Under the pieces are notes generated by a model. That model saw only the letters and a program-made list of their open reading frames with translations, searched no databases and was not told where the DNA came from. Of a stretch of 37,471 nt of DNA, positions 1 to 37,471 are shown piece by piece. Every line of letters starts with the position of its first letter. Position 1 is the stretch's first letter. The translations under genes were made by a program, and so were the position numbers. Location of the stretch: NCBI GenBank assembly GCA_003173865.1, contig PJMF01000020.1, forward strand, positions 1 to 37,471. The letters run 5' to 3'. Origin of the DNA: Minisyncoccota bacterium (lineage in GTDB: Bacteria > Patescibacteriota > Microgenomatia > UBA1400 > PJMF01).

Positions 1-108
1 TGTTACGGCACCACTGAGTATCCCTGGAGTGATGTCGCAGTAGCGAAAGAAGCACTCAATATGTTAAAACCTCACAGAGCAAAAAAAGCCAAAAAAGGAT
101 CTGTATGA
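1..108 (+). CDS. murE: C-terminal end of a probable MurE-type Mur ligase (partial)
   Basis: Frame 1 is open from the window edge to a TGA at 106-108, giving 35 residues that begin CYGTTEYPWSDVAVAKEAL. The GTTEYPW..D pattern followed by a short helix resembles the extreme C-terminus of UDP-MurNAc-tripeptide synthetases (MurE) that read GHE..M.FG..EYPW.D. The tail is Lys/Ala rich. The stop overlaps the yvcK start (ATGA), so the gene heads or continues the same operon, and a murE at this place fits the murC-murB-murA cluster that follows. Only the tail is visible; the assignment rests on this motif plus context, and another Mur ligase is possible. Confidence 0.55.
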   Translation, partial: CYGTTEYPWSDVAVAKEALNMLKPHRAKKAKKGSV

Positions 109-1082
109 AGAAAAAAGTAGTGGTGATGGGTGGTGGTACTGGGACTTTTCCAGTTGTTACAGCACTCAAACACGAGGACGTTGATCTGGCTAGCATTATT
201 GCTGTCTCAGATTCAGGTGGATCTACAGGCCGGATCCGAGACGAGTTTGGTTTTCAACCAGTAGGAGACTTGCGCCAAGCGCTCGCTGCCCTCGCAGAAT
301 CAAAAGGAGAAGAGTGGATTCGCAAAATCTTGCTGTATCGTTTTGAAAAAGGAAATGGTTTGCAAGGACATAATTTAGGAAACTTAATTTTAACGGCTCT
401 GCAAGATATGACTGGCAGCACTGACGAAGCGCTACACATTGCCGGAAAAGTTTTTCGCCTCGAAGGTCGTGTCATTCCAGTTACTCGCGAGAACGTTAAC
501 TTAGAAATTCGCTACACAGATGGCTCTGTTGTCATCGGCGAACATACTCTTGATGAAGAAATAGTTCAACCAAAAAAAATTGAAGAAATTCGTTTAGTGC
601 CTCCTGCCGAAATTAACCCTTTTGCCGCAGAAGCTATTCAAGAAGCTGATTTTATTGTGATTGGTCCTGGAGATTACTATGCAAGTCTGATGTCAACTCT
701 AGTTCCACAAGGAACAAAGCTTGCTTTTTCGCAAAGCAAAGCCAAAATCATTTACATGGTTAATTTGATGACTCGCTTTACACAAACTCACAATATGTCT
801 GCAGCCGACCACGTTCACGGTATTGAGTACGCAGTTGGCAAACAAATTACGTGGATCGTGATGAACTCTCAACCTATCCCTTCAAAGGTGCTTGAAATGT
901 ATAAAAATGAACATGAGTTTCCCGTAAGAGACGATCTTGATGGTGATCCACGCGTTATCCGCGGAGAACTTCTTTCTCCACTTATCGTCAACAAATCAAA
1001 ACACGACACCACCCATCGTTCACTGCTTCGGCATGACGCAGATCGTATTCGAGAAGTTTTGGCTAAATTGCTCAACATGTAG
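105..1082 (+). CDS. yvcK: YvcK/CofD-like gluconeogenesis factor family protein
   Basis: The 325-aa product starts with the family nucleotide-binding loop GGGTGTFPVV (residues 9-18), then SDSGGSTGRIRDEFG (35-49) and GDLRQAL, and carries GHNLGNLI and IGPGDYYASL further on. These are hallmarks of YvcK (the CofD-like fold), a UDP-sugar-binding cytoplasmic protein that in Bacillus and Mycobacterium (CuvA) links central carbon metabolism to cell-wall synthesis and cell shape. Length is normal for the family. The ATG overlaps the preceding stop and has an AAAGGA ribosome-binding site. Its place at the head of murC-murB-murA supports a wall-related role. Biochemical activity is not established in the family beyond ligand binding, so the molecular function is inferred. 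Confidence 0.9.
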   Translation: MKKKVVVMGGGTGTFPVVTALKHEDVDLASIIAVSDSGGSTGRIRDEFGFQPVGDLRQALAALAESKGEEWIRKILLYRFEKGNGLQGHNLGNLILTALQDMTGSTDEALHIAGKVFRLEGRVIPVTRENVNLEIRYTDGSVVIGEHTLDEEIVQPKKIEEIRLVPPAEINPFAAEAIQEADFIVIGPGDYYASLMSTLVPQGTKLAFSQSKAKIIYMVNLMTRFTQTHNMSAADHVHGIEYAVGKQITWIVMNSQPIPSKVLEMYKNEHEFPVRDDLDGDPRVIRGELLSPLIVNKSKHDTTHRSLLRHDADRIREVLAKLLNM

Positions 1083-1093
1083 AAGGTTTTTTT

Positions 1094-2503
1094 ATGAACC
1101 TACTCGCTTATCACTCATTTTATCTTGTCGGAATTAAAGGTGTAGCGATGACCTCACTGGCACAGTGTTTAATTGATGCCGGCAAAAAAGTACAAGGTTC
1201 CGATCTTGCAGAAGAATTTGTAACACAGCCACTTTTAAATAAACGAGGGATTCACATTGATATTGGCTTTGAGCACGAATTTCCAAAAGATATTGAGTGT
1301 GTAATCTATACAGCTGCACACTCGGCGCAGCAGAATCCTCAAGTCCAACGTGCCTTTGCGAAAGGTTTACCTGTGTTTTCTCAAGCAGAAGCATTAGCTC
1401 AATTATTTAATCAAAAAAGTGGGATTGCTGTTTGTGGAGTAGGTGGTAAATCAACAGTAAGCGCGATGATTGCTTGGATTCTAGAAAAAAATGGCAAAAA
1501 CCCATCTTTTTCAGTTGGAGTCGGGAATATACCAGGACTAAATAAAACGGGCCAGTGGTCAGACACAGATACATATTTTGTCGCTGAAGCTGATGAATAT
1601 GTCACTGACCCGTCTGCTCCAAGTAGAGAAGAAGAGATCACGCCTCGCTTCTCGTTTATGACTCCGTTTATTACGGTTTGTACGAATTTATCATTTGATC
1701 ATCCAGATGTGTATCGTGACTTCGAGCATACTCAGGAAGTATTTAAAACGTTTTTTTCGCAAATTAAAGAAGGAGGCACTTTAGTTGCTAACAGTGAGAA
1801 TAAAAACATTATTGAAGCATTTGAATTGAAAACTCAAATTGTCTACTTCGGTGAAAGCGCAGATTCTGACCTTCAATTAATGAAGTACAAAAGCCAAGAA
1901 GGTTTTACGAAAAGTATAATTCGATATGGTCAAGAAACGTTTGAACTTAAGTTACAGATTCCGGGCAAGTACAACGTCTTAAATGCATGTGCTGCGATAC
2001 TTGCTGCTCACCTTGCCAGCACTTCAATTAAAGAAAGTGTTCAGCTACTCGCAGATTTTCGTTCAACGCAAAGACGAGCTGAGTTTGTTGGCGAAAAATC
2101 TGGCGTTCGCTACTATGATGACTATGCGCATCACCCACATGAAGTGTCGCAAGTGATCCGAGCATTTCGCGAGTGGTTTCCTGAAAGGAGACTCGTGATC
2201 GCATTTCAGTCACACACTTTTTCTCGCACGAAGGCACTCTTTAACGAGTTTGTAGAATCTTTTGCTGAGGCAGATGAAGTCATCATGATCGATATCTTTG
2301 CGTCAGCGAGAGAACAAGCAGATCCAAGTATCACCAGCGATTTGTTATGCACTGCAATAAATCAGCGTTTTCCACATATTTCTGTTCAAAATTTCCATAC
2401 TCTTCAAAAATTAGCGGAGTACTTAAAACAATCTCTCAATCCTCATGATGTTGTGTTAACTCTCGGAGCCGGAGATATTTATAAAGTCCACGAGCTTTTA
2501 TAA
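1094..2503 (+). CDS. murC: UDP-N-acetylmuramate--L-alanine ligase
   Basis: MurC is the cytoplasmic ATP-dependent ligase that adds L-Ala to UDP-MurNAc, the first step of the stem peptide. The 469-aa protein has the N-terminal Rossmann-like UDP-binding start (FYLVGIKGVAMTSLA), a P-loop GVGGKST in the central ATPase domain, the EADEY segment, the TNLSFDHPDVY region, and the MurC signature DDYAHHPHEV in the C-terminal domain. The P-loop reads GVGGKST where MurC usually has GTHGKT, so the His is replaced, but the Gly-Lys-Ser/Thr core is kept. It lies 11 bases after yvcK with an AGAAGG ribosome-binding site, and 4 bases before murB. Mpl is the main alternative, but the context favours MurC. Confidence 0.92.
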   Translation: MNLLAYHSFYLVGIKGVAMTSLAQCLIDAGKKVQGSDLAEEFVTQPLLNKRGIHIDIGFEHEFPKDIECVIYTAAHSAQQNPQVQRAFAKGLPVFSQAEALAQLFNQKSGIAVCGVGGKSTVSAMIAWILEKNGKNPSFSVGVGNIPGLNKTGQWSDTDTYFVAEADEYVTDPSAPSREEEITPRFSFMTPFITVCTNLSFDHPDVYRDFEHTQEVFKTFFSQIKEGGTLVANSENKNIIEAFELKTQIVYFGESADSDLQLMKYKSQEGFTKSIIRYGQETFELKLQIPGKYNVLNACAAILAAHLASTSIKESVQLLADFRSTQRRAEFVGEKSGVRYYDDYAHHPHEVSQVIRAFREWFPERRLVIAFQSHTFSRTKALFNEFVESFAEADEVIMIDIFASAREQADPSITSDLLCTAINQRFPHISVQNFHTLQKLAEYLKQSLNPHDVVLTLGAGDIYKVHELL

Positions 2504-2507
2504 CTCT

Positions 2508-3458
2508 ATGACAAAACATCAAGAACTTTTTCAAGCTACTTTTTCTCATTTGAGTCCAAAGTATGATTTTGTTTTAGCGCCTTTGACATACATGAAGATT
2601 GGTGGTCCAGCTGAAATTTTTGTAGAAGTAAGTGAAGAAGCAGATCTGAAAAGATTAATAACTTTTTGTAAAGAGCAAAACATTCCAGTGCGCATCATTG
2701 GAGGCGCCAGTAACGTCATCATTTCAGACAAAGGTTTAACCGGAGTCACAATTGGACTTTCAAATAGTAACTATGTTATCGACAAAGAAAAAAATATTAT
2801 TCGTGCAAGTGCCGGCTTTCGGACAGCATTACTCGTGCGCAAAACGGTGGACGATGGCTTCACTGGACTCGAACATTTTCTAGGTGTTCCCGGAAAGTTG
2901 GGGGGTGCAATTTACAACAATGCTCACTATTTAGCAGATTTAATTGGTCAGTATGTGTATCGAGTCCATGTCATCGATGACCAAGGGAATTCTCGTTGGC
3001 TCAGTCATGATGAATGTCACTTCGCGTATGATTACTCAATTTTTCACGAAATGAAAGCTGTGATTTTTGAAGTAGAGTTTCAGCTGACAAAGGGTGACCG
3101 AGAGAACTCACTTCAATTAATTAAAGCGGCGACTGAGTATCGTGCAAAAACCCAACCATTAGGAGAGTTTAGTTCCGGCTGCTACTTTCGTAACACACCA
3201 AACATAGATGCTTTGCGTAGTTTATTCCCCCAGTATGCAGAACGGAAAGAATTTCCAACTGCATTTTTAATTGATCACGCAGGATTAAAAAATACGAAAG
3301 TTGGCGGCGTACATGTCAGTCAAAAACACGCAGCTTTTTTTATTAATGACGGAACAGGATCAAGTGAAGACGTCAAACAACTTGCTACAGTAATAAAACA
3401 ACGAGTTCACGAACAATATGGAGTACAATTGCAAGAAGAAGTTTTCTTTTTGGAGTAA
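2508..3458 (+). CDS. murB: UDP-N-acetylenolpyruvoylglucosamine reductase
   Basis: MurB is the FAD-dependent reductase that turns enolpyruvyl-UDP-GlcNAc into UDP-MurNAc using NADPH in the cytosol. The 316-aa protein shows the FAD-binding motif IIGGASNVIISDKG, the segment GLEHFLGVPGKLGGAIYNNA, and the C-terminal catalytic region SSGCYFRN, IDHAGLKNTKVGGVHVSQKHAAFFIN. At the position of the catalytic Ser in the E. coli enzyme (GSFFKN) there is Cys225 (GCYFRN); a Cys here is known in other MurB subfamilies. The gene starts 4 bases after murC and ends 4 bases before murA, the enzyme that makes its substrate. Confidence 0.93.
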   Translation: MTKHQELFQATFSHLSPKYDFVLAPLTYMKIGGPAEIFVEVSEEADLKRLITFCKEQNIPVRIIGGASNVIISDKGLTGVTIGLSNSNYVIDKEKNIIRASAGFRTALLVRKTVDDGFTGLEHFLGVPGKLGGAIYNNAHYLADLIGQYVYRVHVIDDQGNSRWLSHDECHFAYDYSIFHEMKAVIFEVEFQLTKGDRENSLQLIKAATEYRAKTQPLGEFSSGCYFRNTPNIDALRSLFPQYAERKEFPTAFLIDHAGLKNTKVGGVHVSQKHAAFFINDGTGSSEDVKQLATVIKQRVHEQYGVQLQEEVFFLE

Positions 3459-3462
3459 AAAT

Positions 3463-4785
3463 ATGCCTAATTTCAAGATCATCGGCGGCAACCCACTTTT
3501 TGGAAGTGTGCGCGTGGGCGGTGCAAAGAATGCTTCTTATAAATTGATGATTGCCGCGTTACTTGCTGACAGTCCTTCGCGCCTGCTTAACTTCAGTCAC
3601 ATTAGTGATGTTGAGCGAGTAGCTGAGATTATTAATTCACTGGGGGGCAAAGCGAGCGAGCAAGGCGAGCGAGCGTACTTGATTGATCCTCAAGGGTTTT
3701 CTCACTGGAGTGTTGAAGACAAACATGGTGAGGCGTCACGCGCATCAACACTTTTTATTCCAGCGTTAGTTGCAAAATTTGGTAAAGCGCGCGTGCCATT
3801 TCCAGGAGGCGACAAGATCGGCGCGCGCCCACTTGACCTACACTTTGAAGGATTTGAAGCTCTCGGGGCTAAAATTCATACGTTGAGTAATCAAATTGAA
3901 GTCACTGCCGAGCAGCTGCATGGCGCACATTATCGCTTTGCCAAAAATACTCATACTGGTACCGAGAGCTTGATTATGTTGGCTGTAAAAGCCAAGGGAA
4001 AAACTGTGCTTGAAAACGCCGCTGAAGAAACCGAGATTGATGACTTGATTGCGTTCTTACGGAGTATGGGTGCCCATATTAATCGCCTTCCTGGCAGAAT
4101 TATCGAGATCGAAGGCGTAGAACACTTAAGTGGCTCAATTCATAAGATTATGTCTGATCAAAATCAAGTTGTTTCTTTTGCGTGTGCAGCACTCGCCACA
4201 AAAGGAGATGTCGTGGTCGAAAATGCAAATAAAAAAGATCTGGAAGCATTTTTACTCAAACTCGATGCAATTGGAGCGGGGTATGAAGTAGGTCAGTACG
4301 GAATCCGTTTTTATTACAAAGGAGCCTTGAAAGCTACTGATGTAGAAACCCAAATTCATCCAGGCTTTAAAACTGATTGGCAACCTCTCTGGGTCACGTT
4401 AATGACACAAGCAATAGGGACGAGTATTTTGCATGAGACCATTTATGAGAATCGTTTTGCGTATGTAGAGTCGCTCCAGATGATGGGCGCCCAGATTGAG
4501 CTCTTTAATCCGGAAGTAAAAGATCCCGAAAGCGTGTATAATTTTCACTGGCATCAACGCAAACCAAATTCTTTTCACGCTGCAAGAATTACGGGACCAA
4601 CACAGCTCAATGCTGGCGAGTTTATGGTGAAGGACTTGCGACATGGAGCCACGTTGATGATTGCAGGCATGATTGCAAAGGGTCAAACCATCTTGCATGA
4701 TCCGAAGAATCATATCGATAGAGGATATGAGTTGCTTGATCAAAACTTAGCTGCAATGGGCGCATCGATCGAAAGGTATTCTTAA
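3463..4785 (+). CDS. murA: UDP-N-acetylglucosamine 1-carboxyvinyltransferase, Asp-type active site
   Basis: MurA transfers enolpyruvate from PEP to UDP-GlcNAc, the committed step of peptidoglycan synthesis. The ATG at 3463 is chosen because it follows a GGAG site and gives the conserved start MPNFKIIGGNPLFGSVRVGG; a frame extension upstream would run into murB. The 440 residues contain AKNASYKL, SRAS, and the active-site loop FPGGDKIGARPLDLH (114-128). In E. coli this loop reads GGCTIGARPVDLH, so the catalytic Cys115 is Asp117 here. The same change in Mycobacterium and Chlamydia MurA gives natural fosfomycin resistance. The protein is about 20 residues longer than E. coli MurA. A KDLRHGA stretch near the C-terminus is also typical of the EPT-synthase fold. 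Confidence 0.92.
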   Translation: MPNFKIIGGNPLFGSVRVGGAKNASYKLMIAALLADSPSRLLNFSHISDVERVAEIINSLGGKASEQGERAYLIDPQGFSHWSVEDKHGEASRASTLFIPALVAKFGKARVPFPGGDKIGARPLDLHFEGFEALGAKIHTLSNQIEVTAEQLHGAHYRFAKNTHTGTESLIMLAVKAKGKTVLENAAEETEIDDLIAFLRSMGAHINRLPGRIIEIEGVEHLSGSIHKIMSDQNQVVSFACAALATKGDVVVENANKKDLEAFLLKLDAIGAGYEVGQYGIRFYYKGALKATDVETQIHPGFKTDWQPLWVTLMTQAIGTSILHETIYENRFAYVESLQMMGAQIELFNPEVKDPESVYNFHWHQRKPNSFHAARITGPTQLNAGEFMVKDLRHGATLMIAGMIAKGQTILHDPKNHIDRGYELLDQNLAAMGASIERYS

Positions 4786-4788
4786 CGT

Positions 4789-5832
4789 ATGCATTCACAA
4801 GTTCTTACTTTTGGTTTATTAATTTTTTCATTTGTCATCACAAGTATTTTCATTGTTCCGTTTATTAACATTTTGTATACGCTCAGATTTCAACGCGCAA
4901 AACAAAAAACTATCGATGCTTTTGGCAAACGCACTCCCATTTTTGATAAATTTCATAACTCGAAAGCAGGAATTCCAGTTGGTGGTGGCCTTTTAATTAT
5001 TCTCGTACTTTCTCTGGCTTTTGCCTTCATTTTTCCCTTATTGAGAGTTGCTGGAGTAAAAATTACCGGTGTGTACGAACTCAATAAAGAAGTGAATATT
5101 TTATTTTTCACTTTTCTTTCGTTTGGCATTTTGGGACTCTATGATGACGTGAAGAAATTTTTTCACTTTGAAAAGGAAAGTTTTTTTGGTTTGCGCATGA
5201 AGCACAAACTCATTTTGCAGTTGATTCTAGCTTCAATCATTGCGTCGATGTTGTACTTTAATCTTGGTATTTCATTCGTAAATATTCCCTTCATTGGCAC
5301 CTTACACATGGGAATTATTTACATTCCGTTTGCAACTTTCGTGATTGTTTCTTTTACGAATGCTGTCAACATTACTGACGGTCTTGATGGTTTAGCTGCT
5401 GGCATTCTCATGATCTCACTGTTTGGTTTATGGTTTCTTTCTACATCGATTTTGGATGTTCCTTTATCAATGTTTATTGCTCTTTGGCTTGGCTCGTTAA
5501 TTTCGTTTTTATACTTTAATATTTTTCCAGCCCGACTTTTTATGGGTGACGTGGGCGCACTTGCATTTGGCGCAACGCTCGCGGTAGTTGGTTTGTTACT
5601 TGGCAAAATCATTGCATTACTTATTATCGGTTTTATCTTTGTGTTTGAGATCTCAACTTCAACAGCACAGTTGTTATCAAAACGTTTTCGGGGGAAAAAA
5701 ATCTTTCCAGCATCACCATTTCATTTATGGTTACAACACTATGGATGGGAAGAGCCCAAAATTGTCCAACGCGCATGGTTGGTACAAATTATGTTAACGC
5801 TCTTTGGAGTTTGGTTAGCAATGTTTGTTTAA
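4789..5832 (+). CDS. mraY: Phospho-N-acetylmuramoyl-pentapeptide-transferase
   Basis: MraY is the integral membrane enzyme that moves phospho-MurNAc-pentapeptide onto undecaprenyl phosphate to make lipid I. The 347-aa protein has about ten hydrophobic segments and the family signatures GLYDDVKKFF (the metal-binding Asp pair), NAVNITDGLDGLAAG, and FMGDVGALAFGA, followed by the late SPFHLWL motif that corresponds to the HHH-type loop. Length matches the family (about 320-360). The start ATG follows the murA stop by three bases without a strong ribosome-binding site, so translation is probably coupled. A WecA-type GlcNAc-phosphate transferase is unlikely given the motifs and the neighbours. Confidence 0.93.
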   Translation: MHSQVLTFGLLIFSFVITSIFIVPFINILYTLRFQRAKQKTIDAFGKRTPIFDKFHNSKAGIPVGGGLLIILVLSLAFAFIFPLLRVAGVKITGVYELNKEVNILFFTFLSFGILGLYDDVKKFFHFEKESFFGLRMKHKLILQLILASIIASMLYFNLGISFVNIPFIGTLHMGIIYIPFATFVIVSFTNAVNITDGLDGLAAGILMISLFGLWFLSTSILDVPLSMFIALWLGSLISFLYFNIFPARLFMGDVGALAFGATLAVVGLLLGKIIALLIIGFIFVFEISTSTAQLLSKRFRGKKIFPASPFHLWLQHYGWEEPKIVQRAWLVQIMLTLFGVWLAMFV

Positions 5833-5840
5833 AAATTTGT

Positions 5841-7223
5841 ATGTCTGATGAAAAACTCTTTTTACTCCGTCAAAAACATCATCGGTTCATCTATGAACGT
5901 TTTTCGTATGAAGTGAATAATGGCGAGTTAAGTATTCAATTTTTCTTTACACTTGATCCTAACATCCACTTTGTTCATCGTATTTTTTTAAGTAAAGTCG
6001 ATACGCTGAATTGGGAGAAATTTAATAAAAAAATTATCGAAAACTGGATATTTAATATCGGCATGGTGGAACTCCTTTCATACTGGAAAGCCGCGTGTCC
6101 AGTAGAGATCATGATCTCAGCCGGTTCTTTAAATGATGAACAAATAACATTTTGGCGCAAATTACTGCAAAATGGTTTAAGTGAGTTTTTCTTTGTCAAT
6201 GGTATAGATGGGTGGCAGAGTGACTTTGTTCGTTTCAGCATCACCCAAAATGAACCAAGCGTCTTCATTGATCAAACCGAACATCAAAACAGATACTTAA
6301 TCCCCGTTGGTGGCGGAAAAGATTCAAGTGTCACTGCCGAGCTAATGAAAAGTACCCAATATCCTGTGACCACATTTACGATTAATCCGAACACTCAATT
6401 AACGAACGTGCTGCAACAAACTGGCATTGCACAGACTATTGAAGTAAAGCGCGAACTTGACCCTCAATTGGTAAAACTCAATCAACAAGGATACTTCAAT
6501 GGTCACACGCCTTTTTCTGCAATGGTTTCTTTCATTTCCACCTTTGTGGCGTATGTATTTGACTTTCGCTACATAGCACTTTCAAATGAGCAAAGTGCAA
6601 ACGAAGGCAACACTTTTTTTCTTGGACAACAAATCAATCATCAATATTCAAAGTCATTTGAGTATGAAAAAGATTTTCGAAGCTACTGCACAGCGTATTT
6701 ATCATCCACTATCGAGTACTTTAGTTTTTTGAGACCTCTTCATGAACTGCAAATTGCCAAAATTTTTGCACGTTATCCCCAATACTTTATGAGCTTTTTA
6801 AGCTGCAATCGCGGTCAAAAAACTGGCAAATGGTGTGGTGAATGCCCTAAATGTCTCTTTGCCTACTTAATCCTTTCACCATTTATCCCTCCTGCGCAAA
6901 TGGTGCAGATCTTTGGTCAAGATCTTTTGAGTAAAGAGTCACTCATTCCCATTCTGGATGAACTGACGGGAGTAGTGGAGGTAAAGTCGCTGGATTGTGT
7001 TGGGACCAGAACTGAATCGTTACTTGCACTGCACATGATTCTTGAGCAAAGAAGAAATGTATCTTCACAACCTTTGCCTGAGTTACTGCAGCACGCACAA
7101 AAAAGCATTTTATCCACTCGATCACCGACTCCACTTGAATCCGTCAGTGAGTTTATGTCACAGTTTCATCAACCACATTTTCTGAGTGATGAGTTAGCTC
7201 ACTTACTGCGCGCACAACTATGA
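5841..7223 (+). CDS. murL: MurL-type UDP-MurNAc-L-Ala-L-Glu epimerase
   Basis: The product (460 aa from the ATG at 5841) has an N-terminal beta-rich domain and a PP-loop-like domain with PVGGGKDSSV (155-164), a serine-rich ALSNEQSANEGN segment (246-257), and a Cys cluster C322...WCGECPKCLF (331-340). These fit MurL, described in Xanthomonas, which uses ATP to epimerise the terminal L-Glu of UDP-MurNAc-L-Ala-L-Glu to D-Glu. There it works with MurD2, a MurD homologue that adds L-Glu. Here murD follows directly with an ATGA overlap, as expected for such a pair. A separate glutamate racemase would then not be needed. An N-terminally longer reading (from 5727) would overlap mraY and is rejected. 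General PP-loop (adenylating) function is secure; the exact reaction is inferred from motifs and context. Confidence 0.82.
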   Translation: MSDEKLFLLRQKHHRFIYERFSYEVNNGELSIQFFFTLDPNIHFVHRIFLSKVDTLNWEKFNKKIIENWIFNIGMVELLSYWKAACPVEIMISAGSLNDEQITFWRKLLQNGLSEFFFVNGIDGWQSDFVRFSITQNEPSVFIDQTEHQNRYLIPVGGGKDSSVTAELMKSTQYPVTTFTINPNTQLTNVLQQTGIAQTIEVKRELDPQLVKLNQQGYFNGHTPFSAMVSFISTFVAYVFDFRYIALSNEQSANEGNTFFLGQQINHQYSKSFEYEKDFRSYCTAYLSSTIEYFSFLRPLHELQIAKIFARYPQYFMSFLSCNRGQKTGKWCGECPKCLFAYLILSPFIPPAQMVQIFGQDLLSKESLIPILDELTGVVEVKSLDCVGTRTESLLALHMILEQRRNVSSQPLPELLQHAQKSILSTRSPTPLESVSEFMSQFHQPHFLSDELAHLLRAQL

Positions 7224-8551
7224 ACCAACTGCAACAGCATTTACTAAAAACTTATCAAGATAGCTACATCGTGATTTTGGGTTTTGGGAGAGAAGGCTTG
7301 AGTACGTACCACATGCTGCGCTCTCTTTGGCCAGAAAAAGATCTGTACGTCATTGATCAAGCAGCCGGCGGTACCAAACAGAATGACTCTCATCTTCACC
7401 CACTTCTGGGGCTATCTGCGCAATTACCAGAGGAGACAGTAGTATTTAAGACCCCCGGAATTTCTCCGTGGGAAACAGAATTGCAGGCATATATTCGTTC
7501 GGGAAAAATACTTACTTCGCAAATGAATGAGTTTCTTCGTGTGTACAGAAATCAAGTCATTGGGGTAACAGGCACGAAAGGGAAAAGTACCACGGCCAGT
7601 TTAATTACGCATTTTCTCGAAGCTGCCAAGATGCCGTGTATTTTAGCGGGTAATATCGGCAAACCTGTTTTTGATATTGCAGCAGATATTCATGAAGACA
7701 CTACTCTCGTCGTTGAGATGTCAAGTTATCAACTTGAGACGGTGCATTACAGTCCTCACATCGCCGTATTACTCAATCTTTTTCCAGAACACTTAAATCA
7801 TCATCGCAGTCTGGAAAATTATCTCTTAGCAAAAGCTAAAATTACCCAGTTTCAAAGTGAAAATGATGTATTGATTTACAACAAAGACTCTATCGATCTC
7901 GAGCTTGTTGCGAGTAACAGCAGTGCACATAAAATTCCCTTTTCTGGGCAAGGTCATAATCATCTCATCAATGAGGTCACATCACTTCATACGGTAATTA
8001 AAAAAAATAATCTCTTGCCAGCATTTCTGGTACTTCAATTATTTAAAGTAGACGAAGCAACATTACTTTCTGCAGCAAAAACCTTTCAGCCACTCCCACA
8101 TCGTTTAGAAAGTGTTGGCACCTTTCAGCAACTTACTTTTTATGACGACACACTCGCCACGATTCCGGAAGCCACCATTCAAGCAATCGATGCCTTAGGA
8201 AAAGTTGACGTGATTTTGCTTGGTGGTTATGATCGAGGAATCGATTACCGAAAGATCGTCGATCGAGTGATTTCAGCGCATATTCCGCAAGTTATTTTTT
8301 TTCCGTCTACGGGACAAAAAATGTATGACTTAATGAAAGCGCACTACACTGCAGATAATCTCCCTCAAGTTCACTTCGTGAACACGATGGAAGAAGCAGT
8401 ACGTGTGGCGTATCACTTCAGCAATAGACCAGGAACAGTTTTGCTTTCACCTGCTTCGCCGAGTTTTGGCCAGTTTAAAGATTACGAAGATAAATCAGCC
8501 CAGTTTGTGTACTGGATTAAAAAACTGGCTCATACTTCAAATGAACCATAA
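7220..8551 (+). CDS. murD: UDP-N-acetylmuramoyl-L-alanine--glutamate ligase (MurD, probably L-Glu specific)
   Basis: The 443-aa Mur ligase has an N-terminal nucleotide-sugar domain (VILGFGREGLSTY), the P-loop GVTGTKGKSTTASL (GTKGKST at 118-124), EMSSYQLETV and NLFPEHLNHH in the ATPase domain, and a C-terminal domain with DDTLATIPEA and LLGGYDRGIDY. These are MurD features. Its start codon overlaps the stop of murL (ATGA), which suggests it is the MurD2-like partner that adds L-Glu for later epimerisation by MurL, rather than the classical D-Glu-adding enzyme. The sequence alone does not prove which glutamate isomer it uses. It ends in a TAATG overlap with ftsW. Confidence 0.88.
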   Translation: MNQLQQHLLKTYQDSYIVILGFGREGLSTYHMLRSLWPEKDLYVIDQAAGGTKQNDSHLHPLLGLSAQLPEETVVFKTPGISPWETELQAYIRSGKILTSQMNEFLRVYRNQVIGVTGTKGKSTTASLITHFLEAAKMPCILAGNIGKPVFDIAADIHEDTTLVVEMSSYQLETVHYSPHIAVLLNLFPEHLNHHRSLENYLLAKAKITQFQSENDVLIYNKDSIDLELVASNSSAHKIPFSGQGHNHLINEVTSLHTVIKKNNLLPAFLVLQLFKVDEATLLSAAKTFQPLPHRLESVGTFQQLTFYDDTLATIPEATIQAIDALGKVDVILLGGYDRGIDYRKIVDRVISAHIPQVIFFPSTGQKMYDLMKAHYTADNLPQVHFVNTMEEAVRVAYHFSNRPGTVLLSPASPSFGQFKDYEDKSAQFVYWIKKLAHTSNEP

Positions 8552-9642
8552 TGAAAGCACATCGACAGCTTGCCACACCAGAAAAAGGTTTACTCGCAAT
8601 GACGGTCCTCCTCTGTGTGCTTGGTCTTTTATTCGTTTTTGAAGCATCCGTAGCAGAAGCATTCTCAAGCTTTGGGAATCAATTTTATTTTGTGCAACAA
8701 CAGCTCATGTGGCTGGGCGTTGGCGGAATTGCTTTTTTGATTGGTATGTTTATTCCAACGTCGAACTGGCAGAAAGCCTCGCCATTTCTCTATATTGTCA
8801 GTATTCTATTACTCATCTGTGTCTTCATTCCGGGAATAGGCAAAAGTGTTAACGGTGCGCACCGATGGATAGCACTTAATCGTTTCACTGTACAACCAGT
8901 TGAACTCGTCAAGTTTGCGATGATCACTTTTTTTGCGACTTGGATGGAAAAACATCAAAAACTTCCCCCTTTTTTATTTTTAACTCTTTTGCCAGTTGGG
9001 CTTTTACTTTTGCAGCCAGATCTTGGTTCAGGATTAATTGTGTTGGCAATTGCTTTTGGTCTTTATTATCTAGCGGGCGCTCCTTACAAAACATTTCTGA
9101 TCATTGGTGGAGTTGGGATCGGTCTGCTGATTCTAGTGATCCTTTTTTCACCATATCGTCTCAAACGCATCACGACATTTATTAATCCTGACTCCGACCC
9201 ACTGGGTGCCAGTTTTCACATTCATCAAATTACGTTGGCACTTGGAAATGGGGGAATCTTAGGCGAAGGAATCGGAAAGTCGCGCCAAAAATTTTCTTAT
9301 ATTCCTGAAGCAAGCACTGACTCGATTTTTGCGATCGTGGCCGAAGAAGTTGGTTTTGTAGGATCTTTGGTGATCTTTGGTTTATTTTTACTTTTTATCC
9401 ACTTTGGTTATGCGATTACGAAGAAGACAAAGTCGCGTTCTTTCGAACATTTATTGGCATCTGGAATTTTAATTTGGCTGGCGTTTCAAATTGTTTTGAA
9501 TTTATCAGCGATCGTGGCGCTCGTGCCACTCACAGGAATTCCACTGCCATTTTTCTCGTATGGGGGTTCGTCACTAGTAATGATATTATGTGTGACCGGT
9601 ATTTTAGTAGGTATTGGTCGGCGAACCACGAGAAATTTATGA
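8551..9642 (+). CDS. ftsW: SEDS-family peptidoglycan glycosyltransferase FtsW
   Basis: A 363-aa polytopic membrane protein with about ten hydrophobic helices. SEDS signatures are visible: GKSVNGAHRWI, QPVELVKFA, LLQPDLGSG, YIPEASTDSIFAIVAEEVG, and the C-terminal PLTGIPLPFFSYGGSSLV. The SEDS fold polymerises lipid II glycan strands together with a class B PBP; the dcw position beside murG marks this copy as the division-specific FtsW, while a second SEDS gene at 21154 is the RodA-like copy. Start and stop both overlap neighbours (TAATG with murD; ATG of murG lies before the TGA). No partner FtsI is in the window. Confidence 0.9.
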   Translation: MKAHRQLATPEKGLLAMTVLLCVLGLLFVFEASVAEAFSSFGNQFYFVQQQLMWLGVGGIAFLIGMFIPTSNWQKASPFLYIVSILLLICVFIPGIGKSVNGAHRWIALNRFTVQPVELVKFAMITFFATWMEKHQKLPPFLFLTLLPVGLLLLQPDLGSGLIVLAIAFGLYYLAGAPYKTFLIIGGVGIGLLILVILFSPYRLKRITTFINPDSDPLGASFHIHQITLALGNGGILGEGIGKSRQKFSYIPEASTDSIFAIVAEEVGFVGSLVIFGLFLLFIHFGYAITKKTKSRSFEHLLASGILIWLAFQIVLNLSAIVALVPLTGIPLPFFSYGGSSLVMILCVTGILVGIGRRTTRNL

Positions 9643-10775
9643 AGATTCTTATTTCGGGCGGTCATCTCACACCAGCACTCGCGTTTATCGATTACGCTTT
9701 GACAAATCATCCTCAAGATACATGTGTCTTTGTTGGCCGCACATTTAGTCAATCTGGAAATGCACAAAAAAGTCAAGAAAAAGCTGCTGTGCTCGCACGC
9801 GGAGTCAAGTTTGTTGCTTTCCATTCGGGCAAACTTTCAAGCTACGCGCCACATATATTGCTCAGTGAGAGTTTAAGTTTTCTACGCTCGCTGTGGGAAG
9901 CTGAACAGATTATTCGTAAAGAACGACCTCATCTTTTTCTTTCATTTGGCGGGTATCTCGCACTTCCGCTCGCATGCATTGCTTTTTTGCATCGACTTCC
10001 CATTATTACGCATGAACAAACACGCACTGCGGGTGTAGCCAATCGTTTCATCGCCAAAATTGCTACCATAGTCGCCCTCTCTTACCCAGAAAGTCAACAG
10101 TTTTTTGCCAAAGAAAAAACAACCGTCATCGGCAATCCCATTCGTCCACAGTTACTGACAAAAGCGCCTGAGCCACCGGCTTGGTTACAAGGAAACATTG
10201 ATTTGCCAATCTTATACATCACAGGCGGTAGTCAAGGATCACAGTTTATTAATACAACCATACTCCAAGTAATTTCCCAACTCACCAAAGAGTGGGTGGT
10301 GATTCATCAATGTGGAAACCCCACAAAACACATGAATTACTACAACGAACTGATGCAAAAGAAAAAAACTTTACCACCCGTTCAACAACGTCGTTACTTT
10401 ATTTCCGAGTGGCTTACCGAAAATGAACAAGCTTGGATTTATCAACACGCTCATGCAATTGTTTCCCGCGCAGGCGCCAACACGGTTCATGAGTTAATGA
10501 CCATCGGAAAACCAGCAATCTTCATTCCATTGCCACAGAGTCATGATGATGAACAATTAAAGAATGCACTGGCAATGGAGCAAACTGGCTCGGCACTGAT
10601 TATTCAACAAAAAAACATGAGTGCTGCAGTATTTTTAGAGACACTCAAAACATTTAATCGGAAGTATCGTACTCTCGCTCGCTGCGCTCGCGCCAATCGT
10701 AAAGAACTAGACAACTCGGCAAGTCAACAGCTCTATCAACTTGCAGAGAATGTGTATGCACGATCTCATCGATGA
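9639..10775 (+). CDS. murG: UDP-GlcNAc:lipid I N-acetylglucosaminyltransferase MurG
   Basis: MurG converts lipid I to lipid II at the inner membrane face. The ATG at 9639 (overlapping the ftsW TGA) gives 378 aa starting MKILISGGHLTPALAFI. The usual GGTGGH glycine loop is shortened to SGGH, a divergence also consistent with reduced genomes. Later motifs are good: FGGYLALPLA, HEQTRTAGVANRF, IGNPIRP, YITGGSQGSQFIN, and the UDP-GlcNAc site SRAGANTVHELMTIGKPAIFIPLP...DEQ. A longer in-frame extension upstream (to 9474) lies inside ftsW and lacks family sequence. It overlaps ftsQ by an ATGA. Confidence 0.9.
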   Translation: MKILISGGHLTPALAFIDYALTNHPQDTCVFVGRTFSQSGNAQKSQEKAAVLARGVKFVAFHSGKLSSYAPHILLSESLSFLRSLWEAEQIIRKERPHLFLSFGGYLALPLACIAFLHRLPIITHEQTRTAGVANRFIAKIATIVALSYPESQQFFAKEKTTVIGNPIRPQLLTKAPEPPAWLQGNIDLPILYITGGSQGSQFINTTILQVISQLTKEWVVIHQCGNPTKHMNYYNELMQKKKTLPPVQQRRYFISEWLTENEQAWIYQHAHAIVSRAGANTVHELMTIGKPAIFIPLPQSHDDEQLKNALAMEQTGSALIIQQKNMSAAVFLETLKTFNRKYRTLARCARANRKELDNSASQQLYQLAENVYARSHR

Positions 10776-11476
10776 AAACTATTTTTTTGATTTTTAGCAG
10801 TGCGTGTTTACTTGGAGTATTTCTTTTTGCGCACTGGAAAAATATATTCACCATTCAAACAATTCACTGTCACATTGAGGAACAAGAGTGTCCTGCCGAT
10901 CTTAAAACAACTTGGGAAAAAAACATCGGTAAATCAATTTTTTTCACCAATTATGACAACATCAACGAGCAAATTACCAAACACAATCCTATTCTGGGTG
11001 CAGTTCAAATTAAGAAAAAACTTCCTAACGAAGTATTTGTCACGTACCAGCGCATTCCGATTTTGTATAAATTAGTTATTCAAACCTCACCGACCACTTC
11101 AATACTCCTAGTAAATAAAAATGGACAGTTGATTGCGAGTTCAGAAACGCTAAACATCATCTCTTTTCAAGTTCCCAGCGAACTGTGGAACTCACTCCAT
11201 ACTAACTCACTCCTTGACCCAACTTTACATCAGGAATTGACGCAATTTGCTGAAATAAACACCCGGCAACCGCTACCAATTCAAACGCTCACTCTTACTG
11301 CTGATCAAGAATTATTACTTCAACTTACTGATGGACGAAGTGTTCAGATGCGTTTAGACCAAGTGACGACGAGCATCCCCAAACTCAACTTTTTGTTACA
11401 ACAAGGAACACCCTCAAACATAAAAACACCTATCAAAACGATTGATTTAAGATTTCGCTATCCAATTTTAAAATAA
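10772..11476 (+). CDS. ftsQ: FtsQ/DivIB-like cell-division protein
   Basis: A 234-aa protein with a short cytoplasmic N-terminus, one membrane segment at about residues 3-21, and an outside domain. Residues about 27-95 resemble the POTRA domain of FtsQ/DivIB: a beta-strand start (FTIQTIHCH), LKTTWEKNIGKSIFF, a helix, and the strand pair LGAVQIKKKLPNEVFVTYQRIPILYKL. FtsQ is a bitopic scaffold that recruits FtsL/FtsB and regulates septal synthesis. Sequence conservation in this family is weak, so the call rests on topology, POTRA pattern and location between murG and ftsA. It is the last gene before the ftsA promoter signal. Confidence 0.8.
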   Translation: MKTIFLIFSSACLLGVFLFAHWKNIFTIQTIHCHIEEQECPADLKTTWEKNIGKSIFFTNYDNINEQITKHNPILGAVQIKKKLPNEVFVTYQRIPILYKLVIQTSPTTSILLVNKNGQLIASSETLNIISFQVPSELWNSLHTNSLLDPTLHQELTQFAEINTRQPLPIQTLTLTADQELLLQLTDGRSVQMRLDQVTTSIPKLNFLLQQGTPSNIKTPIKTIDLRFRYPILK

Positions 11477-11479
11477 ATT

Positions 11480-11488
11480 TGCTATCCT
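11480..11488 (+). promoter_or_regulatory. Extended -10 promoter, leaderless ftsA
   Basis: TGC followed by TATCCT (11483-11488) forms an extended -10 element; six bases (ATTCTC) separate it from the ftsA ATG at 11495. Transcription would begin at or next to the A of the start codon, and no Shine-Dalgarno is present. Confidence 0.55.
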
Positions 11489-11494
11489 ATTCTC

Positions 11495-12805
11495 ATGCAG
11501 CGCCAATCTATTGTTACGATCATTGACCTAGGCACCGACAAATGTGTCACGTTGATTGCCGCTATTACTCCGGAAACGCGCGAGCTGCAAGTTATTGGGG
11601 TGTCAGCTGTTCCTTCGCGTGGCATGCGCAAAAGTCAAATTGTTGATCTCGAAGATGTGATGAATACGATCACTGAAAGTCTTGATGCTGCAGAACGCAT
11701 GGCTGGCTGCGAAGTACACTCGGCGATGATCTCGATTTCTGGGACAACGATTGCATCACAAAACTCGAAGGGCGTTGTCGCAGTTGCTTCCCCAACCCAA
11801 GAAATCACGTCTGAAGATGTCTCACGTGTGCTGGAAGCCGCTCGCGCTGTTTCTTTACCATCAGCGCGCGAAATTATTCACGTTATTCCACGCGATTTTG
11901 CCGTTGACTCACAACAAGGGATTAAAGATCCAGTTGGGATGACAGGAATTCGTTTAGAGTCTGAAGCACATATCATCACTGCGCAAACCACTTCTTTGAA
12001 AAATCTCTCTAAGATCGTCCAAGATCTTGGTTTACAACTTGATGGTTTTGTTTTTTCTGGACTTGCTTCTGCCGAAGTCATGCTTTCCGAAACTGAGAAA
12101 GAGTTGGGTGTTGTGCTGGTCGATATCGGCGCGGGCTCGACTTCGGTCTGTGCCTATGTCGAAGGCGCGCTCACTTACTCTGGTGTACTGCCTATTGGTG
12201 CACGTCACATTACTCAAGATATTGCCTTAGGCTGTCGCATTAGTTTAGATTCTGCAGAAAAAGTGAAGCTTGCACTTAGTCACGATCCCGGTCTCAATAT
12301 GCGTCCCAATCCAGGTGAGTCAAAAGAAGAGTTTAAAAAACGGCAGAAACTTGAAGACATGCTTGATTTACAAGCGCTCGGCATTGACGATAGCCAAGAA
12401 CCTTTGTCAAAACGCACATTGCTGGAAGGTATTATGTTACCGCGCATGAAAGAAATGTTTACCCTGATTGAAAAAGATTTACAGAAACAGCACGTTATGA
12501 CGAGTGTTCCCGCTGGCCTCGTCCTATCTGGTGGGGGAGCGGAAACGGTTGGAATTGTAGAAGTCGCCAAACGCACATTAAACTTACCTGCTCGAGTTGG
12601 TAAACCAGTTGAGTTAAAAGGTCTGATCGATGATATTCAAAAGCCTTCCTATGCCACGAGCATTGGTTTATTGATCTACGCTGCAAAAAAACATCGCAGC
12701 ACTCCAGTCAAAACTTCCATTGACCTGTCCGGAATATTTAAAAATGTGAAACTAGGAACCCTTCCTGGAAAAATCACACATTTAGTAAAGTCATTGTTAC
12801 CGTAA
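11495..12805 (+). CDS. ftsA: Cell-division protein FtsA
   Basis: FtsA is the actin-like protein that anchors FtsZ to the membrane. The 436-aa product starts with the phosphate-1 loop IIDLGTDKCVTLIA, followed by the FtsA-specific 1C subdomain (MAGCEVHSAMISISG...), the VIPRDFAVD segment, phosphate-2 VDIGAGSTSVCAY, and the adenosine motif GLVLSGGGAETVGI. The final residues (GKITHLVKSLLP) form a short amphipathic helix expected of the membrane-targeting tail. Expression appears to start at a promoter just before the ATG, but readthrough from the upstream mur operon is also likely because only 18 bases separate it from ftsQ. Confidence 0.93.
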   Translation: MQRQSIVTIIDLGTDKCVTLIAAITPETRELQVIGVSAVPSRGMRKSQIVDLEDVMNTITESLDAAERMAGCEVHSAMISISGTTIASQNSKGVVAVASPTQEITSEDVSRVLEAARAVSLPSAREIIHVIPRDFAVDSQQGIKDPVGMTGIRLESEAHIITAQTTSLKNLSKIVQDLGLQLDGFVFSGLASAEVMLSETEKELGVVLVDIGAGSTSVCAYVEGALTYSGVLPIGARHITQDIALGCRISLDSAEKVKLALSHDPGLNMRPNPGESKEEFKKRQKLEDMLDLQALGIDDSQEPLSKRTLLEGIMLPRMKEMFTLIEKDLQKQHVMTSVPAGLVLSGGGAETVGIVEVAKRTLNLPARVGKPVELKGLIDDIQKPSYATSIGLLIYAAKKHRSTPVKTSIDLSGIFKNVKLGTLPGKITHLVKSLLP

Positions 12806-12811
12806 CTTGAA

Positions 12812-12829
12812 TCGAAGTAATTACTTCGA
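12812..12829. promoter_or_regulatory. 18-bp perfect palindrome upstream of ftsZ
   Basis: TCGAAGTAATTACTTCGA is a perfect inverted repeat lying 7 bases after the ftsA stop and 32 bases before the ftsZ -10 box. A second small palindrome (TTCTT-C-AAGAA, 12847-12857) lies between them. There is no T-tract, so a rho-independent terminator is unlikely; an operator or mRNA hairpin is possible. No regulator is known to me for it. Confidence 0.45.
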
Positions 12830-12860
12830 GATTCCCCTGTCCGATTTCTTCAAGAAGTGG

Positions 12861-12866
12861 TAGACT
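12861..12866 (+). promoter_or_regulatory. Probable -10 box of an ftsZ promoter
   Basis: TAGACT lies 29 bases before the ftsZ ATG; the -35 region is poor. The same hexamer and flanks (GGTAGACTA) occur in the small-RNA promoter at 15516. In contrast to ftsA, the ftsZ message would have a leader with an AAAAGGAG ribosome-binding site. Confidence 0.4.
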
Positions 12867-12895
12867 ACTGGCTCTAGAGACGAAAAGGAGTTGCC

Positions 12896-14296
12896 ATGGG
12901 CTTAGTTAAACCAACCAACACAACATTTGCTAAGATTAAAGTAATTGGTGTCGGTGGTGGTGGTGGCAATGCTGTCAACTCGATGATCGCCTCGAATCAA
13001 ATTCAAGGCGTTGAGTTTATTACCGTGAATACTGACGCTCAAGCACTTCTTTCCTCAAAAGCAGATACGAAAGTGCAAATCGGCGCAAACTTCACTAAAG
13101 GTCTCGGCTCAGGCGCAGATCCTGAAGTGGGTCGCGCAGCTGCAGAAGAAAGTCGCGAAAAGTTGAAAGATCTTCTTTATGACTCTGATATGGTTTTTAT
13201 TACGGCGGGTATGGGTGGAGGAACGGGAACAGGTGCCTCTTCTATCATTGCCGAAATCGCCAAAGAATCTGGCGCTTTGACTGTTGCCGTAGTAACCAAA
13301 CCATTTGCCTTTGAAGGTATTCGCCGCATGCAGTCTGCCGAAGAAGGAATTGAAAGCCTCAAGGAAAATGTCGACACGCTCATTGTGATTCCAAATCAAC
13401 GTTTGATGGATGTGATCGATAAAAAAATGACGTTGCTCGACGCGTTTCGTTTAGCAGATAACGTGCTGGGCCAGGGTGTGCAAGGTATTTCGGATTTAAT
13501 TACGGTCCCTGGGTTAATCAATGTTGACTTTGCTGACGTGAAAACAATCATGTCGGATTCTGGCTCTGCTTTGATGGGAATTGGCCAGGCAAGTGGTGAG
13601 AATCGCGCCGCGACTGCTGCACGCATGGCAGTTTCTTCACCATTACTTGAAGTTTCTATTGATGGGGCCAAAGGTATTCTCTACAACATTATTGGTGGAT
13701 CAGATTTATCAATGAGCGAAGTTTCTGATGCATCGATGATCATTGCAAGTGCCGCTGCACCAGATGCCAACATCATTTTCGGCGCAACGATCAACGAAGA
13801 GATGGGTTCATCAATTAAAATCAGTGTGATCGCCACTGGATTCGACGAGAAACAACTTGGCTACGCGTCAAGTGCACGTCCCATCTTTGGAGCATTCACG
13901 AAAGACTCACAAACTCGTTTGACAAAGCCAACTACTGATTTTAGTGGAGGAGAAACCACGCGCGAAACCACAAAGAGCGAAGCACCTAAAATTGACCGTG
14001 CCCCTACTTCATTTACTCAACCAGTCATGAGTGGCCAAAACTTAACACTCAAAAACGAACCAATTCAAATTCCCCAATTAAGTCAAACACCACTGGTGCG
14101 TTCACAGTCTTTTGGGGACATCGTCTCTTCAACATCAACAACTCCCGTAAATACTCCAAGTATGCCAGCAACTCCTCCTCAAGATGATAACAAGAAAGTT
14201 ACTCCGAGTACGCCTCTTCCGACCTCACAAGTCGGCGGCGCAAACGAGTTTGAAGACGAGTTTGATATTCCCGCGTTTTTGAGGAATAAGAAGTAA
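12896..14296 (+). CDS. ftsZ: Cell-division GTPase FtsZ
   Basis: FtsZ is the tubulin-like GTPase that forms the division ring. The 466-aa protein has the N-terminal [26 protein letters not shown], the tubulin signature GGGTGTG (107-113), and the T7 loop [11 protein letters not shown] that completes the GTPase site of the next subunit. After the globular core (to about residue 330) comes a long Thr/Ser/Pro-rich linker of about 115 residues, ending in [12 protein letters not shown], the conserved C-terminal peptide that binds FtsA. A strong AAAAGGAG site precedes the ATG. The linker is long compared with E. coli. Confidence 0.97.
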
Positions 14297-14302
14297 AATT
14301 AC

Positions 14303-15418
14303 TTACTTTCTTCTTCTAAAAAATTTCTTCAGCTTTTGGTAACCGATTGACCTCACTCTTTTTTGGGACAAAAAATTTTTATTCATCATTATTCGCACAA
14401 AGTTCAATATTGCAAGTTTATTATGATGGAAAATTTTTGCCACCATTTCGTCGTTTTTGAGATTAAATTCAAAGGAATCTTCCCCTTTTTCTCCAAATTT
14501 GCGAGAAGTTAAAGAAAGCATAATCATCATAATGATCGTGCCGTTCCAATCAAAAAAAGGATGCAAATCTATAAAATGTACAAAAAGATCTGTAAATCTT
14601 CTGTAGTAGTTCACGCCAACTGACATGTCACTGGAAAGCAAATGGTTGTACTCATCGCATATCTCCTGAATATCTTCGTAACTAATTCCTCCGCTTCTTT
14701 CATCAATACCGTTAATAGCAGTATCATCATGAACACCTTCACGAAAATAAGTTTGTTTCCCAAAAAATAAATCTGAAGTGAGAATTCTAAAAGCTTCTGC
14801 AATTTGTTGTACAGTTAAATTCCCTTCAAGTTTTGATAAATATTCACTTACTTTTGTTCTATTTTCTCTCCTTTTTGATTCGAACAAAACCTTATCGGGA
14901 TGAATACTTTTTGCAAATACTTCAACTTCTCCTAATGCTGGTTGAACAGAAGCGAAAAAATTGTAGAGAAATTCATAGTCATTTAACATTTCAGACTTTA
15001 AGATCTCCAAAACATTGGGGTTTTTTCTTACCTCTTGAAATAAACTAAAACAAAAACGACCAAGGATTTCAATATTTCTATTTGAGCGATATTTCTGTCT
15101 TCTCTTCGAGAGATAATCATCTGTAATTTCCCCAACGCTTCCATTCCTAGGTTTTAATTCTGTAAAGGAGTTTAATTCTGCAGACGGTTTTTCTTGACTT
15201 GAATCCAGAGCTTTCAAAAATGTAATAAAACTGTTAAACCGACTAATTATTTCATCGTTAGACATACCTTCTTGAAGGTTTAATAAATCTCGAAGATTTG
15301 ATTGAAGATTTTCGAGTCTTTGTTTTGTATTTGCGCTACTCGTTGTTTCAGAGGAATCAAGAAAGGAGTCTTGATCATCATTATTCAATAATTTGATAAT
15401 TTCTAATTTGTAGTTCAT
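14303..15418 (-). CDS. Fic-like protein with degenerate active-site motif
   Basis: The 371-aa product has a disordered, Ser/Asn-rich N-terminal part, a helical middle, and near residue 286 the stretch FIDLHPFFDWNGTIIM. This matches the Fic core HPF.DGNGR..R in its His, Pro, Phe, Asp, Asn and Gly, but the first Gly is Trp and both Arg positions are Thr and Met. Fic enzymes use this loop to transfer AMP or related groups from nucleotides onto proteins; loss of the Arg that holds the phosphates would weaken or change activity. The C-terminus is very basic (FFRRRK). It is convergent with ftsZ, 6 bases apart, and its AT-rich codon use differs from the dcw genes, suggesting accessory origin. Target unknown. 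Confidence 0.6.
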   Translation of the reverse strand: MNYKLEIIKLLNNDDQDSFLDSSETTSSANTKQRLENLQSNLRDLLNLQEGMSNDEIISRFNSFITFLKALDSSQEKPSAELNSFTELKPRNGSVGEITDDYLSKRRQKYRSNRNIEILGRFCFSLFQEVRKNPNVLEILKSEMLNDYEFLYNFFASVQPALGEVEVFAKSIHPDKVLFESKRRENRTKVSEYLSKLEGNLTVQQIAEAFRILTSDLFFGKQTYFREGVHDDTAINGIDERSGGISYEDIQEICDEYNHLLSSDMSVGVNYYRRFTDLFVHFIDLHPFFDWNGTIIMMIMLSLTSRKFGEKGEDSFEFNLKNDEMVAKIFHHNKLAILNFVRIMMNKNFLSQKRVRSIGYQKLKKFFRRRK

Positions 15419-15425
15419 AAACTAT

Positions 15426-15431
15426 ATAATA
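15426..15431 (-). promoter_or_regulatory. Candidate -10 box for the Fic-like gene
   Basis: On the minus strand TATTAT lies seven bases before the ATG at 15418, the spacing seen at the other predicted leaderless genes, but there is no TGn extension. The flanks are very AT-rich, so chance is possible. Confidence 0.3.
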
Positions 15432-15492
15432 AGAACTTATACCTAAATTAATAACGTAAATACTTTAGAAACAAAAGAGGAAAACAACACCC

Positions 15493-15521
15493 TTGACGGC
15501 CTCACTCTGATCTGGTAGACT
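15493..15521 (+). promoter_or_regulatory. Sigma70-type promoter of an orphan small RNA
   Basis: TTGACG (15493-15498), a 17-base spacer, and TAGACT (15516-15521). It is the best canonical promoter in the window. No ORF starts downstream; the product is the structured RNA at 15528. Confidence 0.75.
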
Positions 15522-15527
15522 AAACAT

Positions 15528-15654
15528 CAGAGCTGGTAATAAGACACTATGCGTGCTTAGATGCTCCTGAGTGGGTCACTCAGTTTGAGTCTAAGAACAA
15601 CACGTATAGCACCGCCGCTCTACCAAATAAGATCTCGGAAACGAGGTCTTTTTT
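15528..15654 (+). ncRNA. Structured orphan small RNA (possible 6S-like architecture)
   Basis: Between a canonical promoter and a rho-independent terminator lies about 127 nt with no ORF. Perfect or near-perfect pairings nest inside each other: 15529-15533 with 15617-15621 (AGAGC/GCTCT); 15547-15555 with 15601-15609 (9 bp with one G-U); 15556-15561 with 15590-15595; CTC/GAG; and an apical hairpin 15567-15573 with 15577-15583. The unpaired 13- and 7-base strands next to the closing stem form a large internal bulge. A closing stem, central bulge and long apical rod recall 6S RNA, but it is shorter than usual and I see no sequence match. It lacks the GGAA-loop signature of SRP RNA. Function unknown. 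Confidence 0.65.
15630..15654 (+). terminator. Rho-independent terminator of the small RNA
   Basis: AGATCTCG-GAAA-CGAGGTCT forms an 8-bp stem (one G-T) with a GNRA-type loop, followed by six T. It ends five bases before the stop of the convergent DUF3800 gene. Confidence 0.88.
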
Positions 15655-15658
15655 GTTG

Positions 15659-16327
15659 CTATTTCTCCCAAAGTTTCGTCCATTTTTCAGAAAAGAGTTC
15701 CTTCTCTTGAATCAGGTTATTTTTGAGAATGTTATAAAATTGCTCTCCCATATCCTTACCCTCATGATACCGTGCAAATGCACCACAAAGCCAATCAGAA
15801 ACCTGAACCAGTGGACTCGTTGTGGAATCTACTGATTGGATTTCTAAAGCCACTTTCGCTGGGAGTCTAGGAAGTAAGCTTGCTTTCAAAATCTCATTGA
15901 ATTGCTCAACACTCACTCCTTTCAGAGTGCGCTGGTCTCTAACAATAGTGACAGGGCTTTCCGTAATAGGAAGATACAACTCAAGGGTTGCTCGAACAAT
16001 TTCTGTATAGAGAAACCCTGTTTCGGTAACTTTGCCTTTTCTGTAATATTCTTGTGGGATATTGCTTTTCTTGAGATATGTATAAAAGATACGAATATCT
16101 TGATTAGCAAAATGTTGGAGCGTCCTCAACCGTAAATCCTCATTAACGTGAGGATCATTAAATTTTACTTCTGCCTGTAGTCTCAGTTTTCTTGGAAATT
16201 TGGCTTTTTGCCACTTACGAAATGCTCGGACTATTCTCCGTGGATCACTGACGGTATATGTGGCAACGATAAAATACTTTCCGTCGCTTTCAGTTAAACT
16301 TCCAGTTTCATCAAGATAAATAAACAT
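15659..16327 (-). CDS. DUF3800 domain protein
   Basis: The 222-aa protein begins MFIYLDETGSL, the characteristic D-E-[ST]-G start of DUF3800 proteins, which have a predicted RNase H-like fold. Other family-like features are a middle VTIVRDQRTL strand and the C-terminal VQVSDWLCGAFARY with its conserved Asp. Acidic residues at D6/E7, in the middle (D130 region) and near the C-terminus could form a metal site, but no reaction has been shown for the family. DUF3800 genes often occur on mobile or defence-related islands, consistent with the neighbouring Fic-like gene. It is transcribed towards the small RNA at 15528, so readthrough would make an antisense transcript. Confidence 0.78.
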   Translation of the reverse strand: MFIYLDETGSLTESDGKYFIVATYTVSDPRRIVRAFRKWQKAKFPRKLRLQAEVKFNDPHVNEDLRLRTLQHFANQDIRIFYTYLKKSNIPQEYYRKGKVTETGFLYTEIVRATLELYLPITESPVTIVRDQRTLKGVSVEQFNEILKASLLPRLPAKVALEIQSVDSTTSPLVQVSDWLCGAFARYHEGKDMGEQFYNILKNNLIQEKELFSEKWTKLWEK

Positions 16328-16390
16328 AGGAGTTTGTTCCTCAGTGAGTTCCCAGAAGATATTGCTGAAGTCGGCACACTAATTAAGTAG

Positions 16391-16396
16391 TATAAT
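16391..16396 (+). promoter_or_regulatory. -10 box of the ileS T-box transcript
   Basis: A perfect TATAAT, without a clear -35, places the RNA start near 16403, ten bases before the first T-box helix. Confidence 0.6.
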
Positions 16397-16402
16397 TATG
16401 CA

Positions 16403-16582
16403 AAACCCACCGTTTCAGCTCGACAATCATCGAGCGAGGTGCTGAAAGAAATCGCTTTACGCGAAATTAGATTCAGTCGGGTAAGCCCGTTACAGCAGGA
16501 ATTAAGCACACAAGGCTGGTACCTTTCTCTACTTGAGAAGCCTTCACTGTTCATCATTGTAATGAGTAGTGGAGGCTTTTTT
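16403..16582 (+). promoter_or_regulatory. T-box riboswitch (tRNA-Ile sensor) upstream of ileS
   Basis: The core T-box AAGGCTGGTACC sits at 16512-16523. The antiterminator is textbook: helix A1 AAGGC (16512-16516) with GCCTT (16540-16544), the bulge TGGTACC (16517-16523) that pairs with the tRNA NCCA end, and helix A2 TTCTC (16525-16529) with GAGAA (16535-16539) around a 5-base loop. It excludes the terminator at 16538-16582. TGGT calls for discriminator A, as in tRNA-Ile. Upstream, a short Stem I (TTTCAGC 16413-16419 with GCTGAAA 16441-16447; inner GCTCG/CGAGC) closes an 8-base loop ACAATCAT with an ATC Ile codon at 16426-16428, like the ultrashort Stem I of some ileS T-boxes. Two more small hairpins lie between. 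Confidence 0.9.
16538..16582 (+). terminator. T-box regulated intrinsic terminator
   Basis: AAGCCTTCACT (16538-16548) pairs with AGTGGAGGCTT (16568-16578), 11 bp with one G-T, followed by T6. Its 5' arm overlaps the antiterminator A1 strand, so the two folds are mutually exclusive. Confidence 0.9.
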
Positions 16583-16668
16583 GTATCACATCGACCGTCA
16601 CAGTAAAATATTACATCAAAAACATTAAAAGAAGATTAAATATATGCAGCAAAATGCGCGGGAAAAAA

Positions 16669-16698
16669 TTGACTTTAAAACAAAAAATCAACTTATAA
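16669..16698 (+). promoter_or_regulatory. Possible second ileS promoter after the T-box terminator
   Basis: TTGACT (16669-16674), an 18-base spacer and TTATAA (16693-16698) would start RNA within a few bases of the ileS ATG, bypassing the T-box. The stretch is AT-rich and overlaps the AAAAGGA ribosome-binding site, so this is tentative. Confidence 0.25.
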
Positions 16699-16707
16699 AA
16701 GGAAACT

Positions 16708-19551
16708 ATGCCTAAAATGACCCAATTACCACAAGTCCCTAACTTCCCTCAACTTGAGGAGGAAATTTCGAATTTTTGGGACGCCGACAAGACTTTTGAA
16801 AAATCTGTCGAACAACGCGACGTCAAACAATCGTACGTCTTCTACGATGGACCTCCTTTTGCGACTGGCCTTCCACATTACGGCCACATTCTCGCCTCAA
16901 CGATTAAAGACGTCATTCCACGTTACTGGACGATGAAAGGCTACCGCGTGGAAAGAGTATGGGGTTGGGATTGTCACGGCTTACCAATTGAAAACATGAT
17001 TGAAGGGGAGTTGCAACTCAAAGGTGGAAAGAAGGGAATCGAAGCATATGGCATTGATAAATTTAATCAAGCATGTCGCTCGGCAATTTTGCGCTTCGAT
17101 AAAGATTGGGAAGTGATTATTCGCCGGATTGGTCGCTGGGTTGACTTCAAGAACTCCTACAAAACCATGGATAAAAATTACATGGAGTCCGTGTGGTGGG
17201 GTTTTTCTGAACTGATGAAAAAAGGACTAATCTATGAGGGTCGCAAAATCGTCTTGTACTGTCCACGCTGCGCCACTCCGCTTTCTAACTTCGAGATCGC
17301 CATGGATAACTCATACAAAGATGTAGAAGATAACTCTGTGTACGTCAAGTTTCTTCGAAAAGATAAAGCCAATGAATACTTTTTAGCATGGACTACTACA
17401 CCATGGACTTTACCGGGCAACGTGGCTCTCGCCGTACTTCCAGACGCTGATTACAGCAAGTTTGAAGTCGATGGTGAATGTATTTGGGTGGCACACGAAA
17501 AAGTTGCTCATATTGCCAAGATGAAAGATATTCATCACGCGCAAATTATAGAAACTGTCAAAGGCAAAGATTTAGTGGGTATTGAATATGAAGCGCTGTA
17601 TAAATACATGCCTCTTGATGGGAAAAAAGCCTATTACGTCACAACCGCTGACTTCGTCAGTTTGAGTGATGGCACTGGTATCGTCCATACTGCAGCCATT
17701 TACGGTGAAGATGACTACGCGCTCGCACAAAAGATTAACTTACCATGTGTCCCAACTCTCGATGATGAAGGAAAATTTTTACCAATCGTTGAGCCCATCA
17801 AAGGCATATTTTATAAAAAAGCCGAGCAATGGATCATCGATGATTTGTCAGAACGCGGCTTAATGTATCTTGCTGAAAAATACAAGCACTCGTACCCATT
17901 TTGTTATCGCTGCAGTACGCCACTTTTTTACAATGCAGTACCAGCATGGTTTATCAACGTTCAAAAATTAAAGGCAACACTCATCGCCGCAAATGAATCA
18001 ATTAATTGGTTCCCCGAACACTTAAAACACGGTCGTTTTGGCAAAGGAATTGAAACTGCACCAGATTGGAATGTTTCTCGTTCACGCTACTGGGGAACCC
18101 CAATGCCTGTCTGGTCAGCAACCGACCCCAAAAATAACCAACGTATTTTCCGCACAGTTGGTTCACTCGCCGAACTCAAACAGTGGGCCGTTGATCCAGC
18201 ACAAGTTGAAAAACTTACCGACATCCACCGCGAATTTTTAGATGCAATCGAAGTTTGGGTCGATGACGCCAAAACGATCAAAGGCAAACGCATCTCGGAA
18301 GTTTTTGACTGCTGGGTCGAGAGCGGCAGCATGCCATTTGCTGCAGTGCATTATCCATTTGAAAACAAAGAGTGGTTTGAAAATAACTATCCTGCGCAAT
18401 TTATTTCTGAATACATTGCCCAAACGCGCGCGTGGTTTTACTGCATGCACGTACTTTCGGTAGGTATTTTTAGCAAGCCATCGTTTCAAAATGCCTTGAC
18501 CACAGGGACAATTTTGGCTGAAGATGGCTCAAAGATGAGCAAGTCGAAGAAAAATTATCCTGACCCGATGTTACTGATTAATAAATATGGTGTTGATAGT
18601 TTGCGACTGTACCTCATGAGCTCTGTCGTGATGAAAGCTGACAATCTGAACTTCAATGAAAAAGAAGTTGATGAACTACGCAAAAAAGTCTTTGTCATTT
18701 GGTGGAATGTTTTTACGTTTTATCAAACGTTTGCCAACCACGATCACGACGTCACTGCTGTTCCCAAAAAAGCTGAGCACGTTATGGATCAATGGCTCCT
18801 TAGTCGCTTGCAGACTGTCACTGAACAACTCACCAAAAGTATGGACGAGTACGACGTGGTGCGGGCAAGTCGCTTTTTGATTGATTTTGTCAGTGAGTTC
18901 TCCACTTGGTATCTGCGTCTCAGTCGTGATCGGCTTAAAGCCGAGGACAATAGCGAAGTAAGTCATGTGTTTGGTTATGCGCTCTTTACTTTAGCGCAGT
19001 TATTTGCCCCGCTCACGCCTTTTTTTAGTGAAGTGTTGTATCACCAAATCGCAAATGACAAAACTTCCATTCATTTGACGAGTTGGCCAATTGTGCAGAA
19101 AAAATTGCAAATGGCGACGCTCGAAGAGGAAATGATGATTGTGCGCAAAATCGTTGAATCAGCGCACGCGGCACGGCGTTTCGCAAATATCAAAGTGCGT
19201 CAACCGCTCGCGAGTATCAAAGTAACAACTCAAACGCTCACTTACCAAAAAGAACTTTCTGAACTCATGAAAGCAGAGCTCAATGTGAAGCATGTGATAT
19301 GGCATGAGTCGACGAGTATGTCTGATCCCGAAGTCGTTTTAGAAACAACTCTCACAGATGAATTGCGTGCGGAAGGTGAAGCCCGTGAAGTCATGCGCCA
19401 AATCCAAGATTTGCGCAAAAAACAACAAGTGAAGCTCGATGCTTGGGTCACTGTACAATTGCCAAGTTGGCCAGCTGCATGGGAAGAACAAATCAAACAA
19501 AAAACTAAAGTGAAAGAATTGAAAAAAGGACCTTCATATGACATTAAGTAG
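16708..19551 (+). CDS. ileS: Isoleucyl-tRNA synthetase, IleRS2 (eukaryote-like) type
   Basis: IleRS charges tRNA-Ile with isoleucine in the cytosol and hydrolyses mischarged Val-tRNA in an inserted CP1 editing domain. The 947-aa protein has YDGPPFATGLPHYGHIL (HIGH motif HYGH, 57-60), GWDCHGLPIEN, the CP1 domain with AWTTTPWTLPGNVALAV, and KMSKS at 609-613. The PPFATGLPHYGHIL form is typical of the IleRS2 class shared with eukaryotes and many slow-growing or mupirocin-resistant bacteria. Zinc-like CPRC and CYRC motifs lie around CP1, and the C-terminal bacterial zinc finger of IleRS1 is absent. An AAAAGGA site precedes the ATG. A T-box controls it, and the next gene overlaps its end by 14 bases. 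Confidence 0.96.
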   Translation: MPKMTQLPQVPNFPQLEEEISNFWDADKTFEKSVEQRDVKQSYVFYDGPPFATGLPHYGHILASTIKDVIPRYWTMKGYRVERVWGWDCHGLPIENMIEGELQLKGGKKGIEAYGIDKFNQACRSAILRFDKDWEVIIRRIGRWVDFKNSYKTMDKNYMESVWWGFSELMKKGLIYEGRKIVLYCPRCATPLSNFEIAMDNSYKDVEDNSVYVKFLRKDKANEYFLAWTTTPWTLPGNVALAVLPDADYSKFEVDGECIWVAHEKVAHIAKMKDIHHAQIIETVKGKDLVGIEYEALYKYMPLDGKKAYYVTTADFVSLSDGTGIVHTAAIYGEDDYALAQKINLPCVPTLDDEGKFLPIVEPIKGIFYKKAEQWIIDDLSERGLMYLAEKYKHSYPFCYRCSTPLFYNAVPAWFINVQKLKATLIAANESINWFPEHLKHGRFGKGIETAPDWNVSRSRYWGTPMPVWSATDPKNNQRIFRTVGSLAELKQWAVDPAQVEKLTDIHREFLDAIEVWVDDAKTIKGKRISEVFDCWVESGSMPFAAVHYPFENKEWFENNYPAQFISEYIAQTRAWFYCMHVLSVGIFSKPSFQNALTTGTILAEDGSKMSKSKKNYPDPMLLINKYGVDSLRLYLMSSVVMKADNLNFNEKEVDELRKKVFVIWWNVFTFYQTFANHDHDVTAVPKKAEHVMDQWLLSRLQTVTEQLTKSMDEYDVVRASRFLIDFVSEFSTWYLRLSRDRLKAEDNSEVSHVFGYALFTLAQLFAPLTPFFSEVLYHQIANDKTSIHLTSWPIVQKKLQMATLEEEMMIVRKIVESAHAARRFANIKVRQPLASIKVTTQTLTYQKELSELMKAELNVKHVIWHESTSMSDPEVVLETTLTDELRAEGEAREVMRQIQDLRKKQQVKLDAWVTVQLPSWPAAWEEQIKQKTKVKELKKGPSYDIK

Positions 19552-19945
19552 AGGAGAGCAGCAGTATATTATTCCTGCTTCAAAGAAGATCGAAACAAAT
19601 CCCGACAATCCCAATCCGTTTGATTGGGACAATATTCAAAAGCATTTACCCAAAAAGTGTGATACTGATCAACTTTTTGAATGCCTTCGCGCACAGGGAC
19701 TTTTAATCAAAATCGACCCAGATGACCACAGGCGACGACGAAAACACACTGACATCCGCGGAAAATATACTTTCAATAGTGACTACATTGCTTTCCTTTC
19801 GTATCCAGTAGCTGAACTTTCTAAAATTTCTTTTGTTCAAATTCCCGATATAGATATAGAAAAGGGAGATTTTGCTGAGTTTCTCAAATTACTTCAGCTT
19901 TATCTGAAAGATGGTAAACGTCCAAGACAAAAATATTCTTCATAA
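19538..19945 (+). CDS. Hypothetical protein in the ileS-coaBC operon
   Basis: A 135-aa protein I do not recognise. It has no signal peptide or membrane segment. It begins with a polar stretch rich in Asn/Pro (NPDNPNPFDWDNIQKHLP), carries a basic patch DDHRRRRKHTDIRG in the middle, then strands FVQIPDIDIEKGDF and an amphipathic helix near the end. Its ATG lies inside the last codons of ileS behind GGACC, and its stop is one base before coaBC, so it is almost certainly translated as part of this operon. Short alternating charged/hydrophobic segments suggest a small globular domain. No function is assigned. Confidence 0.75.
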   Translation: MTLSRGEQQYIIPASKKIETNPDNPNPFDWDNIQKHLPKKCDTDQLFECLRAQGLLIKIDPDDHRRRRKHTDIRGKYTFNSDYIAFLSYPVAELSKISFVQIPDIDIEKGDFAEFLKLLQLYLKDGKRPRQKYSS

Positions 19946-19946
19946 T

Positions 19947-21149
19947 ATGCCATCACTCCTCCTCGGCATTACTAGTGGGATCGCAGCATACAAGGTCGTT
20001 GACTTGATCAAGTTGCTGCGCGAAAAAAATATTTCAGTACAAGTTATTCTCACGCAGAGTGCTTCTCAAATGGTTTCCATAAATGAGCTTGAAGAAGCTT
20101 CGGGCCAAAAAGTTTTGCACGAACTTTTTCCTAAAGGTTTTAATTACAAAGAAATTTTAGCAAAGCGCCAAGTTGAACATATTCAAGTTGCTGATACTGC
20201 TGATTTAATGGTCATCGTCCCAGCTACCGCCAATACCATTGCTAAGCTTGCGCATGGGATTGCGGATGATTTTTTAACAACCACGACGCTCGCAGTCACT
20301 GCTCCAGTGATGATTTTTCCCTCGATGAATGTGCACATGTGGCAACATCCTGCGATGCAAGCAAATATTTCACAGCTAAAAGCATATGGCTATCAAGTCA
20401 TCGATCCAGATTCTGGACCACTTGCTTGTGGATACGATGGCAAAGGCCGTCTGCCAGACATTCACGCAATTGCAGAAGAAATTTCAAAGCAATTAGATCG
20501 CGGAATCTCTCTTAAAGGGAAAAAAATTCTGGTGACCGCTGGCGGCACACAAGAAAAAATCGATGACGTTCGTTTTATGACAAATAAAAGCTCTGGTAAA
20601 ATGGGAGCTGCGATAGCCGACGAGTGTTATGCCTGTGGCGCTGAAGTAATTTTTATTAAAGCAAACACTTCAGTTACACCACGTTACTCAATGCAGCAAA
20701 TCTGCTTTGAGACAGCCGATGAGTTAGAAGCAATTTTGAAGAGGGAGGTTCAGTCGGCAGATATTTTTTTTCACACTGCGGCTGTAACAGATTTCGTAAT
20801 TGAAAGTCAAAAGGGCAAAATCAAAAGTACTGAGTCCATCCAACTCACACTCAATCCGAGAAAAAAAATTCTTGATCAAATTAAAATTTGGAATCCAAAC
20901 ATAACACTGATTGCATTTAAGGCCGAGCACAACTTGACTGATGAAGAGCTCCAGCAAGTTGCGACAAAACGACTTGCCGAAAGTAATGCAGATGCGATTG
21001 TGGCGAATGATGTCGGTAAGCCAGATCGCGGCTTTCAAGTAGATACGAACGAAGTGTTCGTCATTTTACGTGATGGCAGTACGAAAAAAATTCCCCTCGC
21101 TTCCAAGCGAGATATCGCGCGCGCAGTTGTAGGGTTTGTGTTACTCTAG
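19947..21149 (+). CDS. coaBC: Bifunctional phosphopantothenoylcysteine decarboxylase/phosphopantothenate--cysteine ligase
   Basis: CoaBC makes 4'-phosphopantetheine from phosphopantothenate and cysteine on the way to coenzyme A. Using the ATG at 19947, the 400-aa protein has an FMN-dependent CoaC domain (about residues 1-180: GITSGIAAYKVVDL, a His in EHIQVADTADLMVIVPATANTIAKLA, the PSMNVHMW substrate motif, LACGYDGKGRL) and a CoaB domain from about residue 190 (ILVTAGGTQEKIDDVRF, NKSSGKMG, AAVTDF, ANDVG). An upstream in-frame TTG is less likely because the family starts at MPSLLLG. It lies 1 base after the unknown gene and 4 bases before rodA, within the T-box operon. Confidence 0.93.
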   Translation: MPSLLLGITSGIAAYKVVDLIKLLREKNISVQVILTQSASQMVSINELEEASGQKVLHELFPKGFNYKEILAKRQVEHIQVADTADLMVIVPATANTIAKLAHGIADDFLTTTTLAVTAPVMIFPSMNVHMWQHPAMQANISQLKAYGYQVIDPDSGPLACGYDGKGRLPDIHAIAEEISKQLDRGISLKGKKILVTAGGTQEKIDDVRFMTNKSSGKMGAAIADECYACGAEVIFIKANTSVTPRYSMQQICFETADELEAILKREVQSADIFFHTAAVTDFVIESQKGKIKSTESIQLTLNPRKKILDQIKIWNPNITLIAFKAEHNLTDEELQQVATKRLAESNADAIVANDVGKPDRGFQVDTNEVFVILRDGSTKKIPLASKRDIARAVVGFVLL

Positions 21150-21153
21150 AGCT

Positions 21154-22221
21154 ATGTTTCGTCGCTGGGTACTTCCCATGTTAATTACCATTCTCGCGTT
21201 GTTCAGTCTGATTACGTTGCGAAGTATCGCGCCCCCGCTTTTAAGTAAACAAATGAGTTACTTCCTCATTGGAGGTATGCTGTTTTTCTTGACGATGTAC
21301 ATTCCCTTTGAAAAATGGCACAAGCTTGGTCCATATTTGTACGTGGCGCTGATTATTCTGCTTTTAATCACGCAACTAATTGGCCGGGTCACGCGTGGCG
21401 CAACTAGCTGGATTCCTATTGGTTCATTTCATGTCCAACCTTCACAGTTGGCCGTTGTCTGGGTGGGTCTCTGGTTGTCGAATTTACTGAGTCACCAACC
21501 AATTAATCGACTCTCACGCTTAGTGAAGTTTATTTTGATCGTGGGGTTGCCAGCTTTTTTGATTTTCATTCAACCGGAGTTAGGAACGACAGTCGTTTTC
21601 TTGGCAGCTATGGGAAGCTTATTTTTTCTCGCCAAAACAAAACCCATTTTCGTCATTCTGACAATGACGAGCATCTGCCTTTTTAGTTTAATTGCGTGGA
21701 TGTATCTGCTCAAACCTTACCAAAAAGAGCGCATTACTTCATTTATTAATTCTCAACAAAGCTCTGCACATGCCAGCTACAACGCCCAACAATCCGTCAT
21801 CGCGGTCGGGTCTGGCCAATGGTTTGGTCGTGGAATTGGTCAAGGAGTACAGTCACACTTGCGCTTCTTACCTGAGCGCCAAACTGATTTTGCGTTTGCC
21901 TCTTTTGCCGAAGAAGTCGGCTTTTTAGGGGCTTTTCCGGTTATTGTCTGTTATGCCGCACTGATCTTCTTTTTACTTTTTGTTGGCTTGAAGTCGAGCA
22001 ACGAAGCCGAGCAGTATTTTTGCTTACTCACTGCGACCATGATTGCCGTCCAATCTGGAATTAATATCGGAATGAACATGAGCTTACTGCCAATTACTGG
22101 CATTACGCTGCCGTTTTTCTCGTATGGGGGGAGCTCGATTTTGTCCCTGTGTTTTCAACTCGGATGCATCCAATCAATTCTGTTGCGCTACCGCAAGTCA
22201 ACCCATCTCTATATCAAGTAA
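21154..22221 (+). CDS. rodA: SEDS-family protein, RodA-like
   Basis: A second SEDS glycosyltransferase (355 aa from the ATG at 21154; an in-frame ATG 18 bases earlier is inside coaBC). About ten membrane helices carry GRVTRGATSWIPIGSFHVQPSQLA, FIQPELGTTVV, the acidic DFAFASFAEEVGFLG motif, and PITGITLPFFSYGGSS. Its location outside the dcw cluster suggests the elongation enzyme RodA, which polymerises lipid II with PBP2; FtsW is at 8551. It could equally be a second FtsW-like protein. It ends the ileS-coaBC run; the next gene has its own promoter. Confidence 0.83.
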   Translation: MFRRWVLPMLITILALFSLITLRSIAPPLLSKQMSYFLIGGMLFFLTMYIPFEKWHKLGPYLYVALIILLLITQLIGRVTRGATSWIPIGSFHVQPSQLAVVWVGLWLSNLLSHQPINRLSRLVKFILIVGLPAFLIFIQPELGTTVVFLAAMGSLFFLAKTKPIFVILTMTSICLFSLIAWMYLLKPYQKERITSFINSQQSSAHASYNAQQSVIAVGSGQWFGRGIGQGVQSHLRFLPERQTDFAFASFAEEVGFLGAFPVIVCYAALIFFLLFVGLKSSNEAEQYFCLLTATMIAVQSGINIGMNMSLLPITGITLPFFSYGGSSILSLCFQLGCIQSILLRYRKSTHLYIK

Positions 22222-22249
22222 AATCATGCCTTATCTTAGCCCATTTTCA

Positions 22250-22258
22250 TGCTATAAT
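22250..22258 (+). promoter_or_regulatory. Extended -10 promoter of the rplU operon
   Basis: TGCTATAAT is a perfect extended -10 element 41 bases before rplU, in the gap after rodA. The -35 is weak. The transcript would have a short leader with a TGGAGAA ribosome-binding site. Confidence 0.7.
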
Positions 22259-22299
22259 TCCGGTTTATATCAGTTTTTGGCCCATTTTTTGGAGAATTT

Positions 22300-22611
22300 A
22301 TGAAGTATGCAGTCGTTCAACTCGCTGGAAAACAATACAAAGTCAGTGAAGGTGACAAATTGAGCACTAACCGTTTATCTCACGCTGAAGGTGCTGAGTT
22401 TACGAGTAACGACGTGCTTTTCGTGACTGACGGAAAGAAAACAGAAGTTGGTCTTCCTCTGGTAAAAGATGCCAAAGTAAAGTTCAAAGTCGTTGCACAC
22501 GAAAAAAGCGATAAGCTCCGCGTTGCAACGTATCACGCGAAGTCTCGTTACCGCCGTGTACGTGGACATCGCCAACACGAAAGTCTCGTAGAAGTCGTCT
22601 CAATTGGCTAA
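22300..22611 (+). CDS. rplU: Large ribosomal subunit protein bL21
   Basis: The 103-aa protein begins MKYAVVQLAGKQYKVSEGD, the L21 signature, and ends in a basic KSRYRRVRGHRQ segment that contacts 23S rRNA. Length is normal. It is preceded by a GGAG site and is followed 17 bases later by a methyltransferase gene; L27 comes next but one. Confidence 0.97.
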   Translation: MKYAVVQLAGKQYKVSEGDKLSTNRLSHAEGAEFTSNDVLFVTDGKKTEVGLPLVKDAKVKFKVVAHEKSDKLRVATYHAKSRYRRVRGHRQHESLVEVVSIG

Positions 22612-22628
22612 CTTCTCGTTTGCCTGCC

Positions 22629-23783
22629 ATGAATCAGCTTGTTTACTACTTTTTACTCGGTCGTACTCCGGAACTTTCTTTCCAGGAACTTAAAAGTCTC
22701 GTCAGTGAAGCTGTCACGATGATTTCTCCCGAAATCGCTGCCGCCAAATTGAGTTCTGACCAAGAAGCAAAAGACATTTTCAATCAACTGGGCGGTTCAA
22801 TTAAAGTGATGAGAGATGAAGGTCACTTTACTCTAGTGGATGACCAGACCATTTATCAGTATTTAGCTGCCTTTTTAGATCAATCCGACCGACCAACGTT
22901 TGCGTTAGCAGAGTTTGGTCGTAAAAATCTGCAGAGATTAGCTCCAGATGAAATTAAACATCTTCTCAAAGAAAAGGGTAAAAGCTCTCGCTACATCGAA
23001 AGTGAACGCGACGGGTTATCCGCATCTGTATTACTGCATCATAAAAATGTGGTAGAGCTCAACGTTATTCAAACTGAGAGTGAAGTTATTTTAGCGCAAA
23101 CAATTGCCGTCCAAGATATTGACGACTGGACACGGCGCGACCGCCAAAAACCCTACGCAGATCGCAAAAAAGGCATGCTTCCACCAAAATTGGCGCGCTT
23201 GATGATTAATCTTGGTCAGCAGGAAACTCAAAGGGGCCTGTTATATGATCCATTTTGTGGCTCTGGCACAGTTTTACTTGAAGGTTTGATGAAAGGGTAT
23301 CAAGTAGTTGGTTCCGACCTGGATAGAGTTGCCATCCAAGGCACTCAGGAAAATCTTGCCTGGTTTGCCGATACATACAACACAGCTCAAAATGCTGGAC
23401 GGGCTTTTCAAGCTGATGCAACTGGTGTCCATCGAGATTTAATTGGTGCAGAGGTCAATATCATTGTCACTGAGCCTTTCCTCGGTAAACAGACTCCAAA
23501 TCCAGAGCAACTGCCGAACGTTTTCAAAGGCTTAGAGAAACTCTATTTAGGCGCTTTCAAGCAGTGGACCAAAATTTTGGCTAAATCTGCAAGGGTAGTA
23601 ATCGTTTTCCCATATACTGAAGTCGGAAAACACGTGTATTCTCTCGAGAGTCTCATTGACAAGCTCAAGTCACTTGGGTATACTCCTCTTCTTGATCCGG
23701 TTGTCTACGCGCGCCCACAAGCAGTGATTCAAAGACAAATCTGGGTCTTCGAGTTCAAAGGAAACGAATATGTCACACGTTAA
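22629..23783 (+). CDS. Trm11/Trm-G10-like RNA methyltransferase
   Basis: A 384-aa class I SAM-dependent methyltransferase. The N-terminal LVYYFLLGRTPELSFQELKSL resembles the start of archaeal Trm-G10/Trm11 (tRNA guanosine-10 N2 methyltransferases). The catalytic domain has the SAM loop YDPFCGSGTVLLEGL and SDLD. Instead of the usual DPPYG at the active site it reads TEPFLGK, so the target base or chemistry may differ. The ATG at 22629 is preferred to a TTG nine bases earlier. Its 3' end overlaps rpmA by 14 bases, and it lies between rplU and rpmA, where other bacteria may carry the L27-processing protease Prp. tRNA is the expected substrate; an rRNA or ribosomal role is a guess from context. 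Confidence 0.75.
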   Translation: MNQLVYYFLLGRTPELSFQELKSLVSEAVTMISPEIAAAKLSSDQEAKDIFNQLGGSIKVMRDEGHFTLVDDQTIYQYLAAFLDQSDRPTFALAEFGRKNLQRLAPDEIKHLLKEKGKSSRYIESERDGLSASVLLHHKNVVELNVIQTESEVILAQTIAVQDIDDWTRRDRQKPYADRKKGMLPPKLARLMINLGQQETQRGLLYDPFCGSGTVLLEGLMKGYQVVGSDLDRVAIQGTQENLAWFADTYNTAQNAGRAFQADATGVHRDLIGAEVNIIVTEPFLGKQTPNPEQLPNVFKGLEKLYLGAFKQWTKILAKSARVVIVFPYTEVGKHVYSLESLIDKLKSLGYTPLLDPVVYARPQAVIQRQIWVFEFKGNEYVTR

Positions 23784-24015
23784 AGCAGGTGGAGCAGTTC
23801 GCCAACATCACCAGAGACCTGGCAAACGTCTTGGTATCAAGAAGTTTGGCGGTGAAAAAGTTGCTACCGGTAACATCATTTTGCGCCAACGTGGCGCCAA
23901 GTACAAAGCTGGCAAAGGCGTGAAAATGGGTGATGACTACACAATTTTTTCCATGAAAGAGGGCGTTGTGGAGTTCGGTAAAAAATGGGGTCGAACTATG
24001 GTGAACGTCGTTTAA
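23770..24015 (+). CDS. rpmA: Large ribosomal subunit protein bL27
   Basis: The 81-aa protein [20 protein letters not shown] then [11 protein letters not shown] and [24 protein letters not shown] is a clear L27. The N-terminal tail, which reaches the peptidyl-transferase centre, starts at once with no cleavable extension, so the Firmicutes-type Prp processing is not expected. RPGKRLG replaces the usual SEAKRLG. Its start lies inside the methyltransferase gene; translation is probably coupled. A T-rich tract follows the stop, but no GC stem. Confidence 0.95.
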
Positions 24016-24073
24016 TTTTTCTTTTTTTTCCAAAAAAATACGTGATTTCAGCCTTTCGAGCACGGCTTTGTTG

Positions 24074-24084
24074 TGCTATATATA
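24074..24084 (+). promoter_or_regulatory. Extended -10 promoter of parB
   Basis: TGC followed by TATATATA places the -10 hexamer 7-9 bases before the parB ATG at 24092. No Shine-Dalgarno is seen, which suggests a leaderless or near-leaderless message. Confidence 0.5.
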
Positions 24085-24091
24085 AGCTACC

Positions 24092-24922
24092 ATGACAGCA
24101 TCTGATCCCCAACAAGTCAGCATCTTAAAAATTGACCAACTGCAGGCAAATCCACTGCAGCCCCGTGGCAAGATTAAAAAAGAAGATCTCGATGAGTTAG
24201 TGCAATCAATCAAAGCCTATGGCATCCTTGAACCTATCATCGTGGCACATACGCTCGCAGGATATCAGATTATTGCTGGCGAACGCCGTTGGCGAGCCGC
24301 AAAGGTTGCTGGGTTGACGGAAGTCCCTGTCCTCGTCAAAAAAACCAACTCACGCGGCATGTTAGAAATGGCAATTATTGAAAACGTGCAACGTGTCGAT
24401 CTTTCACCAATTGAGCGCGCACAAGCATTTTTGCAACTCGCTCGGGACTTTAAATTTAGTATCGGGCAAATTGCAGAAAAAATTGGAAAATCAGCATCAT
24501 ATGTTAGTAACTCACTCAAACTACTGGAACTTCCTGATGCAATTAAAGATGGTTTAATGGGCGAACAAATTTCTGAAGGGCATGCACGTGCCATCTCAGG
24601 AATTGAAGACAAACGAGCAATGATTGATTGTTACAAAGTTATCCTGAAAGAAAACGCTTCAGTCCGCCGAGCTGAAGAACTCGCACGTCGATTCAAAGAA
24701 CAGATTGGCCAGGTGCAAAACGCAGTAAAAACGACGAGTCGAATTATGAGCAGCCCCATGCTTGATCGCTGGCAAGCCGATCTCCAGAATGTTTTTTCCG
24801 ACAGAGCAAAAGTGAAGTTGGTGCAGTCGCGCAAACAAACGCGAGTGACGATTACCTTCAGTGGTAGTCCAGAAGAAGCTCAAGATGGAATTGAGCGATT
24901 ACTCAAACTTTCCGAGATTTAA
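24092..24922 (+). CDS. parB: ParB/Spo0J-type chromosome partition protein, no adjacent parA
   Basis: The 276-aa protein has the N-terminal ParB/sulfiredoxin-like CTPase domain: LQPRGKIKKEDLDELVQSI, GILEPIIV, and the arginine-rich GERRWRAAKVAGL box (P-motif, GERRxRA). It is followed by ENVQRVDLSPIERAQAF, the helix-turn-helix IAEKIGKSASYVSNSLKLLELP that reads parS, and a C-terminal dimerisation tail. ParB spreads on DNA from parS sites as a CTP-dependent clamp and normally works with ParA. No ParA gene or canonical parS-like palindrome was found in the window. It starts 76 bases after rpmA and runs into convergent lepB with a 4-base gap. Confidence 0.9.
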   Translation: MTASDPQQVSILKIDQLQANPLQPRGKIKKEDLDELVQSIKAYGILEPIIVAHTLAGYQIIAGERRWRAAKVAGLTEVPVLVKKTNSRGMLEMAIIENVQRVDLSPIERAQAFLQLARDFKFSIGQIAEKIGKSASYVSNSLKLLELPDAIKDGLMGEQISEGHARAISGIEDKRAMIDCYKVILKENASVRRAEELARRFKEQIGQVQNAVKTTSRIMSSPMLDRWQADLQNVFSDRAKVKLVQSRKQTRVTITFSGSPEEAQDGIERLLKLSEI

Positions 24923-24926
24923 TAAA

Positions 24927-25508
24927 TTAGAACGGATACGAAGGCCGTGTAATCATTCCCATCACATTTGTGGGCCAGTAACGTAAAAACGCTCTTCCTA
25001 CAATATCAGACTTTTGAATTGGCCCCCATGAACGCGAATCACTTGAGTACGGACGATTATCTCCGCACACAAAGTACTCATCAGGTCCCAACGTAATTGT
25101 CTTGTCGCGCGTCGCTGGTCCGGGCAAAATTTGAAACTCTTTTGGCAAGTATGGCTCATCAACTGGACGATTGTTAACGTAAATGTGATTGTCATGAACC
25201 GCAATCGTTTCTCCAGGCAGACCTAAGACGCGTTTAATAAAATCACAACCGGTTCCTTTCGGACAGTTCGCTGCTTCGGGCGCATGAAAAACCACCACGT
25301 CACCGCGTTTGGGATTTCCTAAACGATAACTTACTTTGTCAGAGAGCACGTATTCACCGCTTTGAAAGTTCGGCACCATTGATTGACCATTCACCTGATG
25401 AGGTGACACAATAAATAAGTAAATAACCAAGAAAATCGAGAGTGCAATGACGACTGTTTCAATAATATCGAGGAAAAAAGCTCCGAGCGTGCGTAACAGG
25501 TTCTCCAT
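24927..25508 (-). CDS. lepB: Signal peptidase I
   Basis: LepB cleaves signal peptides on the outer face of the membrane. The 193-aa protein has one N-terminal membrane helix (about residues 14-34), then QSMVPNF with catalytic Ser43, DKVSYRLGNPKRGDVVVF, the catalytic Lys in IKRVLGLPGE (Lys92), and the late box GDNRPYSSDSRSWGPI. A small insert with two cysteines (NCPKGTGCDF) precedes the Lys, and could form a disulfide. The gene is divergent from the polysaccharide flippase with only 36 bases between starts. Confidence 0.96.
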   Translation of the reverse strand: MENLLRTLGAFFLDIIETVVIALSIFLVIYLFIVSPHQVNGQSMVPNFQSGEYVLSDKVSYRLGNPKRGDVVVFHAPEAANCPKGTGCDFIKRVLGLPGETIAVHDNHIYVNNRPVDEPYLPKEFQILPGPATRDKTITLGPDEYFVCGDNRPYSSDSRSWGPIQKSDIVGRAFLRYWPTNVMGMITRPSYPF

Positions 25509-25514
25509 AGAGAA

Positions 25515-25538
25515 GTATTATGCCTTTTAGGCTACAAT
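25515..25538. promoter_or_regulatory. Overlapping divergent promoters of lepB and the flippase gene
   Basis: On + strand TACAAT (25533-25538) lies six bases before the flippase ATG at 25545. On - strand TAATAC (25515-25520) lies six bases before the lepB ATG at 25508. With just 36 bases between start codons, both messages would be leaderless. Confidence 0.45.
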
Positions 25539-25544
25539 TGAGCA

Positions 25545-26765
25545 ATGGGTTATTCGAAAAATGCACTACAAGGATCTGGTTGGAACAGCTTAGTGAAGGT
25601 GCTGACTGTTTTTGCCACTGGTGCCAAAATTCTTGTTTTGGCTCGACTTTTAACGCCATATGACTTTGGTTTGGCGCAGTACGTAATTATTACCTTGGGC
25701 ATTTTGGAGTCGTGCATGGAAACCGGAATTAACACAACGATTGTTCAATCAAAACAAAGTATCCATTATTTTCTGAATACTGCTTGGGTCATCTCAATTT
25801 TACGCGGACTCTTGATTAGTACTTTAATGATTGTCAGTGGACTTTTTATGCAGCAGTATTTTCACGAACAAAAACTGTTACTACTGATGACAGTGGGCTC
25901 TTTTGTTCCATTTATTAAAGGATTCATCAGTCCGGGCGTAGTTACTTTTTATAAAGACTTACGTTTTTTTCGAGATTCAGTCTATAGATTTTCTCTCATT
26001 GCCGTTGATGCGGTTGCTGCAATTTTCTGTGCGTTTTTATTTAGATCGGTGTTTGTATTCGTGTATGCAATGATTGCAGCAGCTCTTTTTGAAGTCATCA
26101 TTTCTTTTTTCTTTTTTGGCGAACGTCCACAATTTCATACAGTCAAGTCACGACTGCAAGAAATTTTTCATAACGCTCCAGGCCTCAATCTCTCCACAAT
26201 TTTGGGATACTTAATCGAGAACTTAGACAACTTGATGGTTGGAAAAGTCATTGGCACCGTGGGTTTAGGAATTTATAGTCAAGCGTACTCGCTCAGCCAT
26301 AAGTTCACACTGCAGTTTGCAAAATCAGTCCAACATGGCACGTTTCCAGTGTATGTCAAAATCGTCGATCAACGTACACGCTTACGCAGAGCATTTTGGA
26401 AAACTGCACTCACATCAATTGGATTTTTTAGTTTGATATCACTTCCATTTCTGATTTTTCCTGGACAAACTGTGTTTCTCTTACTTGGACCACAGTGGCA
26501 AAGCGTCGGTGAAATTCTTCAGCCACTCGTTTTTGCAAGTATCATTCAGAGTTTTGTGGCAATTGCCACTGCGCTATTTACTGCTACGAAACATTACACT
26601 TGGTTGAATCTCACAATGTTTGTGAACTTGCTTTTGCTTATCATTCTGGTTATCGTCATGGGTCAGCGCTATGGTTTGATTGGATGTGTCTGGGGAGTAC
26701 TGCTGTCACGATTACTTGTTTTGCCAATGAGTTTGTATGGAAGTTGGAGTATTTTGAGAGAATAA
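25545..26765 (+). CDS. Wzx-like polysaccharide flippase (MOP superfamily)
   Basis: A 406-aa membrane protein with around twelve hydrophobic segments. The start NALQGSGWNSLVKVLT...ILVLARLLTPYDFGLAQYVI is typical of RfbX/Wzx and MurJ-related polysaccharide exporters of the PST family, as is the central GYLIENLDNLMVGKVIGTVGLGIYSQAYSL. Such proteins flip undecaprenyl-linked oligosaccharides to the outer face. It heads a four-gene operon of two glycosyltransferases and a ligase/polymerase, all joined by 0-4 base gaps or overlaps, so it presumably exports the glycan these make. MurJ (lipid II flippase) is the main alternative but no mur gene is near. Confidence 0.86.
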   Translation: MGYSKNALQGSGWNSLVKVLTVFATGAKILVLARLLTPYDFGLAQYVIITLGILESCMETGINTTIVQSKQSIHYFLNTAWVISILRGLLISTLMIVSGLFMQQYFHEQKLLLLMTVGSFVPFIKGFISPGVVTFYKDLRFFRDSVYRFSLIAVDAVAAIFCAFLFRSVFVFVYAMIAAALFEVIISFFFFGERPQFHTVKSRLQEIFHNAPGLNLSTILGYLIENLDNLMVGKVIGTVGLGIYSQAYSLSHKFTLQFAKSVQHGTFPVYVKIVDQRTRLRRAFWKTALTSIGFFSLISLPFLIFPGQTVFLLLGPQWQSVGEILQPLVFASIIQSFVAIATALFTATKHYTWLNLTMFVNLLLLIILVIVMGQRYGLIGCVWGVLLSRLLVLPMSLYGSWSILRE

Positions 26766-26766
26766 T

Positions 26767-28230
26767 ATGAAAAAAAACATTCCCATTATTTTAATTGTCG
26801 TTGCAGCGACGTTGCTGCGAACTTGGAATCTCACTACGCACATGATTTTTTTTGGTGACGCAGCGCATGATATGTTATCAGCTGCTACGGCTGTGCAAAC
26901 ACACTCGTTACCGCTGCTGGGAATAGCTTCCAGCGTGCCAAGATTTCATCAAGGACCTTTAACAGTTTGGCTCGAAATGGTGATTTTTTTATTGGCGGGA
27001 TATCACACCATTGCGTATGGTTTTATCTTCGCCCTTATAAGCGTTTTGGCAGTGATTTTTCTGTACGAAATCATGACAGTGTATGTAAATAAAGAAAGCG
27101 GTTTGATCGCAGCAACACTTCTCGCATTCTCACCTTTGGCGATTGCAAGCGGACGAACGCCATATCACACCACACCCATTCCTCTTTTTCTGATTGTGTA
27201 TTTATTTGCATTAATGAATTTATGGAAGCATAAAAAGGCGAGTGTCTTTTTTGCTGTATTGAGCTTCTGCTTATTGTTTCAGTTTGAGTTAGCAAATGCA
27301 CCGTTGCTGCTTTTGATCCCATTTGTTTTATGGCGGAGCAAATACAAAATTGAAAAGAAATTCTGGTTCACCACAGCATTGCAAGCCTGTGCTGGAGTTT
27401 TACTCGGATTACTACCGCAACTCATGTATGATGCTACTCATGGTTTTGCGCAACTCGGCGGTTTTGCAACGTGGGTGGCGTATCGCTGTGTTGCATTCTT
27501 TGGGTATAAACAACAGCATGTATTTTCTGTGCATCAATTTGCAACCACGTTGAGTATTTTACGAATGTTTTTCGGACGAATTTGGAACGTCGATAATCCA
27601 TTTATAAGTATTCTTTTTGTCATTTTATTTATTGCCGGAATCGCATCTGTGTTTTGGAAGTTAAAAAATCAACACAAACAACCTCTATTGATTGAAGTAT
27701 CAGCAATTGCTGCGGTGCTGCTCCTCATCAGTTATATTGTTCACGGCGTGCCTGGAGAAGCATACTTTTCACCTTTTTTTGTATTGAGCGCAGTGATGGT
27801 GACAACAGGGATTACGGCATTCAAAAATAAATTTTTGCACCAACAATTTGGATTACTGATCACTGCCTTGCTCATCGGTTATGCGTTCATCAATACACTG
27901 CAAATTTTTCAAGCAAACTTTTTCGTCAGTACCACCAATAACTTTAACTACAGTTACTCCCTCGCCGAACAACGCGACGTCGTCAATACGCTCTTGCTCG
28001 CAACTAAACAGCATATTCGCTTCAAGACCACACAACAAGAAGGGCAGTTTTCCAACTACTTTGACAATTTGCGGTGGCTACTCGCGGAAAAAGGTCTCCA
28101 AGAAGATCAAAAAAATGGTCAAGATTTTTACATCGAAACCAAAGATTCACCTCTGCAAGGATATCCTAATTATACAAAGTTTATCTTTCCCAGCGTTGAT
28201 GCGTATCGCTTAGGGTTGAAAGTACTATGA
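26767..28230 (+). CDS. GT-C fold membrane glycosyltransferase (ArnT/PMT-like, GT39 style)
   Basis: 487 aa with about eleven hydrophobic segments. The first outer loop has FFGDAAHDML, where the Asp pair resembles the catalytic DE/DD motif of GT-C lipid-linked sugar transferases, and the following FHQGPLTVWLEM recalls the HxPL motif of ArnT/PMT proteins. The C-terminal 100 residues form a small outer domain. Such enzymes transfer sugars from polyprenyl phosphates to acceptors outside the membrane. The gene starts one base after the flippase and its stop overlaps the GT2 gene (ATGA). Confidence 0.75.
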   Translation: MKKNIPIILIVVAATLLRTWNLTTHMIFFGDAAHDMLSAATAVQTHSLPLLGIASSVPRFHQGPLTVWLEMVIFLLAGYHTIAYGFIFALISVLAVIFLYEIMTVYVNKESGLIAATLLAFSPLAIASGRTPYHTTPIPLFLIVYLFALMNLWKHKKASVFFAVLSFCLLFQFELANAPLLLLIPFVLWRSKYKIEKKFWFTTALQACAGVLLGLLPQLMYDATHGFAQLGGFATWVAYRCVAFFGYKQQHVFSVHQFATTLSILRMFFGRIWNVDNPFISILFVILFIAGIASVFWKLKNQHKQPLLIEVSAIAAVLLLISYIVHGVPGEAYFSPFFVLSAVMVTTGITAFKNKFLHQQFGLLITALLIGYAFINTLQIFQANFFVSTTNNFNYSYSLAEQRDVVNTLLLATKQHIRFKTTQQEGQFSNYFDNLRWLLAEKGLQEDQKNGQDFYIETKDSPLQGYPNYTKFIFPSVDAYRLGLKVL

Positions 28231-28970
28231 CCTTACCTGTTTCTGTGATTATCTTAGCCAATCAAGATAACGTAAAACTTCGCAACGCGATTGGCTCAGT
28301 GCGGTGGGCGACAGAGATTATTGTAGTATGGTGTACTAAAGAACAGCCGAGCGAACGTCTTGCCAAAGAAATTGGAGTAACACTTGTCCAACATCCCTCT
28401 CCAATCACAGATTTTGCTCAAACACGAAACAGAGCATTCCAAACAGCAACCCAAGAATGGGTTTTTTTCTTAGATAGTGATGAAGTGATGACACACGATT
28501 CAGTTGCGCAGCTGCAAAGAGTTATTGGCCTACACAACGTTGATGGGGTTAGAGTTCTGCGCCACGATATTTTTCATGGTCACGAACTCAAATGGGGAGA
28601 GCTATACAACGTGCGAATAGTGCGGCTATTTCGTAAACACAAGGGTCACTTTGTACGCGCTGTTCACGAAGTTGCAATCATTGACGGAAAAGTAATTGAT
28701 TCGCCAATCTTTATTAAACACTATGCCCATGACTCTCTGTCGCAATTTTTGCAGAAAATTACTTACTATGCGCAGTTAGAAGCGCAGCTCAGAGTTGAGG
28801 CAGGCGAACATTTTTCTCTCTTTCAACTGCTTTTTTTTCCAAAAGCAAAATTTTTTGTGAATTATTTTCTTAAGTTGGGTTTTTTGGATGGGTGGGCAGG
28901 ACTGTGCTATGCCACGATGATGAGCATTCACTCATTTGCAGTGCGCGCGTTACTTTATGAAAAAAAGTAA
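28227..28970 (+). CDS. Family 2 glycosyltransferase (WaaE/SunS-like)
   Basis: The 247-aa GT-A protein begins LPVSVIILANQDNVKLRNAI, with a DXD-like FFLDSDEVM (about residue 85) for metal and nucleotide-sugar binding and the WaaE/KdtX-like AVHEVAIIDG stretch. It has a hydrophobic C-terminal segment that could attach it to the membrane. Its role is to add a sugar from a nucleotide donor to the lipid-linked glycan on the cytoplasmic side. It overlaps genes on both sides (ATGA upstream; 14 bases downstream). Confidence 0.87.
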   Translation: MTLPVSVIILANQDNVKLRNAIGSVRWATEIIVVWCTKEQPSERLAKEIGVTLVQHPSPITDFAQTRNRAFQTATQEWVFFLDSDEVMTHDSVAQLQRVIGLHNVDGVRVLRHDIFHGHELKWGELYNVRIVRLFRKHKGHFVRAVHEVAIIDGKVIDSPIFIKHYAHDSLSQFLQKITYYAQLEAQLRVEAGEHFSLFQLLFFPKAKFFVNYFLKLGFLDGWAGLCYATMMSIHSFAVRALLYEKK

Positions 28971-30129
28971 ACATTTTTTTCATCTTTTTTTGCTAGGAAT
29001 CCTAGCGATTTTTCTAAGTTTTGGACAGTTAGAGCGTATCCAAGTCACCTCCCAGGTCGCTTTTTATCTGCACGACGTATTGCTGGTATTTTGGATTGCA
29101 ACTTCATTTCAATTACTCACTCCTCTGTTGAAAAAAAATATTTCTTGGTTATCTGGATTTTTCAGTATTTGGATTGTGCTAGGAATACTTGTAAACGGAA
29201 TAGGGAATAGCGGCCTGTTAACAGCAGTGCTATATTGTTGCCGGCTGCTGACCTATCTTGTATTTGGCGAGCTATTGCTGGATTTAGTGAGAAAAAAATT
29301 GCTTACCCACACCCAGATTCTTTGCGCAGTTCTTTTTACTGGAGTAATGATGTTGTACTTTGGTTTTCTCCAATATATTTTTATACCTGACACGCGGATT
29401 TTATTTTTTCTAGGCTGGGATGATCACTACTATCGTTTAATTTCAACGCTCCTGGATCCGGGATTTGCCGGAATTATGTTGGTGTTAACGTTTTGTGCAG
29501 CGCAAATGATTGAACAAAAAAAATTTAAAAAACTGTTTTCAGTTTTACTTTTGTTTGGCATTTTGTTGACGTATTCGCGAGCGAGTTACTTGACATTGGC
29601 GTTCGTGTTAGGCATTGCGACTGTTACATTTTGGTTACAAAAAAATCTCTTTGTTTCAGCGTATCTTGTTTACTTGTGCGTTTTTTTGACTGCCATTCCT
29701 TTCTTACCACGACCCGGTGGAGAAGGCATTCGACTTGAACGCACATCAACAATTACTGCACGTACAGCTGGTATTGTTCAAAATTTTCAAAGTATGGAAC
29801 CAAAAGAGTGGATTACCGGGAAAGGTCTATTTTTGCCCATTCACTCGTCACAGACACTTTTTGGTCAACCTGATCATGCTGTGGTTTCCTCAAACTGGAT
29901 TATTTTTGTATTGATCGAAACGGGATTACCAGGATGGATTGCTTTTTTCTTAATCATTTTCACTGTGTTAAAAAACTTTTGGAAAAAAAATGTGTGGCTG
30001 TTTCTTGCGTTCTGTGCCATCCTGATTCACGGATTGTTTAATGCCACGATTATCTATCCGTTTGTAGTGTTATTTTTGGTCCAGATGAATGCTGCTGGCT
30101 CCGAGTTTAGTCGTGATACGAGACAGTGA
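28957..30129 (+). CDS. O-antigen ligase/polymerase (Wzy/WaaL-like) membrane protein
   Basis: From the ATG at 28957 the 390-aa protein has about ten membrane segments and one long outer loop between residues about 240 and 310. Features typical of the O-antigen ligase family are the SRASYLTL motif (cytoplasmic Arg and following helix), the loop with GEGIRLERTSTITARTAGIVQNF, and GKGLFLPIHSSQ, then a late helix pair. Such proteins polymerise or attach lipid-linked glycans outside the cell. It closes the flippase operon; its last 23 bases overlap the convergent gene at 30107. Confidence 0.8.
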   Translation: MKKSKHFFHLFLLGILAIFLSFGQLERIQVTSQVAFYLHDVLLVFWIATSFQLLTPLLKKNISWLSGFFSIWIVLGILVNGIGNSGLLTAVLYCCRLLTYLVFGELLLDLVRKKLLTHTQILCAVLFTGVMMLYFGFLQYIFIPDTRILFFLGWDDHYYRLISTLLDPGFAGIMLVLTFCAAQMIEQKKFKKLFSVLLLFGILLTYSRASYLTLAFVLGIATVTFWLQKNLFVSAYLVYLCVFLTAIPFLPRPGGEGIRLERTSTITARTAGIVQNFQSMEPKEWITGKGLFLPIHSSQTLFGQPDHAVVSSNWIIFVLIETGLPGWIAFFLIIFTVLKNFWKKNVWLFLAFCAILIHGLFNATIIYPFVVLFLVQMNAAGSEFSRDTRQ

Positions 30130-30865
30130 GCTTTTTTTCAGTTTGGTTGCCTGCTTGATCAGTTACTTTGAAGTCAAGTGTATTGTCCCCAGTTTGAAGC
30201 ATCTGCAGTGTTGAAAAACTGCCGTCATCGCGGTTAAAAAGAATACGATCATTGAGCGTCACTTTCGTATTTTTATCTGCCTTTCCTTTGATTGTCAGAT
30301 TTTGATTCTTTTTCCCCACAATTGCTTGCTTATCTTGCGGTTCAGAAATATCAAGCTTAGGTGGATCAGTAATGTAGCTGACGACATACTCACGGCTAGC
30401 AGGGGATTGGCGATTTTTATCATCAATAGCTAAAGCAGATAAATGATTATCCCCCTTGGTGAGAGTAAGAGAAATTTGAAAACTTCCATCATCATGTGTT
30501 CCGTCGCGAGCGATTTCTTGACCGTTATTGGAAACGACGACAGTCGTGTGGGCAGAACTAAAGCCACTTAAACTGAGTGCCGCACTAGAAGTTGCATAGA
30601 CTGGAGCTGCAATTTGCGGAGGTTGGGGAGGCGGAAGATCATCTACAACGACGATCGGCGTTTTATCCTTGCTGCCTACCCAACGAATTAAGTTTGGAAT
30701 GATCACTATGACAAAAAGGGCCAGTAAAATCACAGCCGTAACACTGAAAAAAATGATTTGCTTAATGATTTTCTGCTGTTCCTTTTTGCCGCGACGCGAA
30801 AGGACATACTGGACTCGAGGCTGAATTCTAGAGGGTGCTTTATTGTAAGGGCTGTAGTTGTTCAT
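30107..30865 (-). CDS. Membrane-anchored protein with two Ig-like (glucodextranase-B type) domains
   Basis: 252 aa. A 35-residue basic cytoplasmic tail (LSRRGKKEQQKIIKQ) precedes one membrane helix (about 37-58) and a Pro-rich spacer LPPPQPPQIAAP. Outside are two related beta-rich modules, about residues 92-165 and 170-250, each with the pattern GxxxxxxxVxVNxx...DDGSFxxxxxLxxGDNxLxxxAxDxxxNxxxxxxxVSY, as in bacterial Ig-like domains. They likely bind surface polysaccharide or protein. It lies downstream of tRNA-Thr and has an AGAGGATAT ribosome-binding site. The polysaccharide operon is convergent. No enzymatic motif. Confidence 0.75.
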   Translation of the reverse strand: MNNYSPYNKAPSRIQPRVQYVLSRRGKKEQQKIIKQIIFFSVTAVILLALFVIVIIPNLIRWVGSKDKTPIVVVDDLPPPQPPQIAAPVYATSSAALSLSGFSSAHTTVVVSNNGQEIARDGTHDDGSFQISLTLTKGDNHLSALAIDDKNRQSPASREYVVSYITDPPKLDISEPQDKQAIVGKKNQNLTIKGKADKNTKVTLNDRILFNRDDGSFSTLQMLQTGDNTLDFKVTDQAGNQTEKKLTVSYHD

Positions 30866-30875
30866 ATATCCTCTG

Positions 30876-30948
30876 AGCCGAAGGCGGGAGTCGAACCCGC
30901 GACCTACGGTTTACGATACCGCCGCTCTGCCAACTGAGCTACTTCGGC
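30876..30948 (-). tRNA. tRNA-Thr (anticodon CGT)
   Basis: Reading the minus strand gives GCCGAAG acceptor, D-arm GCTC/GAGC, anticodon arm GCGGT-ATCGTAA-ACCGT with anticodon CGT, T-arm GCGGG-TTCGACT-CCCGC, and CTTCGGC closing the acceptor. All stems pair (one G-T). Discriminator is T. CCA is not encoded. The Ig-like gene follows 10 bases later on the same strand. Confidence 0.97.
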
Positions 30949-30967
30949 GAACGACTCCGAGGAATAT

Positions 30968-30976
30968 ATTGTATCA
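30968..30976 (-). promoter_or_regulatory. Extended -10 promoter of tRNA-Thr
   Basis: On the minus strand TGATACAAT forms an extended -10 element about 20 bases before the tRNA. The -35 region would fall inside the left end of the MITE-like repeat at 30985. Confidence 0.6.
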
Positions 30977-30984
30977 AATCTTTA

Positions 30985-31149
30985 AGAGCCTGTTTGAAAC
31001 AGTCTATTTCGTAGTGAAAGCGTATCATGTTTGAGCAAAAAAATCTGTTTATCGACGAAGGAGTATTGAATATACTTCGAGGAGAAAAAAAGATTTTTTT
31101 GCCAAATCATGTATGCTTGTAATAGAAAGAGACTTTCCAAACAGGCTCT
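30985..31149. mobile_element. 165-bp MITE-like long inverted repeat
   Basis: AGAGCCTGTTT at 30985-30995 is repeated inverted at 31139-31149 as AAACAGGCTCT. The arms continue to match inwards for about 60 bases (left and reverse-complemented right both run through a TTTGAGC/TTTGGC segment to GCAAAAAAATCT), with about 15 mismatches or 1-2 base gaps and a perfect inner 12-bp stretch. The centre has a small hairpin (CGAAG...CTTCG). It has no ORF. This is what a small non-autonomous transposon (MITE) looks like. No second copy was noticed in the window and no clear target duplication was found. Confidence 0.7.
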
Positions 31150-31507
31150 AAAAAGGAGTTGAGTAGGCAGACATCATTCCTGTAATCAATTTCTCAAGAA
31201 GTTCATCACTGTGTTCTTCTACATAAGCCTCTTTTGCTTGGTCGTCATTTGTTGGAATCTTTGGATCAAGAATCAATGCGATCTGAGCTAACAAAAATGG
31301 GATTTCACTCTCATTCTCAGGAGGCTTAATCTCGAATCCTTTCCTACTTAAACTCGATGTTCGCCAACACACATTAGTTAGGTATAGACCATCGGTAGTT
31401 TGAGTACTTTCAATAATCCTCACAGCATTAACTCCGGAAGTAATCATTAAACCTAATAAATTCTTTTTCAATAAAAGGTAACTTTTCACTAATTCTGCAT
31501 TCAGCAT
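31148..31507 (-). CDS. Hypothetical protein, 119 aa
   Basis: Unrecognised. A 119-aa protein, helix-rich, with a hydrophobic stretch LLKKNLLGLMITSGV near the N-terminus and a long acidic C-terminal half (NDDQAKEAYVEEHSDELLEKL). The TAG stop at 31148-31150 falls at the right edge of the MITE-like repeat, so the element may have replaced the original C-terminus. A GAAAG sequence lies upstream of the ATG. It is divergent from the cinA-like gene. No function can be given. Confidence 0.6.
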   Translation of the reverse strand: MLNAELVKSYLLLKKNLLGLMITSGVNAVRIIESTQTTDGLYLTNVCWRTSSLSRKGFEIKPPENESEIPFLLAQIALILDPKIPTNDDQAKEAYVEEHSDELLEKLITGMMSAYSTPF

Positions 31508-31580
31508 AACAACTTTCTTTTTTCAAATTAATAATCCGAGTACTTTATCATAATTTTTTATGCTGCAACGAGCAAATTCA

Positions 31581-31589
31581 TGTTAGAAT
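31581..31589 (+). promoter_or_regulatory. Extended -10 promoter, leaderless cinA-like gene
   Basis: TGT followed by TAGAAT (31584-31589) lies six bases before the ATG at 31596. No Shine-Dalgarno is present, so the transcript probably starts at or beside the A of the ATG. Confidence 0.6.
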
Positions 31590-31595
31590 CTTTAT

Positions 31596-32681
31596 ATGAA
31601 TCGAATTGATGCAGTTCGTCTTGCAAGTAACGAGACTCTTTCCCGCCGTTACTCTGCACTTAAACTGATTGAGATTCTTGCAAGTCGAGATCAAACCATG
31701 AGCGTCGTGGATGGCTGTGCAGGATATATTCTCGATTTACTCACAATTCCCGGTGCTACCAAAGCATTTCGCATGGGTGTTGTCGCCAGTAATTGGCAAT
31801 CAAAGGTAGAGCATGGAACACACTCACTCGAGAAGGCAAAGCAACTTGCGCTTCAATCTCTGAGTTTCCACAATGATGACATTGGTTTGGCAGCGGTGGA
31901 CGAGTTTGTAGCCATTGCACAGAAAAATCAGGGAGTATGGGGAACTCGAGTACTTTTTCCTCAAAGTGAAAAAAAAGTACCGCATCAACATCAGTTTATA
32001 CTCGCGCAATCAGCACTTTCTTTGGCGTATATGTATCTCAGAGGTCATATTAGTCATGAGACACATGCATATCGTCTCCCTTCCTCTACATATATTTCCA
32101 AAGAACTTATAAATCCAATTCAGGTGAGTAAGATTCATCGAATTTCTGATCTTTTGAACCAAACAAATCAAAAAATTGCGACGATGGAGTCTTGTACCGG
32201 CGGAGCACTCGCATCTGCCTTTGAGTCAGCGGGTACCGATGTAATAGATACTGCTTGGATTACCTACGATGAAGAGGCCAAAGTCAAATTGGGCGTGCCA
32301 ATAGAAGCAATGGCTTATGGAACGGTCTACAGTGAACGAGTCGCACTTGCCATGGCGCAGGCAATTCAGAAGCGAACGGGTGCCGAGATTGGTCTAGCAA
32401 CGACTGGAACTATGGATACTGCGGACACGAGAAAGTATCACACAGACACTAAACCTGGAACTGTCTTTTGTGCGATCTGTATAAATGGGCGAGAACCAAT
32501 CACTATGAGACTAGAACTTGTTCTCGATACGAGAGAGAGGATGAAGGCGATGGTGGTGAACAGGATGATTGATGAGTTACTGGCTGCGCTGAGTAGACAA
32601 CAAGTGGTACTCGAACCACATGCTTACATGGGGAGTCCAGTAGAATTAGGAACCCAATACTTTCTTCACCTCATGAAGTAA
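31596..32681 (+). CDS. Double CinA-C domain protein (NMN amidohydrolase-like)
   Basis: A 361-aa protein with two copies of the CinA C-terminal (PncC-type) fold. The second half (about 180-350) is well conserved: ESCTGGALASAF (ESCTGG at 198-203, with the catalytic Ser), TAWITYDEEAKVKLGV, AYGTVYSERVALAMAQ, LATTGT, and PGTVFCAICI. PncC deamidates nicotinamide mononucleotide in NAD recycling. The first half repeats the same pattern but with a broken site: VDGCAGYILDLL at 39, MGVVASNWQSKVEHG. That Asp/Gly/Cys version likely lacks catalysis and may serve dimerisation or regulation. It has an upstream promoter and overlaps the 3' end of the HAD gene by 36 bases. Confidence 0.8.
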   Translation: MNRIDAVRLASNETLSRRYSALKLIEILASRDQTMSVVDGCAGYILDLLTIPGATKAFRMGVVASNWQSKVEHGTHSLEKAKQLALQSLSFHNDDIGLAAVDEFVAIAQKNQGVWGTRVLFPQSEKKVPHQHQFILAQSALSLAYMYLRGHISHETHAYRLPSSTYISKELINPIQVSKIHRISDLLNQTNQKIATMESCTGGALASAFESAGTDVIDTAWITYDEEAKVKLGVPIEAMAYGTVYSERVALAMAQAIQKRTGAEIGLATTGTMDTADTRKYHTDTKPGTVFCAICINGREPITMRLELVLDTRERMKAMVVNRMIDELLAALSRQQVVLEPHAYMGSPVELGTQYFLHLMK

Positions 32682-33119
32682 ATTCTCGTAATCACTATAA
32701 AGCAGCACATTGCATCCAGCTGATTTTGCTGCTTTGATGTTTTCAGAACCATCATCTATATAAAGTATTTCATCAGGAATCATATTTATTTGATCGGCAA
32801 CTAATCTATAAGCCTCGGGAAGTTTTTTATTTGTATTCATTTTTTTTGCTGATAAAATTCCCGCAAAAACTGGCTGAAGATACGGTCGGAATTCCGGAGC
32901 ATCTTGAATGATATCGCTTGTAAAAATATAAATGGGTGTTTTATCTTTTAAAGATATGTAGAAATCGAGCAAATCGGTATTTAACTCAAAATAATCAAGG
33001 GGATTATAGTTAGGTTCTTGGGACAACTTTTTATGTAGATCATTCAAACTACCCAAATAACTTTTATCTTTAGGAAACAACAAAACTCTACAAAAATCAC
33101 TAATAATTGCTTTGATCAT
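32646..33119 (-). CDS. HAD-family hydrolase with altered catalytic motif
   Basis: The 157-aa protein has the HAD layout: motif I ISDFCRVLLF (D8, then Phe and Cys10 instead of the usual second Asp of DxD), motif II IFTSD, motif III a Lys in KKLPEAYRL, and motif IV LYIDDGSENI with the Asp pair for Mg. It is short with a reduced cap domain, like small HAD phosphatases. The second Asp normally acts as acid/base; its replacement by Cys suggests a changed or lost phosphatase activity. It lies 10 bases after the SGNH gene in the same operon and overlaps the cinA-like gene end-to-end. Substrate unknown. Confidence 0.72.
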   Translation of the reverse strand: MIKAIISDFCRVLLFPKDKSYLGSLNDLHKKLSQEPNYNPLDYFELNTDLLDFYISLKDKTPIYIFTSDIIQDAPEFRPYLQPVFAGILSAKKMNTNKKLPEAYRLVADQINMIPDEILYIDDGSENIKAAKSAGCNVLLYSDYENLLHEVKKVLGS

Positions 33120-33129
33120 ATTAACTTTC

Positions 33130-33807
33130 CTATTTGCTCTGCTGTATTAAATTCTTATTTTTCCAAGGTACCTGCCCAACTTTCTCAGCAAGTACTTGTG
33201 CTAACTTCTCATTATTTTCCTCATCAAGATGGATGCCATCTATAGGGCTCACTTTGAGTAATGGACCAAGATCGAGAAAATCCGCTTGTATTTCGTTTGC
33301 AACTTTAAGATATTCATTTCCAAACAACTTCGATTTTTCTTCTCCTCCGCGGTACCCCCACTCCGAAATAGTGTGGGCTTCGTCAATAATAGGCGGCGAA
33401 AGTAACAAAGTTCTTGGTTCTGACTCTTTCAAGTACTGACAAGCAAATGTCATCGCTTCTTTATATTTTGTGAAAACTGATGCAATCTCATCAGCACTTC
33501 GATGAAACTTTTCTTTTAAATCATTGGTCCCGAGAAGGAGAATCACCAAATCAACTGGCAGATGTGACAAAATACAACTTTGAAAGTACTCGAGACCATT
33601 TCTGCCAACGGCATTATGATCATCCAGATTTGTTGTTCGACCACGCAAACCTTCTTCAATGACTTCGTATTCTTTACCAAGTAAGTTTTGCAAAATTCCA
33701 GTCCAGCGTTCGTTGGCTGCGTATCTTTTCGTTACACCTGGGATTTTTCCAAAAGTGAGGGAGTCTCCGTAGCACAGGATTCGTTTGGTATTGGGATTGG
33801 GAGTCAT
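33130..33807 (-). CDS. SGNH/GDSL-family hydrolase
   Basis: 225 aa with all four SGNH blocks: GDSLTFG (Ser16 in block I), GLRGRTTN (Gly, block II), LLLGTNDLK (Asn, block III, 93-96) and DGIHLDEEN (Asp-x-x-His, block V). Such enzymes are esterases, lipases or acetyl-esterases acting on lipids or sugar acetates. The order and the block II RGRTT are close to arylesterase/TesA-like SGNH hydrolases. There is no signal peptide, so it should be cytosolic. Start follows a TGGTATAAA promoter; the HAD gene is co-transcribed. Confidence 0.88.
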   Translation of the reverse strand: MTPNPNTKRILCYGDSLTFGKIPGVTKRYAANERWTGILQNLLGKEYEVIEEGLRGRTTNLDDHNAVGRNGLEYFQSCILSHLPVDLVILLLGTNDLKEKFHRSADEIASVFTKYKEAMTFACQYLKESEPRTLLLSPPIIDEAHTISEWGYRGGEEKSKLFGNEYLKVANEIQADFLDLGPLLKVSPIDGIHLDEENNEKLAQVLAEKVGQVPWKNKNLIQQSK

Positions 33808-33820
33808 ACAATAAGGTCTA

Positions 33821-33829
33821 TTTATACCA
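33821..33829 (-). promoter_or_regulatory. Extended -10 promoter of the SGNH-HAD operon
   Basis: On the minus strand TGGTATAAA lies 13 bases before the ATG at 33807, giving a 5' leader of about six bases. It overlaps the last codons of the broken Nudix gene. Confidence 0.45.
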
Positions 33830-34271
33830 CAACTGCAACTCGCGGTTGAGTATATGTAGTCACAAACATATCAATTTCTTTATTCACAATTGCATCTCTA
33901 CAGATGGGAATGAGCCAAGATAAATTGCTCATCATATTTTTAGGCAATACGTTTACGGAGAACCATTCAACTTGTTCTTTTTCCAAGCTTCTTGCATCAC
34001 TCTCTTCTCCTTTATAAATTGCTGCCATGACATCAACATCGAATTGCGTAGAATGTAATTCGCCTATTTTTCTCCAATCAGATAACTTTGTCATCAGACC
34101 TGTTTCTTCTTTCACCTCCCGCTCGATACAGTGGGTATTTGTCTCACCATTCTCAAATTTTCCACCCAACCCATTGACTTTACCTTTTTACCACTCAGGA
34201 GAAAGCTTGTGTATCAAAAGGACTTTAGAAAGATTTTTGTTAAAGAGAAAACCAAGTGTGTAACGGATCAT
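33822..34271 (-). pseudogene. Nudix hydrolase gene interrupted by one stop codon
   Basis: Reading from an ATG at 34271 the frame gives MIRYTLGFLFNKNLSKVLL IHKLSPEW, then TAA (34188-34190), then KGKVNGLGGKFENGETN and a complete Nudix box GX5EX7REVKEETGL to the stop at 33822. The 27 residues before the stop are exactly the first beta strands of a MutT-type Nudix domain, and the expected Gln codon (CAA) has become TAA. The rest is open for 121 codons, so this looks like one point mutation. A downstream TTG (34169) could start a 115-aa fragment but it would lack the first strands. It sits between two small genes on the same strand. A sequencing error is possible. Confidence 0.75.
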
Positions 34272-34297
34272 AACAGTAATTTACATGTAACCGGAAT

Positions 34298-34549
34298 CTA
34301 CTTAAGAGCTTTATCAACCAATTTATTTATCTCAGCTCTACTCAATAGTTGTGGCGGTTCACCTCTTCCTATGAAGGGCCAAAGAGAAATAACTTGCATT
34401 GGCTTACCATGTCTTGTTTCAATTAGTTTCCTTCGTACATCAATTGGCGTATCTTGCAGAGATTCAATCGACTCGCCAGTTCTTTGTTCAATTGCACGCG
34501 CCAATTGAGATTGCTGAGGATTAATGGGAGGAGGTAAACCTTCTTTCAT
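34298..34549 (-). CDS. Small hypothetical protein, 83 aa
   Basis: Unrecognised. 83 aa with a Pro-rich start (EGLPPPINPQQSQ), a helix with Arg/Glu pairs, a WPFIGRGEPPQ turn, and a helical end EINKLVDKALK. No membrane segment or Cys/His clusters. It has an extended -10 promoter with leaderless spacing, which supports it being a real gene. It precedes the broken Nudix gene by 26 bases on the same strand. Confidence 0.6.
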   Translation of the reverse strand: MKEGLPPPINPQQSQLARAIEQRTGESIESLQDTPIDVRRKLIETRHGKPMQVISLWPFIGRGEPPQLLSRAEINKLVDKALK

Positions 34550-34555
34550 GTGTTT

Positions 34556-34564
34556 ATATTAACA
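34556..34564 (-). promoter_or_regulatory. Extended -10 promoter of the 83-aa gene
   Basis: On the minus strand TGT followed by TAATAT lies six bases (AAACAC) before the ATG at 34549. Same layout as the other leaderless genes. Confidence 0.5.
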
Positions 34565-34665
34565 TTTTTTGTTTAGTTCTTCAGGAGAAACTCTACAGAA
34601 GAACCTTAGAGTAGAAAACAAGAAATACTTTTAAGATCGAAATAAGACACATTCTAACAAAAACT

Positions 34666-34674
34666 TGATATACT
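34666..34674 (+). promoter_or_regulatory. Extended -10 promoter of the 174-aa gene
   Basis: TGA followed by TATACT (34669-34674) lies seven bases before the ATG at 34682, again leaving no room for a ribosome-binding site. Confidence 0.5.
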
Positions 34675-34681
34675 ATCTTTG

Positions 34682-35206
34682 ATGTTTAAAGAAAGAGCTG
34701 ATCAATTTGCAAATCTCACTCCTCAACATAGGCTCGAAAATTTTCTTCCAATTTCAATAGCTTCTCTTGTGCCAAAAGAATTTGTAACAGCTACTTCTAA
34801 AGTTGCTCAGCGCACAAAACCCAGAAATGGTGATATTGATTTTCATGAAATTGCAAAGAAACTTGTGGGAAGACGATTTGATACCTTAAATCTCTCCGCC
34901 TATGCATGGGCTTATCCCTGTCTAGTAGCTCGTTGCAAGTTATATGCTGAAATTAAATCAACAAATACAGAACTAGAAAAACTTATTGGACAATCAAAAG
35001 ACTTTCAAAGTCTACTTCAATTTGAAAGAGAAGTTTATCAGTCAGTATTAGTAGAGATCACTACACTCTTCAATCAAGAATTAGAATGGATACACCAGCC
35101 AGGATCTCCAACAACAAAACAATTAAGAGTGGTAATAGATTATATAGAGAAATACTTTTCTCAACCTCAAAACATTCAAAAAATTATTAAAATTGCTTCA
35201 ACCTAG
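34682..35206 (+). CDS. Hypothetical protein, 174 aa
   Basis: Unrecognised. A soluble, mostly helical 174-aa protein with no signal peptide. Charged helices FHEIAKKLVGRRFDTL, CKLYAEIKSTNTELEKLIG and LQFEREVYQSVLVEITTLF dominate; there is no catalytic motif I can name. The ATG at 34682 is preferred to the TTG three bases earlier because of the promoter spacing. Its codon use is AT-rich like the ATPase pair that follows, so all three may have arrived together. The frame beyond the TAG stays open for 41 codons, which is not long enough to argue for readthrough. Confidence 0.6.
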   Translation: MFKERADQFANLTPQHRLENFLPISIASLVPKEFVTATSKVAQRTKPRNGDIDFHEIAKKLVGRRFDTLNLSAYAWAYPCLVARCKLYAEIKSTNTELEKLIGQSKDFQSLLQFEREVYQSVLVEITTLFNQELEWIHQPGSPTTKQLRVVIDYIEKYFSQPQNIQKIIKIAST

Positions 35207-35485
35207 AAGGTCAATTCTATTCCCAACCAACATCGAAACCCTGTTGACCAATTCACTTTTGGAGCTGGTAAACGTAATCCGTTAGAACCTATACAATTTT
35301 GTAATTCGAAAGCTTATTTTACAACTTAAACCGAGTGATCTATGCGGTGAAAGTACCCGACTGTAGGGAAACGATGTCGGCGTTAATTTTCTAATTGACC
35401 GTCTTAGCGACAAAGATTGAATTTTGGTAATTCAGACCTTAAAAATCTCATTGCAACAAATTTTTGTACGAAATATTGTACATTA
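35207..35485. other. Gap without recognised gene
   Basis: No convincing ORF, RNA or repeat was seen. The first 126 bases continue the frame of the upstream gene after its TAG and could be remnant coding sequence. The remainder is moderately structured but gives no clear hairpin with a T-tract. Confidence 0.5.
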
Positions 35486-35513
35486 TTGACATATATGTAA
35501 TTTTTGCTAATAT
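35486..35513 (+). promoter_or_regulatory. Promoter of the AAA ATPase-RloB pair
   Basis: TTGACA (35486-35491), a 16-base spacer ending in TGC, and TAATAT (35508-35513) combine a perfect -35 with an extended -10, seven bases before the ATG at 35521. This is the strongest of the leaderless-type promoters. Confidence 0.7.
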
Positions 35514-35520
35514 AACTTAT

Positions 35521-36729
35521 ATGATTCATTCATTCTCGTGTAAAAATTTTTATTCATTCTGTGAAGACAGCGTAGTTGATTTTTCTGTTAATGACAAAAC
35601 TCCAGTAAATGACGGTTATTTTAAAGCTCCTTCTGGAACTCGGTTATCAAAAGTAGAGGCTGTAATAGGACCCAATGCTTCAGGTAAAACAAACCTTCTT
35701 AAGATCCTACCCTTTTTGAAATGGCTTATTATTGACTCGCTTAAAAATCCTTCTAATATTCTGCCGGTCCGTCCCTTTGCTTTTAACAACAATGTTCATC
35801 AACCTATGGAACTTTCTGTAGATTTTGAGATTGATGGTGATATTTTCTCATACACATTCTCTTTACAGAGTACTCGAATATTATCTGAGGAACTAAAAAT
35901 TCGTAATAAAACTAAACAAAAGGTAACTCTAAAGAGAGTATTTTTTCGTATTTGGGATGAGAAAAACCAAAAATATGATTTCGATGGAAAAAATTTTGAT
36001 TTACCAAAAGGATTTGAGAATTTACTGCCTCCAACTGGGAGTATAATTGCGCTTGCTAAAGGATTGAACCATAAACAGAGCCAAATAATTGCTAGTTATT
36101 GGGAAAAAGTCGAAACAAATGTAATTGAAGCTGGTTGGATTGGTGACCATTTGCTTCCAAATGCTAGTGCCAATTTAATTGAAACACTAAATTTCTATAG
36201 TGATAATAAAATTTTAAAAGAAGAGGCTGAGAAGTTATTAAAGCGATTTGATCTGGGATTAGAAGGTTTTGATATTAAAAAAGACCAGCAGCCTCAAAGT
36301 TTGCATCTTAACATCCGTGCAGTCCACTTATTTGGAGATCAAAAACAATATCTTCCTATACAATATGAATCCTCAGGAACTAAACAATTATTCATTTTAC
36401 TAAAAACAATATTACAGGTACTTTCTTCTGGAGGTATTGCTGTCTTGGATGAATTTGATGTTAATCTTCATCCAGATATGGTCTTGTCACTTTTTGACCT
36501 TTTCATCCAACCAGAAACTAATCCTCATCAGGCTCAATTACTATTTAGCACACATAGTCATATAGTTTTGAGCAGATTAGATAAATACCAAATTGTTTTA
36601 ATTGAAAAAAATAGCAATGGTATAAGTGAATGCTGGCGTTTAGATGAAATGTCGGGAGTACGTGCTGATGATAACTACTACACAAAATACCTTGCAGGTG
36701 CCTACGGTGCCGTTCCGAAAATCAACTAA
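35521..36729 (+). CDS. AAA15/AAA21-type ATPase, defence-like (AbiLi/RloA-like)
   Basis: 402 aa. An ABC/SMC-like head starts MIHSFSCKNFYSFCEDSVVDF, with Walker A GPNASGKTNLLK (50-61), a signature-like SSGTKQLFILL, Walker B AVLDEFDVNLHP (about 306-317) and a late STHSHIVLSRLD His switch. This is the domain order of AAA15/AAA21 ATPases (OLD-like) found in phage-defence pairs. The downstream RloB-like gene starts 17 bases later, matching the AbiLi-AbiLii/RloA-RloB arrangement, in which the ATPase senses infection and a TOPRIM-like partner is the effector. Start chosen at 35521 because of the promoter and family start. The region is more AT-rich than the dcw genes, consistent with transfer. Confidence 0.85.
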   Translation: MIHSFSCKNFYSFCEDSVVDFSVNDKTPVNDGYFKAPSGTRLSKVEAVIGPNASGKTNLLKILPFLKWLIIDSLKNPSNILPVRPFAFNNNVHQPMELSVDFEIDGDIFSYTFSLQSTRILSEELKIRNKTKQKVTLKRVFFRIWDEKNQKYDFDGKNFDLPKGFENLLPPTGSIIALAKGLNHKQSQIIASYWEKVETNVIEAGWIGDHLLPNASANLIETLNFYSDNKILKEEAEKLLKRFDLGLEGFDIKKDQQPQSLHLNIRAVHLFGDQKQYLPIQYESSGTKQLFILLKTILQVLSSGGIAVLDEFDVNLHPDMVLSLFDLFIQPETNPHQAQLLFSTHSHIVLSRLDKYQIVLIEKNSNGISECWRLDEMSGVRADDNYYTKYLAGAYGAVPKIN

Positions 36730-36746
36730 AGAAAGTTACAATTAAT

Positions 36747-37283
36747 ATGTCAAGAACGAATCCACATAAGAAAAAAAGACGCTTGGCAAAAAGAACTTTA
36801 TTGATTCATGGCGAAGGTGAAGAAGATTGTGTCTTTCTTAAGCACCTTAGAAGTCTTTATTCTCAGAATTCAAATTCTACATGCAAAATTAATAGAGGCA
36901 AAGGAGGAAGCGCTGATAGCATAGTTTTGCAGGCAATTAGGAGTCCTGGAGCCTACGATAAAAGGATAGTAATTCTAGATAATGATAAAGCTAAAAATGA
37001 AATGGCTAAAGCAAGACGACTTGCCAAAGAAAAAAATATTGAACTCATTGAACATACACCATGTATTGAAGCTATTCTACTCTCTATTTTAACCACTAAA
37101 AATAGTTTTAAGCAAAAAAACTCAAGTGAGTATAAGAAAGAATTCGAGTCAAAATATATAAATAGTAAAAAGAGATCCAAGATTACAGAGTATCAAAAAT
37201 TATTTTCAAAGAAAATGCTAGATCGGAAGAGATTAAAAATCAAAGAATTGGGCCTTCTTATAAGTTTATTTGAAAATAAATAA
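36747..37283 (+). CDS. RloB-like TOPRIM-type protein (putative AbiLii effector)
   Basis: 178 aa. After a basic N-terminus (HKKKRRLAKR), LLIHGEGEEDCVFLKHL carries the first acidic cluster (E23-E26 region), GKGGSADSIVLQAI and VILDNDKAK (Asp78/Asp80) the second, and TPCIEAILLSIL (106-112) matches the CxE..LL motif typical of RloB. Together these give a TOPRIM-like metal-dependent nuclease fold. In AbiL and related pairs this kind of protein is thought to act as the toxic effector released by the ATPase. The C-terminal third is very Lys-rich. No third gene follows; a tRNA-Gly lies downstream. Effector activity and trigger are not known here. Confidence 0.82.
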   Translation: MSRTNPHKKKRRLAKRTLLIHGEGEEDCVFLKHLRSLYSQNSNSTCKINRGKGGSADSIVLQAIRSPGAYDKRIVILDNDKAKNEMAKARRLAKEKNIELIEHTPCIEAILLSILTTKNSFKQKNSSEYKKEFESKYINSKKRSKITEYQKLFSKKMLDRKRLKIKELGLLISLFENK

Positions 37284-37401
37284 CCATTTTTTACCGGTAA
37301 CTTTAAACTCCAGGCTAACGGCAAAAAAACCTGGCTCGTAACAGGCTAAATCTTGATTTCCAAACTAATTTTCGAGAAGTTGCAAAACTATTACCGTATG
37401 G

Positions 37402-37471
37402 AGCGGGATACGGGAATCGGACCCGCTTCTGCTCCTTGGGAAGGAGCCATTCTACCAGTGAACTAATCCCG
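37402..37471 (-). tRNA. tRNA-Gly (anticodon CCC), first base beyond the window
   Basis: The minus strand gives (G)CGGGAT acceptor, D-arm GTTC/GAAT, anticodon arm GCTCC-TTCCCAA-GGAGC with anticodon CCC, T-arm GCGGG-TCCGATT-CCCGT, and ATCCCGC closing the acceptor. Discriminator T; no encoded CCA. The 5' G is cut off by the window end. Confidence 0.93.

What the first reader, a model, noticed from the sequence alone, without database searches (positions are those of the whole stretch)
16403..16582. Complete T-box riboswitch controlling ileS, with ultrashort Stem I
The antiterminator (AAGGC/GCCTT, bulge TGGTACC, TTCTC/GAGAA) and overlapping terminator are perfect. TGGT fits the discriminator A of tRNA-Ile. 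The specifier ATC lies in an 8-base hairpin loop rather than a classical long Stem I. T-boxes are best known from Firmicutes and some Actinobacteria, Chloroflexi and Deinococcus; one in a CPR-like genome would be noteworthy and, with ultrashort Stem I but transcriptional control, unusual.
Basis: seen in the sequence. Interest (0 to 1): 0.75.

Follow-up and report, generated by a model that had tools for sequence, protein, structure and literature searches.

The report
Short-stem T-box switch before ileS
The DNA in front of this bacterium's isoleucine-tRNA synthetase gene encodes an RNA switch that should sense uncharged isoleucine tRNA and let transcription continue, and it belongs to a large, apparently undescribed set of unusually short switches of this kind found in about a third of genomes of the Candidate Phyla Radiation.

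Summary
Confirmed and extended. Window 16403-16582 is a T-box leader of ileS (ORF 16708-19551): a K-turn-like Stem I of about 32 nt with specifier AUC in its apical loop, Stem II with S-turn sequences, IIA/B pseudoknot, UGGUACC antiterminator and an overlapping 15-bp terminator with U tract. The genome's tRNA-Ile(GAU) has discriminator A, matching UGGU. Rfam's T-box model misses the leader; a covariance model built only from leaders outside the window's order finds it (85 bits, E about 1e-14) and also finds actinobacterial class III ileS leaders. Related leaders occur in 61/88 genomes of the order, 118/374 sampled in the class and 121/380 in the phylum (Patescibacteria/CPR, by nearest named relatives), before ileS, serS, aspS, valS, argS, proS, trpS, tyrS and others. 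The specifier tracks the gene (112/137; permuted mean 40) and about 93% carry terminators. Ultrashort-Stem-I T-boxes are described as actinobacterial, ileS, mostly translational; here the same aptamer is joined to terminators and serves many amino acids. Some Ser/Asp members lack both IDTM and S-turn and have a covarying GGUNNYAA octaloop hairpin in place of Stem II. Response to tRNA is untested. New variant of a known kind.

The parts
16391..16396 (+). TATAAT, likely -10 box; predicted start of transcription about 16403
   Evidence: a -10 match of at least 5/6 lies just upstream in 83% of 139 related leaders vs 40% of shuffles. No good -35 was found
16409..16440 (+). Stem I: basal helix ACC 16409-16411 / GGT 16438-16440, K-turn-like internal loop GTTTCA / GA (16412-16417 / 16436-16437), specifier hairpin GCTCGA 16418-16423 / TCGAGC 16430-16435
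   Evidence: basal helix and hairpin covary among 11 ileS leaders; hairpin about 95% paired with both-side changes in 63 and 60 leaders
16426..16428 (+). specifier AUC (Ile codon), complementary to anticodon GAU
   Evidence: ATC invariant in the 11-sequence ileS alignment; own-genome tRNA-Ile(GAU) found
16441..16477 (+). Stem II: lower helix GCTGA 16441-16445 / TCAGT 16473-16477, S-turn strands AGAA 16447-16450 and TAGA 16468-16471, upper hairpin TCGC/GCGA 16452-16464
   Evidence: lower helix 5/5 pairs with compensatory change, 100% paired; AGAA invariant and T-A-(G/A)-A in all 11 leaders
16478..16496 (+). Stem IIA/B pseudoknot: IIA CGG 16478-16480 / CCG 16487-16489; IIB GC 16485-16486 / GC 16495-16496
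   Evidence: IIA 100% paired in 63 and 60 leaders; IIB 100% paired in 11 leaders but almost invariant
16512..16544 (+). antiterminator with T-box bulge UGGUACC (16517-16523); A1 16512-16516/16540-16544, A2 16525-16529/16535-16539
   Evidence: A1 covaries across leaders (AAGG/CCTT, GAGG/CCTC, AGGG/CCCT, AAGA/TCTT, GGGG/CCCC)
16540..16582 (+). intrinsic terminator, 15 bp plus T6, sharing 16540-16544 with the antiterminator
   Evidence: fold of 16538-16582 -20.7 kcal/mol vs antiterminator -8.9; terminator in 92.9% of 140 related leaders vs 13.4% shuffled
16696..16707 (+). AAAGGAAAC ribosome-binding region, more than 110 nt beyond the U tract, so not masked by the T-box
16708..19551 (+). ileS, isoleucyl-tRNA synthetase, 947 aa
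   Evidence: TIGR00392, 845.9 bits vs cut-off 621.4

Best explanation
The leader is a transcription-attenuating T-box riboswitch with a class-III-type (ultrashort Stem I, Stem II-dependent) tRNA-binding domain. Transcription starts just before Stem I. The AUC in the apical loop of the K-turned Stem I pairs with anticodon GAU of tRNA-Ile, and the Stem II S-turn clamps that duplex from the side, held in place by the IIA/B pseudoknot; there is no long Stem I to touch the tRNA elbow. If the bound tRNA is uncharged, its 3' end (A73-CCA) pairs with UGGU in the bulge and stabilises the antiterminator, and polymerase reads into ileS. If it is charged, the 3' end cannot pair, the overlapping stronger hairpin forms and transcription stops at the U tract. 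Shown here: the sequence elements, conservation, covariation, specifier-gene and bulge-gene agreement, terminators. Inferred from known class III structures: the tRNA contacts, the charge sensing and the switching.
For: Elements in place. Independent model hit, 85.2 bits. Covariation in Stem I, Stem II and the basal helix. Antiterminator 92.6% vs 15.1% shuffled. Terminator 92.9% vs 13.4%. Cognate codon in the specifier loop 112/137 vs permuted mean 39.7, maximum 56 in 1000. Bulge base U before A73-type genes and C before G73-type genes: 75:7 vs 14:34, Fisher P 1.6e-13. Own tRNA-Ile(GAU) has A73. ileS identity. Among 50 other genomes the family model hits only ileS leaders of Actinobacteria.
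Against: Rfam RF00230 does not recognise it. Published work argues that transcriptional T-boxes need the Stem I IDTM for fast tRNA capture (PMC7583486), so a short Stem I ahead of a terminator might bind too slowly. No -35 element was found and the simple scanner did not report the terminator. In the window itself the K-turn strand reads UCA rather than the common UGA, and no Stem III helix is evident. In some relatives the bulge (UGGC, UGGA) does not match their tRNA-Ile A73.
Confidence: 0.92

Rival explanations
1. It is a translational T-box like the actinobacterial ones; the terminator-like hairpin is incidental and control is by masking the ribosome-binding site.
For: The aptamer resembles, and is probably homologous to, that of actinobacterial translational ileS T-boxes.
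Against: The hairpin ends in T6 and lies more than 110 nt before the AAAGGAAAC-ATG start region; 92.9% of relatives have a hairpin plus U tract, far above shuffles; the actinobacterial leaders read here (Actinoplanes) show no U tract.
Confidence: 0.04
2. It binds tRNA-Ile but only weakly or slowly without the IDTM, so in the cell it acts mainly as a constitutive partial terminator that sets a low ileS level.
For: The kinetic argument of PMC7583486; terminator more stable than antiterminator in silico.
Against: Specifier, UGGN, Stem II and pseudoknot are kept across the phylum, the helices with compensatory change, which a plain terminator would not need; an isolated class III T-box binds tRNA with Kd about 24 nM (PMC10482949).
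Confidence: 0.06
3. It is a different attenuator, for example a leader-peptide or protein-dependent one, and the T-box resemblance is chance.
For: No direct evidence; RF00230 is negative.
Against: An independently trained model hits at E about 1e-14; codon-gene agreement; no Ile-rich leader ORF is apparent in the leader sequence.
Confidence: 0.01

Closest known systems
Class III (ultrashort Stem I) ileS T-boxes of Actinobacteria, e.g. Nocardia farcinica and Mycobacterium tuberculosis ileS (PMC10482949, PMC7583486, PMC10651847)
   Same: Short K-turned Stem I with the specifier in the apical loop, Stem II with S-turn (AGA on the 3' strand), IIA/B pseudoknot, UGGN bulge, upstream of ileS; the family models hit actinobacterial ileS leaders.
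   Different: Transcription terminator instead of a ribosome-site sequestrator; no Stem III helix evident in the window; in Patescibacteria the type also serves Ser, Asp/Asn, Val, Arg, Pro, Trp, Tyr and His.
Class I transcriptional T-boxes (e.g. Bacillus subtilis tyrS; Rfam RF00230)
   Same: Antiterminator/terminator switch, UGGN bulge, Stem II with S-turn, control of an aminoacyl-tRNA synthetase gene.
   Different: No long Stem I and no IDTM; below Rfam detection.
Class II glyQS T-boxes
   Same: Compact transcriptional T-box.
   Different: glyQS keeps the long Stem I and lacks Stem II; here the reverse.

Membership tests
T-box riboswitch | Specifier trinucleotide in Stem I matching the regulated gene's amino acid | tested here: met
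   AUC before ileS; invariant in aligned ileS leaders; codon tracks gene across the family
T-box riboswitch | UGGN(ACC) bulge in an antiterminator, N pairing with the tRNA discriminator | tested here: met
   UGGUACC 16517-16523; own tRNA-Ile(GAU) A73
T-box riboswitch | Mutually exclusive antiterminator and terminator (or sequestrator) | tested here: met
   Shared strand 16540-16544; antiterminators and terminators in relatives
T-box riboswitch | Match to Rfam RF00230 at the gathering score (a catalogue criterion, not treated here as defining) | tested here: not met
   No match even at E 10. The model misses actinobacterial class III-like leaders too, so this reflects the reach of the model
T-box riboswitch | Readthrough rises with uncharged cognate tRNA | not testable with these tools
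   Needs in vitro transcription
Class III T-box | Short Stem I without IDTM, specifier in a 5-6 nt apical loop | tested here: met
   Stem I 16409-16440, loop CAATCA; a TATAAT about 12 nt upstream leaves no room for a long Stem I if it is the -10 box
Class III T-box | K-turn at the base of Stem I | tested here: inconclusive
   Covarying basal helix and internal loop present, but the window reads UCA where most relatives read UGA
Class III T-box | Stem II with S-turn, followed by the IIA/B pseudoknot | tested here: met
   AGAA/TAGA, CGG/CCG and GC/GC conserved; three-dimensional S-turn not tested
Class III T-box | Regulates translation (described as 'mostly', so not strictly defining) | tested here: not met
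   Terminator with U tract, start region unmasked
Class I T-box | Long Stem I with distal IDTM | tested here: not met
   Stem I is about 32 nt
T-box riboswitch (most classes) | Stem III between IIA/B and the antiterminator | tested here: inconclusive
   Only a 15-nt linker 16497-16511 with no helix evident in the window; some relatives have a longer insert there

The most novel reading that the evidence does not exclude
Patescibacteria carry a phylum-wide T-box class in which a short-Stem-I aptamer works with transcription termination for many amino acids. Within it, the Ser/Asp members bind tRNA with neither the IDTM nor the S-turn, using a 6-bp hairpin with a GGUNNYAA octaloop in place of Stem II; this would be a fifth architectural class with a new tRNA-clamping module.
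Probability: 0.5. Interest if true: 0.82.

Novelty: new variant of a known kind. Interest (0 to 1): 0.72.

Why it matters
T-box reviews tie the long, elbow-touching Stem I to transcriptional control because RNA polymerase leaves little time for tRNA capture, and ultrashort Stem I is described as an actinobacterial, ileS, mostly translational form. A phylum-wide set of short-Stem-I T-boxes wired to terminators and serving many amino acids puts that rule to a direct test. It also suggests amino-acid starvation control by RNA in Patescibacteria, whose regulation is little known, shows that Rfam annotation misses most of this regulon, and supplies very small tRNA-sensing RNAs for structure and engineering.

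Tried and rejected
Rfam at gathering and at E 10: no T-box match in the leader; rejected as evidence against, since the same library missed actinobacterial class III-like leaders. Simple promoter/terminator scan: found no + strand promoter and missed the terminator, although the fold shows it. Pattern search for tRNA-Ile in the own genome gave two non-tRNA matches, replaced by RF00005 plus ARAGORN. Automatic specifier assignment mis-picks some hairpins; several were read by hand, and the 112/137 figure counts automatic calls only. A first idea that the pseudoknot's second helix is GUAA/UUAC was dropped: relatives do not keep it, whereas GC/GC is kept. Literature: no open-access paper found joins Patescibacteria or CPR with T-boxes; Sherwood et al. 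2015 is not held and TBDB content could not be queried, so priority is not proven.

Full report
Observation. Coordinates were checked letter by letter: antiterminator AAGGC-TGGTACC-T-TTCTC-TACTT-GAGAA-GCCTT at 16512-16544, terminator 16540-16576 followed by T6, and ATC 16426-16428 in the loop of hairpin GCTCGA/TCGAGC. The leader folds 3.2 SD below shuffles. Rfam gives no T-box match, even at E 10.

Who it belongs to. The downstream ORF is IleRS (TIGR00392). Its closest named relatives in genome contigs are Patescibacteria/'Pacebacteria'/Microgenomates genomes, the best at 71% identity. The genome is 1.2 Mb in 32 contigs.

Conservation. Leaders of ileS in relatives L002, L003, L004, L006, L007 and L009 and in many family members carry the same modules in the same order. 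An 11-sequence alignment shows invariant ATC, AGAA, much of the IIA/B core and TGG-ACC. Structure counts: Stem II lower helix 5/5 pairs with both-side change and 100% paired; specifier hairpin 5/6 pairs with both-side change; the basal K-turn-like helix covaries (AU/GC/UA, CG/UA/GC). With 63 leaders, 93.4% of cells pair against 63.2% shuffled, covariation score 0.739 against 0.171, and slid controls are at most 0.17. With 60 further leaders from outside the order, 96.6% against 61.6%, score 0.873 against 0.185. These two alignments were fitted to the model structure and so lean towards it; the 11-sequence MAFFT alignment was not.

Independent detection. Model R3, built from the 60 leaders outside the window's order, finds window 16408-16523 at 85.2 bits, E about 1e-14. 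It also finds the ileS leaders of the Actinoplanes/Amorphoplanes loci L044, L050 (E about 2e-5) and L047 (5e-4). In 50 genomes from Spirochaetes, Alphaproteobacteria, Actinobacteria and others, model R2 gave only four weak hits, all in actinobacterial genomes at their ileS leaders. So the models are specific, and the CPR leaders share an architecture, and probably descent, with actinobacterial class III T-boxes.

Distribution. R1: 29/42 genomes of the family (E up to 1) and 61/88 of the order (E up to 0.1). R2 at E up to 0.01: 118/374 genomes sampled from the class and 121/380 from the phylum, up to five per genome. The wide searches used strict filters, so these are probably lower bounds.

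Specificity. Downstream genes were named by NCBIfam: ileS, serS, aspS (discriminating and non-discriminating), valS, argS, proS, trpS, tyrS, lysS. The loop holds the matching codon in 112 of 137 leaders; permuting genes gives a mean of 39.7 and a maximum of 56 in 1000. Examples read by hand: Ser AGC/UCC, Asp GAC/AAC, Val GUC, Arg CGC, Pro CCC, Trp UGG, Tyr UAC. The bulge base follows the discriminator expected from general tRNA knowledge: U before Ile, Val, Pro, Arg, Tyr, Lys genes and C before Ser, Asp, Trp genes, 75:7 against 14:34, P 1.6e-13. In the window's own genome tRNA-Ile(GAU) ends in A73. Exceptions are real: G010/G011 (UGGC) and G074/G075 (UGGA) also have A73.

Expression platform. 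A terminator-like hairpin with a U tract follows in 92.9% of 140 leaders, against 13.4% of shuffles; an antiterminator of the right geometry in 92.6% of 136 against 15.1%, with covarying A1. Some leaders use a second geometry in which the ACC of the bulge itself is taken into the terminator. The ileS start region lies more than 110 nt past the U tract, so ribosome-site masking is unlikely. A -10 box sits just upstream of Stem I in 83% of leaders, against 40% of shuffles, leaving little room for a long Stem I.

Relation to what is known. PMC10482949 defines classes I-IV: I and II generally transcriptional with long Stem I and IDTM; III with short Stem I, apical specifier, Stem II required; III and IV mostly translational. 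PMC7583486 argues that transcriptional T-boxes need the IDTM for fast capture. The window's leader is a class III aptamer with a class I type expression platform. TBDB searched its class II (translational) model over actinobacterial genomes and over class I hits with a truncated Stem I (PMC7778990). Canonical T-boxes also exist in this order: RF00230 is over cut-off in 9/88 genomes, for example L253, whose downstream region holds a TyrRS-like ORF. T-boxes in CPR as such may therefore already sit unremarked in Rfam or TBDB; what Rfam misses is the short-Stem-I type. The older survey PMC2494555 listed Firmicutes, Actinobacteria, Chloroflexi, Deinococcus and two Proteobacteria.

A further variant. 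In Ser and Asp leaders the S-turn strands are often missing (Ser 1/21 with the motif, Asp 8/25, Ile 54/65). Fourteen leaders (8 Asp, 6 Ser, no Ile) have instead a 6-bp hairpin with octaloop consensus GGUNNYAA directly before IIA; shuffles give 0.03%. Its stem covaries: 97.6% paired and all six pairs with both-side change. Published work says binding is helped by the IDTM or the S-turn or both; these appear to have neither.

Limits. No experiment; priority not provable with an open-access library; transcription start, -35, tRNA binding and charge sensing are inferred.

Noticed in passing
L153, L154, L155, L159, L160, L138, L161, L162, L163, L166, L167, L170, L186, L243: Ser and Asp leaders in which the S-turn Stem II is replaced by a covarying 6-bp hairpin with octaloop GGUNNYAA immediately 5' of IIA; absent from all 65 Ile leaders.
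   Followed up: partly
own genome G000:C8:45682-45829:- (L305): A second short-Stem-I T-box in the same genome: loop GTCACGA (specifier CAC, His), bulge UGGG, followed by a terminator, a tRNA-His(GTG) gene with C73, then a hisG-like and a hisS-like ORF (gene names by eye). A T-box that would control a tRNA gene itself is unusual.
   Followed up: partly
own genome G000:C8:19612-19922:- (L257) and G000:C7:55080-55297:+ (L258): A canonical long-Stem-I T-box (74 bits, possibly Tyr UAC) before an ORF of unknown function, and a T-box-like leader (UGGA bulge) before a glycyl-tRNA synthetase-like gene (gene names by eye).
   Followed up: partly
L140, L173, L165, L236, L199: Short-Stem-I T-boxes before genes other than synthetases: asparaginase (AAC), aspartate aminotransferase-like genes (GAC, AAC), a carboxypeptidase M32 (CGC) and an inositol-phosphatase-family gene (AUC).
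   Followed up: partly
L178, L182, L168, L170, L172: Alternative terminator design: the ACC of the T-box bulge pairs with GGU just before the U tract, so the terminator directly hides the tRNA-binding bulge.
   Followed up: partly
L118, L121, L115, L177 (UGGC); L003, L148, L151 (UGGA): ileS leaders whose fourth bulge base does not match A73 of tRNA-Ile, verified as A73 in G010, G011, G074 and G075.
   Followed up: partly
window 15528-15622 (+) and 15659-16327 (-): DUF3800-V RNA (62.8 bits, cut-off 37.4) followed by a terminator-like hairpin, lying tail-to-tail with a DUF3800 gene (PF12686) on the opposite strand.
   Followed up: no
L262 2349-2420 (-): A tRNA gene directly downstream of a canonical T-box leader in G030, similar in layout to L305.
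   Followed up: no
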